A DNA stretch of 64,000 nt from Novipirellula aureliae. Its GTDB lineage: Bacteria; Planctomycetota; Planctomycetia; Pirellulales; Pirellulaceae. The notes below the pieces were generated by a model. The model was not told the origin of the DNA and made no database searches. It saw only the letters and a list, made by a program, of their open reading frames with translations. Positions within the stretch are counted from its first letter, which is position 1, and the number at the start of each line of letters is the position of its first letter. A program made the translations under genes and the position numbers. Below, piece by piece: positions 1 to 64,000 of the stretch. The stretch is from the NCBI RefSeq assembly GCF_007860185.1, contig NZ_SJPY01000010.1, positions 62,001-126,000 of the forward strand, given 5' to 3'.

Positions 1-289
1 GCAACAAGACGTTTTCTTCATCGTCGGCACGAACGACTTCAATGTACTCGCGGACCAAGTTATTGTGAACGTACAGCTTTTGATCCACGATCGATGACGC
101 GCCGGCAGGCAAAGTGATTTGTCGCTGCCAAGCTTCGACCAATCCTAGTCGCGACGCTTGGTGGACCGTCAAGAAGTCGATCGCTCCGACCGTATTCAAA
201 GAAAAAACGGAGCAAAAAACTGCCATCCCTAGAAGGAGCGACAAACGATAGGATGAAAACGCAAGGTGACGATCGGGAAATGGTCGCAC
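1..289 (-). CDS. Partial membrane-anchored or exported protein, N-terminal part only
   Basis: The frame read leftwards from about 289 is open to the window edge. It encodes a basic start, a hydrophobic stretch (LSLLLGMAVFCSVFSL) and then a protein-like sequence including EAWQRQITLPAGAS and VREYIEVVRADDEE. The hydrophobic stretch looks like a signal peptide or membrane anchor. The start is uncertain: GTG at 289, GTG at 298 and ATG at 226 are all in frame, and none has a convincing ribosome binding site. An overlapping frame on the same strand (60-302) is also open but has a low-complexity, unprotein-like sequence. I do not recognise the family, and most of the protein lies outside the window. 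Confidence 0.42.
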   Translation of the reverse strand, partial: MRPFPDRHLAFSSYRLSLLLGMAVFCSVFSLNTVGAIDFLTVHQASRLGLVEAWQRQITLPAGASSIVDQKLYVHNNLVREYIEVVRADDEENVLL

Positions 290-632
290 AACAAACACCC
301 AAAGATGAAAAAACGAGAAAAGGGGAACATTGGAGCCGGAAAACGCTCGACGGCTATTCTAATCAACAATCGGAGCAAACGCGAATCCCGAAAAACAGCT
401 TCTTTGAAAACTCAATTGGATGATTCCGGTTGCAACGGTAACACGCGGTTTTTGATCGTTTCGAGTGCCCTGTAAGAGCTCATTTGGGGTATTGGACGAT
501 GAACTTGTGCTTCCACCACATCAAAACGTGGGGGTAGGCATCCTGCCTGCCAATCCGTAATTGTCGCAAATCGCAGGCTGGAAACCTAATGCCACGAATA
601 GAACGAACCCCAACTTAAATGTGTTTGAAGCA
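290..632. other. Gene-free stretch between two minus-strand genes
   Basis: No convincing gene is seen. A short plus-strand frame (266-475) has a basic, low-complexity translation and no family resemblance. Near 537-600 there is a small degenerate palindromic segment (AGGCATCCTGCCTGCC) of the kind of intergenic repeat that is common elsewhere in this window. Confidence 0.4.
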
Positions 633-1415
633 CTAGCCCGGATGCGGCGGGAGTAACGCGGTTGCGACGAGGAATCGGTCGCATCCGCAACATCGCAGCG
701 TTTCGACATCCTCGGTATTGCGAATCCCGCCGCCAGCGGTGATGCAAAAATCGGGAAAAGCTTCCGAAATACGCCTGCAAATCTCACCCAGTGTCGGTCC
801 GCCCGACGTGCCCACGCGATAGGTGTCGATGATCACGATTTGCCGGATGCCGATTCGCTGGGCCGCCGCGAGCCAATCGCTCTCTCGGGTGTCCGTGTCA
901 ACGGTTCTAAACCGCTCCGCATGATAGTCGAGACCCAGTGCGACTCGCTCTGGCCCGATGCGTTCGGCGAGTACTTCGAACGCCCGCAAATCTCGGACGC
1001 TCTCGCTGGCCAGAACGATCGTGCTCTTTGAGAACCGGTTGGCCAGTTGGATCGCATCACAAACTCGCGACACATCAAGTTGGTCCATCAAATCGATCCC
1101 CCTCAAGCCAGGATCCATTAGAATACTCTCCAAGTCTTCGAAAGGCGAAAGTGCTTCTTCCATCGCTTGAAACTGGACCGGTTTGCCGCCGAGCGAATCG
1201 AGATCGGCAATGTAAATCGAACGCAGGCCTAGTTGATGATAGTGTTCGACAAGGCGTTGGGGGGTACCTATTTCACGATCACCATCACGACTCGGCCAGC
1301 GGAGTGGTTGATAGTTAGCCCGGTCTCCTTTGATCGCATGGACACATTGGCTCGCCTTCAGATCCACGACGCCGGTCAAACGGGGCAGAGTCGACTCGGA
1401 AAAGGGGTTCATCAT
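633..1415 (-). CDS. HisA/HisF-family TIM-barrel protein, not canonical HisA
   Basis: The protein of about 260 residues has the HisA/HisF barrel layout: LTGVVDLKASQCVHAIKG at the N-terminus, YIADLDSLGG in the second strand region, and ITAGGGIRNTEDVETL near the C-terminus in the phosphate-binding position. It differs clearly from histidine-pathway HisA in the strands between, resembling the HisA-related proteins of methanogens and methylotrophs; planctomycetes carry related C1-transfer genes, so a cofactor role is possible but inferred. The start is placed at ATG 1415 (MMNPFSES). A longer frame to 1511 exists, but its extra codons run through an intergenic hairpin repeat at 1471-1493. The gene lies 101 bp downstream of exbD on the same strand and may be co-transcribed. 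No other his gene is in the window. Confidence 0.78.
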   Translation of the reverse strand: MMNPFSESTLPRLTGVVDLKASQCVHAIKGDRANYQPLRWPSRDGDREIGTPQRLVEHYHQLGLRSIYIADLDSLGGKPVQFQAMEEALSPFEDLESILMDPGLRGIDLMDQLDVSRVCDAIQLANRFSKSTIVLASESVRDLRAFEVLAERIGPERVALGLDYHAERFRTVDTDTRESDWLAAAQRIGIRQIVIIDTYRVGTSGGPTLGEICRRISEAFPDFCITAGGGIRNTEDVETLRCCGCDRFLVATALLPPHPG

Positions 1416-1470
1416 GACGGCATCACGGGTAGCGAAATTCTTCAATCGTTTCGTTGACCTAAGATGCGAA

Positions 1471-1493
1471 GCGAAACTCTTGGCGAGTTTCGC
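1471..1493. repeat. 9-bp-stem hairpin repeat, copy 1
   Basis: GCGAAACTC-TTGGC-GAGTTTCGC forms a perfect 9-bp stem with a 5-nt loop between the exbD and HisA-like genes. A second copy at 35749-35771 carries GTC/GAC where this one has CTC/GAG, a compensatory change that keeps the stem paired. Confidence 0.75.
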
Positions 1494-1516
1494 GACGATG
1501 GGAGATGGCAAAGAAA

Positions 1517-1930
1517 CTAACGATGAGCGCTTTTGGCTGACAATCCAACTTGCTCAACGCCACTGCTGCGAACCGCGTGCAATACCTCGGCGACCTTTTG
1601 GAACGAGCTTGCTCCATCGCCTCGTACCGCCACTCGCAAACTTGGATAGTTTGCATGTTGTTCGCTCAACGTTTGCGTCAACTGATCGATCGTGACAACG
1701 GAATTGTCCAATGTAACCTCACCTTTGTTATCAACGACCACGATACGTTCATCGGGTGCACGAGTAATCGAACGCAGTTCTCCGACGGACGGAACGTTAA
1801 CATTGATCCGACTTTCGGCTTCGCTGAACTTGCTGCCGACCATAAAGAAGATCACAAGCAGAAACACGACGTCAATCATCGGCGTCAAATTGATCGTTGC
1901 GTCCTCGGTTTTTTCACGACGGATCGACAT
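1517..1930 (-). CDS. exbD: ExbD/TolR-type biopolymer transport protein
   Basis: This 137-residue protein has a short cytoplasmic N-terminus, one membrane segment with the signature NLTPMIDVVFLLVIFFM (residues 14-30) and a periplasmic domain ending in the typical LRVAVRGDG / VLHAVRSSGVEQVGL region. Asp20 in the membrane segment matches the conserved proton-channel aspartate of ExbD/TolR. With ExbB it should form a proton-driven motor in the inner membrane that powers an envelope process. The ATG overlaps the TAA of the upstream exbB by one base, so the two are translationally coupled. No TonB-like gene is adjacent, so the powered partner is unknown. Confidence 0.93.
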   Translation of the reverse strand: MSIRREKTEDATINLTPMIDVVFLLVIFFMVGSKFSEAESRINVNVPSVGELRSITRAPDERIVVVDNKGEVTLDNSVVTIDQLTQTLSEQHANYPSLRVAVRGDGASSFQKVAEVLHAVRSSGVEQVGLSAKSAHR

Positions 1931-2949
1931 TAGGCTGCTCGCTTCCTCTTGGCGTTCGTTTTCGGCGAGTTGTTGTTTTCAAGACCTTCAGCCGAAATGC
2001 AATCGATAACACGTTGGCACAGTTTGTCAATTTCGCCCAGGTAGCGATCCGATTTGCTGCTGAAGTACATGTAGGCCAAGTAAGCAGGAATGGCGACACT
2101 TAGCCCACCCGCCGTTGTCATCAAGGCAACGCTGATCCCCGACGCAAGCATTTCAGGGCGTCCGATGGAGGCTTGCGAACTGATCGTCTCGAATGCTTCG
2201 ATCATCCCCAGGACGGTTCCCAGTAGCCCCATCAGAGGAGCGACATTGCTGATTGCATGGAACACTCGCACAAACCGTCTCAAGCCATCGGCAACTCGAT
2301 CGCCCGCATCCATCACCGCTTGCTCGATTTCGAACATAGGGCGCCCCCAACGGCGGACGGCAGCTTGAAAGACCTCGGCAACGGGGCAATCAAATTCTTC
2401 GCATAACTCGGTTGCCTCTTCATAGCTCAATTGACCATCCTCGACACATTCGGTGAACCGGCGAACGAAAGGACGCGGGATCACTCGGCTGCGACGCAGG
2501 GCAATCATTCGCTCTAGCGACAAAGAGAAAACGATGAGCGAGCAAACCGCTAGCGGCAACATCAACCATCCCCCCTCGGCCGCTTTGGACACGACCGTTG
2601 GCCATTGCCAAGACGATTCCGATTCGGCGTCCTCGGTGGCCGCTTCGGCATTCGATTCTTGAGGTCCTTTTGCCGACGCTGTCATCGCTTCAACGGGAAT
2701 CGTCGGAATACCGCTGTCGTAAGACGGCCGATTCTGCGGGTAACCGTCTGTCTGAGCGGAAATATTCTGATTGCGGCTGGGGAATTGAGCGGACGCGTTT
2801 TCCAGATGCATCATCAGCCAGATCGCTCCGATTGCCAGCACCACGGCGGGCATGACGCGAGACATCAAACCAGCGGTTTGTGGAGACAGCGACCCGTATC
2901 GTCGCGAGTTCGGTTGTTTTTTGGAAAATTTCGGTATTAAATCGCTCAT
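1930..2949 (-). CDS. exbB: MotA/TolQ/ExbB proton channel family protein
   Basis: The 339-residue protein has a membrane segment near residues 33-50, a Pro/Ser/Glu-rich linker, then the ExbB core: a second membrane helix (WLMLPLAVCSLIVFSLSLE), a cytoplasmic helical domain, and the paired helices NVAPLMGLLGTVLGMIEAF and ISVALMTTAGGLSVAIPAYL. It is longer than enterobacterial ExbB because of the N-terminal extension, as often seen in planctomycetes. It should form the stator-like channel with the following ExbD. Its ATG overlaps the TGA of the preceding TPR gene (ATGA), and its stop overlaps the exbD start, so all three form one tightly packed operon. Confidence 0.93.
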   Translation of the reverse strand: MSDLIPKFSKKQPNSRRYGSLSPQTAGLMSRVMPAVVLAIGAIWLMMHLENASAQFPSRNQNISAQTDGYPQNRPSYDSGIPTIPVEAMTASAKGPQESNAEAATEDAESESSWQWPTVVSKAAEGGWLMLPLAVCSLIVFSLSLERMIALRRSRVIPRPFVRRFTECVEDGQLSYEEATELCEEFDCPVAEVFQAAVRRWGRPMFEIEQAVMDAGDRVADGLRRFVRVFHAISNVAPLMGLLGTVLGMIEAFETISSQASIGRPEMLASGISVALMTTAGGLSVAIPAYLAYMYFSSKSDRYLGEIDKLCQRVIDCISAEGLENNNSPKTNAKRKRAA

Positions 2950-5018
2950 CGTCGTAACGTTTTGTTTGAATCCGATGAAGTAGCATTCGATAAAGCGGCC
3001 AAGCGGCGGCTCGCCAATTCGGCATATTGGCTATCACGATGCCGAGCCATAAGTGTCGAATAGCAAACGGCGGCGTCCCGTGTCCTCCCCAATTGTTCAA
3101 AACATTTTCCTGCCTGAACCAAAGCGGCGGCGACCCAGACACCGTCGGGGTCCATTCCTGCAACCGATCGGTACGCTTCGATCGCATCGGTAAAGCGTTC
3201 TTGTAGATAAAACGTCTCGCCAATCATCCACTGAGCACGCCCCCGTAAGCTGGCGTCGACCGTGCTGCTACGGACAACCGCCTCGAGTTCCCCGCGGGCC
3301 TCATCGAACCGCAGTCGACGGACAGCCAGCTCGGCGGCCAACATCGAAACCAGACATCCGCGAAGTTGATCGTCACCCGCTGCCTGTTTGGCCGCATCGA
3401 CGCGCCGCGATGCCACACCAACCTCGCCCAGCGAACTCTCCGTTTCAGCACACCGCAGCAACGTCGCAAAATCATCGACTTTTCGCATATCCACCAAGTG
3501 GACCCACCAAGCATGTGCGGCGGCTTTGTGTCCCGTTTGCATCAACGATTCGGCAAAAAGACGCTCCATCGCTACGGTGCGAGTCGGATCGTTTGTTTCA
3601 GGAGACGTTGAAGACGCTGCCATTGCTAGCATCGACCAATTCTGATTTCGTCCGGCCCAACGACAGGCCGCCTCGCGTGCCATCGGGCAAATGGCCCTCT
3701 TCGGACCGGAAACGGAATCGGCGGCGCTAGCTGGCTCGAATCGATCCTTCGTGTTACCCATTTCGGACGAAGACGTTAGCAAATAGATCACGAATTGCTC
3801 GGCATCGGATTTCGAAGCCAAGCGATCGAGCAGATCGGACGTCCATTGTCCCGTTTGGTCGATTTCCCCCAGCTTGGCTTTGCAGCGATCCCAACAGGTC
3901 GAATCGGAATGGGTCGCTGCGATTTGCAGAGCGAGGACAATCATTGGAGGGTCAAGGGCGTCGATTTGATCCGTTTTCGCTTGGCTAACAATCCAATTCT
4001 GCACCGACATCGGAATCTGGTCCGCTCTCCTTCCGACGTAGTTCGCTGTGATCTCTTTCGCCTCAATCAAGTCAGGCCACCGAGTTAGCAAGTCCGTAAG
4101 GATGCGGTTTTCTTGTTCGCTTTTATCTAAAGGAGCCGCCGCGAAATCGCCCTTTTCTGCATTTCCCTTATCTGTGTTCGCCTTATCTGTGTTTGCAGAG
4201 TACTGCTTCAAACAAGCTACCGCTGCGCGTAGAGCGCGCGGTGCATCGGGATGTTTCGGAAAAGCGTTCACGAAATCGGTCATTCGGTTTGCCGCTTCGA
4301 TGGGTTGCTTGCCCAACATTGCCATCGCCCAAGCGTCGCCCAGCATTGCCAGTGACCGCTGTTGATCCGAAGCATGTTTGACCGCGAGCGGGTAGACAAC
4401 GCTGGCGATCTCGGGCAAACCGCTTTGCAGAGAATCAGCACCAAGGGTCAAGCAGAGATCGACGGCGATTTTGCGTTGCAGTTCCGAGAATGCGTCGGCG
4501 CGCTCAAAGGCGCGCTCAAGTGAGACAGCGGCTATTGAACGTTCTTCGGTTTGAACGAACCATGTCGCTGCCATGAGCCGCATACTGATGACAGTCTCGG
4601 CAGCCAAATTCGCGGACGCAGGACGCGTCAGTGCATCGCAAGTTCGAGTGTAAAACTCACTCGCGCCAGCGGTTTCTCCGGACGCTTGCAGCGATCGAGC
4701 GAGTTGGACGAGCGACAGGGACAAATCGATCTCGGTCGGCTTTTGATCGTCCAGTCGCCGGGCTAACGCTATCGCTTTCTCGTGTTGCCCCGCCGCAATC
4801 GCTTGATTCAGCTGTTCAAAAGCGGTGGAAAACTCAGCGGATATTGGTGATTGCTCAGGATTTTGGGCGGATTGTGCAGAGGCGAAGGAACTGATCGAAG
4901 CGGCAATCAGCAGACAGAGTGTGGCGAGACAAGATCGCAGCCACCACCCGGTCGCATGCATGGGTCTTGCGTGCAATCGTTGGGCAAAACCGGTCAAATT
5001 CCGCCTCCTGCGTTGCAT
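2946..5018 (-). CDS. Exported TPR-repeat protein, first gene of the ExbBD operon
   Basis: The protein of 690 residues starts with a basic region and a hydrophobic signal segment (LATLCLLIAASISSFASAQ), so it is exported or anchored in the periplasm. The rest is alpha-helical, with TPR-like repeats clearest near the C-terminus (RGRAQWMIGETFYLQERF and VQAGKCFEQLGRTRDAAVCY). An internal Met (MHATGWWLRS) just before the signal segment is an alternative start. It overlaps exbB by 4 nt, so it probably works with the ExbB/ExbD motor, perhaps as a periplasmic scaffold; that role is inferred from position alone. No catalytic motif is visible. Confidence 0.85.
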   Translation of the reverse strand: MQRRRRNLTGFAQRLHARPMHATGWWLRSCLATLCLLIAASISSFASAQSAQNPEQSPISAEFSTAFEQLNQAIAAGQHEKAIALARRLDDQKPTEIDLSLSLVQLARSLQASGETAGASEFYTRTCDALTRPASANLAAETVISMRLMAATWFVQTEERSIAAVSLERAFERADAFSELQRKIAVDLCLTLGADSLQSGLPEIASVVYPLAVKHASDQQRSLAMLGDAWAMAMLGKQPIEAANRMTDFVNAFPKHPDAPRALRAAVACLKQYSANTDKANTDKGNAEKGDFAAAPLDKSEQENRILTDLLTRWPDLIEAKEITANYVGRRADQIPMSVQNWIVSQAKTDQIDALDPPMIVLALQIAATHSDSTCWDRCKAKLGEIDQTGQWTSDLLDRLASKSDAEQFVIYLLTSSSEMGNTKDRFEPASAADSVSGPKRAICPMAREAACRWAGRNQNWSMLAMAASSTSPETNDPTRTVAMERLFAESLMQTGHKAAAHAWWVHLVDMRKVDDFATLLRCAETESSLGEVGVASRRVDAAKQAAGDDQLRGCLVSMLAAELAVRRLRFDEARGELEAVVRSSTVDASLRGRAQWMIGETFYLQERFTDAIEAYRSVAGMDPDGVWVAAALVQAGKCFEQLGRTRDAAVCYSTLMARHRDSQYAELASRRLAALSNATSSDSNKTLRR

Positions 5019-5178
5019 AGCCTGTTCCGTTTGGGGGTCTTCTTGTACGTCGCGGATAAACAGCCAACCAGATGGGTCAGCTCCACTGCAATCAATAAAT
5101 AGCCCATTTTGTTGATTCGTTGCAATCCCGTCTCGAAATGCCCTACCTTGCCCAAATAACCTGAAAAAACGGCAAAAA

Positions 5179-5193
5179 CAGAAACAGAGCTAG
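5179..5193 (-). repeat. Single copy of the CTAGCTCTGTTTCTG repeat
   Basis: On the minus strand this reads CTAGCTCTGTTTCTG, identical over 15 nt to the last unit of the tandem array at 13744-13824. It lies in the divergent region between the TPR gene and smc. Confidence 0.6.
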
Positions 5194-5272
5194 GCTTAGA
5201 GCAAGCTTTCATTTACTCTGTAGGAAGACATTTCCCGCACCCCACTTGTTCCCGAGCAAATAAACTCTTCGC

Positions 5273-8200
5273 ATGCTAAAAGCACTCGAACTGGCCGGGT
5301 TCAAAAGTTTCGCTGACCGAACCCGCTTCGACTTCCCGGACGGCATTACAGTCGTTGTCGGCCCAAACGGCTCCGGCAAATCGAACATTGTCGACGCTAT
5401 CAAATGGGTTCTCGGCTCGCAAAGTGCGAAAAGTTTGCGAGGCAAGGACATGTCGGATGTCATCTTCAAAGGCTCACAAACTCGCGGTCCCGCTTCGTCC
5501 GCCGAGGCGACGATCATTTTCGATAATGAAAACGGCTCGCTTCCGGTTGACGCTCCCGAGGTTCACGTCACCCGCCGAGTGTTTCGTAGTGGTGAGACCG
5601 AGTATCTGATCAATAACCAAGCGGTCCGGTTAAAGGACGTCAAAAGTCTGATCCAAGGGACGGGCATCGGTATCGATGCATACAGCTTGATTGAGCAGGG
5701 CAAAGTAGATCGGATGCTGCAGGCGAACGCCAAGGACCGTCGGGCGATTTTTGAAGAGGCTGCGGGGATTAGCCGCTTCAAGACGAAGAAGGTCGAAGCG
5801 GAGCGGCGACTCGCCCGTGTCCAAACCAACCTGACTCGCCTCGGCGATATCGTCGACGAGGTGGCGGGTCGACTAAGGAGTCTTCGCAGCCAGGCGAGCA
5901 AGGCGGAACGCTATCGGATCGCAACGGAGCGGTTAAAAGAACTTCGCACACAAATCGCTTGGACCGATTGGAGACTTCTTAGTGATGAACTCGATGCATC
6001 GGAGCTCGATCTAACCTCGGCGATTGCAAAACAACAGGAATTGGAATCACTTCGCGAGCAGATGACCGAGCAGCGGCAAGCGGCTGATATGAAGCTGCAG
6101 CAGATTGCGGACGAAGCTCGCATGATCGAAGAGCAGCGATCGCAAAGTCTGCAACGGATTGCCGAACTGAGTGGCCGCCGTGACGCCGACGAGTCGACGA
6201 TCGCTGACCTGCGTTTGTCGGTCTCCAAATCACTCCGACGCGTCCGTTTGCTACAAACACAGGCAGGCTCGGCAGCCGCCGAACTTCGCAGTTCCAATGA
6301 GCGGCTGGCTCAATACGAGGCGGAACTAGCGCAGGTTCAACGTCGCAGTCGTGAATCGGAGGCCGAACGTGACAAGATTCAAGCCGAAGTCGACGAGGTT
6401 CGTCAGCGTCGCGACCAGGTCCAACAGAAGCATTTAGCCGCCGTCCGCCGCGTTGCCGATTTGGAGGCGAAACGTCAACGCTCCGAGCAGCAAATCGCCG
6501 AAGTCCTGCGTTTGCTAGCCGGTTTAGAGAGACGCCTCGATTCATCAAAATCGCTGCGACTCGAGGCCGAAAAGGAAGCGAAAATTGCGGAAGAGCGTGT
6601 TGCATCGTTAGAGGAGAAAATCGAACAAGCAGCCAAGGAGGCCGAATTAGCGGAAGCTAAACTTAGCGATAGCCGCCGCACGCTCGAACGCCGACGCGAA
6701 GAGGTCTCGGCATTGAAGGTGAGGCTGCAAGGGGTCAGCGAACGGTTGAGCATGCTACAGGATTTGCATCGCCGCCAAGAGGGTGTTTCAGGCGGGGTGC
6801 GAAGCATTCTCGAATCACTCCGCAATGAGAATCATCCCTTGGCCAAGTCGATGTTCGGTATCGTTGCCGAATGTTTCGAAGTCGATATGCATGTCGCTCC
6901 GCTGATTGATGCAGCCCTTGGATCGCGATCCCAATACTTGATCGTGGAAGGCGGCCAACTGCAAGAAGCGATTTTAAGCGGCAGCTTGTCGATCGAAAGC
7001 CGCGTCGGATTGATTCGCATCGACGAACTGCCTCGACGCCGACCGGGGGACCGCATACGGCTCGACGGCTTGAAGGGTGTCATCGGACGCGGCGACAGGA
7101 TGATCAAATGCGAGGCTCGGTTCGAAGCGCTAACCCGACATCTGCTCAGCAGCACTTGGCTGGTCGATTCACTCGCTACCGCTCTCGGGCTGCGAAAACT
7201 GAGCGGCGCGGGATTGCGATTTGTGACCGCATCAGGCGAGTTGCTCGAAACCGACGGTACGATGGTTGTCGGACCGGCGAGTACTTCAACGGGATTGGTC
7301 AGTCGCCGTAGTCAAATCACGGCCGCTGAGCAAGAGATCAAGCACTATCAATTTCAATTGAATGAAACGGAGAAAGAGTCTCAACGGTTGGCATCCTTGG
7401 TCGATGACCAAGCAGCGGAACTAGGGCGAATCGAACAGCGTCATCGCGGGATGATCACCGATCGGGCTGCCGCGAAGGCAGAACTTCGGCATGCTCAGGA
7501 ACGCCGAAAAACGATTCAAGAATCGTATGAAGAAATCGATGCTGAAATCGTAGAGACCCGCCGCGCACGTTCGACGTCCGAATCCGATTTCACAGCGTTA
7601 GGAACTCGAATCGCCGAAGGCCGTCACGATATCGAAACACTCGAACTCGAAGCGGCTGAGGTCGACGAGATGCTATCGGGCGCTCAGTCGGCACTCCAAT
7701 CGGCGACCAGTGGCGTGATGGCGATTAGCGTCGATGTGGCACGTGCCGAACAGAAATTCGAAGCACTTTCCGCAGCCCTGCTTCAACAACGACGCGACCA
7801 AGGACAACGCGAAGCCGCCGTAGCCGAGGTTCGCACGCAGGCGGAACAAGGACGCACGCGGATCAATGAATTGACCCTGCGGACACTCGAAGCGACGAGT
7901 CGTTTGGCGTCCCTCCAATGGGAATCGGATCGAGGAGCTCGAGAACTTACGCGACTAGCCACCGCAGCAGCAAAGGTTCGTAGCGAAAATCGAGAAATCG
8001 TGAAGGCGAGCGAAGCAGCTATCAAGCAAACCAGTCGAGCGAGTGAAGCGGTTCATGCAATCACGGCCAAACGAGACAATGCCAAACTGAGACGCGAAAC
8101 GTTGGCGGATCGGTTACTGGAGGATTACCAAATCGATCTTCGCGGTAGTGAACCGCCCGAGGATTTGGAGGAACCGGAGGATCGCCAAGCCATTGAGAAG

Positions 8201-8869
8201 GAAATCACGGATCTGCGCAGCCAATTGCAGAAAACAACATCCGTCAATATGGAGGCTCTCGACGAACTCGAAGGTCTGCAAACTCGCTATGACGAATTGC
8301 ATGGGCAGTACCAAGATTTGACGGCGGCCAAAGATTCGCTGCAGCGCATCATTGGTCGCATCAATGCGGATAGCCGTCGCTTGTTCCTCGATACACTCGA
8401 GGCGATCCGCCAGAACTTCCAAAAGTTGTACCGAAAATCATTCGGCGGCGGGACGGCTGACTTGGTCCTAGAAGAGAACGAAGATCCGCTCGAAGCAGGC
8501 GTGGAGATCGTTGCCACGCCGCCTGGAAAACCAAGCTTTAACAATTCACTACTGTCAGGCGGCGAGAAAGCATTGACAGCCGTCGCACTACTGATGTCGA
8601 TCTTCCAGTATCGGCCTAGCCCGTTCTGTGTGCTCGATGAAGTGGATGCCCCTTTCGACGAAGCCAACATCGGACGGTTTGTTACCGTACTGAGTGAATT
8701 CTTGGATCATTCCAAATTCGTTGTCGTTACTCATAGCAAGAAAACAATGACGGCAGCGACAACCTTGTATGGGGTGACGATGCAAGAATCGGGCGTCAGT
8801 AAACAGGTATCGATTCGCTTCGAAGACGTCAGCGAGGATGGGGAAATTTCGGAAGGCGAAGCGGCTTAG
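5273..8869 (+). CDS. smc: Chromosome segregation ATPase SMC
   Basis: The protein of 1198 residues has the full SMC layout: an N-terminal ATPase half with Walker A GPNGSGKSN (30-38), two long coiled-coil arms rich in Glu/Arg/Gln, a central hinge (about residues 515-665, containing GVRSILESL and LIDAALGSRSQYLIV), and a C-terminal ATPase half with the signature LLSGGEKALTAVALL (SGGEK at 1095-1099) and Walker B FCVLDEVDAPFDE (1118-1130). Length fits bacterial SMC. It compacts and segregates chromosomes with ScpA/ScpB, which are not in this window. The start at 5273 puts the canonical LELAGFKSFADRT at the N-terminus. The next gene follows after 11 nt, suggesting co-transcription. Confidence 0.97.
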   Translation: MLKALELAGFKSFADRTRFDFPDGITVVVGPNGSGKSNIVDAIKWVLGSQSAKSLRGKDMSDVIFKGSQTRGPASSAEATIIFDNENGSLPVDAPEVHVTRRVFRSGETEYLINNQAVRLKDVKSLIQGTGIGIDAYSLIEQGKVDRMLQANAKDRRAIFEEAAGISRFKTKKVEAERRLARVQTNLTRLGDIVDEVAGRLRSLRSQASKAERYRIATERLKELRTQIAWTDWRLLSDELDASELDLTSAIAKQQELESLREQMTEQRQAADMKLQQIADEARMIEEQRSQSLQRIAELSGRRDADESTIADLRLSVSKSLRRVRLLQTQAGSAAAELRSSNERLAQYEAELAQVQRRSRESEAERDKIQAEVDEVRQRRDQVQQKHLAAVRRVADLEAKRQRSEQQIAEVLRLLAGLERRLDSSKSLRLEAEKEAKIAEERVASLEEKIEQAAKEAELAEAKLSDSRRTLERRREEVSALKVRLQGVSERLSMLQDLHRRQEGVSGGVRSILESLRNENHPLAKSMFGIVAECFEVDMHVAPLIDAALGSRSQYLIVEGGQLQEAILSGSLSIESRVGLIRIDELPRRRPGDRIRLDGLKGVIGRGDRMIKCEARFEALTRHLLSSTWLVDSLATALGLRKLSGAGLRFVTASGELLETDGTMVVGPASTSTGLVSRRSQITAAEQEIKHYQFQLNETEKESQRLASLVDDQAAELGRIEQRHRGMITDRAAAKAELRHAQERRKTIQESYEEIDAEIVETRRARSTSESDFTALGTRIAEGRHDIETLELEAAEVDEMLSGAQSALQSATSGVMAISVDVARAEQKFEALSAALLQQRRDQGQREAAVAEVRTQAEQGRTRINELTLRTLEATSRLASLQWESDRGARELTRLATAAAKVRSENREIVKASEAAIKQTSRASEAVHAITAKRDNAKLRRETLADRLLEDYQIDLRGSEPPEDLEEPEDRQAIEKEITDLRSQLQKTTSVNMEALDELEGLQTRYDELHGQYQDLTAAKDSLQRIIGRINADSRRLFLDTLEAIRQNFQKLYRKSFGGGTADLVLEENEDPLEAGVEIVATPPGKPSFNNSLLSGGEKALTAVALLMSIFQYRPSPFCVLDEVDAPFDEANIGRFVTVLSEFLDHSKFVVVTHSKKTMTAATTLYGVTMQESGVSKQVSIRFEDVSEDGEISEGEAA

Positions 8870-8880
8870 GGGAACGAAAC

Positions 8881-9738
8881 ATGTCATCGGTCAAACAAAA
8901 CAAACCGGCAAAGATTGTTGTGTTGTCCGGTGGAACGGGGCGGACAGCCGACAGTTTGATCCGCGCTGCACTCGAACAGTTTCCCGATTGTGAAGTCGAC
9001 ATCTCTATCATTGCCGGGATTCGCAAAGCAGACAAAGCGATCGAGATCATTCAAAATGCGGCCAAAGAAGGTGCTGCGGTTTGCTATTCAATCGTCGAAA
9101 AAGAGGTTCGCAAAGCGGTCCACACGGAAGCACGCCGCTTAGCGGTCCCTTGTATCGATGTCCTCGGTCCTGCCGTTTCCGTTCTAAGCGATCATCTGCG
9201 CTTGGCACCAAAGGCCCGGGCGGGATTGCTGTACGACGTTCATCAAGCTCAGTTCGACCGCATCGATGCGATGGATTTCATGCTCGCACATGATGATGGC
9301 CAAAAAATCGATGACCTAAAACAAGCGGATGTCGTTTTGGTGGGGGCTTCACGAACGAGTAAGAGTGTCACCTGTTGCTACTTGGCATTTCGTGGCATCC
9401 GGGCAGCCAATGTTCCATTGATTCCCAACATGCCATTGCCAAAACCTCTTTTAAAGCTGAATGCGAAGCGAGTGATCGGATTGACCATGAGTGCGGCACA
9501 TTTGGAATCGGTGCGGCAAACGCGAATTGAGCAAATGAGTCATTTAGCCGTGCCGAAATACGCGAACTTGCCCGACATCCGATCGGAACTCAAGCAGATT
9601 CGTCGACTCATCAACGAACAAGATTGGGAATGTCTAGATGTGTCCTACAAAGCAACCGAAGAGGTCGCGGCGCAAATCATCGAAATGTTGCCACGCCGCC
9701 GCGTCCGTCGTAAAGGCGATGGAAGGCTCTCACCCTAG
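8881..9738 (+). CDS. ppsR: Pyruvate, water/phosphate dikinase regulatory protein (DUF299 family)
   Basis: This 285-residue protein matches the bifunctional kinase/phosphorylase family that switches PEP synthase or pyruvate phosphate dikinase on and off. Visible hallmarks are the N-terminal SGGTGRTADSLIRAALEQF (16-34) and the P-loop-like GASRTSKS (155-162), followed by a Pro-rich turn (NVPLIPNMPLPKPL). The symbol is given for the family; the sequence does not show which dikinase is the target, and no pps or ppdK gene is in the window. It sits 11 nt after smc on the same strand, an arrangement with no obvious functional logic. Confidence 0.9.
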   Translation: MSSVKQNKPAKIVVLSGGTGRTADSLIRAALEQFPDCEVDISIIAGIRKADKAIEIIQNAAKEGAAVCYSIVEKEVRKAVHTEARRLAVPCIDVLGPAVSVLSDHLRLAPKARAGLLYDVHQAQFDRIDAMDFMLAHDDGQKIDDLKQADVVLVGASRTSKSVTCCYLAFRGIRAANVPLIPNMPLPKPLLKLNAKRVIGLTMSAAHLESVRQTRIEQMSHLAVPKYANLPDIRSELKQIRRLINEQDWECLDVSYKATEEVAAQIIEMLPRRRVRRKGDGRLSP

Positions 9739-9788
9739 GCTGCGTTGTGTGACGCCGTTGGCGTAGAGAACAAAACGAAGCACGGTAG

Positions 9789-9871
9789 AATGGCGTGGAC
9801 GGAAGGAATTCTGAAACGTGAAATATCCTTCCGGCGAGCTTGTCTCGGCGGAGGAAACAAGTGGCGGCTAC
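9789..9871 (-). repeat. Dispersed 83-bp repeat, copy 1
   Basis: On the minus strand this segment matches 42530-42612 almost base for base over about 83 nt (starting TAGCCGCCACTTGTTTCCTC and ending near TCCACGCCATT), with only a few differences. It lies between the ppsR-like gene and the next minus-strand gene. Short open frames across it read as similar peptides in both copies, but frame and ends are not conserved, so it is treated as a repeat and not a gene. Confidence 0.75.
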
Positions 9872-9952
9872 CTTGTCCTGGCTTTTGCCGCCCAGTCTCT
9901 GCAGGTCCAAGGCAGAAAATTGGCATCAAATCGATGCTCCCCATGGAGGCGA

Positions 9953-11566
9953 CTATTCGTTTTCTAGCTCATCGGCCCATTGCCCGTCCACCCACCGACT
10001 TCGTCCAGGCACTCTCCAGTTCGCCACGATCGCGGGAGTCAATCGACGGTCGACTTCCGCCATCGCCGCCGTTGCAGCGGCATGGGGGATTTGAGTGACG
10101 ATGATTTCACCGGTCGGACGTCGCGTCAAAAATCCGATCGTTTGCTTTCCGACGGGCCCGACTTCGGTACCCACCAATTCGTATCGCCAAACGGGCACGC
10201 CTCGAAAGAGGCTCAGTAGAACCCCACTCGACGACAAGACCAAATCGTTATCAATCCAAACCGGTTTAGATTTTCCCAAACTCCGCCGTGACGCCACCTC
10301 TCCGCGGATCGAGGCCGTCGACAATTCCCAAACGCGAAGTCGATTCGTTGTCGTAATCGCCAGCGAATCGCCATGCGGTGAAAAGGCAACTTGAGCGTAA
10401 CGATTCGATTCAATCGGCAGCCGACCCAAGAATTTTCCGTCTTGAGTTCGATACAAGCAAACGCCTCCGGCATCGGGGACGGCCACATAGTGGCGGCCAG
10501 CAGAGATCGCGGGTACCGACTGGGAATCGATCGAACAAATCAAGTGGCGTAGCTCACCTGAAACGATATTCCAAACCGCCAACTTTGAGTTGATTGCTGC
10601 GATAATATGTTCGTCATCAAGCCATTTAGCCCAGTACACCTGAGTGGGGCGAAACGAATTGCGAGCGTCATCATCGTCCTTTGGGGGAAGTGACCGCTGT
10701 AATTGAATGGAAATCGATTCCTCGTCCCAGCCGCGAACGACCGCCAATTGGCCACCCGATCCTCGGTTGCTATGGCCCGTGAGAACCAGCGTCTGTTTTG
10801 ACGGTCGATGGTGGTCCAACAACGTCAGGGTCCGTTTTGATTTCCAGACGATTCTCGATTCACCTGATTTGGGGTCAAAGCGAATGACGCGATTCGCCTC
10901 GTCGGGACTTACCGTCACACCCGTGCTAACCGAAACGGCAACAAAGGCGTTGGCGTCGGTGATGATCGGCATTGGTGGTGAACAATGATCATAAGCATGC
11001 AAGGGCCCGATCGTCACATTTCCGAATCCGACCGAGATCGGGTCTGCTTGGGGATCCGCTGGAATGGAGCCTGGAATTGCCCCCTGCCTCGATTGGTTGC
11101 CTGCTCTGTCAACATGGCTTGAGGCTTCCGCCTTTGCCGCAAGAGGTTGTCCGTCCTCAAGTTGAGTGGTGGCTTTTGGATAGGTCCATTTTGGAAGCAG
11201 CGGCATTTCCGGCAACTCGGGAGCCGCAAAACGAAGCGTATTTTCAGAAACCGGAGGACGACTTCGCCATTGCTCCAAATAATCGTGGTCGGAAAATCCA
11301 AGCTGATCTTCAGCAATCCGCACACGCGAACCATTGGGACGAACCAGGATGACCGTGCCATTTTCGATCGCTTCCAAACGGGCCTCAATCGTAAATTGGC
11401 CTGAGGCATCCACCCAAACGCGAACCGGTTCGCTAGCAATGCAAAGGTTTGAAATCAGCAAGCAACAAGCAAGGGTCGTCGCGCCAAAGCTCCGCTTGGG
11501 GATTGCTGAAGGAATTCCCAATCGGAGTGGTTTGGGCAATAGATTATCGGGTCGGTATTTGAACAT
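9953..11566 (-). CDS. Exported SHD1-domain and WD40-like propeller protein
   Basis: After a signal segment (ATTLACCLLISNLCIASEP) comes an SHD1 domain (VWVDASGQFTIEARLEAI and VRIAEDQLGFSDHDYLEQW), a module that planctomycetes often attach to exported proteins. The rest reads as a WD40-like beta-propeller, with blades such as VAFSPHGDSLAITTTNRLRV and LAVWNIVSGELRHLI. The start is set at ATG 11566 (MFKYRPDN), because a longer frame to 11629 adds residues before the signal peptide. SHD1 binds peptide motifs in eukaryotic Sla1; the bacterial ligand is unknown. The function is therefore unassigned, probably a periplasmic binding or scaffold protein. Confidence 0.82.
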   Translation of the reverse strand: MFKYRPDNLLPKPLRLGIPSAIPKRSFGATTLACCLLISNLCIASEPVRVWVDASGQFTIEARLEAIENGTVILVRPNGSRVRIAEDQLGFSDHDYLEQWRSRPPVSENTLRFAAPELPEMPLLPKWTYPKATTQLEDGQPLAAKAEASSHVDRAGNQSRQGAIPGSIPADPQADPISVGFGNVTIGPLHAYDHCSPPMPIITDANAFVAVSVSTGVTVSPDEANRVIRFDPKSGESRIVWKSKRTLTLLDHHRPSKQTLVLTGHSNRGSGGQLAVVRGWDEESISIQLQRSLPPKDDDDARNSFRPTQVYWAKWLDDEHIIAAINSKLAVWNIVSGELRHLICSIDSQSVPAISAGRHYVAVPDAGGVCLYRTQDGKFLGRLPIESNRYAQVAFSPHGDSLAITTTNRLRVWELSTASIRGEVASRRSLGKSKPVWIDNDLVLSSSGVLLSLFRGVPVWRYELVGTEVGPVGKQTIGFLTRRPTGEIIVTQIPHAAATAAMAEVDRRLTPAIVANWRVPGRSRWVDGQWADELENE

Positions 11567-11664
11567 GTTTTTTACGAGTGCTATATCACCGCGCAACGAT
11601 GGGAATTGCCGTTTGGAAGTTAGCGGCATCTTGATTCAATCCGTTTCCGCAAAGTCGAGCCGCC

Positions 11665-12378
11665 TTATCGCATCAAAGTTGTCGAGGCATTGGGCTCTGT
11701 ATCGACGTCCTTGTTAAGTTCCGCAATCCAAACATCGGGATCATCGCCAAGTTGTTTACCGGTAACGCTCCGGAGCGACTGCATCGTCAAATCTCGGGTT
11801 GCCGGGTTGTGATCGGAAAGCGCCAATCGCAGCGAGTTGGTAGAAACGGGGTTCTTGTGACCGGCCAGCGATGCGATTGCAGCATGGCGAACGTCTTGGT
11901 TGGTTTCGCTGCCCACCATCGTTGCAAGCATTCGCGAGGAGGCTTCGTCATCGATCCGTCCGAGTGCGCGGCAAGCCTCCATCCGTACTTTCATGCTATC
12001 ATCGTCAAGTCCTTTTTCAATCAGCGGGATTGCATCTTCGGAAGATGCGATTTTTCCACTCGCCAAGACCGCCAATCGCCTCATTTCCGCGCTGGGGTCA
12101 TTTTCGACAATCTGTTTTAGATGATTCGCCCAATACAGTTGCCGCTCCGCGGGTAAATCCTCTATGGAATTGGCCAGCGATGTCAGTTGTTTTCGCCGCT
12201 CGTGATCGGTGACGCCGAACGCTTCATCGTTACGCCATTCACGCATGGTGAACCACGGATTTACCGTTTTAAGTGCATAAAGCGGTCCGTCTTGGCATCC
12301 ACCAACGTAAAAACACGAGGAAGCGAACAGAAACGCCAATCCAAGCGACAGCGCTTTGCGGGGGTGGCAAGGCGACAT
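11665..12378 (-). CDS. HEAT-repeat lipoprotein
   Basis: The N-terminus (MSPCHPRKALSLGLAFLFAS, then YVGGC) is a lipoprotein signal peptide with Cys in the lipobox position. The mature part holds HEAT/PBS-like helical repeats: MRRLAVLASGKIASSEDAIP, MKVRMEACRALGRIDDEAS and VRHAAIASLAGHKNP. The ATG at 12378 is preceded by AAGGAA at good spacing; a frame reaching 12714 runs through G/C-rich repeat sequence and is rejected. It should be a membrane-tethered protein-interaction scaffold. It is 98 bp upstream of the SHD1 protein on the same strand and the two may be co-transcribed. Confidence 0.85.
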   Translation of the reverse strand: MSPCHPRKALSLGLAFLFASSCFYVGGCQDGPLYALKTVNPWFTMREWRNDEAFGVTDHERRKQLTSLANSIEDLPAERQLYWANHLKQIVENDPSAEMRRLAVLASGKIASSEDAIPLIEKGLDDDSMKVRMEACRALGRIDDEASSRMLATMVGSETNQDVRHAAIASLAGHKNPVSTNSLRLALSDHNPATRDLTMQSLRSVTGKQLGDDPDVWIAELNKDVDTEPNASTTLMR

Positions 12379-12848
12379 ACAGGTTCCTTCGAACGGATTT
12401 GAACAGATGATTGTTTGCGAATCTAACCGGTGTAACAAACAACAACGCCTCAAACCAACCCCAATTGTTCGCCGGTTCGATTGCCTCATTGCCCCCGAAT
12501 CGAATGGCGAGTCCTGAAAAAGGATCGATCGCATGAACCGTCCTTCTGTCGTGCTTGTCTCGGCGGCGGAAGCGATCGGCAGCAACCAAGGCATCCCCAT
12601 GAACTTCGTCCCGCCCCCCCGTCCCGCCCCCCCACCAGCGCCGGAGAAGATTTGTGGGAGGCGATTTGTGGGAGGGGGGCTGAGCAAGAGTTTTCCGATT
12701 CCTGCAGCTGACAATTCCGATTGCGAGTCCGAACCGGCCCGGTGGATGCAAATTCCGCCATCCGTGAAACGACCACATTCCGCTTACCATTTGACGCCAT
12801 TCGGCACGGGGTTGGTGGAGCGTCGCATTACGGGGATTGACTAGATTT
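12379..12848. other. Gene-free, repeat-derived stretch
   Basis: No gene is supported. Positions 12537-12572 resemble part of the dispersed 83-bp repeat (CTTGTCTCGGCGGCGGAA). Positions 12609-12680 hold unusual C-rich and G-rich runs with a direct repeat of GGAGGCGATTTGTGGGAGG type. Open frames through this stretch on both strands are low-complexity. Confidence 0.55.
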
Positions 12849-13388
12849 TCAAACCGGCCCGAGTCCCATCGCACGTCGCCATGCACTTGTTTGTCCCATG
12901 TGCATCATAAAGTGACCACCGACGTAGAACCCGAGCATGGCACCGTTGGTTGGGAAGCGTTCTCGCATCGCCTCGTTCACGTTGGGGCTACGAAAAAGAT
13001 CATCTTCCGCTTCCGCGAGTGCTTGAGCAACCGCTTTGTAGCCCGTTACCAGTGCTTCGACGATTGCGTCCATCGGTGGATAAATCGTCCCATCGGCGTC
13101 GTCCACACAGTTTGTATCTCTGGAAAACACCTTGGTAAACTCGGCGGAAGGTAGGTAGGGGGTCGGATCTCCACCGACCGTCTCGATGATCCGGCAAGCA
13201 TACAAACTGAGGTGCCCATAATTGAATGCGGCGTGATTCGATTCGATCACCGTATCGCCGATCCTAGCAAAGCGAGCGAATTGTTCGGGAGAAACATCCG
13301 TTGTCAAACGCTCGGCGTAAGACAGTCCGGCGTGAACGGATGCGGTAAGCATCTGTCCTATCGAGTGGGTTGATTGGTTCGTTGGCAT
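12849..13388 (-). CDS. DinB-superfamily protein
   Basis: The 179-residue protein has the DinB four-helix pattern with well-placed histidines: ESNHAAFNYGHL in the second helix and GHFMMHMGQTSAWRR in the last. In this superfamily such a His set binds a divalent metal, and members include thiol transferases and proteins of unknown role. AAAGG lies upstream of the ATG at 13388. The substrate cannot be told from sequence. It is isolated, with repeat-rich gaps on both sides. Confidence 0.8.
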   Translation of the reverse strand: MPTNQSTHSIGQMLTASVHAGLSYAERLTTDVSPEQFARFARIGDTVIESNHAAFNYGHLSLYACRIIETVGGDPTPYLPSAEFTKVFSRDTNCVDDADGTIYPPMDAIVEALVTGYKAVAQALAEAEDDLFRSPNVNEAMRERFPTNGAMLGFYVGGHFMMHMGQTSAWRRAMGLGPV

Positions 13389-13743
13389 TTATCGTAACCT
13401 TTAAGAGTGGCCTAAAAAGTTGAAAGTAATCGCTGGCAGCGACTCCGCTGTATGGTTGATCCGCTCTGCGATTGGGTAGCGTCTACCGAATGACTCGCCC
13501 CAACGATCATGTTTCAGACCGAAAACGCAATTCGCTCGCAGAGCATCGCGACGATCGCTGCGAATGGACAACCGATGAAACAGGCTATCCTAGTGCCATG
13601 CCGCGCCGATCGTCTAGTCGTTAGTAGTCACAAACAAAAAAGGCGAAAAATAATTTTCCAATTTTGTGCATCTGCCACTCTGCAGAAATGGAAAATCTAA
13701 CTAACATTCGCTCTAGCTTTGATTCACGTGTGTCGATGAAAAG

Positions 13744-13824
13744 CTAGCTCTGTTTCTACTAGCTCTGTTTCTATGCTAGCTCTGTTTCTATGCTAGCTCT
13801 GTTTCTATGCTAGCTCTGTTTCTG
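13744..13824. repeat. Tandem 17-bp repeat, 5 units, upstream of the decarboxylase gene
   Basis: CTAGCTCTGTTTCTATG is repeated head to tail (13759-13775, 13776-13792 and 13793-13809), flanked by partial units at 13744-13758 and 13810-13824. The last unit ends in CTG and is identical to a single inverted copy upstream of smc. The surrounding gap (13389-13914) holds no gene that I can support. Confidence 0.85.
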
Positions 13825-13914
13825 TACGGGCCGATCGAACCGACCTTCCGGCGATCGGCACCATTCTTTAGTGAAGGCCGATTCACAATCGATTGTGAGG
13901 TGTAATCCAACTAT

Positions 13915-15081
13915 ATGCGAACCGATATCCTGATACCGCAGCGGATGCGGAATGCTCAAAGTGTGCTCTCGTTTGAAACAGCACATGAACTGGGCGAACG
14001 ACTTTCTACCCCTTTATTGGTGGTCTCAAAGTCAAAACTGGTGGAAACGTATTGCACGATGCACGAACATTTACCAGGAGTCGAGTTGTATTATGCAGCA
14101 AAAGCGAATCCAAACCCGTATGTACTCGAGACGCTCAACGAGCTGGGTTGTTCCGTCGACGTCTGCTCACACGGAGAGCTTCTCGCCGCGAAGGGAGCTG
14201 GATTCAGCCCAAGTCAAATGTTGCACACGCATCCTTGCAAGACGCGTCAAAATTTGTTGGATTGCTACAACGAGGGTGTACGATGGTTTGTCTACGACAA
14301 CGAATCGGAGTTAGACAAGATTGCTGGCCACACGCCTGACATCAAGCTGTTGCTTCGTTTGGCGACGAGTGGCGGTAGCAGTTTGATCAATCTGTCCGCC
14401 AAGTTTGGTGCCGATCCGTCGGAAGTCATCGAAATGCTCATCGCGGCGAGAGAGCGAGGACTTGACGTTCGCGGGTTCTCGTTCCATGTCGGATCGCAGT
14501 GCGTCAACCCATCGGACTACCGCACCGTTTTGCATTCAATCCGCAAGTGTTGGGACGAAGCTGCGGCAAACGGCTTCCTCTTAGAAGTCCTCGATATTGG
14601 CGGTGGCTTCCCGGCGCCTTATCGGGATAACGAAATGATTCCGTTGGCCGATTACTGTGACTCGGTCTCGGTGAGTCTGCAGGACGTCTTTGGCGATATT
14701 TCAGTTCGCTTTATCGCCGAGCCAGGGCGTGGAATGGTCGCAGAATGCATGACGTTGGTCACCCGAGTGTTAGGGAAAAGCATGCGTGGTGGCAAACGAT
14801 GGTACATCATTGACGATGGTTTGTACGGATCGTTTTCAGGCAAGGTTTTCGACCACGTTGATTACAACGTGATCGCCGACAACCCGCTCGGCTTCCCAAC
14901 CTATCCATGCGTGCTGGCAGGCCCGACTTGTGACAGTAGTGATGTGGTCGCCCATGACCAATGGTTGCCAGATTTGGAGATTGGCGACTTGCTATTGGTT
15001 CCGACAATGGGAGCCTATGCCGGAGCGAGTGCTTGCCCGTTCAACGGGTTACCTGTGGCTGGATCGACAATGATCGACTAG
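13915..15081 (+). CDS. Type III PLP-dependent decarboxylase, ornithine-decarboxylase-like
   Basis: The 388-residue protein has the alanine-racemase-fold decarboxylase motifs: PLP lysine in YYAAKANPNP (Lys63), GFSFHVGSQ, DIGGGFPAPY, and FIAEPGRGMVAE for the phosphate region. The C-terminal motif PTCDSSDV supplies the active-site Cys (339). CDSxD-type motifs with NMGAY-like and FNG segments point to ornithine decarboxylase (putrescine formation) over diaminopimelate decarboxylase, but lysine or other diamino acids are not excluded. ATG 13915 has GAGGTG upstream at long spacing; ATG 13945 is an alternative. Its stop overlaps the stop of the convergent AIM24 gene (CTAG). Confidence 0.88.
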   Translation: MRTDILIPQRMRNAQSVLSFETAHELGERLSTPLLVVSKSKLVETYCTMHEHLPGVELYYAAKANPNPYVLETLNELGCSVDVCSHGELLAAKGAGFSPSQMLHTHPCKTRQNLLDCYNEGVRWFVYDNESELDKIAGHTPDIKLLLRLATSGGSSLINLSAKFGADPSEVIEMLIAARERGLDVRGFSFHVGSQCVNPSDYRTVLHSIRKCWDEAAANGFLLEVLDIGGGFPAPYRDNEMIPLADYCDSVSVSLQDVFGDISVRFIAEPGRGMVAECMTLVTRVLGKSMRGGKRWYIIDDGLYGSFSGKVFDHVDYNVIADNPLGFPTYPCVLAGPTCDSSDVVAHDQWLPDLEIGDLLLVPTMGAYAGASACPFNGLPVAGSTMID

Positions 15082-15782
15082 CCACCGTGTTGCATATAAA
15101 CTTCCTCGAACGGCTGAACGACAACAAAGCCGTTGCCTTGGAAGCGTAATTGCACCGATTCGCCCGACCCGCGGCCGAGGAATGTTTTGAACTGTAAATC
15201 CGTTTTCAGTTCGGGCTCGATGTTGCCCGACCAAAGCACGGTCGCGTTCGGGTCGGTGATGACCGGTTGCGACGGAGTGACTGGCAACGTCAATGGGTCA
15301 TAGTGAGTCGTGACGGCGACCATCCCAGAGCCTTCGAGCCGGATGTTGAACAAACCGCCTGCGATCATGGCGGTCATTTTCTTCATCATTTTAATGTTGT
15401 AGGTCAGCGAAGTCTCGAAAGCGAGCAAATCATTCCCGTTCACACAAATCGCCTCGTTTTGCAGATTCAAAATCGTAATCTTCTTTCCTGAATCAGCACA
15501 GAAAACCGAACCATTGCCGGTAATCTTCGTTAGCTTGGTACCTTCGCCGGAGATCGATTTTTTGAGCAGGTTCGAGAAGCCCTGCGACATAATCCCTTCT
15601 CGCTCAAACTTGACTTGCCCGGTGTAAGCGATCATCGCTCCCATCTTAATCCATGCTTCACCATTGAGGTTAATGTCAAGCATCCGCTCCGACTCGAGTT
15701 CGAACAACCCTTGGTCTAAGTCGCGGTCCTTGGTTTTTTCTAGAAACGCTTGTAGCGAATACCGGTTGTCATTCATGGTCAT
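15078..15782 (-). CDS. AIM24-family protein
   Basis: The 234-residue protein is an all-beta AIM24-type sequence: an N-terminal LNGEAWIKMGAMIAYTGQV, a Gly-rich middle (FCADSGKKITILNLQNEAI), and a C-terminal LRFQGNGFVVVQPFEEVY. Bacterial members have no established function; mitochondrial Aim24 influences inner-membrane complexes. The start at 15782 has GAAAG just upstream. It converges on the decarboxylase gene with a 4-bp overlap of stop codons, and its upstream side faces a large hairpin array. Confidence 0.87.
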   Translation of the reverse strand: MTMNDNRYSLQAFLEKTKDRDLDQGLFELESERMLDINLNGEAWIKMGAMIAYTGQVKFEREGIMSQGFSNLLKKSISGEGTKLTKITGNGSVFCADSGKKITILNLQNEAICVNGNDLLAFETSLTYNIKMMKKMTAMIAGGLFNIRLEGSGMVAVTTHYDPLTLPVTPSQPVITDPNATVLWSGNIEPELKTDLQFKTFLGRGSGESVQLRFQGNGFVVVQPFEEVYMQHGG

Positions 15783-15809
15783 TCTTTCGAGTTAGGGAGA
15801 AAACGCGTT

Positions 15810-16296
15810 TACGTAGCCCAGGCTTCTAGCCTGGGTTTTTGTTGTTGTGGCCCCAGGCTTCTAGCCTGGGTTTTGTTGTGCCCCCAGGCTTCCAGCCTAG
15901 GTTTTTTGTTGTGGCCCAGGCTTCTAGCCTGGGTTTTGTTGTGCCCCCAGGCTTCCAGCCTGGGTTTCTTGTTGTGGCCCAGGCTTCTAGCCTGGGTTTT
16001 GTTGTGCCCCCCAGGCTTCCAGTCCTAGGTTTTTTGTTGTGGCCCAGGCTTCTAGCCTGGGTTTTGTTGTGCCCTCAGGCTTCCAGCCTAGGTTTTCTGT
16101 TGTGCCCTCAGGCTTCCAGTCCTGGGTTTCTTGTTGTGGCCTCAGGCTTCCAGCCTAGGTTTTTTGTTGTGGCCCCAGGCTTCTAGCCTGGGTTTCTTGT
16201 TGTGGCCTCAGGCTTCCAGCCTAGGTTTTCTGTTGTGCCCTCAGGCTTCTAGCCTAGGTTTTGTTGTGGTCCCAGGCTGGAAGCCTGGGCTACGTA
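15810..16296. repeat. Tandem array of about 15 hairpin units (CCCAGGCT family), closed by inverted ends
   Basis: About 15 units of 31-33 bp each carry a hairpin CCCAGGCT-TCT-AGCCTGGG (8-bp stem, 3-nt loop) or close variants (TTCCAGCCTAGG), separated by a T-rich linker GTTTTGTTGTGGC. The left edge is TACGTAGCCCAGG (15810-15822) and the right edge is its exact reverse complement CCTGGGCTACGTA (16284-16296). The units alternate somewhat between TCT and TCC loops. Translations through the array (such as a 115-residue plus-strand frame) are repeat artefacts. A single hairpin of the same family is at 57025-57043. Confidence 0.92.
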
Positions 16297-16445
16297 TCAT
16301 ACGAAATTCCAGCCGTGCCGATACTACCAGAGGGGAAGGATGATTGGTAAACTGCACAACGACGCTTTCGCGGATGATCGAAGGGTCCGCCAAGCTGAAT
16401 CATTTAATATAAACTCTTCGCATACGCTATTGCCCAATTGATCCT

Positions 16446-18140
16446 ATGACAAACGGCGAAACTCCCCAAACCGACTCCACCACGGCTGGTCCTCATCCTT
16501 CATCGGAACCACAAAACTCGGTGGAAAAACCTCTGCAAGAGCCTGTGCAAAGCGAGGGTTCTCCGGCATCCCAACCGGCAGCGGACGTTCCCGTTTCCCC
16601 ACCGCCGGAAAGTGCCGCTGGCGAAACGCCTTCGCACCCAAGTGGACCTTTGGCGGCAGTCGCTCGAAGTGGCGCGGGGCCGTTGGCTGCGCGTGGTTTG
16701 GGAGTCGCCAAGCCAGCTTCACCGAGTGTTTCGACGGCGAAATTGTCGGATCCCACAAAGTCGGATTCCAAGGACAAAAAAACAGCGAAGAAGAAGAAAG
16801 GACCGCCACGGCCTCGCTTGAAAGGTGAAGCCGACTCGACGGGTCAGCCGAAGCCGAAGCCAGCCCAACCTTCCAAAGTCGCGGTACCGAATTTACGCGA
16901 TTCGCTCTCCGATGATCTGCAAGCCGAACTCGATGCCGAGTTGGCTGCAGCGGATGTCGATGCCATGCTTGGCGGGATGGCCGGTATGTCGGCTCGGAAA
17001 GAACCGCTCGCTGAAGGCGCTCGTGTCCAAGCCAAAGTGCTCAAAATTAACGAGGATTCCGTTTTCGTCGCTCTCGGAGGACCCGATGAAGGCGTCATTC
17101 CTTTTGAACAGTTTACCGAGGCCGAGCCAAAGCCAGGTGACGATGTCGAGGTTCTCGTTCGCGGGCTCAACAAAGCAGACGGGTTGTACGTCCTAACGCT
17201 TCCTGGTTCGGCAATCGAAGTCAGCGATTGGGATGATATCGAAGAAGGCTCTATCGTCGAAGCAACCGTTACAGGCCATAACACGGGAGGGTTGGAGTGT
17301 ACCGTTGGAAGCGTCCGTGCATTTATGCCAATCAGCCAAGTGACTGAGTACCGGGTCGAAGACCTTTCCGAATTTGTTGACCAGAAAATGGTCTGCTTGG
17401 TGACCGAAGCAAACGAGCGACGAGGCAACTTGGTGCTCAGTCGTCGTGCGATTTTGGAACGCGAGCGGGAAACTCGGCGCAAAGAACAGATGGAGCAGAT
17501 CGAGGTTGGAGACACGCTTGAAGGGGTCGTTCGTACCGTGAAAGATTTCGGCGCATTCGTCGATCTCGGTGGTGTCGAAGGCCTGATTCACATCAGCAAG
17601 TTGAGCTGGGATCGAGTCAAACATCCGAGCGAGGTGATGGAAGAGGGGCAGCGCGTCCGAGTCAAAATCGATAAGATTGACAAAGACAGCGGCAAGATCA
17701 GTTTGTCGTACCGTGATCTTCTAGAAAATCCCTGGGATGCTGCCGAATCGAGCTTTGCAGTTGGTACCGTCCAAAAAGGGACAATCACTCGAATTGCGCC
17801 ATTTGGTTGCTTCGTCCGCCTCGGTGCGGGCATCGAAGGCCTCGTTCATATCAGTGAATTGGCTAACCATCGAGTCTCGAAAGTCGATGCGTTTGTAAGC
17901 GAAGGCGAAGAGGTCGAAGTGAAAGTTCTGTCGTTTGACCGCGACACCCAAAAGATCGGTCTCTCGATCAAGGCGGCACAGACGTTGGCCGCCGCGGCAT
18001 CCGCAGGCGAGGCATCAAAAGAAGCCGACGAGGCAGACGAACCACCTCGTGAGTTGGCGGTCAAGGCATCGCATCAAGGTCCGCTCAAAGGTGGCAACAA
18101 CACCGACACCGGCGGCGAACGCTTTGGTCTGCGTTGGTAG
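16446..18140 (+). CDS. rpsA: S1-domain RNA-binding protein, ribosomal protein S1-like
   Basis: The protein of 564 residues has a long Pro/Ser/Ala-rich N-terminal region (about 1-150) with a Lys cluster (KDKKTAKKKKG), a short acidic helix (DDLQAELDAELAAADVDAML), and four S1 domains at roughly 188-258, 264-335, 353-425 and 437-510. The third and fourth have the classic VVRTVKDFGAFVDLGGVEGL and ITRIAPFGCFVRLG strands. This fits a bacterial S1 homologue that binds mRNA on the ribosome; having four domains after a disordered leader differs from the six-domain E. coli protein. A dedicated RNA-binding protein outside the ribosome is possible. The segment before the ATG contains ATAAACTCTTCGCAT, also found just before smc. 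Confidence 0.88.
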   Translation: MTNGETPQTDSTTAGPHPSSEPQNSVEKPLQEPVQSEGSPASQPAADVPVSPPPESAAGETPSHPSGPLAAVARSGAGPLAARGLGVAKPASPSVSTAKLSDPTKSDSKDKKTAKKKKGPPRPRLKGEADSTGQPKPKPAQPSKVAVPNLRDSLSDDLQAELDAELAAADVDAMLGGMAGMSARKEPLAEGARVQAKVLKINEDSVFVALGGPDEGVIPFEQFTEAEPKPGDDVEVLVRGLNKADGLYVLTLPGSAIEVSDWDDIEEGSIVEATVTGHNTGGLECTVGSVRAFMPISQVTEYRVEDLSEFVDQKMVCLVTEANERRGNLVLSRRAILERERETRRKEQMEQIEVGDTLEGVVRTVKDFGAFVDLGGVEGLIHISKLSWDRVKHPSEVMEEGQRVRVKIDKIDKDSGKISLSYRDLLENPWDAAESSFAVGTVQKGTITRIAPFGCFVRLGAGIEGLVHISELANHRVSKVDAFVSEGEEVEVKVLSFDRDTQKIGLSIKAAQTLAAAASAGEASKEADEADEPPRELAVKASHQGPLKGGNNTDTGGERFGLRW

Positions 18141-18218
18141 TTCTGTTTTCGTGGCGATGCCACGGTAGGCTTTTCCCCCAGACGCAAGTCCGGGGTCGCG
18201 AAATCCGTTGCGATCGAA

Positions 18219-18382
18219 GTCCCGAAGGGACGGCAGGAGAATCGGTTTTGCTGGGTATTTTCGGGGGGCCTTGGGGATAGCGATGTTTTTCTGGCGTTGC
18301 TTCGTGACGTGTCGGACGCTCAGGGTGGCATGAACCCCGGACTCGCGTCCGGGGCGATCACAATGCGTCCCAATCGGGACGC
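18219..18382. repeat. Three unrelated intergenic hairpins downstream of the S1 gene
   Basis: GTCCC-GAA-GGGAC at 18219-18231, CCCCGGAC-TCGC-GTCCGGGG at 18335-18354, and GCGTCCC-AATC-GGGACGC at 18365-18382 are perfect palindromes in the 283-bp gap. A half-site of the second (GCAAGTCCGGGG) lies near 18184. One or more may act as a transcription terminator, but there is no T-run after any of them. Confidence 0.7.
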
Positions 18383-18423
18383 AATCCACCCGCTCGTAAA
18401 TCCGTGAAGATCAATTATTCCTT

Positions 18424-19068
18424 ATGCTCGAACGAATCGAAATCCCCGACCTTCGTTGGCCGCTCGAACAACACGTTGAATTGATCGAAGAGGGGAACCG
18501 CCGAGCCGACCTGTTTACCGAAAAACGCAAATCGACAAAGCGAGATACGATCCACAACTTTGTCGTTTGCGATTTTGGTATGGTCGGCGCAACCATTGAT
18601 TTCATCGCCCGCAATCATTTAGCAAGTGGCGATACGTTCTGCGAATGGGGCAGCGGGATGGGGGTGGTGACGATGATGGCCCAAATGGCAGGGTTTCGTG
18701 CCAGCGGAATCGAAGTCGAAGGAGAGTTGGTTCAACAATCACTCGGACTCGCGGCAGACTTCGGTATCGATGCGACCTTCTTTGAAGGCAGCTTTCTGCC
18801 CGACGAGATCGACGAAGCGAGATCGAATGGCTTGTCCGAAGATCCCTATTGGGAGAGCATCACAGACGTCGACAATGTCGATCTCGATGCACCGAGTGCC
18901 TATCCCGATTTGGGCCAATCGATGGACGACTTTGACTTGGTTTTCGCTTTCCCATGGCCTGGCGAGCACTTCTTTTTTGAAGAGATCTTCGATCGCTATG
19001 CGGCTCATGGCGCTCTCCTGTTGACCTACGATGGTCGCAACGGATTGAATCTCCAGAGGCGATTGTAA
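18424..19068 (+). CDS. Class I SAM-dependent methyltransferase-like protein
   Basis: The 214-residue protein carries a Rossmann-type motif I DTFCEWGSGMGVVTMMA (about 69-85) followed by the acidic strand end ASGIEVEGELV, as in class I methyltransferases. A later DDFDLVFAFPWPGEHFFFEE fits the motif IV region, and ALLLTYDGRNGLNL the following strand. The substrate is unknown. It ends 2 nt before the cysteine desulfurase start, so the two are probably one transcript and may be functionally linked, for example in tRNA or cofactor modification; this link is inferred only from spacing. Confidence 0.75.
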   Translation: MLERIEIPDLRWPLEQHVELIEEGNRRADLFTEKRKSTKRDTIHNFVVCDFGMVGATIDFIARNHLASGDTFCEWGSGMGVVTMMAQMAGFRASGIEVEGELVQQSLGLAADFGIDATFFEGSFLPDEIDEARSNGLSEDPYWESITDVDNVDLDAPSAYPDLGQSMDDFDLVFAFPWPGEHFFFEEIFDRYAAHGALLLTYDGRNGLNLQRRL

Positions 19069-19070
19069 AA

Positions 19071-20231
19071 ATGATTTATCTCGACAACCATGCGACAACG
19101 CCGTGTGACCCGCGAGTCGTTGAAGCGATGATTCCTTGGTTAACCGATTATTTTGCTAATCCGCACAGTGAGTCACACGAAGCGGGCCGCACGGCAGCCG
19201 ATGCAATAGAACGTTCCATTGCCGATATGGCTGATTCGATCGGTGCTCCAGCGAACTCTTTGATCGTCACCAGTGGCGCGACCGAAAGCAACAATTTGGC
19301 CATCCGTGGTATCTGTATGCACCCGAGGCAAAAGAAACGGCATTTGGTCACCGTTGCGACCGAACATCCAGCGGTGTTGGATGTCGTCGCCGATTTGGAG
19401 CGAGAGGGCTTTCGGATCAGCCGTGTTGATGTGCACCCGAGCGGTCACCCGATGGCAGGAGCCGTCGATCTGCAAAAACTAGCCGACGCAATCGACGATG
19501 ACACCGCATTGGTTTCCGTGATGTGGGCGAACAATGAAATTGGAACGATCACACCCATGCGGGAAGTGACCCAGCTATGCCATCGTCGAGGTGTGCTGGT
19601 GCACTGTGATGCATCGCAGGCAGTCGGACGAACGCCGATCGACGTAAAACAAGTGGATGTCGATTTGCTGAGCGGATCGGCCCACAAATTCTACGGACCG
19701 AAAGGGATCGGCTTTCTTGTTGCCGGAAACGGCCAACGCCGGGTGCGGCTAAAACCACAAATCGTCGGTGGCGGTCAACAGCGAGGCATCCGCAGCGGAA
19801 CAATGAATCCCGCAGCGATCGTGGCGATGAGCAAAGCAATGTCGTTGGCGATGGAAGAAATGGAGCAGTCCAATCAACGAATTCGCACTTTTCGCGATGA
19901 ACTGTATCGCCAATTGAGCGATCGGATCGGAGGTATCGAACTGAACGGGCCTCCACTCGACAGCATGTATCGGTTGCCAGGAAACTTGAATATCCTTTTG
20001 GATCGCATCGAAGGGGAAGCATGGATGTCGGCAACCCCCGATGTGGCCTTCAGTAGTGGTTCGGCCTGTTCAAGCGTCGATCCACAAGCGAGCCATGTCA
20101 TCCGCGCGATTGGCCGCAGTGAATCGGAAGCGCGGCGCAGCGTCCGCTTTGGCATCGGGCGATTGAACACCAAGCAAGAGATGACCGCCGCGGCGGACCA
20201 ATTGGCCGAAGCCTATGAAAAGCTGGTCTAG
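19071..20231 (+). CDS. Cysteine desulfurase, NifS/IscS type
   Basis: The 386-residue protein begins with the canonical MIYLDNHATTPCDPRV. It has the PLP histidine (EHPAV, His99), the PLP lysine in [12 protein letters not shown] (Lys206), and the catalytic cysteine in SSGSACSSVDP (Cys333). It releases sulfur from cysteine as a persulfide for Fe-S clusters, thiamine or tRNA thiolation. No iscU, iscA or suf gene is adjacent, so the acceptor is unknown. It is a complete enzyme, unlike the second NifS-like protein at 58740-59873, which lacks the cysteine. AGAGG lies upstream of the ATG, inside the end of the preceding gene. Confidence 0.95.
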   Translation: MIYLDNHATTPCDPRVVEAMIPWLTDYFANPHSESHEAGRTAADAIERSIADMADSIGAPANSLIVTSGATESNNLAIRGICMHPRQKKRHLVTVATEHPAVLDVVADLEREGFRISRVDVHPSGHPMAGAVDLQKLADAIDDDTALVSVMWANNEIGTITPMREVTQLCHRRGVLVHCDASQAVGRTPIDVKQVDVDLLSGSAHKFYGPKGIGFLVAGNGQRRVRLKPQIVGGGQQRGIRSGTMNPAAIVAMSKAMSLAMEEMEQSNQRIRTFRDELYRQLSDRIGGIELNGPPLDSMYRLPGNLNILLDRIEGEAWMSATPDVAFSSGSACSSVDPQASHVIRAIGRSESEARRSVRFGIGRLNTKQEMTAAADQLAEAYEKLV

Positions 20232-20536
20232 CACCGCAGCGTTTCTTTCGGCGGAGTTTGCCCAGCCGTCGTAGCTCCGTCTTGAAGCGTGGGTAGCAAG
20301 ATTACGATCCAGCTCAGGACCGTTTCTGGAGTCATCGGTTCGAGATGGGGTGAGATGGAAGGTGAGTTCGAGGAACCGTGGCGACGGTATCTGAGCAAAA
20401 CGACTCGCAAATTCTCGGCCCGTCTAGCTCCGCTCCTAGCCGGTCTCTTCGAAACCGTTTGCAACCAAATGAGCAGAAAATGAAAGATATTGAGCAGCAC
20501 CGCTTAGCAGGCGGCTTCTCAATCGGTTATACTCGC
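20232..20536. other. Gene-free gap before a small inverted-repeat element
   Basis: No coding sequence is supported. Short frames on both strands (20228-20500 minus, 20289-20483 plus) have no recognisable family and no ribosome binding site. Confidence 0.5.
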
Positions 20537-20670
20537 TAGTGCTTTGTCGCCGTTTGATTTTTCGGCTTGGCAAAAGAGTGGCTGGGGCCATCTTGCTCCA
20601 GGAAGCTGCGACTGGAAGCCGCAGCCACGAAAGATTCTTACCCTAATTCTTCGTTGTGACAAAGCACTAG
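20537..20670. mobile_element. MITE-like element with 13-bp terminal inverted repeats, best copy
   Basis: This 134-bp element begins CTAGTGCTTTGTC and ends with the exact reverse complement GACAAAGCACTAG. Inside are GGCTTGGCAAAAGAGTGGCT, a short palindrome around CATCTTGCTCCAG, and a hairpin of the CTGCGGCT/AGCCGCAG family. It has no coding capacity. Other copies or remnants are at 45164-45282, 57073-57168 (inverted) and 49756-49777 (right end only), and one was apparently amplified internally at 24972-25515. Such elements are normally moved by a transposase elsewhere; none matching these ends is visible here. Confidence 0.78.
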
Positions 20671-20702
20671 CATTCTTCTGCTCATAACGATTGGCGATCC
20701 CT

Positions 20703-21470
20703 ATGGCTGTTGCACTATTCATCCCCTGTTATCTTGACCAATTCTATCCCAATGTTGCGATTGCGACGTTGGAGTTGTTGGAGAGTTTAGGACTAGATGT
20801 CGTTTTCCCGACTGACCAAACCTGTTGCGGCCAACCGATGGCGAATACTGGTTGCAACAATGATTGTGCTCCGGTCGCTCGTCGTTTTGTCGAGATATTT
20901 TCACCCTATGAAACGATCGTATGTCCCTCGGGTTCTTGCACTTCGATGGTCCGAAACCACTACGACGACTATTTTGAAAAGGGTGACGAAAAGTTCCAGC
21001 ACGTCAAGAATCGGACTTTCGATTTGTGTGAGTTTCTTTACGACGAGCTAAAGATCAAAGAGTTGAAGAGCGACGGAAAGCCCGTTCGCTTTCCGCACAA
21101 AGTATCGCTACATCAAAGTTGCCATGGGCTTCGTGAATTGCGACTCAGTTCATGCAGCGAGAACATGACCAAACGAGAAAACAAGGTTCGAGGTCTGTTG
21201 GATTTGGTCGAAGGTATCGAGTGGTGCACGCTCAGCCGGGTTGACGAATGCTGTGGTTTTGGTGGAACCTTTGCGGTGAACGAACCGGACGTATCGGCGT
21301 CGATGGGGCGTGACCGCATTGCCGATCATGTGGCATCGGGCAGCGAGGTGATGGTATCGGCCGATATGAGCTGTCTGATGCACCTTCAAGGCCTGATTCG
21401 CCGCGAAAAAACGCCAATCCAAGTGATGCATGTTGCCGAGATTTTGGCCGGCCGCCCCCTTCCAAGCTAG
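20703..21470 (+). CDS. lutA: Lactate utilization protein LutA, CCG-domain Fe-S protein
   Basis: The protein has two cysteine-rich CCG modules. The first has FIPCYLDQFYP, TCCGQPMANTG and CPSGSC; the second has HQSCHGLRELR, ECCGFGGTF and SADMSCL. This is the LutA/YkgE pattern seen in heterodisulfide-reductase-like and glycolate-oxidase subunits that bind Fe-S clusters. With LutB and LutC it forms the LldD-independent L-lactate oxidation complex. The start is set at ATG 20703 (MAVALFIPCY); the frame is open to a TTG at 20691. It is followed by lutB after 56 bp. Confidence 0.94.
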   Translation: MAVALFIPCYLDQFYPNVAIATLELLESLGLDVVFPTDQTCCGQPMANTGCNNDCAPVARRFVEIFSPYETIVCPSGSCTSMVRNHYDDYFEKGDEKFQHVKNRTFDLCEFLYDELKIKELKSDGKPVRFPHKVSLHQSCHGLRELRLSSCSENMTKRENKVRGLLDLVEGIEWCTLSRVDECCGFGGTFAVNEPDVSASMGRDRIADHVASGSEVMVSADMSCLMHLQGLIRREKTPIQVMHVAEILAGRPLPS

Positions 21471-21526
21471 GCGCTACCGAGCCTGACGGTGAGTTCTCTT
21501 TTTCGATTCCTTTGGGAAGCAAGTTA

Positions 21527-22963
21527 ATGACTCAAGTAGCATTGCCGATTGTTGATCGACCGGCTGAAAAAAAGATTAAACTCGATCATACCAACGCCGC
21601 GCGAGCGTTTGTAACCAATCCCGATCGTGCTCCTTGGCACGACGAGTCGCTGTGGTTTGTTCGCAGTAAACGAGATAAGCAAGCTTCGATTATTCCCGAA
21701 TGGGAGTACCTTCGCTCGTTAGCATCACAGGTTAAAACGGCAACCATCGCCAATCTAGGCGATTACCTGGTCGAGTTCGAACGCAATGCCACCGACGCGG
21801 GGGCGGTCGTCCACTGGGCCGCGGATGCGAAAGAGCATAACCGTATCGTGCTGGGTATCCTGCGAGACCACGAAACCACGAAAATTGTCAAAAGCAAGTC
21901 GATGCTGACGGAGGAGTGCGGATTAAATCACTTCTTGGAAGACAACGGGATCGATGTCGTCGATACCGACTTGGGTGAACGAATTGTTCAACTACGTCAC
22001 GAAACGCCGAGTCATATCGTGTTGCCGGCGATCCATCTTAAAAAGGAAGAGGTCGGGGAAACGTTTCACGAGCATTTGGGTACCGAAAAAGGCGCAAAGG
22101 ATCCAAAATACTTAGCCGAAGCCGCTCGCGGTCACCTGCGTGACAAATTCCTGGCTGGCGAAGTCGGAATCACGGGAGTCAACTTTGGAATTGCCGAAAC
22201 AGGCGGAGTGGTCGTTTGCACGAACGAAGGAAACGCAGATTTAGGAGCATCCTTGCCACGAGTCCACATTGCCTGCATGGGGATTGAAAAACTAGTGCCT
22301 CGGTTGCATGATTTGGGGATTTTTACTCGCCTATTGGGCCGATCGGCCACCGGGCAACCGATCACAGCATACACCTCGCACTTTCATGGCCCGCGTGACG
22401 AGAACAGTGAGCTACACATTGTCTTGGTCGACAATGGGCGTAGCAAATTGCGGCAAAGCGATGAATTCCGGGCCGCAATGCACTGCATCCGCTGCGGTGC
22501 CTGCATGAATACTTGCCCGGTATATCGTCGCAGTGGTGGACATAGCTATCAGGCGACCGTTCCAGGCCCGATCGGATCGGTGTTGTCGCCGACGCGTGAC
22601 CTGAAGGAGCATAAAAGTTTACCTTATGCGTGTAGCCTCTGCGGTTCCTGTACGGACGTATGCCCGGTAAAAATCCCGCTGCATCACCAACTATTGGCGT
22701 GGCGAAAAGAGATTGGCTTCATGAATTTGCTTTCTTATGACAAGCGAATAAGCATGAAGGCAGCGTCGATTTTGTTTCGTAGTGCCAAGTTGTTTTCATT
22801 TGCAGGCTGGGTCGGGCGGAAGGCGTTAAAGGTGTTGCCGCATTGGGTCACCCATCAGCGATTCAACACGTGGACGATCGCTCGAGAGTTACCGAAGCCA
22901 CCCAAGGAAAGCTTCCGCAGTTGGTACGCAAAAAACCGAAATTCTGAAACACCCAAAGGCTAA
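21527..22963 (+). CDS. lutB: Lactate utilization protein LutB, ferredoxin-type Fe-S subunit
   Basis: This roughly 478-residue protein has the LUD domain in its N-terminal two thirds (ETPSHIVLPAIHLKKEEVGE, GITGVNFGIAETGGVVVCTN). It then has two 4Fe-4S motifs, CIRCGACMNTCP starting at residue 320 and CSLCGSCTDVCP starting at residue 369. These match LutB, the electron-carrying subunit of the lactate oxidation complex. ATG 21527 is chosen over an in-frame TTG at 21512 because GGGAAG precedes it at a suitable distance. Middle gene of lutABC, 5 nt before lutC. Confidence 0.95.
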   Translation: MTQVALPIVDRPAEKKIKLDHTNAARAFVTNPDRAPWHDESLWFVRSKRDKQASIIPEWEYLRSLASQVKTATIANLGDYLVEFERNATDAGAVVHWAADAKEHNRIVLGILRDHETTKIVKSKSMLTEECGLNHFLEDNGIDVVDTDLGERIVQLRHETPSHIVLPAIHLKKEEVGETFHEHLGTEKGAKDPKYLAEAARGHLRDKFLAGEVGITGVNFGIAETGGVVVCTNEGNADLGASLPRVHIACMGIEKLVPRLHDLGIFTRLLGRSATGQPITAYTSHFHGPRDENSELHIVLVDNGRSKLRQSDEFRAAMHCIRCGACMNTCPVYRRSGGHSYQATVPGPIGSVLSPTRDLKEHKSLPYACSLCGSCTDVCPVKIPLHHQLLAWRKEIGFMNLLSYDKRISMKAASILFRSAKLFSFAGWVGRKALKVLPHWVTHQRFNTWTIARELPKPPKESFRSWYAKNRNSETPKG

Positions 22964-22968
22964 TCCCC

Positions 22969-23598
22969 ATGATCCAACCGATTGAGCCCATCCAAACGGC
23001 GACGACGAAGAGTCGTCAAACGATCCTCGACCGCTTGATGGCCAAAGAGGTCGAGTCGCCCGGTTTGCCGACCCCCGATCCATCCAAACTAACTCGCTTT
23101 GATGACCCACTAGCGAAGTTCTCGGAGATCTTAGAAGGGGTGGGTGGTCAAGTGCACTTGATCGATGATCCGCGGCAGGTTGCCGAGATCCTTGGCAAAA
23201 CCGAGGTCTTTTCAAATGCGGAACGGATTGTTTCCCTTGTTCCCGAAGCGGTGGACAATTCGTTCGACATTTCATCGATCGATGATCCGCACGACCTGGC
23301 GGCTGTCGATTGGACGATCGCCCGAGGGGAGTTCTTTGTCGCGGAAAACGGTTCGATTTGGATCGAAGGCCAATCGCTGCCGCATCGCGTGCTGCTTTTC
23401 ATCGCTCAGTATCTAGCGATCGTCGTATCTCGTCGTGAGTTCGTGCACCATATGCACGATGCCTACGCTCGTATTGAGGCTCCCAAATCACCTTTTGGCG
23501 TGTTCGTTTCTGGACCGAGCAAGACGGCTGATATCGAGCAGTCGCTGGTACTCGGGGCTCACGGATGCCGTGCATTGCAGGTGTTTTTGACACCCTAG
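22969..23598 (+). CDS. lutC: Lactate utilization protein LutC, LUD domain
   Basis: The 209-residue protein is a stand-alone LUD domain, ending with the diagnostic FGVFVSGPSKTADIEQSLVL and GAHG motifs. The residue after GAHG is Cys here, where Pro is common. The start ATG 22969 lies 5 nt after the lutB stop, so the genes are co-translated. With lutA and lutB it completes the L-lactate oxidation operon. No lactate permease or regulator gene is adjacent. Confidence 0.94.
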   Translation: MIQPIEPIQTATTKSRQTILDRLMAKEVESPGLPTPDPSKLTRFDDPLAKFSEILEGVGGQVHLIDDPRQVAEILGKTEVFSNAERIVSLVPEAVDNSFDISSIDDPHDLAAVDWTIARGEFFVAENGSIWIEGQSLPHRVLLFIAQYLAIVVSRREFVHHMHDAYARIEAPKSPFGVFVSGPSKTADIEQSLVLGAHGCRALQVFLTP

Positions 23599-23987
23599 TG
23601 CTTCAACAGTGCTTCAACCAGATTGAAAATTAGGGTTGGTCGTAGTGGACGAGGTTGCGAGTCCCTGACTGCTCCCTTACTGCACAGCGGTCCAAAAGGA
23701 CTCGTTAGGGCATCTTACCCCCGTAAGCTGTGGCTGGAAGTCACCGCCAGGAAAGATGATTCCCCTCATTCTTTATCCCTAAAGTGTTGACGAAGGCGAT
23801 CGCGGCGGTTCATCAAGAAGAACGACACTTCTCGCTAATTGCTACCATGATTAGCAAAAGAATCGCACTCGCACTCCAGCTCAATGAAATGTTACTCCTA
23901 CTCGGACGCCCACGACACTTCGAGTACGAGTGCCGCCGAGGGATAGACGAGTGTTCGTAAGTGCAGTTTTCGGTTTTTTGGCGTCAC
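23599..23987. other. Gene-free gap with a decayed repeat
   Basis: No gene is seen. Positions 23690-23770 resemble a worn copy of the CTAGTGCTTTGTC element: a CATCTTACC palindrome and a GCTGTGGCTGGAAGTCACCGC hairpin are recognisable, but the ends are lost. TAGTGCTTCAACAGTGCTTC at 23595-23614 may be a residual left end. Confidence 0.45.
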
Positions 23988-24103
23988 GGGCTGTCGATTT
24001 AATCGGTTTGACTCGACTTATTGTTTAACGACAAGCCATAGGCGACCGCTTATGGAAAAGCTGGCGCCTTCGGCTAAGCGTTAAACGATTAAATCGACAG
24101 CCC
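23988..24103. repeat. 116-bp element with nested inverted repeats
   Basis: Perfect 18-bp outer arms (GGGCTGTCGATTTAATCG at 23988-24005 and its complement at 24086-24103) enclose a second 8-bp pair (GTTTAACG at 24023-24030, CGTTAAAC at 24079-24086). The interior is short and non-coding. It could be a small non-autonomous transposable element or a structured RNA element. The arms differ from those of the CTAGTGCTTTGTC family. Confidence 0.75.
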
Positions 24104-24339
24104 CGTCAAGCGGCGGTGGCGATCAGCGAGAAGTATCCTAAATTCCTGCAAAAAAAGCGTTCCAGCGGTATCGTTTGGCCTAAATTCAGGAACTTTCGGA
24201 ATTATCCGCAAGATCCTCCTAAATTGACACGATACTACAAGCAAGCAGAATGCGGTTTCCCGGTTTCAATAACCTCGCGTGCTGCGAGTGGAACCCGGAA
24301 GAACCGCGAACGATAACGAAACCACGGAAGGTTGCTCGG

Positions 24340-24945
24340 ATGAAGACTCCTGTTTTAACTAGAACACACAGCACGCTTGTCGGTCAATTGGCATTGTGTA
24401 CTCTCGCGATCATGGCGATTGGATCGAGCGGTTGCTATGGCATTGGAGCCGCAAATTCCTTTAACCTTGGTTTTTTAGGTTGGCCGATTCCAGTTAGTCC
24501 TTATTACCAACACAAGCAAGAAGAGAAGTTCTGGATGCAGGAACGCTATGATCGTGTTCCAATTCTCGGTCCAACCACTTCAGGTGGTCCTGTGGTCGCA
24601 CTCGATCCACCGAGCGATGATGAAGTCATTCATGCTCTCGAATCGGCTCGTCCGGTTGAAGGCGGAATTCCACTGCTTTGGGAGACTCAACGCAATGACG
24701 TTCGAATCATTAAGGAAAAGATCGCCGATTACGTCGATCCACCACGCTTCTATCCACTGATTGGGCCTGCTCAGTTGCACCACGCACATTACAAGTGCAC
24801 GATCTACTTCGACGAACGGACAACGGTTGGGTATCCGGTTCCGTATACACTGCATGACCGCGAAGCGATCGAGGTGGTGTACATCGACCACAACCACTTC
24901 CACATGGTTGGCGACGTTGATCCGTACACGACGCCAAACCTGTAA
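24340..24945 (+). CDS. Small exported lipoprotein of unknown function
   Basis: MKTPVLTRTHSTLVGQ leads into a hydrophobic segment ending in IGSSGC, a good lipobox. The mature protein of about 170 residues is rich in Tyr, Pro and His, with HHAHYKCTIYFDERTTVGYP and IDHNHFHMVGDVDP near the C-terminus. GGAAGG precedes ATG 24340 at suitable spacing; a longer frame to 24250 exists but its extra residues are not signal-like. I do not recognise a named family. The His-rich tail could bind metal, but that is only a possibility. Confidence 0.8.
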   Translation: MKTPVLTRTHSTLVGQLALCTLAIMAIGSSGCYGIGAANSFNLGFLGWPIPVSPYYQHKQEEKFWMQERYDRVPILGPTTSGGPVVALDPPSDDEVIHALESARPVEGGIPLLWETQRNDVRIIKEKIADYVDPPRFYPLIGPAQLHHAHYKCTIYFDERTTVGYPVPYTLHDREAIEVVYIDHNHFHMVGDVDPYTTPNL

Positions 24946-24971
24946 AAAACAGAACTGCCGATTGGTTAAAA

Positions 24972-25515
24972 GGCTCGTGCTTAGGCACCGCTTGATACTC
25001 GGCTAGGCAAAAGAGTGGCTGGGGCATCTTGCCCCAGTAAGCTGCGGCTAGAAGCCGCAGTCACGAAAAATTCTAACCCTCACTCTTGTATCTTGCCCCA
25101 GTAAGCTGCGGCTAGAAGCCGCAGCCACGAAAAATTCTTATGCTCTCTCTTGCATCTTGCCGCAGTAAGCTGCGGCTAGAAGCCGCAGTCACGAAAAATT
25201 CTTATGCTCTCTCTTGCATCTTGCCCCAGTAAGCTGCGGCTAGAAGCCGCAGCCACGAAAAATTCTTATGCTCTCTCTTGCATCTTGCCCCAGTAAGCTG
25301 CGGCTAGAAGCCGCAGCCACGAAAAATTCTTATGCTCTCTCTTGCATCTTGCCCCAGTAAGCTGCGGCTAGAAGCCGCAGTCACGAAAAATTCTTATGCT
25401 CTCTCTTGCATCTTGCCCCAGTAAGCTGCGGCTAGAAGCCGCAGTCACGAAAAATTCTTATCCTCTCTCTTGTATCTTGCCCCAGTAAGCTGCGGCTAGA
25501 AGCCGCAGTCACTCC
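24972..25515. repeat. Tandem array of about 8 units of 65 bp (CTGCGGCT hairpin family)
   Basis: A left end like that of the CTAGTGCTTTGTC element (GTGCTTAGGCACCGCTTGAT, then GGCAAAAGAGTGGCTGGGGC) runs into about 8 repeats of roughly 65 bp. Each holds a hairpin CTGCGGCT-AGA-AGCCGCAG and the spacer CACGAAAAATTCTTATGCTC. The usual right end (GACAAAGCACT) is missing. Most units are nearly identical, indicating recent amplification. The array lies between a lipoprotein gene and the 3' end of the SulP gene and codes for nothing. Confidence 0.9.
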
Positions 25516-25611
25516 GAAACGTGTAGGGTGGGTCGACCCAGGAGAGGCCCGGCATCGCGCTGCTCGCCTACATGCACAAGCGACTTGACCTTGTCGAAGC
25601 GTCGGTGAAAA

Positions 25612-27222
25612 CTAGCCCAATCGGTCGGTCGCGACGTGGTAATGGGGGTCTTCCGACACGTTGACTTCGACCAAGTCTCCTGCTCGATCGAGAAGCAGTT
25701 TGCACTCTTCGCTGAGATGGGTCAAATGCAGTCGTTTCCCAAGCGTTTGGTACTTTTCGGCAAGCACGTTGATCGCCTCGAGAGCGGATTGGTCGTAGAC
25801 CCGTGTGTAATAAAAATCAATGACCACGTCGTTTGGATCTTTGGACGGATCGAACAATTCTTTGAACGAGGACACAGAAGCAAAAAACAACGGTCCATGT
25901 AACTGGTAAATTTTGCTACCGAATTCGTTGATTTGGATATCGGCTCCCAGATGCAAAGCATGTTTCCATGAAAAGACAAGCGCTGAGACGATCACGCCGA
26001 GTATCACAGCGGCGGCTAAGTTGTGCATAACGATCGTATACCCAGCCACCAACACCATAACCGCCATGTCGCTAAACGGCATGCGATGGAACATTTTGAG
26101 CGATGCCCACTCGAATGTCCCGATCACGACCATGAACATCACCCCGACCAGTGCGGCCATCGGTATTCGTTCAATGACAGGTGCGAGAAACAAGATAAAG
26201 AGCAGCAAACAGACGGCGGCCGTGATTCCTGACAAACGCCCGCGGCCACCTGAGTTGACGTTGATCAGTGATTGGCCAATCATCGCACACCCACCCATAC
26301 CGCCGAACAAACCACAAACGATATTTGCCGTCCCTTGGCCAATACATTCTTGGTTTCCGCGACCACGTGTCTCCGTAATTTCGTCTACCAACGTCAACGT
26401 CATCAGTGATTCGATCAAACCGACGCCTGCAAGCATCAGGGCGATGGGAAAAATGATCTCGAGTGTTTCCATGTTGAGTGGCGGCATGGTGTACTCGAGA
26501 AAAAACAACGTTGGCAAATCGCCTTTGATCGAAACGGCTTCAACCGTAGACGGATCGACTGCAGCAGCCTTCGAGTTGCTCGTCAACATGTCGCCAACGG
26601 TTGCGACCCTATTGGTTGAAGAGGTCGAATTGATCGCCAAAGAGATCAGGGTAATCGATAAGATGGCGGCCAAGGATGCAGGAATCGCTTTGGTAAATCG
26701 CGGCAACAACCAAATGATCGCCATCGTCGCCAAGGCGAGCAAAAGCATGATCACCAAAGGCAAACCGCTAAGGTAACTGAGTTCGCCGGTCGACGCATTA
26801 AAGGTCTTGAAGGAATCGAGTTGAGCCATTCCGATGACGATCGCCAAGCCATTCACAAATCCCAACATGACGGGATGGGGGACCAAACGGATCAATTTCC
26901 CTAATTTGGCAGTGCCAATGACGATTTGGATCACACCACATAGCACAATCGTGGGAAACAAGTATTCGATACCATGATCCTTCACCAAAATGGTCACTAA
27001 AACGGCCATCGCTGCGGTTGCGCCCGAAATCATTCCAGGCCGCCCACCGAAGATCGCGGTAATGAGTCCGATGAAAAACGCGGAATAAAGGCCGATGATC
27101 GGTGATACGTGAGCAACAAATGCGAACGCAATCGCCTCGGGAACCAATGCGAGCGAGACAGTTAAACCGGATAGGATGTCGTTCTTAGCCGTCGCGGACT
27201 GCGACCGGAAAAAGTTGAGCAT
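25612..27222 (-). CDS. SulP-family anion transporter with STAS domain
   Basis: The protein has the SulP core: [20 protein letters not shown] at the start, then [20 protein letters not shown] and a dozen or so hydrophobic helices, including [22 protein letters not shown]-terminal cytoplasmic STAS domain follows ([36 protein letters not shown]). SulP proteins carry sulfate, bicarbonate or other anions, and the substrate cannot be told here. The start is set at ATG 27222 (MLNFFRSQ); a longer frame to 27276 adds a non-conserved leader. It is divergent from the DUF4272 gene. Confidence 0.9.
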
Positions 27223-27559
27223 GAACGTCTTTGGTAGATGGCTGACAAACGGAATAGGTCTACGACGGACCCTCAAAACAAGTCCCGGACTATAGTTTCA
27301 CTCTCGGGTGTGTCAATAATGCACATGGGTTAAAGTAGTACGTGAGGCAAAGGGTCTGTTTGCTTCGGACGCCACGAAAGTAAAGATACGCCCCGTTAAT
27401 CACAGGCCGAGTGGAAATTCACGACGAGACCGACAAAAGACGTTGCACCCGAGTCGAAAAAGGTTTTGGAAAAAGTTATTGAATTGCTCATGGTCGTGGC
27501 TGAGACGGAAACAAACTCCGCAACGGTTCTTCTAAAACAACACTTTGATCGCGAACGAT
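27223..27559. other. Divergent intergenic region between the SulP and DUF4272 genes
   Basis: Promoters for both genes should lie here. No clear conserved -35/-10 pair, operator palindrome or hairpin repeat was identified, and no gene is supported. Confidence 0.4.
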
Positions 27560-28603
27560 ATGCCGCTACAAATTCACGCTTACAGCACGTTACGGATGCC
27601 CATCGCCCCGGACTTCCCCTGCCGATCGCTTCACCAGGAACATCGTTTGGATGCGCATCTGCCCCCCTCTCTTCAAGAATTGATGAATCGGGTGATGGAG
27701 GGTGGCAACCGAGAAATGACGCAGTCGCTGTATGCTGTGATGAGACATATTGAACGAGTCCATCATCATTACAGGTTCGAGATTGCCGAAGCGGAATTGC
27801 AGCAAATATCCAAGTGGGCATGGGAAAGCAATTCGATTCTGGTTTACCCTGATCGGTCGGTACGTGATCCCGCGGGGCACCGATTGGTGGATACGGAAAC
27901 AGGTTTGCCCGACGAACATGCCAAGATCCCTTTTCCGGTCGATGCTCGCGAGCGGAAATTGGTCAGCGAGCAAACGCTACGCAATCGCTTAATCGATACC
28001 CCTGAATCGTTGCCTCCGGTGATCAGTGAGCTGGAGGTTGAGTTTCGTGATGCGGATGAAGTGGCGTGGCGTTGCTTAGCACTTTTCATGGTTGCGGTGC
28101 GAGCAGAATCGTTGTCCGCCGGAAAGCCGATTCCGATTGGCAAACTACGTGAAAAATCGCCGATGGCCTTTGAAGCCCTCACCCCCAACGAAATCGAATT
28201 TTTAAACACGGACCATCCCGACCAGCAAAGCGTCGTCAACTTTCTATGGCGTTATGAAGCGTTGTTTACTCTTCAATGGGCACTTGGAATGCACGCACAC
28301 ATGCCGTTCCCCGACGAGATTTGTGATGTACCCAAAGTTGCCGAGTTACAAATCGCCCAGCCAAACCGATTGCAGGTCGCCGAGGCGGAGCTGCGTCAAG
28401 GATCAAGCCATGCAAGCCGAGAGCTTTTAGATGCCGTGGACATGAACTATCGGATGCTATGGGCGGCTCGCAATGCGAAAGTTCACGATCAAACGCCGCC
28501 ATCCGGGATCGATGGGGGCGTGATTAGCGAACGGCAACATGCTCTTAATTGGATCATCCAATTCGAGAATGCCGATTGGGATGATGTCGATATCCCGTCC
28601 TAA
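27560..28603 (+). CDS. DUF4272-domain protein
   Basis: The protein of 347 residues contains the DUF4272 pattern in its middle and C-terminal half: a conserved EVAWRCLALFMVAVRAE, then FLNTDHPDQQSVVNFLWRYE and ALFTLQWALGMHAHMPFPDE, and a final DMNYRMLWAARNA and ISERQHALNWI. The domain has no known function. The N-terminal third is unassigned. The frame is open to a TTG at 27545, but ATG 27560 (MPLQIHAYST) is preferred. No signal peptide, so cytoplasmic. Confidence 0.82.
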   Translation: MPLQIHAYSTLRMPIAPDFPCRSLHQEHRLDAHLPPSLQELMNRVMEGGNREMTQSLYAVMRHIERVHHHYRFEIAEAELQQISKWAWESNSILVYPDRSVRDPAGHRLVDTETGLPDEHAKIPFPVDARERKLVSEQTLRNRLIDTPESLPPVISELEVEFRDADEVAWRCLALFMVAVRAESLSAGKPIPIGKLREKSPMAFEALTPNEIEFLNTDHPDQQSVVNFLWRYEALFTLQWALGMHAHMPFPDEICDVPKVAELQIAQPNRLQVAEAELRQGSSHASRELLDAVDMNYRMLWAARNAKVHDQTPPSGIDGGVISERQHALNWIIQFENADWDDVDIPS

Positions 28604-28703
28604 GAGCTTCAAAATTCAAGGCGGCTTCGTCGCAATGTCGCTGCGAAAAACATCAAACGCAGCGATGATGGATGAAGAACGGAATTCATTTCGTTCTACT
28701 CGG

Positions 28704-30749
28704 CTAAATACTTTCACCCAAATAGACGTTCACAGGTAAGCGTTCGTATTGGCAAAACCCGAAACGAGGGTTGAGGACAGGGTTCAATTCATCGGTTTGA
28801 AACATCTCGACAATCTCGTCGATCGATTTCGGTTTGCTGTACAAATATCCTTGGCCGTGATCGCAATCCAAGTCTCGTAGTTGTTTTAATTGGCGAGTTG
28901 TTTCAATGCCTTCCGCGATCACTCGGGTACCCAGATTATGTGCCAATGTGATGATGGCATGGATAATCGACTCGTAGTCGTCGCCTGGTTCCATCGTGGA
29001 AACAAACGAACGATCAATTTTCAGAACGTCAATGGGAAAACGATGCAAACAACTTAGCGACGAGTGCCCTGTGCCGAAATCGTCCATATGAATCTGCACG
29101 CCCAGTTGGCTGATTTTGTATAGTTTGTCTGCGATTTCTTCAGGGCTTTCCATGATCAACGACTCGGTGATTTCCAGGTTCAGTTGACTTGCTGGAATTC
29201 GTTCGGTTTCGAGCACATCGACGAGAATGTCTACGAAATCAGAATCCGCGATCTGCCGTTTCGAAACATTGACACTGATTGGAATGGGTAGGCCAAAGCA
29301 TTTCGATCCATTCATTTGGCGGATCGTACGGCAGGCTTCTTCGAGGATCCAACGTCCGATTGGAACAATCAAACCGGTTTCTTCCGCAACGGGAATGAAG
29401 TCGACTGGACTAATGAGTCCTTTGACGGGATGTTCCCACCGCACCAGTGATTCGAGTGCACGCAGGTTTCCGGTGCGAAGATCGAAGATCGGTTGATAGA
29501 CGAGCCGAAGTCCTCCTTCGGCGAGAACGCTCCGCAATGACTCTTCCAATTCCAATCGTTTGGACATCGACGCGTGCATGGCATGGTCAAAGACGGCAAT
29601 GCAGTGCTTGCCGCTAGCCTTCGCTCGGTACATCGCCAAATCGGCATTCCGCATCAACTCTTCAGGGGTCGATGCGACCTCGCTACAATAGGCGATCCCG
29701 ATACTCGCCCCGAGCGACAATTCATGTTCGAGAACGTGATAGACTTGGCAAAGTGCGAATCTTATCTCTTCCGCAAAAAGCAGGATGTCGTTTTCGCTGT
29801 TTTGGTTGACCAGGTAGACAACAAACTCATCCCCCCCAAGACGGGCAACGACGCTTTCAAGCGAGGCGATTGTGCTTGGATTGTTTGATGACAAAGAATC
29901 CAAGCAGCTTTGGACCGAAGCGTCCTGGTTGATCCGATCGACCGCTGCCTGCAATCGCTGTGCAACTTGAACTAACAATGCATCTCCAACCGCGTGCCCC
30001 AAGCTATCGTTGATGACTTTGAAATTATCAAGATCCAAGAACACGAGTGCGGCTACCGAATCCGCTTTACTGTGTTCTAAATGGAAGCACTCGGTAAGCT
30101 TCTGTTTCAAGAAGTCCCGGTTGGGAAGTTTGGTCAATTGGTCGTGAGTCGCGGCATGCTGCAGTTCCGTTTCTATCGACACACGGTTGCCGATTTCAAT
30201 TTGCAATTGGTCGTTGGCGTCGCGAAGCCGTTCGATTTGAATGCGACTTTCCATGAGGGCGCGACGTTTCTGAGTCATCGCCACCGTGAGTTGTAAAACA
30301 TCCTCGTCAACAAACGGTTTCTTCAAGAGGAGTAGGTTATCGACAAATCCAAAACGTTCAATCACGTCGGACCAGGAATACTCGCCATCTACAGGACACA
30401 AGATCACCTGCAACGTCGGATCGATTTCCCAAAGTCGTTCGACCGTTTCGATACCGCTGATCCCAGGTGGCATTTCCGAATCAACAAAAGCCACTTCAAA
30501 GGGGTCGCCTGCTAAGAGAGCTTGCTTGGCGAGAGCGATAGCTTGCTCACCTTGTAGTGCGTGGCAAAGTTCAAAGCGTTGTTGTGGTGAGGCAGTGATA
30601 TAATCCACTTCTGAATCATGGACAATGTCATCGGTCAACGAATTTGCCGCCTTTAACACGGTCAAGATGTTTTGATACGAATCGAGAACGATCTGTTGGT
30701 CATCGACCAACAGAACTCGGCACGGTTCGAACGAATCAAGACAACGCAT
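28704..30749 (-). CDS. Receiver-GGDEF-EAL response regulator for cyclic-di-GMP
   Basis: The protein of 681 residues joins three domains. A receiver (about 10-155) has VLLVDDQQ (Asp16, Asp17), the phospho-acceptor in FVDSEMPPG (Asp90) and LLKKPF. A coiled-coil linker follows. A GGDEF domain (about 200-390) has an intact LGGDEF (305-309) and an insertion of about 25 residues before it; no RxxD inhibitory site is seen. An EAL domain (about 405-660) has ESL in place of EAL (433-435) and intact DDFGTG (556-561). Both cyclase and phosphodiesterase activities look possible. No histidine kinase is adjacent. Confidence 0.93.
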
Positions 30750-31140
30750 CTAAATCACCCTTTTTTTCGGTTTGACCTAAACGACAGGCAACACAACCCG
30801 CTAATACGCAGGCGGATGTTGGCTGTGACAAATCGATCAAACACACTATATTTACCCCGTTTCAGTCAACTGCCCCATGACACATTGGTCGAATGAATTG
30901 AAAAAACGATGTGGTTGACTCAAGAAGACTAGGTTGTGCAAAAGCATCGGCGCACTGATTTGCACACCCGGACGCTCACAATTTGTTATTTCCAGCCGGT
31001 GCAATTGGTACATTCATTCGGACGGCCCCGATAGATAGCTATCCGGGGGGGAATTCGACGTTTCTCGGAAACGATGCCCAGCCTTTCACCTATTCTTCTA
31101 TCCTCGTTCTTCTACTCTCGCAGAGACAAAAGCCCAGCGG
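30750..31140. promoter_or_regulatory. Divergent intergenic region between the c-di-GMP gene and tgt
   Basis: The region must hold promoters for both genes. An imperfect palindrome CCCGATAGATAGCTATCCGG lies at 31027-31046, about 95 bp upstream of the tgt start; it could be an operator or a hairpin in the tgt leader. No gene is seen. Confidence 0.35.
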
Positions 31141-32280
31141 ATGAGTCATTTCCAGTACAACATTCATCATCAAGACCCGGCGACCGCGGCTCGCCGAGGC
31201 GTTTTTACAACCCCCCACGGCCGCGTCCAAACGCCAGGGTTTATGCCGGTCGGCACACAAGCCACGGTGAAGGGATTGACGATTGATCAGGTTGCTGCGA
31301 CCGGAGCGGAGATGATCTTGGGCAACACCTATCACTTAGCACTCCGTCCGGGGCATGAAACCGTGCGACGGCTTGGCGGGCTACATGGGATGACCCTTTG
31401 GCAAGGCCCGATTTTGACCGACAGTGGTGGGTTTCAGATTTTCAGTTTAGAAGGGATCCGAGAAGTTAGTGAACAACAGGCAACGTTTCGCAGCCATATC
31501 GATGGGGCTATCATTCAACTAACGCCTGAACATAGCATTGAAATTCAAGAGTCACTCGGTAGCGATGTCGCAATGGTTTTGGATCATGTGGTCGCCTTGC
31601 CTGCCGAACCGGATGCGGTCGTTGATGCCATGGAACGCTCGATTCGCTGGGCCAAGCGATGTTTGAATGCGGCGACACGCGACGACCAAGCTCGCTTTGC
31701 GATCGTGCAAGGCGGTTTGGACGCCAAACTTCGTGCCGAGTGTGCAACCGAACTTTCAAGCCTGGCTTTTGAAGGCTTTGCAATTGGTGGATTGAGTGTC
31801 GGTGAGCCGCCCGAGGAAATGTACCGGATCACTGCTGCAACCTGCCCTCATTTGCCAACCGACAAGCCCCGCTACCTTATGGGCGTTGGCACCCCGATCG
31901 ATTTGCTCGAAAATATTGCCCGCGGTATCGATTTGTTTGATTGCGTGATGCCGACGAGGAATGGACGAAATGCGATGGCCTTTACCGATCGTGGGCAGAT
32001 AAAGATCCGAAATGCGGTTCATCGCGAGGACACGCGTCCGCTCGACCCCGATTGCCACTGTGTGGCCTGCCGACATAGCCGAGGCTATCTACGTCATTTG
32101 TTTATCGCCAAGGAAATGCTCGGGCCGATTTTGTTGTCAATCCACAACTTGACCTATTATCAACGGATCATGGCCGAAGCGCGGGCCGCGATCGAGCTGG
32201 GGCGTTTTTCGGAGTATGTTGCAAAGAAGAAAAAAGGTTGGCTGTCTCAACCCACCACAAACGCGGAAACTCGCGGATAA
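31141..32280 (+). CDS. tgt: tRNA-guanine transglycosylase
   Basis: The 379-residue protein exchanges guanine-34 for preQ1 in tRNAs with GUN anticodons, the first tRNA-bound step of queuosine formation. It has [19 protein letters not shown] near the start, the active-site [12 protein letters not shown] (Asp94), VQGG, the nucleophile region [18 protein letters not shown] (Asp264), and the zinc site C305-x-C307-x2-C310 with His335. Length and motif spacing match bacterial Tgt closely. The start follows a divergent promoter region. Other queuosine genes are not in the window. Confidence 0.97.
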
Positions 32281-32588
32281 CTTGGATCACATTCCTCCAT
32301 AATCTTTCCGTGATACGTTGCCCCGGTTTCATCGCAAGGCTTCCCGACCCGACGCTGTAGGCAACTTGATGTTCCAATCGACCGATTCGATCCACTCGCT
32401 TAGCTATTGAGAACAATCGACTTCCAACACTTTCGTATCGGTGGGTCGAATGCAAGTCCGCATTCTCGTTCTTGAATCTCTAATGCTTTTAGACACGTCA
32501 TGGGTTGGCGATCGGGACGATGGCTAGTGAGTGCTTCAAGGACATCGGCAACCGTAATCACGGTCATTCACCAAGCAGAGAGCGAATC
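32281..32588. other. Convergent gap between tgt and the Calx-beta/dockerin gene
   Basis: The 308-bp stretch between the two 3' ends has no gene. No strong terminator hairpin with a T-run was found. Confidence 0.4.
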
Positions 32589-35528
32589 CTATCGGCCTAC
32601 CAAATCGGTTTGAATCGTCCATTCGCCGAGCTCCGCCATGATCGAGTCAACATGCTCCCATTCCGATGGCTGGTTCGTATCGTGTTGTCCTTGATATATC
32701 GCATCCAAAGAAGCCTGCTCGATTTCGTCGATGTTCGCCTGCGATCGAAGGTTGGATTCAACCGTATTTTCTCCTTCTCCGGTTCCTTCTCTGGTTCCTT
32801 CTCTGGCACGATCGTACAAAGTTGAGCTTAATTGCAATCCAGGTGATTCTGTGGAGAGGTCGTCGCTCTGAACCGCTTCGTTTTGCCCCCAATCGTTTGA
32901 CGCCGCGGCAACCTCGCTCAATTGATTGATAACCAACAATGCATCGAACGGCGTAATCGATCCGTCACCGTTGACGTCGTAAGCACGGGTTGAATCCGCA
33001 GCCAATTCTCCGTCTGCGACGCTCGCGTCTCGGTCACGGTTTAAATGGTTCACGATAAGTAGCGCATCAAGCGGTGTCGTTTCTCCATTGCCATCAACAT
33101 CGGTTGGGAACGCAACGGTGCGAAGTCCCGTATCAGGTTCGACTTGTGCTTGCGAAACACCTTCTTCGATCGGCAGGGTGTCGGTAATCGTGATCGTGGT
33201 TGACGGTGTCTCGCCAGCGGTCGCGTCGATCGATTCTGCGATCGAGATAACAACGGATTCGCTTGACTCGGTCATCGAGTCGTCGTTTGCCAGCAGCACG
33301 ATTTGGCCCGTGGTTTCGCCTGGCATAAAGACGATTTCCGAGGGCATGGTGAAATAATCACGTCCGTTGATCGCGCCGCCACTTTCGGGAACTCCGTTTA
33401 CCCCTGGGATGCTTAGCGAGTACGGAACGCGAACCACATAGTCTCTTGGGTAAGCTAGCGTCGCTGCAATGACAATTTCATTTGCCCGCTGAGTAAACTG
33501 GTTGCCAAGCTCGGGCATGAGAATTACCTCTTCGGAAATCGAATCGGTTGGATGATGGAAGGTGATCACCGGTGGTGGATCATCGTTGTCTTCGATCGTA
33601 ACGGTTTGCGACGTCACATCTCCCAAATCGGCACCGTTTGGAATCCCCAAGGAAACGGTCAACTGTTCGTCCATTTCATGCTCTCGATCATCCGCGATAT
33701 ACACTCGAAAATACCGCTCGGTTTCACCATATTCAAAGCGAACTTGGTTCATCAAGCTGGCATAATCCAAGTCGTAGGTCATCGTTCCTGAGATTGAAAA
33801 CGGGACCGTAATGATCTCGCTACGCGGTTCAGACAATTCGGCCTTAAACACAACGAACCGAGCATCTTCGCCAACTCGGTCGGTGACCGTTGACAACGTC
33901 ATCTTAGGAGGTGGAAGAACGTCATTGTTTCGAATGGTAATCGTTTCCGTTGAAATGGCTCCCAGTGTCGCTCCTGACGGAAGCCCCAGTGCGATCGATA
34001 CCGTCTCGTCATTCTCAACGAACTCATCATCGACAACATTGATCACAATGTTTGCCGACGTCGTGCCAGGTTCAAAGGTCAATGGCGATGCAGAAATCGT
34101 GTAGTCGGATCCACTCGAAGCCGTTCCACCGATCGTATACGGAACGGTAATCGTTTTGTCGCTCTGAGATGACAGGACGACTCGAATCGAGAGAGACCCG
34201 GCGGACTCGTCAATGGTCCATTCGGGGACCGTAAAGCCAACCTCCGGTGCCGGTGTTTGATCATCGTCAATGATCGCCACCACTTCTCGAATCGCTGTGC
34301 CTAATTCAGCACCCGTCGGTGCATCGAGACGCACGATGATCGTTTCGTTTGTTTCAAGAATCAAATCATCGACACTCGCTAGGGAAATCTCTGCGGTTGT
34401 CGCACCCGCAGGAATGACGACAAGCGAAAGGGGATCTATCGAATAATCCACGCCGTCACCCGTTGCCGAACCCGCAATGGAGTAGGGAACGGAAACATCG
34501 ACTTCGGCAACTCTTGACAAGGACACGATGAGAGTTGTCGCACCACCATCTTCCGCAATACTCTCATCAAGCGTGCTGAGCGAAACAAGTGGCAAATCGC
34601 TATCGTCGTCAACGATCGTGGTCGTACTAACACTTTCGGCACCGACGGAGGCGTTCGCTGGATTGCCAAGCGCAACAACGACGGTTTCATCTTCCTCTAC
34701 GACAAAATCGTTCGTGATGGTAATCACAATCTCGGCTGACGTTTCGCCCGCTGGAATGACCAAAGGGCTTGCTGGGACGACAAAGTCACTGGTTAAAGTT
34801 GCCGTACCGCCGATCGAGTAGGGGACGACGATCGCTTCATCCGAAGACTTCGACAAAGAGACATTGACGATAAACGACCCGTCCGCTTCGGTAACACTTT
34901 GCTCAACGGGCGATGCGGTCACGATCGCTTGATCAGGATCGACCACCCTCAAAACGATGGTTCCGTAGTCAGTGATCGGCAAACGAGCACCGTTAGAATC
35001 GACCAACTGGGTTGCTCGAGGATCCAAGGCATTGAAGTCAAGTGTTAAACGATAATCGCCTGCGACCGCAGGCACGGTCACGTCAAACGTGCCAACGGAG
35101 GTCGCAGAGCCGATTGCAACGCCACTATCGGACTCGCTGTCGGGGACAGACTCGACACCCCCGCCAACCACATAATCGCCTTGAGTCGATTCGAGGACCC
35201 CATCAAAAACATCCGTAAAAACTTCAGACCCGGAGTAGTTGGCCAAAATCAGGTCATTGGAACTATTGCCAAAATTCAAAACAAATGCGCGAATAGGATT
35301 CTCGGCGTTCTCGATCGAGGCGACAAAGCGGACGGTCGATTCCGCCGCAACCGAGACGACGTTCAGGCCATTTTCTTGGAACGATGCCCCCGTCGATGGC
35401 AATAGGCTCATCGCGGCCAAGAGTCTGCGATCTTCGAGTTGCTCGAATCGAGGCCGAGTCACTTGGGGTTGGGTGCGACGGCGACTGGAACGACGGGGGC
35501 GTTGGAAACGTTTCGTCAGGCGGGGCAT
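32589..35528 (-). CDS. Large extracellular Calx-beta repeat protein with C-terminal dockerin
   Basis: The protein of about 979 residues begins with a very basic leader and FEQLEDRRLLA, the surface-protein leader typical of planctomycetes. A cohesin-like region (about 30-200) comes next. At least five Calx-beta repeats of about 105 residues follow, each with a VPYSIGGTA-like strand and ending in TTTIVDDD or similar. Near the C-terminus are two dockerin-like calcium loops, DVDGNGETTPLDALLIVNHL and DVNGDGSITPFDALLVINQL, then an acidic tail with a short GTREGTGEGE repeat. ATG 35528 has GAGGA upstream. It is probably a calcium-binding surface or adhesion protein. Confidence 0.92.
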   Translation of the reverse strand: MPRLTKRFQRPRRSSRRRTQPQVTRPRFEQLEDRRLLAAMSLLPSTGASFQENGLNVVSVAAESTVRFVASIENAENPIRAFVLNFGNSSNDLILANYSGSEVFTDVFDGVLESTQGDYVVGGGVESVPDSESDSGVAIGSATSVGTFDVTVPAVAGDYRLTLDFNALDPRATQLVDSNGARLPITDYGTIVLRVVDPDQAIVTASPVEQSVTEADGSFIVNVSLSKSSDEAIVVPYSIGGTATLTSDFVVPASPLVIPAGETSAEIVITITNDFVVEEDETVVVALGNPANASVGAESVSTTTIVDDDSDLPLVSLSTLDESIAEDGGATTLIVSLSRVAEVDVSVPYSIAGSATGDGVDYSIDPLSLVVIPAGATTAEISLASVDDLILETNETIIVRLDAPTGAELGTAIREVVAIIDDDQTPAPEVGFTVPEWTIDESAGSLSIRVVLSSQSDKTITVPYTIGGTASSGSDYTISASPLTFEPGTTSANIVINVVDDEFVENDETVSIALGLPSGATLGAISTETITIRNNDVLPPPKMTLSTVTDRVGEDARFVVFKAELSEPRSEIITVPFSISGTMTYDLDYASLMNQVRFEYGETERYFRVYIADDREHEMDEQLTVSLGIPNGADLGDVTSQTVTIEDNDDPPPVITFHHPTDSISEEVILMPELGNQFTQRANEIVIAATLAYPRDYVVRVPYSLSIPGVNGVPESGGAINGRDYFTMPSEIVFMPGETTGQIVLLANDDSMTESSESVVISIAESIDATAGETPSTTITITDTLPIEEGVSQAQVEPDTGLRTVAFPTDVDGNGETTPLDALLIVNHLNRDRDASVADGELAADSTRAYDVNGDGSITPFDALLVINQLSEVAAASNDWGQNEAVQSDDLSTESPGLQLSSTLYDRAREGTREGTGEGENTVESNLRSQANIDEIEQASLDAIYQGQHDTNQPSEWEHVDSIMAELGEWTIQTDLVGR

Positions 35529-35671
35529 AAAGAAGATCCTCGGCAAACAAGCAAAACAAGGCAAATAGGAGAAACAGACAAAAGGGAGAGAATGTGCTGA
35601 TTCTAACTCGCTGAAGGGGCAGAATCTAGGCTCTGTGTGAAAACGCGACGATGTTCGTTGCTGTCGTCGCG

Positions 35672-35717
35672 GAACTTATCAAGAAAAGAAGTTATCAAGA
35701 AAGAAGTTATCAAGAAA
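35672..35717. repeat. Three tandem copies of a 15-bp sequence
   Basis: GAAGTTATCAAGAAA occurs as a slightly variant first copy (35672-35687) and two perfect copies (35688-35702, 35703-35717) upstream of the AcpH-like gene. It is a short A-rich direct repeat with no visible hairpin. Confidence 0.75.
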
Positions 35718-35748
35718 TTCGGTTCTCGCCAGCAAAGGCTCTCAGCGG

Positions 35749-35771
35749 GCGAAAGTCTTGGCGACTTTCGC
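35749..35771. repeat. 9-bp-stem hairpin repeat, copy 2
   Basis: GCGAAAGTC-TTGGC-GACTTTCGC is the partner of the hairpin at 1471-1493. One base pair is swapped in both arms, so the pairing is conserved while the sequence is not. Confidence 0.75.
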
Positions 35772-35844
35772 TACGTTTTGGGCGAAAGCGTTGAACCGAA
35801 TCAGTGTCATCGAATGTTCTGTCTGATTACAGTAGACTTCGGCC

Positions 35845-36522
35845 ATGAATTTTTTATGCCATGCAATACCGTATTTGGACTTGGAAGACCCTTTTGTCAT
35901 TGCGGGCACAGCAGTCCCCGATTGGCTAAGCGTGGTGGACCGCAAAATTCGTGCTCGCCGCCGGCGTGCCGAGCTGTTTCTGCGCGACGACGACCCGAAA
36001 GTAGGCGGGGTCGCGAGAGGGATTGTGGCACACGTTCACGATGATCAATGGTTTCATTCGACCAGGGCGTTCGCGGAAACCAATATGATGTTTGCAGTCC
36101 AATTGCGTGATTTGCTGCCAGGTGACGCCGGTTTTCGGCCGACGTTTGTTGGCCATATTGTGACCGAAATGCTGCTCGATGGACTATGGATCGAAGATGA
36201 TCCCGCGATTGCCGACCGCTACTATCAAATGCTTGGCGACGTTCCCTCGGAACAGATCCAACACGCTTTGAACCTGATTACAGGCAAACCGACTGAGAAT
36301 TTAGCGAAGGTGGTCGATCGGTTCATTGAAATTCGGTTTCTCGATGACTATCTCGACAATACAAAATTACTTCATCGATTGAATCAGGTCATGAACCGGG
36401 TCAAGTTAGCACCGCTTCCCGACTCGCTCCTTGAATGGCTGGTGGACGCCAGAGCTTTCGTACGGCAGCGGCGACCAGAGCTGCTAACCCCAACCGATGG
36501 GGTATCCCCGTTTCGATTTTAG
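35845..36522 (+). CDS. Conserved protein resembling ACP phosphodiesterase (AcpH-like)
   Basis: The 225-residue, mostly helical protein starts MNFLCHAIPYLDLEDPFVIA followed by GTAVPDWLSV, which resembles the opening of AcpH-type acyl-carrier-protein phosphodiesterases (MNFLAH, then a GN-like turn and Asp). HVHDDQWFHSTRAF corresponds to the second conserved helix with its His and Asp residues, and VGHIVTEMLLDGL to the third. The match is by pattern only and the similarity is distant, so another metal-dependent helical hydrolase is possible. It precedes a receiver-like gene on the same strand by 50 bp. Confidence 0.68.
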   Translation: MNFLCHAIPYLDLEDPFVIAGTAVPDWLSVVDRKIRARRRRAELFLRDDDPKVGGVARGIVAHVHDDQWFHSTRAFAETNMMFAVQLRDLLPGDAGFRPTFVGHIVTEMLLDGLWIEDDPAIADRYYQMLGDVPSEQIQHALNLITGKPTENLAKVVDRFIEIRFLDDYLDNTKLLHRLNQVMNRVKLAPLPDSLLEWLVDARAFVRQRRPELLTPTDGVSPFRF

Positions 36523-36571
36523 GCATGTTCGTTTTGAATGTGTTCTCAGCGACGATTTACAATGGAAAGAC

Positions 36572-36931
36572 ATGACCGAAGCCAATTCACCTAGCGTTGT
36601 TTTTTTGTCAGGCGACTTAATGTTTGCGTCGCGGGTTCGCGGCGCGGCCGAACAGTCCGGTTACCAATTCCGGTTTGGGGCTTCTTTACCCGAGGGAGAT
36701 CTTTCTTCGGTAAAATTCGTGATTGTCGACCTGGCAACCCGTAGCAAATTGATTCCTACAATCGTCTCGGAGGTTGTCAACCGGTGCGGAGGAGCAAGAC
36801 TGATCGCCTACGCGCCTCACGTCCAAATGGACCGAATAAAAGCAGCTCGCGAAGCTGGCGTCCCGGTCGTGTTAACGCGTGGCCAATTGGATGGATCGCT
36901 TGGAACACTTTTTAGCGATTTGCCCAAATAG
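36572..36931 (+). CDS. CheY-like receiver-domain protein, degenerate
   Basis: The 119-residue protein has the alternating strand-helix layout of a receiver: PSVVFLSGDLMFASRVRGAA, VKFVIVDLATRS, GGARLIAYAPHV and AREAGVPVVLTRGQL. The strand-3 Asp is present in VIVDLA, but the acidic pair at the end of strand 1 is missing (SGD in its place), so normal magnesium-dependent phosphorylation is doubtful. ATG 36572 follows GGAAAG. It may act as a protein-interaction module. Confidence 0.7.
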   Translation: MTEANSPSVVFLSGDLMFASRVRGAAEQSGYQFRFGASLPEGDLSSVKFVIVDLATRSKLIPTIVSEVVNRCGGARLIAYAPHVQMDRIKAAREAGVPVVLTRGQLDGSLGTLFSDLPK

Positions 36932-37140
36932 ATTTGCCCAAATAACCGAGTGGTGCGTCAAGATCTCGTTTTAGGTTCGTGGATCTTGTTTAAGATCCTG
37001 ACGCGGAGGCGGTTTCGCAAGAACCACAACCGAACGACTTGGCATGCCATGGAAACATTGACTACAATTTTGATTGTTAATCCTCGCCGTTTCTCGATCC
37101 CCCTCCCTCCCCTCCATGCAAGACTAGGATTCCAAAAACC
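36932..37140. other. Short intergenic region with one hairpin of the GGATCTTG family
   Basis: Near 36979-36996, GTGGATCTTGTTTAAGATCC forms a hairpin like the units of the tandem array at 58391-58586. No gene is present. Confidence 0.55.
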
Positions 37141-38436
37141 GTGAACCGTCTAATTCTTTGCGTCGCCAATAGTTTATTTTCGCTCATCCTGCTGACGCCA
37201 TCACTCCATGCCGAAAACTGGAGTCAATGGCGTGGGGAAGATCGAGCAAATCGATCGAGTGAAACCGGTTTGTTTGAAAATTGGGATGCCGACGGTCCGC
37301 CGTTGGAGTGGATGGCTGAGGGGCTCGGCAGTGGCTATGCAAATGTTTCTGTGGTTGGCGATCGGATTTACACGTCGGGTGATTTTGAGGATAGCCAAGC
37401 GATCATTGCCATCGATGTTGCCGACGGTAGCCTGGTTTGGAAGACACCGATCACCGACAAAAAGCCCAAGCATGGCTATGACGGCAGCCGAACGACTCCG
37501 ACGGTCGACGGAAATCGCCTCTACGCGGTCTCCAGTGATGGTCGAATCGCTTGCCTAAACGCAAGTGACGGAAATCTAGTATGGGCTCGCGATTTCAGTG
37601 ACTGGAATGGAAAAATGATGAGCAGCTGGGGGTTTAGCGAATCGCCGCTTGTTGATGGGGACAAAGTGATTTGCACTCCTGGCGGCGTCGACGGCATGGT
37701 TGTCGCGCTCGACAAGATGTCGGGGAAACAGATTTGGGCTTGCATCGTCCCTGAACCGACACCGGAAAACGATAGGGAGGCATTGAAGGAAGGGGCAGGT
37801 TACTCGTCGCCGATATTGTCGAATGGTGGGGGCGTGAAGCAGTATGTCCAATTGGTCGGAAGAGGGCTGATCGGCATCCGTGCCGAGGACGGAAAAATGC
37901 TTTGGCAATACAACCGTGTCGCCAATACGGTCGCAAACATTCCAACCGCAATCATTGATGGCGATTTCGTATTCACCAGTACGGGATACAACACCGGATC
38001 GGCACTTTTGAAGCTTTCAGCGGACGGAAATGGTGGCGTGAACGCCGAAGAAATCTATTGGCTCAAGGGACGTACGCTGCAAAACAAACATGGCGGCATT
38101 ACGTTAGTCGATGGATACCTTTACTGCGGCCACGGAAATGGAAACGGGTTGCCAATCTGTGTCGAGATGGCGACGGGTGAAATCAAGTGGGGGCCAGAAC
38201 GGACGGAGGGGAAGGGGGAAACCAGCCTTATCTATGCTGACGGACATATCATCTATCGCCGAGAAGATGGCACCATTATGCTGACGAAGGCAGACCCGAG
38301 CACTTTCAAAGTGCTCAGTTTTTTCAAGCCACCGTTCCAAGAGGGCAAAAGTTGGGCCCACCCGGTTATTGCCAACGGAAAGCTGTACTTGAGAGAACAA
38401 GATAAATTGATCTGTTACCGTCTCAAGGATGGTTAA
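37141..38436 (+). CDS. Exported PQQ-like beta-propeller protein
   Basis: A signal peptide (ILCVANSLFSLILLTPSLHA) is followed by NWSQWRGEDRANRSSETGLF, the usual opening of planctomycete PQQ-propeller proteins. Blades with the AIDVADGSLVWKTPI, CLNASDGNLVWARDF and ALDKMSGKQIWACI pattern follow. The 431 residues fit one eight-bladed propeller. The start is GTG. Such proteins in this group rarely have proven enzyme activity, so it may be a scaffold or a quinoprotein; the cofactor-binding residues cannot be judged here. Confidence 0.88.
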   Translation: MNRLILCVANSLFSLILLTPSLHAENWSQWRGEDRANRSSETGLFENWDADGPPLEWMAEGLGSGYANVSVVGDRIYTSGDFEDSQAIIAIDVADGSLVWKTPITDKKPKHGYDGSRTTPTVDGNRLYAVSSDGRIACLNASDGNLVWARDFSDWNGKMMSSWGFSESPLVDGDKVICTPGGVDGMVVALDKMSGKQIWACIVPEPTPENDREALKEGAGYSSPILSNGGGVKQYVQLVGRGLIGIRAEDGKMLWQYNRVANTVANIPTAIIDGDFVFTSTGYNTGSALLKLSADGNGGVNAEEIYWLKGRTLQNKHGGITLVDGYLYCGHGNGNGLPICVEMATGEIKWGPERTEGKGETSLIYADGHIIYRREDGTIMLTKADPSTFKVLSFFKPPFQEGKSWAHPVIANGKLYLREQDKLICYRLKDG

Positions 38437-38619
38437 ATACCTTTGTGCCGAGCGGGCGAATGTGCCGAGCGGGCGAAATCGATGGCGATCGGCGAGAAGT
38501 GCCTGATTTTTTTAAGAAAATCATTTAGTTTGGCTTTTTTCATTTGCCAAACTCGCGTAGTCTTAAAGCACCTATCTTGTTGCCGTCCGTCTCCCATTCT
38601 CTAAAACCGTCGACCGATT

Positions 38620-39165
38620 TTGACCAACCGAATCGCTCCTATCGCCCTGATCGCCTACATTTTGGGGGGGTGGTTATTACCAGCCGCTCATTATCATGGG
38701 CATCCTGCGAACGTTGCTGGGATTGGCGCTGTTCCAGTGCTGCATCAGCATGGCGGTCATTGTGGTCATTCGCCGCGTACGGCAACCGAGGCATCCGAGG
38801 CGCCCGAGACATGCGAGACACCCGAGGCATGCGAGACACATCGTGCAGACCGTTGCTCGTCCGGCTTGGCAGGTTGTGGTGGCGACTTAGGTTGTGGTGA
38901 ATCCACCGATTCCCTTACGCCTGCCCCGGTCGACACCGAGCAGCCCCCACCGACTCAATTGGAAGCGGCGACATACAATGATTGTTGCATAGGGCTTTGC
39001 GCTCTTTGCTCAGCAAGAACTCTCTCGAGTGAGCCTGCCGCATTTGGAGCCAATACGGCTCGATGCTCGTTATCGGGCGAACGCATCTCAATAGCAAGTC
39101 AGAACGTTCACGTTGGGCGATTGCTCGGCAGCATTTCTTCACGAGGACCACCGATCATTCTTTGA
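38620..39165 (+). CDS. His/Cys-rich exported protein of unknown function
   Basis: The frame starts at TTG 38620 with a signal-like segment (IAPIALIAYILGGWLLPAAH). It continues with clustered histidines (HYHGHPANVAG, HQHGGHCGHS), then many cysteines (CETPEACETHRADRCSSGL and YNDCCIGLCALCS). The composition suggests metal binding or disulfide bonding outside the cytoplasm. It ends 39 bp before a prepilin-type DUF1559 gene on the same strand. I do not recognise a family. Some of the CETPEACETHRAD region is repetitive in DNA, so the exact frame is less certain there. Confidence 0.6.
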   Translation: MTNRIAPIALIAYILGGWLLPAAHYHGHPANVAGIGAVPVLHQHGGHCGHSPRTATEASEAPETCETPEACETHRADRCSSGLAGCGGDLGCGESTDSLTPAPVDTEQPPPTQLEAATYNDCCIGLCALCSARTLSSEPAAFGANTARCSLSGERISIASQNVHVGRLLGSISSRGPPIIL

Positions 39166-39204
39166 GTTGAATTGTCGGAATGATTTAGTCTTATTGTCCT
39201 TTCT

Positions 39205-40437
39205 ATGAAGAGAATTATGATGCAAAAGAGTACGAATGTGCGCGTGCGCGCTACGAAATTGGGTTTTACCTTGGTCGAGTTGTTGGTCGTGATTGCGATC
39301 ATTGGTGTACTGGTCGGCCTCCTCTTACCGGCCGTGCAAGCCGCCCGAGAAGCGGCCCGACGAATGAGTTGTAGCAACAACCTGAAACAACTTGGTCTAT
39401 CGGTTCACAACTACCATTCCGCTTACAATCAATTGCCAATGCATGGCGGGGGAACTTGGGTAGATGGAACGCCGATCGGCAGCAACTTGACCAACCGCAT
39501 GGACCTTTCGATCTGGGTTGGCCTGACACCGTTTTTCGAACAACAGGCGTTGTGGGAACAGATCAGCAACCCGATGAACAATGCCACAGGAACTCCCAAC
39601 CCATGGCCTACGATGGGTCCTGAAACGGATGAAACCGGTTATGGTCCCTGGGTGACTGATTTGCCGACGTTGCGTTGCCCTAGTGATCCGGGGAGTGGTT
39701 TACCAGCGATGGGACGAACGAACTATGCAGCTTGTTTAGGCGATTCGATTCACTACATGGACCAAGGGCCGTTGGGGATCGTTCAGGATACAACCCTGAC
39801 GCTCGCCAATTTAGCCACGCATGCTCAGCAAGCACGAGCGGCATGTCGCGGTGCGTTTATCTCACATGATCGAACGCGTTTTCGTGACATACTCGATGGG
39901 CTTTCCAGTACAATCATCCTGGGCGAGATTGCGACCGACTTGGGGGATCGAGACATTCGCACGATGCCAGCGTTGAACAATGCGGCGGGTGGTGAGTCGG
40001 TCATGGAGGAGCCTGATTTGTGTCAGCATGAAGGTTTCGTCGATCCAACACGTCCTCAATTTTGGATCACCGGGACGCCGCCTAACTTGGCCGCCAGCGA
40101 TGAAGGCCGTGGTTTCCGCTGGGCAGCAAGTGGAACTGCGTTCAACGCCATCACCACAATACTCCCACCCAATCGAGAATTGTGTTTTGATGGTGCATCG
40201 CCTAGCAGCACCGGATCCGTAACGGTCAGCAGTCGCCACCAAGGGGGGGCTCATGTCGTGATGGGCGACGGTGCTGTCAAGTTTCTTACCGACTCGATCG
40301 AGGCCGGGGACGTCCATCATGGCAACGTCTGGTTGTCGGGCACTGGCGAGAGTGCTCCAGGATCGATAAGTCCCTACGGTTTGTGGGGAGCTCTTGGGAC
40401 GCGTGCGTCGAAGGAAGTCATCGACTCCGACTTCTAG
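39205..40437 (+). CDS. DUF1559 protein with prepilin-type leader, copy 1
   Basis: The N-terminus contains LGFTLVELLVVIAIIGVLVG, a type IV prepilin/pseudopilin leader cut by prepilin peptidase before the Phe. LLPAVQAAREAARRMSCSN and LKQLGLSVHNYHSAYNQLP then mark the DUF1559 family. The C-terminal part has the family's conserved SSRHQGGAHVVMGDGAVKFL. This family is hugely expanded in planctomycetes and is thought to build pseudopilus-like structures. ATG 39217 is an alternative start, with GAAGAGA upstream. The second copy in the window is at 60597. Confidence 0.94.
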   Translation: MKRIMMQKSTNVRVRATKLGFTLVELLVVIAIIGVLVGLLLPAVQAAREAARRMSCSNNLKQLGLSVHNYHSAYNQLPMHGGGTWVDGTPIGSNLTNRMDLSIWVGLTPFFEQQALWEQISNPMNNATGTPNPWPTMGPETDETGYGPWVTDLPTLRCPSDPGSGLPAMGRTNYAACLGDSIHYMDQGPLGIVQDTTLTLANLATHAQQARAACRGAFISHDRTRFRDILDGLSSTIILGEIATDLGDRDIRTMPALNNAAGGESVMEEPDLCQHEGFVDPTRPQFWITGTPPNLAASDEGRGFRWAASGTAFNAITTILPPNRELCFDGASPSSTGSVTVSSRHQGGAHVVMGDGAVKFLTDSIEAGDVHHGNVWLSGTGESAPGSISPYGLWGALGTRASKEVIDSDF

Positions 40438-40711
40438 CCTCCCCCATCGCGGGGAGTCTCAATGGCGATTGTTTTTTGTTTAACCACGTGGGTATCGTCC
40501 CGCTCGGTTGGAGGGGGCTCAGTGCGCAGCCAAATGGGCACGCGGTTTGGCCAGGAAAAAGCTTCGCGGTGTTGGCGAACGGGACAAAAACTTCTGTGTC
40601 TTGTGCGGAGTCGATTTCTTCGCAAGAATCATACTTTGAGTTTGCTGCCCCCAACAAACCTCCCTCCCCCCTCTCTCGCCAAAAAGTCAATCACCAGAAG
40701 TAGATTAACTC

Positions 40712-42082
40712 ATGAACGCTTCAAAGAAGGTCTTTCTCTCCGACGCTGAAATGCCCCGCCAATGGTACAACTTGGCCGCGGATGTTCCGATGCAGCCTCA
40801 TCTGGGGCCGGATTCTCAACCGATTACACCCGAGATGCTTGCTCCGGTCTTTCCGATGAATATCATCGACCAGGAAATGAGCACCGAACGCTGGATCGAT
40901 ATCCCTGACGAGATTATGGGAATGCTGGCCCGATGGCGGCCAACGCCGCTCGTCCGGGCAACGGCACTTGAAGCTGCAATCGATACACCAGCAAAGATCT
41001 ACTACAAGAACGAAAGTGTTTCGCCTGCCGGCAGTCATAAGCCGAATACCGCCGTCGCTCAAGCTTGGTACAACAAGCAATTCGGTATCAAGCGGATCAC
41101 CACGGAAACGGGAGCTGGGCAATGGGGGAGTGCTTTGTCGTTTGCCTGTTCCCTTTTGGGTTTGGAATGCAAAGTGTTCATGGTCCGAGTCAGTTTCGAC
41201 CAGAAACCATTTCGCAAGATGATGATGCAAACATGGGGAGGAACCTGTGTTCCAAGTCCGAGTCCCGAGACAAACGCGGGGCGTCAAATCTTACAAGAGT
41301 TCCCCGACACACCTGGATCTCTCGGCATCGCCATCTCCGAAGCGATCGAACAAGCGGTCACGGACCCGAAAGGCGAAACCCGATACGCTCTCGGCAGCGT
41401 GCTAAACCACGTCATGTTGCACCAATCCATAATCGGTTTGGAAACCAAGGAACAACTAAAGAAGTTTGGCGAGCGGCAACCGGATGTGGTTATCGGTTGT
41501 GCCGGCGGTGGCAGCAATTTTGCTGGGTTGGCTTTCCCTTTTATTCACGATGTCATCAACGGCGACAAAATCAAAGTCGTTGCGGCCGAGCCAACGTCAT
41601 GCCCGACCCTTACCAAAGCTCCGTTCACATACGATCATGGTGACGTGGCGAAAATGACACCGCTAATGCCGATGCACAGCCTCGGCCATACGTTCATTCC
41701 CGCGCCAATTCACTCGGGGGGTTTGCGTTATCACGGCATGGCGCCCCTTGTGAGTGCCGCCGTGCAGGCTGGTTTTATCGATGCGGTCGCTTTGCACCAA
41801 AAAGAATGCTTCGAATCAGGCATCTTGTTTGCTAGAACCGAAGGGATCATTCCAGCACCTGAAACCAACCATGCAATCGCTGCGACGATTCGCGAAGCAA
41901 AGCTGGCGAAGGAAGAGGGCAAAGAAAAGGTGATCGTCTTCAATTTAAGTGGGCACGGGATGATGGACCTACTCGGCTACGAAAAGTATCTCTCGGGAAA
42001 CCTAGAAGACTACGAACTACCCATGGAAGTGATCGAGCGATACCAAAACGTCATCAAAAATCATCCACAACCAACCCAGTAG
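40712..42082 (+). CDS. trpB: Tryptophan synthase beta chain, TrpB2 type
   Basis: The 456-residue protein belongs to the longer TrpB2 branch: it has the extended N-terminus ([20 protein letters not shown]), [12 protein letters not shown], the PLP lysine in [10 protein letters not shown] (Lys110), [13 protein letters not shown] and the phosphate-binding [11 protein letters not shown]. TrpB2 enzymes make tryptophan from indole and serine, or salvage indole, often without a TrpA partner; no trpA lies nearby. The stop codon TAG (42080-42082) is the TAG inside the first unit of a tandem repeat array, so the last codons may come from repeat sequence. Confidence 0.93.
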
Positions 42083-42256
42083 CAGCGTCTCTCCGAGACG
42101 CTAACCCCAGTAGCAGCGTCTCTCCGAGGCGCTAACCCAGTAGCAGCGTCTCTCCGAGACGCTAAACCCAGTAGCAGCGTCTCTCCGAGACGCTAACCCA
42201 GTAGCAGCGTCTCTCCGAGGCGCTGACCCTAGTAGCAGCGTCTCTCCGAGACGCTG
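42076..42256. repeat. Tandem array of 6 units of about 30 bp (AGCGTCTC hairpin family)
   Basis: Six units read CCAGTAGCAGCGTCTCTCC, then GAGACGCTAAC, each holding the hairpin AGCGTCTC-TCC-GAGACGCT (8-bp stem, 3-nt loop). The array begins flush with the trpB stop codon, and its unit contains that TAG. It may serve as a multiple terminator. A related palindrome (GAGTCTC-GGA-GAGACTC) is at 43160-43176. Minus-strand frames across it read as ERRCYW repeats and are not genes. Confidence 0.9.
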
Positions 42257-42529
42257 AGTGTCCAAAAACCACAACCGCCAATACGAAGAACTCCAAAGGT
42301 ATCCCCATCGTGCTTCGTCCAGATTTAGCTTTAGGGTGCGGTGTAACGTGGCTGGGGCTTCCAGCCGCAGTTCTGCGGAATGTGTCAATGACTGTGAGAC
42401 AGCTTAAAATCACGATTAGGGTAAAAGTATAGGCTGGTCAGAGGCCAGCCCCCGAACCCTCGAGATTTTATTTGGCATGTCTCGGGTGTTCAAAGTGTTG
42501 TGTTCGTTTCTCTTTCGGCCGTGCGGTTT

Positions 42530-42612
42530 GTAGCCGCCACTTGTTTCCTCCGCCGAGACAAGCTCGACGGAAGGATGTTACACGTTTCAGAATTCCTTCA
42601 GTCCACGCCATT
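42530..42612 (+). repeat. Dispersed 83-bp repeat, copy 2
   Basis: This copy matches the minus strand of 9789-9871 over its full length with only a few substitutions. It lies inside a gene-free stretch of about 940 bp between trpB and prs. Confidence 0.75.
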
Positions 42613-43201
42613 CCGGCATGTCCGGGCGGGAAGCACGTCTCGCTTGGCCTCGATAAAACGGCTTATTTTGCCGAGGTTTGTATTGGAACTTCAGATTGCC
42701 GATGCACCTAAAACATTCTTTTTGCCCTGCGATGCCTGAAAAATCTATCATTCTGTACTTGGGATTGATGAATCACCCCACAGATTCTTCGGTGGAGCTT
42801 TTTTTTCACGCTCTCGTTGGGTGCGTTGATTCAAGCTGATATTGGAATATTTTTGGGCTTCGGTATGCCGTCCACGAAACGCTCGGGGTTGTTTTTCGAT
42901 GCGTCATGAAGCGTTAATTTTCTTGCAGCAATGATTTCGTCGGCTTAGCCGTCTTGCAAGGGTGTCGCTATTTCATTGTTTTGAAATGGCTAGCCGAGAA
43001 CGGATTATCGTTGGAAACATGCGGTCGACTGTGTGACGTTGTACCCGCCAACAAGCCGAGTAGCTGGGCTACCGAATGGGATGCCTTGCCGGGCATCCCA
43101 ACCGATCCACCCAAACGATTCATGTTGACAAAGCACGAGATACAAAGCACGAGATTACGAGTCTCGGAGAGACTCGCCTACGATTAGTACGATTAGTACG
43201 A
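42613..43201. other. Gene-free stretch upstream of the prs 3' end
   Basis: No gene is supported. Near the right end are the hairpin GAGTCTC-GGA-GAGACTC (43160-43176) and a short tandem ACGATTAGT run (about 43181-43204) that touches the prs stop codon. Confidence 0.5.
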
Positions 43202-44152
43202 TTAGCGTTCTCGAAACAGTTCGCTAATCGATTGGTCGTGGTGAATTCGCTTAATCGCCTCAGCCAACAGCGGAGCGACGCTGAGTTGCACCATATTGGG
43301 CAATTGTTTTTCAGGTGGGACCGGGATTGAATCGGTGAAAACAATGGAGTCGATCGGAGCTTCGCGAATTCGTTCAATCGCCGGGCCGCACAAAATTCCA
43401 TGTGTGCAAGCGATGTGGATTTCTCGTGCTCCCGCTTGGTGGACCAAGCGAGCTGCACCGCAAATCGATCCAGCGGTACTGATCATATCGTCAAACATGA
43501 GAGCCACTTTTCCATCGACGGGACCGCCGATGATCGTGCTTTGCCGCACTTCGGTAGCGCTGGTTCGGCGTTTGTCGACAATTGCCAAAGAACCACCAAG
43601 TCGTTTTCCATGGCCAACGGCTCGTTTGATACTTCCCTCATCCGGACTGACGACGACGATTTCGTCATCCGCATACCCTTTCGCTAGAAAATGGTCGTTG
43701 AGGACGGGAGCGGCATAGAGGTGGTCGACCGGAACGTCAAAGAAGCCTTGGATTTGGGCAGCATGCAGATCCATTGTCAGAACGCGATCGGCGCCAGCTC
43801 GGGTGATAATATTTGCCGCCAATTTAGCGGTAATCGGCACACGCCCTTCATCCTTGCGATCTTGCCTAGCGTAGCCAAAGTAGGGAATGACCGCCGTGAT
43901 TCGTTCTGCACTGGCACGCTTGCAGCAGTCAATCATGATTAACAACTCTAATAGGTTGTCGTTCACAGGCGGACAGGTTGGTTGGACCAAAAAGACATCG
44001 CGTCCGCGAACGTCCTCATCCAACTTGCAGAAATTTTCGCCATCGGGAAACTTGCCGAGCGTAATTTTTGCTCGTTCCAAATGCAGATGCTGACACATTT
44101 TATCGGTCAGATCTTGATTGGCTCGCCCGCTAAAGATTTTTAGTTCACGCAT
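43202..44152 (-). CDS. prs: Ribose-phosphate pyrophosphokinase (PRPP synthetase)
   Basis: The 316-residue enzyme makes PRPP for nucleotide, histidine and tryptophan synthesis. It has FSGRANQDLTDKMCQHLHLE, the ATP-binding PYFGYARQDRKDEGRVPITA, the catalytic loop region VVSPDEGSIKRA, and the PRPP motif MFDDMISTAGSI. Length is typical for class I enzymes. The catalytic segment VVSPDEGSIKRA departs slightly from the common VSPDxGG pattern. It follows the glmU-like gene by 6 nt, an order known from Bacillus (glmU-prs), so they form an operon. Confidence 0.96.
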   Translation of the reverse strand: MRELKIFSGRANQDLTDKMCQHLHLERAKITLGKFPDGENFCKLDEDVRGRDVFLVQPTCPPVNDNLLELLIMIDCCKRASAERITAVIPYFGYARQDRKDEGRVPITAKLAANIITRAGADRVLTMDLHAAQIQGFFDVPVDHLYAAPVLNDHFLAKGYADDEIVVVSPDEGSIKRAVGHGKRLGGSLAIVDKRRTSATEVRQSTIIGGPVDGKVALMFDDMISTAGSICGAARLVHQAGAREIHIACTHGILCGPAIERIREAPIDSIVFTDSIPVPPEKQLPNMVQLSVAPLLAEAIKRIHHDQSISELFRER

Positions 44153-44158
44153 ATCGGT

Positions 44159-44932
44159 TTAGGTGTACCCCATCGATCGCATCTTTTGGTCGACTAATTG
44201 TAGTTCTTCGGGATTGTTGATCGAAAGCGATTCACAGGGTTGCAAAGCAACAATCGCCTCCACCGCTCGTCCCGCTTCCCGCAGCCAGCGTGGGCAATCG
44301 GTCAGATAGTATTCTTTTTGACTGTTCTGGTTACGCAAGTTGGACAACGCATCGAGTAGGTCGGGCGTATTGAACAGATAGGTGCTCATGTTCACTTCGC
44401 GGATCTTGCGTTGGTCCTCTGTGGCGTCCTTCTCTTCGACGATCTCCAGAAACTGGCCCGATTCGTCTCGAACGATTCGCCCCAACCCGGTCGGGTCCTC
44501 TTTTTCAAGTGTTGCCAGTAACAGAGCGGGCTTGGTGTCGTTGAAGCGATCGACCACCTTTTTAACGCTGGTGGGTTGAATCAGTGGCGAATCTCCGGCA
44601 ACCACCATCGTCGGGCCTGTTTGCAGCTGCAGGGCATCTCGGCACATTTGGACGGCGTGTCCGGTGCCGAGTTGTTCATTTTGCATGACAAATTCGATCT
44701 GGCCCTCGCGATTGGCTAACTCCTGCTTGACCGCTTCCGCCTCGTAGCCAACAACGACGATTTGGCGTTTGATTCCCGCTTTTTCAAGTGAATCGAGAAC
44801 AAAGTGGATCATCGCTCGGCCGACGACGGGGCATAAAACCTTCGGCAAATCGCTCTTCATCCGCGTGCCTTTACCGGCCGCCAGAATAACGGCACACGGT
44901 TCGTCGTAGGATTGCATTGATTTGTCAGACAT
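44159..44932 (-). CDS. Short GlmU-like nucleotidyltransferase lacking the acetyltransferase domain
   Basis: The protein of about 257 residues has the pyrophosphorylase signature VILAAGKGTRMKSDLPKVL, then NEQLGTGHAVQMC and VVAGDSPLIQP, with EEKDATEDQRKIREVNMSTY and YYLTDCPRWLRE toward the end, as in the UDP-GlcNAc pyrophosphorylase half of GlmU. The left-handed beta-helix acetyltransferase half is absent. The gene stops cleanly just before prs, so this is not a visible frameshift. Acetylation of glucosamine-1-phosphate must be done by another protein, or the substrate differs. ATG 44932 is preferred to GTG 44938. Confidence 0.9.
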   Translation of the reverse strand: MSDKSMQSYDEPCAVILAAGKGTRMKSDLPKVLCPVVGRAMIHFVLDSLEKAGIKRQIVVVGYEAEAVKQELANREGQIEFVMQNEQLGTGHAVQMCRDALQLQTGPTMVVAGDSPLIQPTSVKKVVDRFNDTKPALLLATLEKEDPTGLGRIVRDESGQFLEIVEEKDATEDQRKIREVNMSTYLFNTPDLLDALSNLRNQNSQKEYYLTDCPRWLREAGRAVEAIVALQPCESLSINNPEELQLVDQKMRSMGYT

Positions 44933-45163
44933 AAGCACAGAAGGGAGATCGAATGAGAATGCAGAACCGAAAACACCGATTGGTTTCCGACGTTAAGCCC
45001 TATCGTCGCAATTGGACGGCCAGCCGACAAGCCCGCACCCGCGGCAACAGCCCACGAAAACATCGGACTTCTATTGGGAGGGGTCGTTTTGGTAGGATTA
45101 GGTGAATGACACCCTCGATTAGCCGCGTTCCTAACCGCGTCCGTTGGTTAAACGAAAAATGCC

Positions 45164-45282
45164 TTGTGCTTCGTCACCGCTTGATTTTAGGCTTGGCAGA
45201 ATCGTGGCTGGGCATCTTGCCCGAGTAAACTGCGGCTGGAAGCCACCGCCACGAAAGATTCTTCGGCGTGACAAAGCACTCG
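45164..45282. mobile_element. MITE-like element, second copy
   Basis: The left end TGTGCTTCGTCAC and right end GTGACAAAGCACT pair over 11 of 13 positions. Inside are TTGATTTTAGGCTTGGCA, a CATCTTGCCC segment and CTGCGGCTGGAAGCCACCG. It matches the element at 20537-20670 along its length and lies in the divergent gap between the glmU-like and acyltransferase genes, so it may contribute promoter or leader sequence. Confidence 0.72.
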
Positions 45283-45316
45283 CCTCTGCGGCCTAGTGAA
45301 AACTGGATTTTGGAAC

Positions 45317-46279
45317 ATGGATGCAATAAAAAACACCAGCAAACGCTATTTTGCTCTAGGTATCGATTTTTTTGCCTACGTGATCGTACGTCTGCTCGTT
45401 TCCGTCATCCAAACGTTGCCGCTCGACATGGGCAAATCGATGGCAGATGGTATCGCTTGGGCTGCTGCGGGACCACTGAAAATCCGCCGTTCGGCAACGG
45501 ACAAGAATCTGGGGCGGGTTTTTCCAAACGCGACGGAAACGTCACGAGAAAATTTGTCGCTCGAAATGTGGCGGCATCTGCTTTTGATGGTCTGTGAAAT
45601 CGCTTGGGCCCAGCGGCGGTTGCATCTCACCAATTGGAGCGACTACATGTCGTTCCGTGACAATCGACAAATCCTCGGCTATCTACTAAGCGATCGCCCC
45701 ACGGTTCATGTTACCGGCCACTTCGGAAACTTTGAACTTGGTGGATACGTGCTTGGACTAATGGGCTTCAGCACAACGACCATCGCTCGAAAACTAGACA
45801 ATGTCTTTTTGCATCGTTGGGTGGAGAGGTTTCGAGAAGCAAAAGGACAAAAGATGGTCGATAAGGAGGGCTGTGCACCCCTGATCGATCGCCATCTTCA
45901 AAACGGAGGAGCGCTCTCACTGTTGGCCGACCAACACGCTGGACCCAAAGGATGTTGGGTCCATTTTCTTGGCGTCCCCGCATCGAGCCATAAAGCACTC
46001 GCGCTGTTTACCCTCACCTCAGGTGCTCCGATGATGGTCAGCTATACGATTCGCGTCGCTGGAAAACCGATGAAGTTCGAAGCGGGCTGTGTTGCGGTCG
46101 CCGATCCACTCGATGATGAGCTTGGCGTCTGTGCATCGGTGACGACACTGACCCAGTGGTACAATGACAACCTAGCGATCGCAATCGATAAAGCAATCGA
46201 ACAATATTGGTGGCTGCATCGTCGTTGGCGCGAACCCCCACCGCGAGTCCTCAAGCAACTCGCACGACGTGCCGCCTGA
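45317..46279 (+). CDS. Lysophospholipid acyltransferase of the LpxL/HtrB family
   Basis: The 320-residue protein has one N-terminal membrane segment (FFAYVIVRLLVSVIQTLPL), the catalytic H-x4-E motif in HVTGHFGNFELGG (His135, Glu140), the ALSLLADQHAGPKGCWVHFL region, and C-terminal QYWWLHRRWREPP. This is the late lipid A acyltransferase family; in planctomycetes it supports an outer membrane with lipid A-like lipids. The frame is open to GTG 45296, but ATG 45317 (MDAIKNTSK) is preferred. It ends 13 nt before the next gene, suggesting an operon. Confidence 0.9.
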   Translation: MDAIKNTSKRYFALGIDFFAYVIVRLLVSVIQTLPLDMGKSMADGIAWAAAGPLKIRRSATDKNLGRVFPNATETSRENLSLEMWRHLLLMVCEIAWAQRRLHLTNWSDYMSFRDNRQILGYLLSDRPTVHVTGHFGNFELGGYVLGLMGFSTTTIARKLDNVFLHRWVERFREAKGQKMVDKEGCAPLIDRHLQNGGALSLLADQHAGPKGCWVHFLGVPASSHKALALFTLTSGAPMMVSYTIRVAGKPMKFEAGCVAVADPLDDELGVCASVTTLTQWYNDNLAIAIDKAIEQYWWLHRRWREPPPRVLKQLARRAA

Positions 46280-46292
46280 ATATCGAGATACG

Positions 46293-47534
46293 ATGAAACC
46301 GACACAGCAAACGATTGCTGAACTAATCGAATCGATGCCGCCAAGCCCAAAATTGGTAGAACGAATACGAAAGCAATTCGGAACCCAGTTGGCTGATGAG
46401 TGTTTGGCGGCCGCTAACCTGCAAATCAAAGCGAGACGCAAATTCGGCGACGGCATTTGGTGGGTCACCGAAAAATCGCTTCAGCAAGCGACTCCATGGC
46501 AGGTGGCCAAACTAAAGGCGACTTGGCTCGGCAACGGAACGATTTACGACCTTTGCTGTGGGGTCGGTGGCGACTCAATCGGCTTCGCTCGACAGACGCT
46601 CGATCGACCAGAAAATGCTCAAACCAATATCGTCGCTGTCGACGTCGATCCTGTCCTGATCCGATTTGCACAAGCCAATCTCGATTGGACTTTTTCTCAG
46701 ATGCAAGCAACGGCAACCGCAAGTGTCGTTGGTGCGGATGTGACGCAGATGACATTACCGAATCGAGTCTCGGTTCACATCGACCCCGATCGAAGAGCGA
46801 TGGACAGGTCAAAGAATCGATCGGTGAACGGCCGCAGCATTCGTCCGGAGGATTACAAGCCGACGCTCGATCAGACGATGCGATTATTGGAAAACACCGA
46901 TGCCGCTCTCATCAAAATGGCCCCAGCGGCGGCGTTACCCGAATCGATAGTCAACGTCAGCCACCGGTCCTGGATTTCCCTTAGCGGAAGCGTTCGCGAA
47001 CAAACGGTTTTGCTCGGCAATGCCATGGAACGTGCAGGACAGCTTGCCAATCGTGTTTCCGCTGTTGCGGTCGACTTCGAAGGAAATGCTCAATCGTTCT
47101 CAATCGGTTCGGATCAACCGCCGAGTGGACCGTCGTTGAAAACCGAACCCGCATCGGCACCGGGGCAAATCATGGTCGATCCCGATGCCGCGATTCGCGC
47201 GGCCGGTTTAACGGAGGCCTTCGCTCAGCAGTATCAACTTCAAACACTTGGAGGGCCAGCTGGATTCTTGACGGGCGATGGCTTGGGTGCATCCGCAAAA
47301 GACATCCCGATGGCAATCGTAGGGCAAGTTGCCTACAGCGGCAGTTGCGACAATCGGAAACTGCGTCGCGAGCTACGGAGTCGCAATTATTCAGTGCAAC
47401 GGGTGAAGGTTCGCGGTACCGATCATGATCCCGCCACATGGTCTCGTCAGCTCCGCGATTGTGGTGAAATTCCGGTGACTCTATGGATCGGACGAACTCG
47501 CAAAAGGGTCTATGCTGCGATCACGGAGATCTAG
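46293..47534 (+). CDS. Class I SAM methyltransferase with THUMP-like domain
   Basis: The protein of 413 residues starts with a helical domain (QTIAELIESMPPSPKLVERI), followed by a Rossmann methyltransferase core with motif I TIYDLCCGVGGDSIGFA and the strand NIVAVDVDPVLIRFAQANL. VHIDPDRRAM marks the catalytic-loop region. The last third (GQVAYSGSCDNRKLRRELR, RNYSVQRVKVRGTD) fits the THUMP-like domain known from this family. The target, probably RNA, is unproven. ATG 46293 starts 13 nt after the acyltransferase stop; a GTG at 46269 would overlap that gene. Confidence 0.85.
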   Translation: MKPTQQTIAELIESMPPSPKLVERIRKQFGTQLADECLAAANLQIKARRKFGDGIWWVTEKSLQQATPWQVAKLKATWLGNGTIYDLCCGVGGDSIGFARQTLDRPENAQTNIVAVDVDPVLIRFAQANLDWTFSQMQATATASVVGADVTQMTLPNRVSVHIDPDRRAMDRSKNRSVNGRSIRPEDYKPTLDQTMRLLENTDAALIKMAPAAALPESIVNVSHRSWISLSGSVREQTVLLGNAMERAGQLANRVSAVAVDFEGNAQSFSIGSDQPPSGPSLKTEPASAPGQIMVDPDAAIRAAGLTEAFAQQYQLQTLGGPAGFLTGDGLGASAKDIPMAIVGQVAYSGSCDNRKLRRELRSRNYSVQRVKVRGTDHDPATWSRQLRDCGEIPVTLWIGRTRKRVYAAITEI

Positions 47535-47600
47535 TCGGCTAGGCTTGTTGCTTGGCGGATTGTTGATGGAGGGGCTTGAGCAAACGCATGCGTCCCGTGT

Positions 47601-49574
47601 CTACACCCCACTCTTTCGCCGGTTCACGCATTGCCAACCGCAACCGGAGAGCCAGGCCAAAGTGACCCAAACGGTACCGAACAATATCGCGGCTCCGTAG
47701 AGTGCCAAAAGAGCGATTTGAATAACATTATTCCTAATGCTATCCCATCCAAATTCCGCAACCGCAAAAAATCCGTTGAACGCAAATGCCAGAAAATAGG
47801 CCACAAGCATTGCCAATACGATTGCCCGTCGATCGCACTTTTCTTTGCTAAGAAAAACAATCATCGCTCGCGTACAAGCGGATGTCCCCAAAACACCGAC
47901 GACTGCAAAAAAAATCAGTCCTTCATACAAATCGATCACATCAATCAACTTGAATAGAGTGAAACTTACTGCAGCGATTGCCGTCAGCTCAATCATCGAT
48001 TGAATTCCCGTTGACGGCAAAGGTGAATCGGCATCACGAAGATGGGTTAAGGTCCACGGAGTCCAAAACTGGATCAAAATGGCGACAGTGGCTCCGGCGA
48101 GCAGTTGTGCAAGCAGCACCGAAGACATCGTAGATGGTATGTCGGACACATTTTGAAACAATGACATGGAGAATAAGAACGTCAAAAAACCAGGCACAAC
48201 CATCAGCAAAGCCATACCGAATCGCATTGTCAACGAACCATACCAAAACATCGCGGCTGTTGTCGCTAAACAAAGCAAGATGAACACTGGCAAACCAAGA
48301 CTCTGAGCGACGAGCATTTGCACGACGTAAGTCAGACGAGTGCCATATATGCTTTCGACAATTTCCATCAAAATCGGCAGCATGCCACCGACGAAAAACA
48401 GAGCGAACGCGATCCCCAAAAGCCCCGACATAAAACTGGTTCTTGAAACCAACGCGTGCTTCGGCAAATCGAAGAGGTGCAGCACCCATGCCGAAATGGG
48501 GGTTTCAAGATTTGCAGGAAACGATTTCGAGTCCCGCAATGGGCTCGAATCCGCCAAATAGTGACTCGCTTCTCTCTTGCGCCGTTCCTCAGGTGTTAGA
48601 CAATAGGCACCGACCGGATACTCGTCGATCGCTAATTCTCTACGGCAAATGAATTGCCATCCGCATGCCTTCAGCCATTTCGTACCAAACCATAAAGTGA
48701 AGAGCAGCAAAACGCAACCAAGCACTGCGTAGGAAAACGCGGCCATCGATTTTTCTTCAAACGAGGGGCGGGTGAACCGGTTTGAATTGGAATCCGAAAA
48801 CGCCATCAACGCATTGCCTAGAAATGTGACAATAAAAGATAGCGTGACCAAGGCAGCGATGTACGATCTTTTGACGCGGCGACGCTGGAGCAAAACATGC
48901 GACGTCATAATCGCAATGGCACCGAGCATCACCCCAGCGACGGAGCTGATCAAGAAAATCGTTGCGATCTCTTCAGACCTATTCGTTCCGACGATCACAC
49001 ACCCGATGGCAACGACAAACGTCAGTTCGATTATCGCGCGAATCCCCATCGGTCGAATCGGATCCAGATGGCTGCAAAAAGGAGATAGCGACCATGGTGT
49101 CCACCATTGATAGAAAATCGCCACGGCAGCGCATGCAAAGAAAAAGATCCCGGCACCGGCCAGCAACGCATCGGATAACACCTGGTAACTGGTTTGATCG
49201 TAGAATTCAATCAGGATCAGGCAAGGGATCGCGATGGCGGCGATGGCAGCCGCAAAACGAATCATCACGGAACCATGCCACAAAACCGGCGCTACCGTAC
49301 AAAGAGCAAACATTGCCAATAGCGGCCCCGCGACGAATTGATTGACCAGCAGACGACTACCCAGTTGGTCATCAAAGTCCCAGTCAGAAAGCAAAAATGA
49401 ACCAACCAACGGTAGGATGAAGGCCATCAAAAACAGCCCACTCGCCAAACCGCCAACGCCAAAAATAAAGCTCTTTACGGAAATACGATCGTTTGCCGGC
49501 GGGTCCGTGATGCGCAGCATCCATGCTTCACGTGGTACATGGTTTTCCGGGAGCAAGAAGTTTTCGGGGGGCAT
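47601..49574 (-). CDS. Multi-spanning membrane protein made of two homologous halves
   Basis: The 657-residue protein has about seven hydrophobic segments in each half. The two halves match each other: ILRIT-like openings before the first helix, FYQWWTPWSLSPF in the first versus IQFWTPWTLTHL in the second, MGIRAIIELTFVVAIGCV versus TGIQSMIELTAIAAVSFT, and endings LKACGWQFICRR versus LSGCGWQCVNRR. The arrangement is a tandem duplication and fusion. No transporter or enzyme motif is recognised. It is divergent from the transporter gene to its right. Confidence 0.82.
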   Translation of the reverse strand: MPPENFLLPENHVPREAWMLRITDPPANDRISVKSFIFGVGGLASGLFLMAFILPLVGSFLLSDWDFDDQLGSRLLVNQFVAGPLLAMFALCTVAPVLWHGSVMIRFAAAIAAIAIPCLILIEFYDQTSYQVLSDALLAGAGIFFFACAAVAIFYQWWTPWSLSPFCSHLDPIRPMGIRAIIELTFVVAIGCVIVGTNRSEEIATIFLISSVAGVMLGAIAIMTSHVLLQRRRVKRSYIAALVTLSFIVTFLGNALMAFSDSNSNRFTRPSFEEKSMAAFSYAVLGCVLLLFTLWFGTKWLKACGWQFICRRELAIDEYPVGAYCLTPEERRKREASHYLADSSPLRDSKSFPANLETPISAWVLHLFDLPKHALVSRTSFMSGLLGIAFALFFVGGMLPILMEIVESIYGTRLTYVVQMLVAQSLGLPVFILLCLATTAAMFWYGSLTMRFGMALLMVVPGFLTFLFSMSLFQNVSDIPSTMSSVLLAQLLAGATVAILIQFWTPWTLTHLRDADSPLPSTGIQSMIELTAIAAVSFTLFKLIDVIDLYEGLIFFAVVGVLGTSACTRAMIVFLSKEKCDRRAIVLAMLVAYFLAFAFNGFFAVAEFGWDSIRNNVIQIALLALYGAAILFGTVWVTLAWLSGCGWQCVNRRKSGV

Positions 49575-49755
49575 GTTCGAATTCGCCGTCCTTTGAGTTT
49601 TTCACATCTTATCATGTTTTCACTCAAGACGCCGTCGCTAGGTCGCTCTGCTCGCTGAGCGGAAAGTGTCGATCATTCGTGTCCCATTCGTGTACCCGCG
49701 TGCCCAACGACCCACACTTCGTATAGGATCAATTGCCTTAGCAAGTGTTTCCATC

Positions 49756-49777
49756 TTCGTTGTGACAAAGCACTCGC
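49756..49777. mobile_element. Right-end remnant of the MITE-like element
   Basis: CTTCGTTGTGACAAAGCACT is the right terminus of the CTAGTGCTTTGTC element, present alone in the upstream region of the transporter gene. The frame of the gene is open through it, so it argues for a start further right (49825). Confidence 0.6.
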
Positions 49778-49824
49778 TTAACGTGATCCTCCTGAACGAA
49801 AACGATTTTACGACCAACCAACAC

Positions 49825-51150
49825 ATGACAAAAACCCCGCCCACAAATCCCAGGTTCCTATCGCGTTGGGCCATTGATATCTCGGCGAATGAGCGAGCGT
49901 CGGTGGCGTGGGCGTTCGCATGGTTCTTCTGTATTCTCTTGAGCTACTTTATGCTTCGTCCGATTCGCGATGCGATGGGAATTGAAGGTGGCACGAAGCA
50001 ACTTCCGCATCTATTCTTGATGACGTTCTTGGCGATGTTAGTCGCTGTACCAATCTATTCGGCATTGGTTAGTCGTTTGCCGCGCCGGTGGCTTGTGCGC
50101 ACCGTCTATCACTTCTTTGCCATCTGTCTGCTGATGTTTTGGGGGATGATGCAATTTGAATCCGATTGGCTGATCATTTGGACGGCTCGAGTCGTCTTTA
50201 TTTGGATCAACGTTTTTGCGTTGTTCGCCACCAGTGTCTTTTGGAGTGTCCTAGCCGATCTGTTCGCGAGCCAACAAGGCAAACGCTTGTTCGGATTGAT
50301 TGCCGCTGGAGGGACCAGTGGAGCGATTACCGGATCGCTACTGACAACGTTTGCAGCGCCCTATCTAGAGACCCGTTCGCTTCTACTCGTTTCTGCTGTT
50401 CTAATAGAGATTGGACTCGCCTGCGCGTGGAGATTGGAAAAAAATGCGCCAAGGTTAGCCGCTGCGAACCCGATTCAATGGGAAGATCCGTTGCCCGGTA
50501 AACCGAGTGGAACAAGAGGTGGCATACTGAGCGGCATTGCGGAAGTCGGTAAATCATCCTACCTAGCCATGATCTGCTTGTTCTTGCTTTTCGTTCAGCT
50601 ATTGGGAACGCAACTCTATTTCCAACAAGCTCACATCGTGGAAGGCTCGATCGATTCGACCGCAGATCGAATCCAGCTATTTGCCTCACTCGATTTAGGA
50701 TCGCAACTCTTCACGTTGGTAATGCAGACCGTGGTAGCGGGCATCGTCCTACGCAAACTTGGGACCCAGTTTGCCTTGGTTTTGCTACCGATTGTCTACA
50801 TCGTCGGATTCCTACTGCTTGCACGCGATCCATCACTGGGCGTTTTGGTGGTGCTCGTGGTCGTCTCGCGAGGTTGTGGTTATGGAATTACCGTGCCAGC
50901 GCGTGAGGTCCTGTTTACGGTCGTTAGCAAGGAACAGAAATACAAATCAAAGAACTTTATCGACACGGTCGTCCTGCGCGGTGGCGATGCGATTGCAGGC
51001 CAAGTTTTCCGCGGTCTGCAAGGGATAGGCGTAAGCTTGTCGGCTCTCAACTACTATGCAATTCCCGTTGCCGCCATTTGGGGATTGGTAGCATGGCGTC
51101 TTGGCAAACGTCAGGAGAAACTTGCTAGGAGACGACGTACGTCAAGCTGA
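49825..51150 (+). CDS. Polytopic transporter of the NTP/NDP exchange or MFS type
   Basis: The protein of about 442 residues has 10-12 hydrophobic helices. FFCILLSYFMLRPIRDAMGI near the start resembles the ATP/ADP-exchange (AAA) family and the MFS-like proteins often annotated as NTP/NDP exchange transporters in planctomycetes and chlamydiae. FATSVFWSVLADLFASQQGK and LFGLIAAGGTSGAITGSLL are also typical of that group. The residues needed for nucleotide transport cannot be judged, so the substrate is open. A frame to 49666 exists, but its extra part contains repeat sequence. Confidence 0.8.
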   Translation: MTKTPPTNPRFLSRWAIDISANERASVAWAFAWFFCILLSYFMLRPIRDAMGIEGGTKQLPHLFLMTFLAMLVAVPIYSALVSRLPRRWLVRTVYHFFAICLLMFWGMMQFESDWLIIWTARVVFIWINVFALFATSVFWSVLADLFASQQGKRLFGLIAAGGTSGAITGSLLTTFAAPYLETRSLLLVSAVLIEIGLACAWRLEKNAPRLAAANPIQWEDPLPGKPSGTRGGILSGIAEVGKSSYLAMICLFLLFVQLLGTQLYFQQAHIVEGSIDSTADRIQLFASLDLGSQLFTLVMQTVVAGIVLRKLGTQFALVLLPIVYIVGFLLLARDPSLGVLVVLVVVSRGCGYGITVPAREVLFTVVSKEQKYKSKNFIDTVVLRGGDAIAGQVFRGLQGIGVSLSALNYYAIPVAAIWGLVAWRLGKRQEKLARRRRTSS

Positions 51151-51267
51151 GCTGGTGCGCAGCAACTCGTTACAAGGTTCCCACCTTGTCTCGGGATGTT
51201 TGAGGGATCCTGCCCCCGCACGCTGTACTCAGGAGGCGGGGAGCCTCCCACCATCGTGTCCCAGTCG

Positions 51268-51456
51268 GGAACCAGGAACCAGGAGCCAGGAACCAGGAGC
51301 CAGGAACCAGGAACCAGGAACCAGGAACCAGGAGCCAGGAGCCAGGAGCCAGGAGCCAGGAGCCAGGAGCCAGGGGCCAGGAGCCAGGAGCCAGGAGCCA
51401 GGAGCCAGGAGCCAGGAGCCAGGAGCCAGGAGCCAGGAGCCAGGAGCCAGGAGCCA
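51268..51456. repeat. Heptanucleotide array, 27 units of GGAGCCA / GGAACCA
   Basis: Exactly 27 seven-base units run without interruption over 189 nt. The first units mix GGAACCA and GGAGCCA and the later ones are almost all GGAGCCA, with one GGGGCCA. The gap (51151-51496) between the transporter and the SH3 gene is otherwise empty. Both strands are open through it (peptide repeats GARSQEP and LLAPGSW) because a 21-nt period holds three units; neither is treated as a gene. Seven-base arrays like this are known as STRRs in cyanobacteria. Confidence 0.95.
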
Positions 51457-51496
51457 GGGTAAGCTGTCTGAAGCGGCAAAAGCCTGGGCTCCAACC

Positions 51497-53198
51497 TTAC
51501 TGTATGTTTCGCGAGACTTCCGAGACGATTAGATGCGGCGTGTTGAGGCCTCGTAGATAGGTTTGCACACCGCGAACTTGGATCTCGCTATTTAGATGCA
51601 TCCTCAGATTGACGCCTGGCGAGGGACTGGCATAAGCGATGGTCCGTCCTTGGTTGTCTGTCAATGCGAAAGGAGGGCTGTCTTTGCGTGCCGAGTACAC
51701 TTGAACCAAGAATCCTGTTTGGACCGCCAAGTTTGGTGGCGTTGGAATCTCACGGGGTTGAGCGGGTGACGGTATTGTGGGCGGTTGATACTCCGTCGCA
51801 GCGGCTTGCACCACTCCAGACCCCTCTCGGCGATCGGCGATGCTGCGATACTGTTCGATGCGATCGGCCAGCAATCGTGCGCGGCCAGCGACAACTTGAT
51901 CCCCTTGGGAAGAAACGAGTTGGCGAGCACGATTGGCAAGCGGAGCCAATTCCGCCGACGAGGCACTGGCGGCCATCATTCGAGAAAATGTCAGATTTAG
52001 TTGCTCCACTGTCTGGTTCTGTACTTCCGATTCGATCCTCGCAACCGCCAGTGTCGGATGAGCAACCGGCGCGATTCCACTGACTTGTGCGACGGGATAC
52101 TGGCCGCGATCTCGTTTTGAACCAATCACCCAATTGCTGTCGTTGGCTTGTGCCAAATCACTCGGTGCTGCCGAGGCATTGCCAACAGTGGAATCGAGCA
52201 GTGAATCACTCATTTGCCGAACGTCCTCATCAATATCCTTGATCCGTGGGCGACCAATGAATTCTGCCGACGCGAGGGACGGTTGAGCAAGAGTCGTTTC
52301 CTGGGCACTGGATGAGTGAGTTACCGGAGCCGAGGGGCGTAGGCCGCTACCGATCGGTTGGTTCAAATTCGGGTGCGTTTGACCGGCAGGCAGCGGTGCA
52401 CTTTTTAGTCTCGGAATATCATCGTATGCGATTGGTTCCAGTTCGGTATTGCGTTCACGCCGCCGGGACGACTCTTTTGTTTGGTTGTTGGAAGCCGTGC
52501 GGATCTTATCGAAGTCGTCGATGGGTTCGGTATCGGCCACGCGATCGGCCATGCGGGGGCGGTTCGGTTTTGCGATCGTTTTCTCGCCAGGCAAAAACTC
52601 GATTTCATTGGTTGTCTGTTCTCGAACGGCGGCAACCAGGGCCTCGGCATTCGGGACAACTTGGTTGCTGTGGACCCAGCGAAATTCGCCTGACGGTGGG
52701 ACCGTTCGGAACCACAAACGTGGGCCATCAGGGCCTTCACGCTCGCTGCGTCCAATGATCGTGATCGGTTCGCCCTTGGCCAATTGGACTTGCCAGCGGT
52801 ATTGGCGGGCGCGTCCCAGATGCGTGCCGATCCAGGAAACGGTTCCGTCCTCGATAACGACCGCCGTCTCGCCATCGGACGACAATTCAACATCATCGGC
52901 GGGAATCCAACAAAAACTGTTCTCAGGTGGCCGAACGCCGAGCCAGCCGTCAACCGTTTCGACATAAACTTCTAATTCTTGGCCGTAGCGCAGTGGGTCC
53001 GTTCGGTAAAACTCGTTCGACGGTCCACAGCGTGTGTACGCTTCCTCTTGAGCTACAAAAACCACAAACGGCTCACTCGCAACACTGCCGTCATCGGTTT
53101 GGGGAGAATCGGCAAGAATCACAGTTTCACTAGGGGATAAAACCAGTAAAAACGCGGTAAACAGGAGAAATCGACGAGTTCTCGGTTGCGATCTCATG
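51497..53198 (-). CDS. Exported protein with two SH3-like domains
   Basis: A signal peptide (MRSQPRTRRFLLFTAFLLVL) is followed by two bacterial SH3-like regions: EAYTRCGPSNEFYRTDPLRY through FCWIPADDVEL, and YRWQVQLAKGEPITIIGRSE through FRWVHSNQV. A long disordered, Ser/Pro/Gln-rich middle comes next, then a helical stretch and a C-terminal beta domain (FLVQVYSARKDSPPFALTDN, VQTYLRGLNTPHLIV). It is probably a periplasmic cell-wall or protein-binding factor. ATG 53198 is preferred over one at 53230. It lies 260 bp downstream of the large permease on the same strand. Confidence 0.83.
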
Positions 53199-53457
53199 GT
53201 GCCAACTCTTTGTTCAAAAAAGACGTTCAAAAAAGACGTTCGGTAGCGAAAGACTAGGTCATAATGTTTTTCGCGACTTCGTCACAAGGTCGAAAAGTTT
53301 CGCTGTCATTTCGTATTTCCGGGGGGTAGGCCCCGGTCGGGCGATTGCAAAATCGATTTGCCTCTCGAACAGAATGAGCGGGTATCACACTTAGATCGCC
53401 GCGATCGGACAGAATCAATTTGCAATGGATTTAGCTTCCCGATAATGTTGACGAGTG

Positions 53458-56400
53458 CTATTGTCCTCGCAGCGATTCTAATAGCGGCATGCGAACGACC
53501 TGGCGTACGGCAATCAATCCCGATAGCATTCCGAAAAACATGATGCCGAGGACAATGATGAGTGGCCCAGCCCATGGCGGGTTCATGCCGCTGACGATCC
53601 CGTATGGCAATACCGCCAAGATTGCACAGAGAGAACCACAGCCAATCCCGATCATCAGTAGGACCGCTGTTTCTCGCATCACCATGTTGGCAAGCCGCCT
53701 GCGTGTAAACCCGACCGCTCGCATCACAGCCAACTCGCCACGGCGGTCGAGGACGCTCCGCAATTGGGCGATTGCCAAACCGATTGTTCCGAGCAACAAC
53801 CCCAGAGCACCGAGACTTTGAAACGTCCTCAAATACGTATTTTGAACGGCCAGCAATCCAGCCAACACGTCGCGGGTCTGTGATGCATCCATGCCAACAT
53901 CCCCTAGTTTTCGCTCGAGTAGCGAAGCGATCGGATCAGCATTCGTTTCTCCCGAATCGATCAGAAACAATCGGTAACCACTAATCTCGGGAAAAACGGT
54001 TTCAAAGTTCTGTTCGCCAATCATCAAACGGCCTTGCAGTAGCGAATTGGAGAGCAAACCTACCACTTGAAAATAGATCGGTTTGCCTGGCTCGAACTCG
54101 AACGATGTGACTTCGCCGACACCACCTCGTAACTGCAAACTCCACATCGCGGTACCCAGATCGATCACCACGGGAAGCGGATCGTCGGCTGTGCCAGTTG
54201 CAGTCGTTTGCAGCAATTGCCAGTGACATTCCGATTGGTCATTGGCGTCCGATTGATAGCTGGCCCACTCAAAATCAGGCAATCGGTCCGGATGCTCGAT
54301 CATGGTTTGCGAGAAGGATTCAGGAATCCCGACCACCGTCGGGGCCGTCGCTTGATACAAGTTATTGCAGCTAGCGTCTTGCCCAAGACGCAGCCGAAGT
54401 GGGCAAACGATTGCCGAAGAAAGCAACTCCCCATCGGTTCCGAGTAACTCGGTTTGAATTTGCCGGTTTGCCAAATCACGATAGATTGGCTGAGCCGTCT
54501 GGGCGATTAAATCAAATCCCCCCGTCCCCTTTTCCGTCGGCTGTAGTTGAAATGCATTCATAGCGATAATCAAAAACGCCGCCGTCGCCATCAAGCCAAT
54601 CGTCAGCGTGCTGCGCAGTGGATGCCGCGACGCGTTACGGGCAGCCAATGAAGAGAGCGAAAACGATTGTTTGCTCGGGCTTTTCTTGTTTGCAGCCCCG
54701 ATTCGGCGCGGTCGACTGAGCCAGCCGTAGACGACAGTCATTGCGGCAATCAGAAGCATCATCCCGCCTCCGACAAACCCGCCTGCTGCTGCCTGGCCTC
54801 CCTTGACCGCACCCATCGCCGCAGCGGCGCATGCGGTGATGGACAAACCGATCGCGATAAGATTGAACTTGGAAAGTTGGCCCGATTGACCCCCCTTGCG
54901 ATTTTTCTTGTCTGATCCAGACTCGTCGTCTCGTCCTGCTAACAATCGCTGGGCATCAACTCGGACGATGGATCGCACGGTAAACCAAATCGTTACGAAC
55001 GAAACGCCCCAACTCACGAGTCCTCCCACCAGAATACTGGTGGCTGTCCAATGAAACGTCAAAAACGGTACGGTGACCGCACCGACCCACCATGAACGCA
55101 GGCTCCACAAAACAAACATTGCATAGCCAATCCCTCCAAAAATACCGACGATGACACCAAACGCGGCGACGATACCGCCCTCGCCAAGCACGAGCCGCCC
55201 GACTCGCGACGGATTCCAACCAATCGCCAACAACGTTCCCAGCTCGCGAAGTCTGGAGGTCAATCCGAGACGAAACAGCATGGCAATCAACATGATCGCC
55301 GATAAGATGACAAAGAAACTGAGTGACAAGAACAATGCGTCGAAGGGAGTCGTTCCTTTTGACGCAGCGAGTTGTTCGCTGCGGATCGGACGCACGATCC
55401 ATCCCAATTCCGCAAGCGATGGTCGTACAGCCTCGAGAATCAATTTGCTGAGCTCTGCTTCGCTTTCCCCCTCGAGCCTCTCAATGCGAAGCCCCGTCGC
55501 CTTGCCAAACCGGCTGCCGAACAAACGTTGCCCATCGGCAAGGGGCAAGAACGCCTTGGGCGTCAAGCGGTAATGGTTCCAATATGCGTCGTCATCCGGT
55601 GTGATCTTGCGCACAAGCTGGAACGGCAGGTCCCAATCGTTGATCGAATCTTGGTCCGTGACACCAGGAACCGTGGGTGTCAATCCAGGATCGTTGTAGA
55701 CGGTGGGTGATTTATCGAAAACCGCTTCACGGTTCCGCCGGTAGGGGCGCGCCGGTTCGGTGATCGGTACGATATCGGTAACGACCGCCGAGAAGGTGCG
55801 TTCAACCTCCACACCCTTTTCAACTTCAGGTTCGTAATAGGAGAAACGTAGCCGTGTGCCGACTTTTGCTTCCAGTCGTCTTGCCGTCCAGTCGTTCAGC
55901 ACGACAGGAACGAGCGACTCCGACGGGGGCGACTCCGACGGGGGCTGGTAGTCGAGCGGCAGCGTGGACGAGGAATCGATCGCTGTAATGATGCTATACG
56001 GCACCGTTTGAAGGACGCGTCCCGACTCATCAAGCCGCTCGATCGCGTTGGCCAAATACGTGTTTGAAACGGTCACCCGGCCATTATCGAGTCCGCTGGT
56101 GACCTTTTCGACGACCGCTTCAGGGAGCAGCAATTGTTCGGAAGTCAGTGAGTAGTAGTCAAACACAAACTCCGTATTCGGGTCGGCGTCGTCCGCTGTT
56201 GCTTCGGTTATCGCCGCTTGGCGATTCCGTTTTAGCTTCAGCCCCAGCGTGCTCAGCTTTAGATTCAAGTCGGACAACTCGACGGGAGTGGGAAACAGCA
56301 CCATGTTGGCTTGCCCGCTGCGATCGAGGACGTCGCATACGGTACTCCGGCTAAGATAGACGTTCATCGGTGCCACTTGACTGGGGGTGACCGAAAACCG

Positions 56401-56997
56401 ACCGAGTCCTCGATCGGGAATGATGTCGAGCACGCTCATCCGGGGCAAGCCTTCGCTTTCGAGTTCGCGCCGTCCCAGCGGACTGTCGGCTGGCACCGCC
56501 CCCTCGACTGGCAATCGGATCGTCACCAAATCGCCTTGGCGAACCCCTAGTTCCGAAGCCGCCGACTGGTTTAGTACCACGCCCTCCTCATCAGGAAACG
56601 CCGCTGGCAGATTCGAACCGTTTCCAAGCTCCCAAAACCGTTCGTCACAGCCGATAAGTTGGACGTTGCCAGCCCGATGGACCGTATCGGGGTCGGGAGA
56701 ATACTCGGCCACGCCGGTAGGAAAGAACGCCAATGCGGCCGCGTCGGGTCGACGGCTTAGCAGGTCATCAAGTTCAAAAAACGACCCCGGCGCGAGCATG
56801 AAATCGGTTTTTCCAAGTCGCTCGAGCGTCAACTCCCGCAAACTGCCGCGCATCGAATCGCCTACCAGAAGCGCACCGACGATCACCGCCGTCGCCGTAG
56901 CAACGCCCAAACCGACCGCCAGTGAGATGGGGAGGCGAAAACGCAGCCCCGACCGGATCATCGACCCGAGGCTAAATGTTGAAACCGATTGCGGCAT
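53458..56997 (-). CDS. Very large FtsX-family ABC transporter permease
   Basis: The 1179-residue protein starts with a membrane anchor (LPISLAVGLGVATATAVIVG) and a long periplasmic region in the MacB-like style (residues about 45-560). An FtsX core follows (LFLSLSFFVILSAIMLIAML, LRELGTLLAIGWNPSRVGRL), then a second periplasmic region and a second FtsX core (LGLLLGTIGLAIAQLRSVLD, LAVMRAVGFTRRRLANMVM). Such double-FtsX permeases need an ATPase partner; none is adjacent, so it must be encoded elsewhere. The substrate may be a lipoprotein or lipid. MIRSGLRF at 56961 is an alternative start. Confidence 0.9.
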   Translation of the reverse strand: MPQSVSTFSLGSMIRSGLRFRLPISLAVGLGVATATAVIVGALLVGDSMRGSLRELTLERLGKTDFMLAPGSFFELDDLLSRRPDAAALAFFPTGVAEYSPDPDTVHRAGNVQLIGCDERFWELGNGSNLPAAFPDEEGVVLNQSAASELGVRQGDLVTIRLPVEGAVPADSPLGRRELESEGLPRMSVLDIIPDRGLGRFSVTPSQVAPMNVYLSRSTVCDVLDRSGQANMVLFPTPVELSDLNLKLSTLGLKLKRNRQAAITEATADDADPNTEFVFDYYSLTSEQLLLPEAVVEKVTSGLDNGRVTVSNTYLANAIERLDESGRVLQTVPYSIITAIDSSSTLPLDYQPPSESPPSESLVPVVLNDWTARRLEAKVGTRLRFSYYEPEVEKGVEVERTFSAVVTDIVPITEPARPYRRNREAVFDKSPTVYNDPGLTPTVPGVTDQDSINDWDLPFQLVRKITPDDDAYWNHYRLTPKAFLPLADGQRLFGSRFGKATGLRIERLEGESEAELSKLILEAVRPSLAELGWIVRPIRSEQLAASKGTTPFDALFLSLSFFVILSAIMLIAMLFRLGLTSRLRELGTLLAIGWNPSRVGRLVLGEGGIVAAFGVIVGIFGGIGYAMFVLWSLRSWWVGAVTVPFLTFHWTATSILVGGLVSWGVSFVTIWFTVRSIVRVDAQRLLAGRDDESGSDKKNRKGGQSGQLSKFNLIAIGLSITACAAAAMGAVKGGQAAAGGFVGGGMMLLIAAMTVVYGWLSRPRRIGAANKKSPSKQSFSLSSLAARNASRHPLRSTLTIGLMATAAFLIIAMNAFQLQPTEKGTGGFDLIAQTAQPIYRDLANRQIQTELLGTDGELLSSAIVCPLRLRLGQDASCNNLYQATAPTVVGIPESFSQTMIEHPDRLPDFEWASYQSDANDQSECHWQLLQTTATGTADDPLPVVIDLGTAMWSLQLRGGVGEVTSFEFEPGKPIYFQVVGLLSNSLLQGRLMIGEQNFETVFPEISGYRLFLIDSGETNADPIASLLERKLGDVGMDASQTRDVLAGLLAVQNTYLRTFQSLGALGLLLGTIGLAIAQLRSVLDRRGELAVMRAVGFTRRRLANMVMRETAVLLMIGIGCGSLCAILAVLPYGIVSGMNPPWAGPLIIVLGIMFFGMLSGLIAVRQVVRMPLLESLRGQ

Positions 56998-57072
56998 GGC
57001 TGATTTGTTCCTGGCGGGATGTGGCCCAGGCTTCTAGCCTGGGAGTCGTCACAACGAAGAATGAGGTTGAAG

Positions 57073-57168
57073 AACCTTTCGTGGCTGTGGCTTCCAGCCG
57101 CAGGTTACGGGGGCCAGATGCCCCAGCCACCCTTTTGCCAAGCCAAAAATCAAGCGGTGACAAAGCGT
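57073..57168 (-). mobile_element. MITE-like element, third copy, inverted
   Basis: On the minus strand this reads CGCTTTGTCACCGCTTGATT, then GGCTTGGCAAAAGGGTGGCT, GGGGCATCTGGCCCCCG, and a CTGCGGCTGGAAGCCACAG hairpin, matching the other copies. The outer end has decayed (TAACGC in place of TAGTGC). A lone hairpin of the CCCAGGCT family sits next to it at 57025-57043. Confidence 0.7.
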
Positions 57169-57226
57169 TAGGCCACGTTCAAGTAACTCGTCAACGAGAT
57201 GGAAACCAACGGCGTGATACTCGCCC

Positions 57227-57862
57227 TTACTCTGCTGTGGTTTGGGTCGTGACGACCTGCTTGCGAGGGCCTTGTGGACCAGGTCGACGACCGCGCCGGC
57301 GGCCTTGTTGCAGCGGCACGAAACGACTCGCAATCGGTTGAATCAGCTTGCTGATACAAAGCTTGTTGATGCTCAAATCGGTCTCGTCCGACTCTGCTTT
57401 CAAAACCTCATGCAAACTCATCGGCAGCCGGATCGTAATCATTCGCTCTGGTTCTGCCGAATCGCTCTTCGAGGGATCTTGACCACGGACTGCCGCCACC
57501 ATCTCTTGTAGCTCCATGAACTCTTCGCTCATCTCGAATTCGCGAAGCGAATCGGTATCAGGAAATAGTCGGCGGACGACGCCATCCACACCTAACATCT
57601 CGCGATAGAAAACCACCCAACTGCCGGTCTTGGCGAACGCCTCTTCGGCCAACCGCAATACCTCACGACCTCGACGCTCGACAGGGATCGCACGATCCTC
57701 CGCAGGAGCGATTCCTAAGCGGGGGGCAATGCTGCCAACTTCATCGGGGGCGGGGTCGCTAGCATAGCGGAGGTTTTCTACGGATGCAGATTGCTTGCTC
57801 GACGGATTCGAGACGTCGTGGGAGTTTGCAGCAGCATGGGTAGAAGGGGTCGAATTCATCAT
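57227..57862 (-). CDS. Conserved protein with C-terminal ribbon-helix-helix motif
   Basis: The roughly 211-residue protein has a Ser/Asn-rich disordered start, a central helical region (REVLRLAEEAFAKTGSWVVF, REMLGVDGVVRRLF, MSEEFMELQEMVAAVRG), and a C-terminal RHH-like segment ERMITIRLPMSLHEVLKAES followed by LSINKLCISKLIQP. The tail is Arg/Gly-rich. RHH segments like this occur in HicB-type antitoxins and regulators. No HicA-like toxin gene is adjacent, so a DNA-binding regulator is more likely. The start MMNSTPST at 57862 follows AGGA at loose spacing; a longer frame to 57973 exists. Confidence 0.78.
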   Translation of the reverse strand: MMNSTPSTHAAANSHDVSNPSSKQSASVENLRYASDPAPDEVGSIAPRLGIAPAEDRAIPVERRGREVLRLAEEAFAKTGSWVVFYREMLGVDGVVRRLFPDTDSLREFEMSEEFMELQEMVAAVRGQDPSKSDSAEPERMITIRLPMSLHEVLKAESDETDLSINKLCISKLIQPIASRFVPLQQGRRRGRRPGPQGPRKQVVTTQTTAE

Positions 57863-58390
57863 CAAAAGAGATTCCTTTTCTCGGTGGAAAGGTGCCATCG
57901 AAAGCACCGTGGGCGGTTGTTTGCGGCCATCCTCACCCGCCGTCAAACCGAAAATCGGAAACGTTGCTTGCAAAACAACTTAGAGCAATTGCTAGCGGGC
58001 TGCGCAGTCTTTAAGCAGGGCTGACAGAGAGCGGGCAGTCGGCGTGTGCGTAAAAATTGCGCACCCGATCAGTGTGCATTCACCAAGTGTCCACCTCGGG
58101 CTTGTTCTGGCAGGCATTCGGCTATCCCTTCAAAAGACAAGCAAAACGCAGTGCAAAACGAAAAGGAAAAGATTTGCGAAAAATGAAAGCAATCTATTTG
58201 GCATCAAGGCTTGATTGCGAGCCAGGGCTTTCGGTGAACCGCGAAAAGCAAGGCAGAGGGGCGATGGTCAGGAAATTGCCACTAGAGGGGGTGTCGCGAC
58301 GGAGTCGCTCGAACCAGAGTTTCGGGGCGGAGGTCAAGGGTTCGTCAAGCTAGAAAATGCGGGAGTCCAGACTTTAGGCGTAGCATCTTG
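57863..58390. other. Gene-free stretch upstream of the RHH-protein gene
   Basis: No gene is convincing. A plus-strand frame at 58057-58353 gives a basic, low-complexity product with no family. The promoter of the RHH gene should lie in the left part. Confidence 0.45.
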
Positions 58391-58586
58391 GTAGTGGATC
58401 TTGTCAAAGATCCCTGATGTAGTGGATCTTGTCAAAGATCCCTGATGTAGTGGATCTTGTCAAAGTTCCCTGACGTAGTGGATCTTGTCAAAGTTCCCTG
58501 ATGTAGTGGATCTTGTCAAAGTTCCCTGATGTAGTGGATCTTGTCAAAGATCCCTGACGTGATGGATCTTTAACAAGATCCACTAC
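58391..58586. repeat. Tandem array of about 7 units of 28 bp (GGATCTT family), closed by inverted ends
   Basis: Units read GTAGTGGATCTTGTC then AAAGATCCCTGAT, with a hairpin GGATCTT-GTCA-AAGATCC; three units have AAAGTTCC, which breaks one pair. The array starts GTAGTGGATCTTGT (58391-58404) and ends with its exact complement ACAAGATCCACTAC (58573-58586), because the last unit is inverted. A single related hairpin is at 36979-36996. Confidence 0.9.
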
Positions 58587-58739
58587 GCCAGCAATGCAGT
58601 CGGGCGGCCCAATGGATCAACGAGATTGCTAGCGCACCCATGTAGAGGACTCGTGCCTGGGAGCGAAATGTCCTTCCCGAAAGCTAGGCCAAGCCAATCG
58701 AATCGGCGGACGCTTTCCGGTCGGAGCGCAGAGCGACAG

Positions 58740-59873
58740 TCAGGGCAAGATGCCGTCGCAAGCTTCGGCTAACAAGCTGGCTGCCCGCTGGACCTCGTCT
58801 CGACTGGTGGTCCAGCCGAGTGAGATACGGATGGTTCGGCGGATCTGCGCCTCGCTACATCCGATCGCTTGTAACGACCGAGTCATCTCGTCAGCCGGCT
58901 CGATCGATTGAGCGGTGGCGAAGACAAGTTGGCGAGCCGCTTTTTGGATTCGCGATGCTTCACACGGCATCTCAATCGCGAGTGTGTTGGCGATCCTCAC
59001 CGAGTCTTCGGCAAGCAAAACGCACTCTTTCCTTAGGGACGAATTTAGCCCATTGAGAAAGAGAGCGGTCTGCTCATAAAAGTTGTCGGCGACCTCGCTC
59101 GAACAGCGACTTGCCAAGTTGGCGGCAGCTCCCAAACCGATGCACCCGGGAACGTTCTCGGCTCCCGCACGCAGTCCCATTTCACGCGGTTCCCCGAAGC
59201 GTATCGGGGACAGTCGCAGGCCGCGGCGGACGTAGATCGCTCCACTGCCTTTGGGGCCATAGAACTTGTGCCCGCTCACCGACATCGTATCGACCCGCAG
59301 ACGCGTCACCTCGACGGGAAGTTTCCCAAACACCTGGCTCGCGTCGCAGTGAACACGCACCCCACGATTGTGGCAGATGTCCGCGACCTCCCGTACCGGT
59401 TGGAGCGTCCCCAGAACAGGATTGGCCAATTGCAGGCATACCAAGCGGGTGTTGTCACGCAACATCGACTTGACACGCTCCGGATCGACGACACCATCGA
59501 CCTCACAGGGAAACGTTTCGATCTCGTAACCCATCGATTCGGCTTGGCGAGCCGCGGCGATGACCGAATCGTGCTCGAGGCTACTGATCAGAACATGCCC
59601 TAGCCCAACCCCTTTTTGCTGGGGGGATGCCAGTTGGCCGAAGACCGCCAGGTTATTCGCCTCGGTCCCCCCATCCGTAAATACGATTTCGAACGATTCA
59701 CAACCAACCATGGTTGCAACCGACTCGCGAGCCTGCTCGAGCGACTCACCCACCGCTTGTGCTTGAGCATGCTCTTGGCCTGGCAGCATGAAATGGGTCA
59801 TCCAAAAAGGCTGCATCGCTTCAAGGACCGAAGGAGCAAGCGGCGTCGTGCGGTTATAGTCGAGGTAGATCAA
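58740..59873 (-). CDS. NifS/class V aminotransferase-like protein without the catalytic cysteine
   Basis: The fold is that of cysteine desulfurases: [35 protein letters not shown], His101 in SLEHDSV, and the PLP lysine in [14 protein letters not shown] (Lys203). The segment where the catalytic Cys normally lies (SSGSAC) reads [10 protein letters not shown], with no cysteine, and the usual NNE-GT motif reads NPVLGT. It may have another PLP activity or none. The start is placed at TTG 59873 because it gives the canonical IYLD opening. The frame continues upstream through a heptanucleotide array to ATG 59993 and beyond. Confidence 0.85.
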
Positions 59874-59874
59874 C

Positions 59875-59965
59875 GGGAGTTGGGAGTTGGGAGTTGGGAG
59901 TTGGGAGTTGGGAGTTGGGAGTTGGGAGTTGGGAGTTGGGAGTTGGGAGTTGGGGGTTGGGAGTT
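59875..59965. repeat. Heptanucleotide array, 13 units of GGGAGTT, at the start of the NifS-like gene
   Basis: Thirteen seven-base units (one GGGGGTT) fill 91 nt directly upstream of the TTG that opens the NifS-like gene. In that gene's frame it reads as PTPNSQL repeats. With 13 units the upstream ATG codons at 59993 and 60035 are in frame; gain or loss of one or two units would put them out of frame. No purine-rich ribosome binding site precedes the TTG, since the array is pyrimidine-rich on that strand. Confidence 0.95.
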
Positions 59966-60040
59966 GGAGGCGCGGTAGCCTATAGGCACCCATTCGCAAA
60001 ACAAGCCCCGGTAGAGACTGCTGAAATAGCAGCATTGTTT

Positions 60041-60165
60041 CAGGCCGGAGGCCGACATATCCTTGCCGGTGGCGTGAGCCACCGGATCAAAGGCGATTAA
60101 GCCGATTAAGCCGCCGCAGGCCGGAGGCCGACACTTGATCACAATGTGTCGCCCTCGGGGCTAGC
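60041..60165. repeat. Isolated REP-like units of the GGCCGGAGGCCGACA family
   Basis: Two units (CAGGCCGGAGGCCGACATAT at 60041 and CAGGCCGGAGGCCGACACTT at 60118) flank CCGGTGGCGTGAGCCACCGG. A reverse-oriented half-unit GTGTCGCCCTCGGGGCTAG lies at 60147-60165. They match the large array at 61905-63900. Confidence 0.8.
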
Positions 60166-60596
60166 GGTTCGGTTGCCATCCGGTCTTTAGCCCAGGATTG
60201 CTTGTAGCCCGAATGAATCAAAACCCGATGCTTAAGCGAGGCAACTCTCCCCCCCCGCTTACGCTTTGGGTTGCGAAAAACAGGCGGATCGTTTCTCTGC
60301 AAACCAATAGGATAGTTGCGCGGCGATAGAAAACCAGATCCTTACTTAAGGTGGCTTCGCTGCAATGCTAATCGAGGTAATAGGAAATAAACGGCTGCAA
60401 AAGGTCCCGCTCGGTCCGAAAAGAAAAACGCCTGGCGGGAAAGTTGGATGGATCACGCGTAATAAAGAGGCGGAAACACTCAAAAAAACGAGTGTTTCCT
60501 ATGGTTTTGTAATGAACGGGTTTGCAAGACATCGCTATCATGGTGATAATGATCTAGTCGAGCACCTTACAAACATCTTTTCTCTCGGAGTGTGTC
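60166..60596. other. Gene-free stretch upstream of DUF1559 copy 2
   Basis: No gene is supported. A plus-strand frame at 60365-60691 overlaps the DUF1559 start in another frame and is not protein-like. Inverted runs AAACACTC and GAGTGTTT near 60474-60498 may form a hairpin in the leader of the next gene. Confidence 0.4.
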
Positions 60597-61748
60597 ATGA
60601 AGCGTCAAAATATCGGTTTTACTCTCGTCGAGCTATTGGTGGTCATTACCATCATTGGCATCTTGATGGGGCTATTGCTGCCTGCGATTAATGCGGCGCG
60701 AGAAACCGCGCGTCGAAACCAATGCAATACCCAGCTAAAAAACTTGGCTGTGGCAGCCATCCAGTACGAAAACACGAAAAAGGAATTGCCTGGGTACATC
60801 CAAAGTTTTGGGAACTACGCAGGCGGAACTGGGGCGTTGGACCCTGCGGATCCAGACAATTCGCTCGTGCCAGCTCACACAAAGCTAGGCACTTGGGTCG
60901 TTGCACTGTTGCCATGGCTTGATGCCCAGCCGACCTACGAACGCTGGACCGAAGATCGGTATCCACTCCTTGAAAACGGCACAACCCCAAATGGCGGAGA
61001 CAATGGATATCATCAACTGTCCACGCCGAACTTGGCAATTATGCAATGTGGTAGTAACCCCGTTTCGGTAGGTGCGTTCGCTAAGAACAGCTATATCGCA
61101 AACAATGGTATGGTCGGTGCGTTGGCCGCCCCGGTTTCCGGTCCCGGTACCGGCGTTTCGTTTTTGGATTCTCAAAAACGGGCGAATGGAGCTTTCAATA
61201 ATAAGTTCCCCCGGACCGATCGTCCGGCGGGACCTGCGGTTCGTCTTGACGACTTCAAGGATGGATTTGGCAATACCTTGTTGTTCTCAGAAAACGTTCA
61301 AGCGCTTCCCTGGAATCGCGTCGGATTCAGTGAGTCGGCAACGCTTCAAGATCCGACTGCAACAGCTGCCTTGAACACCCTTGCTAATGCTCCATACGGT
61401 CAAGGTATGGTTTGGCACTACGAAGACATTGACCCTGCCGCCAGTATCTCCTGGAATCACGAGGGCTATGTGCCAGGCGATATCAATGATTTTCCCCTGC
61501 ACCGGATCAATGGTGGAGACGGCACGAATGATCGGTTCACTCTTACGATGAGTGCAGCAAACGCTGCCGACTTGGCTCGTCCGTCCTCGGCACACGTTGA
61601 TGGCGTGAACGTTTCGATGGCGGATGGAGGATCGCGGTTTATCGCGGATTCGATCGATTACCGAGTTTACCAAGCGCTTTTGACACCTCGCGGTAAGAGC
61701 AGCGATGTGCCTTGGCCAGAGTATGTTTTGCAAGGCGAAGAGCTCTAA
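60597..61748 (+). CDS. DUF1559 protein with prepilin-type leader, copy 2
   Basis: The 383-residue protein opens MKRQNIGFTLVELLVVITII, a prepilin leader with cleavage expected before Phe, followed by LLLPAINAARETARRNQCN and the DUF1559 body. The C-terminal AHVDGVNVSMADGGSRFIAD is the family's conserved end. It is shorter than copy 1 and clearly diverged from it. GGAG lies before the ATG at suitable spacing. A strong terminator follows 51 bp after the stop, so it is probably transcribed alone. Confidence 0.95.
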   Translation: MKRQNIGFTLVELLVVITIIGILMGLLLPAINAARETARRNQCNTQLKNLAVAAIQYENTKKELPGYIQSFGNYAGGTGALDPADPDNSLVPAHTKLGTWVVALLPWLDAQPTYERWTEDRYPLLENGTTPNGGDNGYHQLSTPNLAIMQCGSNPVSVGAFAKNSYIANNGMVGALAAPVSGPGTGVSFLDSQKRANGAFNNKFPRTDRPAGPAVRLDDFKDGFGNTLLFSENVQALPWNRVGFSESATLQDPTATAALNTLANAPYGQGMVWHYEDIDPAASISWNHEGYVPGDINDFPLHRINGGDGTNDRFTLTMSAANAADLARPSSAHVDGVNVSMADGGSRFIADSIDYRVYQALLTPRGKSSDVPWPEYVLQGEEL

Positions 61749-61799
61749 GCGATTCAAACCTGCAAACAAGTTTGCTTGACAATGCTTCATGACCCAGAG

Positions 61800-61833
61800 G
61801 GCGTTCTTCGATTTCGGAGAACGCCTTTTTTTT
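61800..61833 (+). terminator. Rho-independent terminator after DUF1559 copy 2
   Basis: GGCGTTCT (61800-61807) pairs with AGAACGCC (61818-61825) around a 10-nt loop, followed directly by eight T. This is the clearest intrinsic terminator in the window. Confidence 0.92.
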
Positions 61834-62360
61834 GTTGGCTGGGTCTCGGGATCTGCAAATTCTAAAGCAGGATTATGTTTTCCGACGCATTTCTCCCAAT
61901 CGCATGAGCCACCGGACTCAAGCCCCCAATACCCCCCCCAAGGCCAGAGGCCGACACATCCTTGCCGGTGGTGTAAACCACCGGACTCAAGCTCCCATAC
62001 CCCCAAGGCCAGAGGCCGACACATCGTTGCCGGTGGTGTAAACCACCGGACTCAAACTCCCGTACCCCCAAGGCCGGAGGCCGACACATCCTTGCCGGTG
62101 GTGTAAACCACCGGACTCAAGCTCCCATACCCCCCAAGGCCAGAGGCCGACACATCCTTGCCGGTGGTGTAAACCACCGGACTCAAGCTCCCATACCCCC
62201 AAGGCCGGAGGCCGACACATCCTTGCCGGTGGTGTAAACCACCGGACTCAAGCTCCCATACCCCCAAGGCCAGAGGCCGACACATCCTTGCCGGTGGTGT
62301 AAACCACCGGACTCAAGGTCCCAATACCCCCCAAGGCCGGAGGCCGACACATATTTCCCA

Positions 62361-62640
62361 ATGAACTCCGTTATGGCTTCGCATCAACAGCTTCGTCGCG
62401 ATCAAGATGTCAGTGGGTTCCGCACGATCTCTTGTAGAATTGAAGATGGAAATGTGTCGCCCTCTGGGCTAGGGAAAAAAACTAGCAAGTTTCCGGGGCC
62501 TGACGACCCCGGCAGTTTATGTGTCGCCCTCTGGGCTGAAACAACAACGACTCTCGAACAAATCGATAAGAACTTGGCCATGGAGCTGACATATCGCTTC
62601 CGCCCGCATAGAGGGCAGGCCACCAAGTAGAACACCCAGG
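62361..62640 (+). pseudogene. Truncated derivative of the transposase start, copy 1
   Basis: ACTCCGTT then ATG (62373) and the codons for MASHQQL match the start of the gene at 63920. After that the sequence departs (RRDQDVSGFRTIS) and includes two reverse-oriented REP half-units (GTGTCGCCCTCTGGGCT). It ends in an in-frame TAG at 62628-62630. The likely explanation is an internal deletion and rearrangement; a functional small protein is not supported. Confidence 0.7.
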
Positions 62641-63261
62641 TCACCAAGGCCAGAGGCCGACACATCCTTGCCGGTGGTGTAAACCACCGGACTCAAACTC
62701 CCGTACCCCCAAGGCCGGAGGCCGACACATCGTTGCCGGTGGTGTAAACCACCGACTCAAACTCCCATGCCCTAAGGCCGGAGGCCGACACATCCTTGCC
62801 GGTGGTGTAAACCACCGGACTCAAGCTCCCAATACCCCCCAAGGCCGGAGGCCGACACATCCTTGTCGGTGGTGTAAACCACCGGACTCAAACTCCCGTA
62901 CCCCCAAGGCCAGAGGCCGACACATCCTTGCCGGTGGTGTAAACCACCGGACTCAAGCTCCCATACCCCCAAGGCCGGAGGCCGACACATCCTTGCCGGT
63001 GGTGTAAACCACCGGACTCAAGCTCCCAATACCCCCTAAGGCCAGAGGCCGACACATTTTTGCCGGTGGTGTAAACCACCGGACTCAAGCTCCCATACCC
63101 CTAAGGCCAGAGGCCGACACATCCTTGCCGGTGGTGTAAACCACCGGACTCAAGGTCCCAATACCCCTAAGGCCAGAGGCCGACACATTTTTGCCGGTGG
63201 TGTAAACCACCGGACTCAAGCTCCCATACCTCCAAGGCCAGAGGCCGACACATATTACCCA

Positions 63262-63541
63262 ATGAACTCCGTTATGGCTTCGCCTCAACAGCTTCTCCGC
63301 GATCAAGATGTCAGTGGGTTCCGCACGATCTCTGGTAGAATTGAAGATGGAAATGTGTCGCCCTCTGGGCTAGGGAAAAAAACTAGCAAGTTTCCGGGGC
63401 CTGACGACCCCGGCAGTTTATGTGTCGCCCTCTGGGCTGAAACAACAACGACTCTCGAACAAATCGATAAGAACTTGGCCATGGAGCTGACATATCGCTT
63501 CCGCCCGCATAGAGGGCAGGCCACCAAGTAGAACACCCAGG
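63262..63541 (+). pseudogene. Truncated derivative of the transposase start, copy 2
   Basis: This is a near-identical copy of 62361-62640, offset by exactly 901 bp, differing at only a few bases near the start (CCTCAACAGCTTCTCC versus GCATCAACAGCTTCGTC) and one or two later. The identity suggests duplication of a unit of about 0.9 kb that included REP repeats. Confidence 0.7.
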
Positions 63542-63919
63542 TCACCAAGGCCAGAGGCCGACACATCGTTGCCGGTGGTGTAAACCACCGGACTCAAACT
63601 CCCGTATCCCCAAGGCCGGAGGCCGACACATCCTTGCCGGTGGTGTAAACCACCGGACTCAAGCTCCCATACCCCCAAGGCCGGAGGCCGACACATCGTT
63701 GCCAGTGGTGTAAACCACCGACTCAAACTCCCATACCCCCCCAAGGCCGGAGGCCGACACATCCTTGCCGGTGGTGTAAACCACCGGACTCAAGCTCCCA
63801 TACCCCTAAGGCCAGAGGCCGACACATCCTTGCCGGTGGTGTAAACCACCGGACTCAAGCTCGCGTACGCGTACCCCCAAGGCCGGAGGCCGACACATCA
63901 TTCCCCAAGGGACTCCGTT

Positions 63920-64000
63920 ATGGCTTCACATCAACAGCTTCTCTATCACATCGTCTTCAGCACGAAAGAACGCCGGCTGCTGTTGCAAGACAATCTTTTT
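63920..64000 (+). CDS. IS200-like / REP-associated tyrosine transposase, 5' end only
   Basis: The 27 codons in the window read MASHQQLLYHIVFSTKERR and eight more residues, which is the typical first strand of IS200/IS605-type Y1 transposases and their REP-associated relatives (RAYTs). The HxH metal-binding pair and the catalytic Tyr would lie beyond the window edge, so activity cannot be judged. The gene starts directly after a 23-unit REP-like array, the arrangement expected of a RAYT and the repeats it processes. Confidence 0.78.
   Translation, partial: MASHQQLLYHIVFSTKERRLLLQDNLF

Follow-up and report, generated by a model that had tools for sequence, protein, structure and literature searches.

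RAYT proteins (class 2 TnpA_REP) share with the locus described here an HUH/Tyr enzyme whose gene is flanked by inverted hairpin repeats, and RAYT/REPIN systems further share with it dispersed gene-less inverted pairs, gene-specific repeat families and tandem clusters, as described in the portions of PMC3733652, PMC3116915 and PMC8266576 used here. However, compared with the RAYT/GTAG-REP systems in those portions, our transposase belongs to another class, the repeats here consist of two hairpins at a fixed spacing of 12 nt, and the hairpin foot is often NTAG, or TTG in the array itself. Fold and profile place IS608 and ISDra2 (IS200/IS605) nearest to our transposase, and these elements likewise have palindromic ends with a 5' guide (PMC8266576, same portion). 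Unlike them, several hairpins are present per arm here, and gene-less copies outnumber genes. The CGTC-tagged REPs, for which the excerpted text of PMC3733652 reports no dedicated transposase and a tag that may read TGTC, resemble the present family in that our hairpin A bears a TGTC tag. Their stems, according to the same text, are of 8-9 bp starting with A-T pairs, whereas ours are of 4-5 bp and G+C-rich; membership in this group was rejected on stem length and base composition.

A further relative is subclass 1.2 of TnpA_Y1 (Quentin et al. 2018, PMC6006769). In the parts of that paper used here, Table 1 gives "no" for REPs in subclass 1.2, the subclass is placed mainly in Cyanobacteria and Bacteroidetes, and the automatic REP search covered genomes encoding TnpA_REP. 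Our transposase is like this subclass in its size (about 150 aa), its DHxH, WQ and Y...Q..HH motifs and its few gene copies per genome. Unlike in those parts of the published account, two-hairpin inverted repeats flank most of the homologues sampled here, and many homologues belong to Planctomycetota, Verrucomicrobiota and Acidobacteriota. We consider it probable, at roughly 0.8, that the locus is a REPtron-like element, in which an HUH/Tyr enzyme of 150 aa, bearing subclass 1.2 motifs, is paired with a two-hairpin REP whose gene-less copies would be moved in trans.

The array and its transposase gene

The window, that is, the whole 64,000-nt stretch analysed, corresponds to C10:62001-126000 in a genome of 7.27 Mb and 40 contigs. 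Its features are as follows, in window positions unless a contig is given.

61905..62352, + strand: block 1, a partial hairpin, then six full A'-12-B modules and a terminal A' palindrome
62353..62640, + strand: remnant 1, comprising 42 nt around the gene start, the gene 3' end, an A-B-A right arm and about 103 nt of other sequence
62493-62536, - strand: match of model R1 in remnant 1
62644..63253, + strand: block 2, nine full A'-12-B modules and a terminal A' palindrome
63254..63541, + strand: remnant 2, 98% identical to remnant 1, with an R1 match at 63394-63437 (- strand)
63545..63899, + strand: block 3, five full modules and a terminal A' palindrome; left arm adjoining the gene
63920..64000, + strand: start of the transposase gene (150 aa), which runs on beyond the window to C10:126372
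about C10:126384-126474, beyond the window: right arm A-B-A, behind the transposase gene
60043..60085, + strand: dispersed module of the array type, with a second A core at 60119
18151..18195, + strand: separate two-hairpin module (model R1)
18335..18380, - strand: separate two-hairpin module (model R1), convergent with 18151..18195

A preliminary description of this DNA had reported about 23 units leading into the gene, each with a perfect 8-bp hairpin, a 4-nt loop and a second short palindrome. The number applies to the small palindrome, GGCC[AG]GAGGCCGACACAT, which is present in 23 copies at a period of 65; the array itself is split by two remnants into three blocks (7, 10 and 6 palindromes) and holds 20 full units, each 63-71 bp long. 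The hairpin, B, has the 8-bp stem and 4-nt loop described; it reads CCGGTGGT-GTAA-ACCACCGG, with exact copies in 17 of the 20 full units, and the gap between palindrome and hairpin is exactly 12 nt in every one of the 20. No hairpin accompanies the final palindrome of any block, and that of block 3 stops about 20 nt upstream of ATG 63920, the distance originally given. Some of the 20 units are identical between different blocks. As Tandem Repeats Finder returned three period-65 arrays (61909-62352, 62644-63253 and 63545-63899) with scores of 554-1053, the array is beyond chance. An Rfam search of 61000-64000 at E <= 1 gave two weak, chance-like matches and nothing else, both to a human lncRNA family. 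Four more tandem arrays lie in the window (15817-16278, 25024-25512, 42073-42255 and 58391-58570), their units carrying hairpins of other sequence.

With 11 perfect 8-bp hairpins in the 1.5 kb ahead of the gene, the array ranks highest among 125 upstream flanks. Tandem REP arrays as such are known in Pseudomonas SBW25 (PMC3116915, in the portion used), and Planctomycetes bacterium Pan216 has five tandem modules with a spacing of 95 bp upstream of a homologous gene. The array is the extreme of a known habit, and its length alone is unusual.

The two 288-bp spacers between the blocks each consist of 42 nt around the gene start fused to the 3' end of the transposase gene and its 3' flank, with remnant positions 48-185 aligning to the latter two at 76%. 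Both are decayed internal deletions of the transposase element. A third copy of the remnant lies in a second array at C4:568.4-569.4 kb, and no Y1_Tnp match was found on contig C4. Tandem repeats with GGGACGGCATTAGGGACAGAGCATCAT follow behind that array, with the inverse of this sequence farther along (L030:9432-9602 and 10878-11565).

The transposase gene is intact (L029:3921-4373). The N-terminus of its product reads MASHQQLLYHIVFSTKERR, as predicted from the window, and the HxH and Tyr motifs expected to the right are present there as DHAH (HAH) and YIDRQLEHH, together with WQ. The protein scores 84.4 bits with Pfam PF01797 Y1_Tnp (cut-off 23) and 65.7 bits with NCBIfam NF033573 (transpos_IS200, IS200/IS605; cut-off 55), and H55, H57 and Y115 are invariant in the 33 rows of alignment A1. 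By profile, HUH motif and catalytic Tyr, it is an IS200/IS605-type HUH transposase (Y1_Tnp). An AlphaFold2 model (mean pLDDT 93.6) gave ISDra2 and IS608 TnpA as the top PDB matches. The motifs described for TnpA_Y1 subclass 1.2 (about 148 aa, DHxH, WQ, Y...Q..HH) are also present, here and in nearly all homologues, and would place the protein in that subclass, an assignment made by motifs rather than by the profile of PMC6006769; its own DHAH compares with DH[IV]H in the subclass 1.2 table of that paper, as far as the parts used go.

Because two small palindromes in reversed orientation and a hairpin of different sequence (CCGGGGCC...GGCCCCGG) sit behind the stop codon, the gene has inverted hairpin arms. 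The B hairpin of the right arm has another sequence, a 5-nt loop and a CGA foot, which counts against the REPtron-like reading.

Two-hairpin flanks of homologous genes

A homologue of the transposase is encoded in 37 of 60 genomes, the present one included. Many of these genes share one design with differing sequences: A' - 12 nt - B - about 20-30 nt - A' ahead of the gene, with its mirror image behind. An inverted repeat across the gene stood above all 40 shuffles in 45 of 55 flank pairs, or in 43 of 53 without repeated loci (L103 = L050 and L092 = L054 are counted twice in the 55, and L101 is omitted for its short flank); the ten remaining pairs count against the REPtron-like reading. Perfect hairpins (stem >=8, loop 3-5) numbered 97 in 53 loci, the stem being exactly 8 bp in 96. 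Between the end of a 5-bp A' hairpin and B we counted 12 nt in 29 of these 97 (L029, L092 and L103 omitted), 13 nt in 10 and 14 nt in 2; gaps of 3-11 nt did not occur, and a second, lower peak lay at 24-25 nt (6 each).

Stem pairing in alignment A2 was rejected as evidence of covariation, its rows having been selected for paired stems, and therefore this gap test and control stretches were used instead. In 124 distinct loci, counted with duplicates removed (L080 and L114 being one locus) and the own loci L029 and L032 left out, an inverted repeat was found in 99 as against 5 of 143 control stretches from the same loci, an 8-bp hairpin in 81 flanks as against 16 of 143, and the A-12/13-B design in 54 as against 2 of 143.

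The named homologues are the 80 best-ranking among at least 584 candidates; phyla are unevenly sampled among them, with no cyanobacterial locus. They are headed by one from an uncultured Pirellula (75%), a kinship that points to a planctomycete host. An inverted repeat was present in 60 of the 76 with usable flanks and the A-12/13-B design in 35 of the 80, distributed as follows by phylum (taken from record titles, many records being metagenome bins).

Planctomycetota: inverted repeat 23/26; A-12/13-B 13/27
Verrucomicrobiota: inverted repeat 8/8; A-12/13-B 5/9
Acidobacteriota: inverted repeat 4/6; A-12/13-B 4/7
Bacteroidota: inverted repeat 20/29; A-12/13-B 6/29 (weaker; counts against the REPtron-like reading)
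Desulfobacterota: inverted repeat 2/3; A-12/13-B 4/4
Ignavibacteriota, Calditrichota and Zixibacteria: one locus each, both features
Sumerlaeota: one locus, neither feature

On the transposase tree, the Ignavibacteria locus and the Acidobacteriota locus L119 fall among Bacteroidota.

Although TAG was no selection criterion, it stands unpaired ahead of B in 56 of 80 units. Among units of other homologues, 23 of 80 have the class 2 foot, GT[AG]G, whereas the modules of our array have TTG; in the clade of our transposase, [TC]TG replaces TAG as the foot of the A'-B module in six of the seven loci examined. The array repeat is a hairpin family of its own, as first proposed, but with two hairpins and without the GTAG foot of an ordinary REP. 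The length of the B loop follows the transposase tree: on a quick tree of 129 homologues, loops of 3 versus 4 nt (83 labelled rows) require 8 changes as against 23 in shuffles, and none of 500 shuffles came as low. Starred branches force four of these changes, and the number becomes 12 once four rows with 5-nt loops are included.

With repeats in the flanks of homologues and a common ruler, the published absence of REPs from subclass 1.2 does not hold here, and we read it as a gap in the published description. In the literature searched, we recognised no report on REPs of subclass 1.2 or on these repeats, nor did we find a description of the two-hairpin design within this branch.

Model R1, co-occurrence and gene-less copies

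Covariance model R1 was built from 54 units, none from the present genome. It matched 19 of the 20 full array units, 17 at E <= 3.5e-6 and two at E <= 0.03, and, in the rest of the window, the right arms of both remnants (E 0.0011), the module at 60043-60085 and the two convergent modules at 18151-18380, along with some weak hits. Elsewhere in the genome, R1 matches 52 nt long at C10:53.7-55.9 kb represent another hairpin family than that of the array. They lie in a tandem array of units of about 220-300 bp (L206, C10:53500-56000); this family, the third of two-hairpin type, has its hairpins 12 nt apart and GTAG as the foot; similar 52-nt matches occur at C2:798 kb and C1:603 kb, and the two own subclass-1.2 genes carry repeats other than this family.

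Across the 60 genomes (58 genera), gene and R1 matches occurred together in 31, the gene alone in 6, R1 alone in 5 and neither in 18 (Fisher p 2.4e-6); once the 14 genomes contributing sequences to R1 are left out, the numbers become 17, 6, 5 and 18 (p 9.4e-4), both p values ignoring kinship. Together with the flank counts, this ties the repeats to the transposase gene across genomes, as the earlier proposal of a transposase with its own repeat family would have it. The six genomes with the gene and no R1 match, and the five with the reverse, count against the REPtron-like reading, although 104 candidates were scored per genome and an absent match may be false. Some genomes have at least 100 R1 matches. 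Two plasmid homologues had no R1 match, a further point against the REPtron-like reading, and one of them is without the Y motif.

Among the 13 Y1_Tnp loci of the genome, R1 matched at E <= 1 only at L016 and L017, the two subclass-1.2 genes, and not at the other 11; in L017 it did not find the locus's own right arm. This 13-locus search replaced an R1 listing of the own genome (150 of 1476 candidates scored, array absent), which was rejected as a specificity control. Four of the other Y1 genes (C2:601502, C9:14644, C1:1237215 and C1:1255173), at which R1 had no match, are flanked by different hairpin repeats of their own, some in tandem. At C8:45000-75000 (L031/L046), repeated TGAGTCCTGACACCTTTATCTTC and GATGGAAAGGTGTCAGGACTCTTT flank several nearly identical Y1 genes (about 260-290 aa), which resemble the TIR-flanked type of the literature.

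The genome-wide search for the unit that had been proposed yielded 58 matches to the own core pattern, both arrays included, and a reversed control gave 0 throughout the 60 genomes. Elsewhere the core was matched 56 times in G008, which has a 63% homologue, 28 times in G015 and once each in G001 and G022, in the latter 7 bp behind a fragment of the gene (58%); there was none in 55 genomes. G015, in which no homologue exceeds 48%, counts against the REPtron-like reading.

Gene-less copies are found at six sites of the own genome as two arms back to back with a gap of 10-12 bp. In G030, about 14 of 20 fetched copies are, by eye, complete A'BA'-ABA elements of about 200 bp, carrying right-arm sequences of the homologue L079; this 1.2-like gene is without a complete left arm, which counts against the REPtron-like reading. 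A second repeat family of G030, adjoining its 60% homologue, is also widely dispersed. Neighbouring pairs less than 700 bp apart are convergent in 18 of 20 cases (hits entered from G000, G018, G030 and G050, not all listed), with spacings of 106-168 bp in 16, 237 bp in one and 612 bp in one, the last enclosing the second own subclass-1.2 gene. Tandem copies are seen instead in G010, among the matches listed, which speaks against a REPIN organisation there. Overall, the inverted pair is a dispersed unit, as in REPINs, and the gene is flanked by inverted repeats that are also found dispersed, which is the organisation of a REPtron.

Interpretation of the locus

The REPtron-like reading is preferred because of: the gene motifs, family scores and AlphaFold2 matches; the flank enrichment, the 12-nt ruler and the TAG foot; the R1 matches, their co-occurrence with the gene and their specificity among the 13 loci; and the fit of B loop to tree, the gene-less pairs and the identical units in different blocks. 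Its repeat unit is a two-hairpin REP, with a small hairpin A (4-5 bp, 3-nt loop), a 12-nt spacer and a hairpin B (8 bp, 3-4-nt loop) that has a short conserved foot; a left arm A'-B-A' lies upstream of the gene and an inverted A-B-A downstream. The anatomy, the association with the gene, the ruler and the dispersal of gene-less copies are observed here. By analogy with the IS608/ISDra2 structures and TnpA_REP biochemistry (PMC8266576), the enzyme may bind the hairpins on single-stranded (lagging-strand) DNA, and Tyr115 may cut and rejoin the DNA beside them with the foot as a guide. In line with the proposals for TnpA_REP and REPINs, we infer that the transposase also mobilises, in trans, those A'BA'-ABA copies that lack a gene. 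The long 5' array is the 65-bp A'-B module expanded in tandem. Unequal exchange or slippage probably produced it, and in doing so also duplicated a decayed internal-deletion derivative.

Alternatively, the locus might be an insertion sequence of ordinary IS200 type that jumps autonomously and whose ends were multiplied by chance. The nearest profile and fold are indeed those of IS200/IS605, and the arms adjoin the gene as IS ends do. However, homologues diverge within a genome (those of G008 are 63, 43, 42, 41 and 39% identical to our protein), the numerous gene-less repeats contrast with these divergent gene copies, and two paralogues in G030 have different repeat families, all of which makes this explanation unlikely.

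Were the enzyme a genuine RAYT of class 2 (TnpA_REP) and its repeats an ordinary REP family, close to what the preliminary description had supposed, this would account for the inverted hairpin repeats on both sides of the gene, for their dispersal, and for the GT[AG]G feet among other homologues. We regard this as quite improbable: the NCBIfam profile for REP-associated transposases (REP_Tyr_transpos) gives 23.3 bits where 80 are needed, in contrast to the transpos_IS200 score; the protein has Y...Q..HH and not Y...NP; and the E. coli TnpA_REP structure 4ER8 is a weaker match to the model than ISDra2 and IS608. What stands of that proposal is an HUH/Tyr transposase with its own hairpin family.

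That gene and repeats are functionally unlinked neighbours, the hairpins being terminators or RNA-stability elements and the array a recombination by-product, would suit the tandem arrays of other hairpins in this genome and the five genomes with repeats and no gene, but is very improbable in view of the flank enrichment, the 12-nt ruler, the correlation of loop and tree, and the co-occurrence.

Beyond this locus, we lean, with less assurance than for the REPtron-like reading itself, towards the view that subclass 1.2 as a whole has a superfamily of bipartite REPs of its own to work on, built on a 12-nt ruler and seen here in eight phyla, and that the origin or retention of REP systems has not been confined to the RAYT class. 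If true, this would be a second, structurally distinct pairing of transposase and REP beside RAYT and GTAG REPs. A-12-B is a plain design rule, and recognition can be tested by changes of spacer, loop or foot, for which a loop length that tracks the transposase tree provides a natural series. The array and its deletion derivatives capture a possible route from a gene-bearing element to gene-less repeats.
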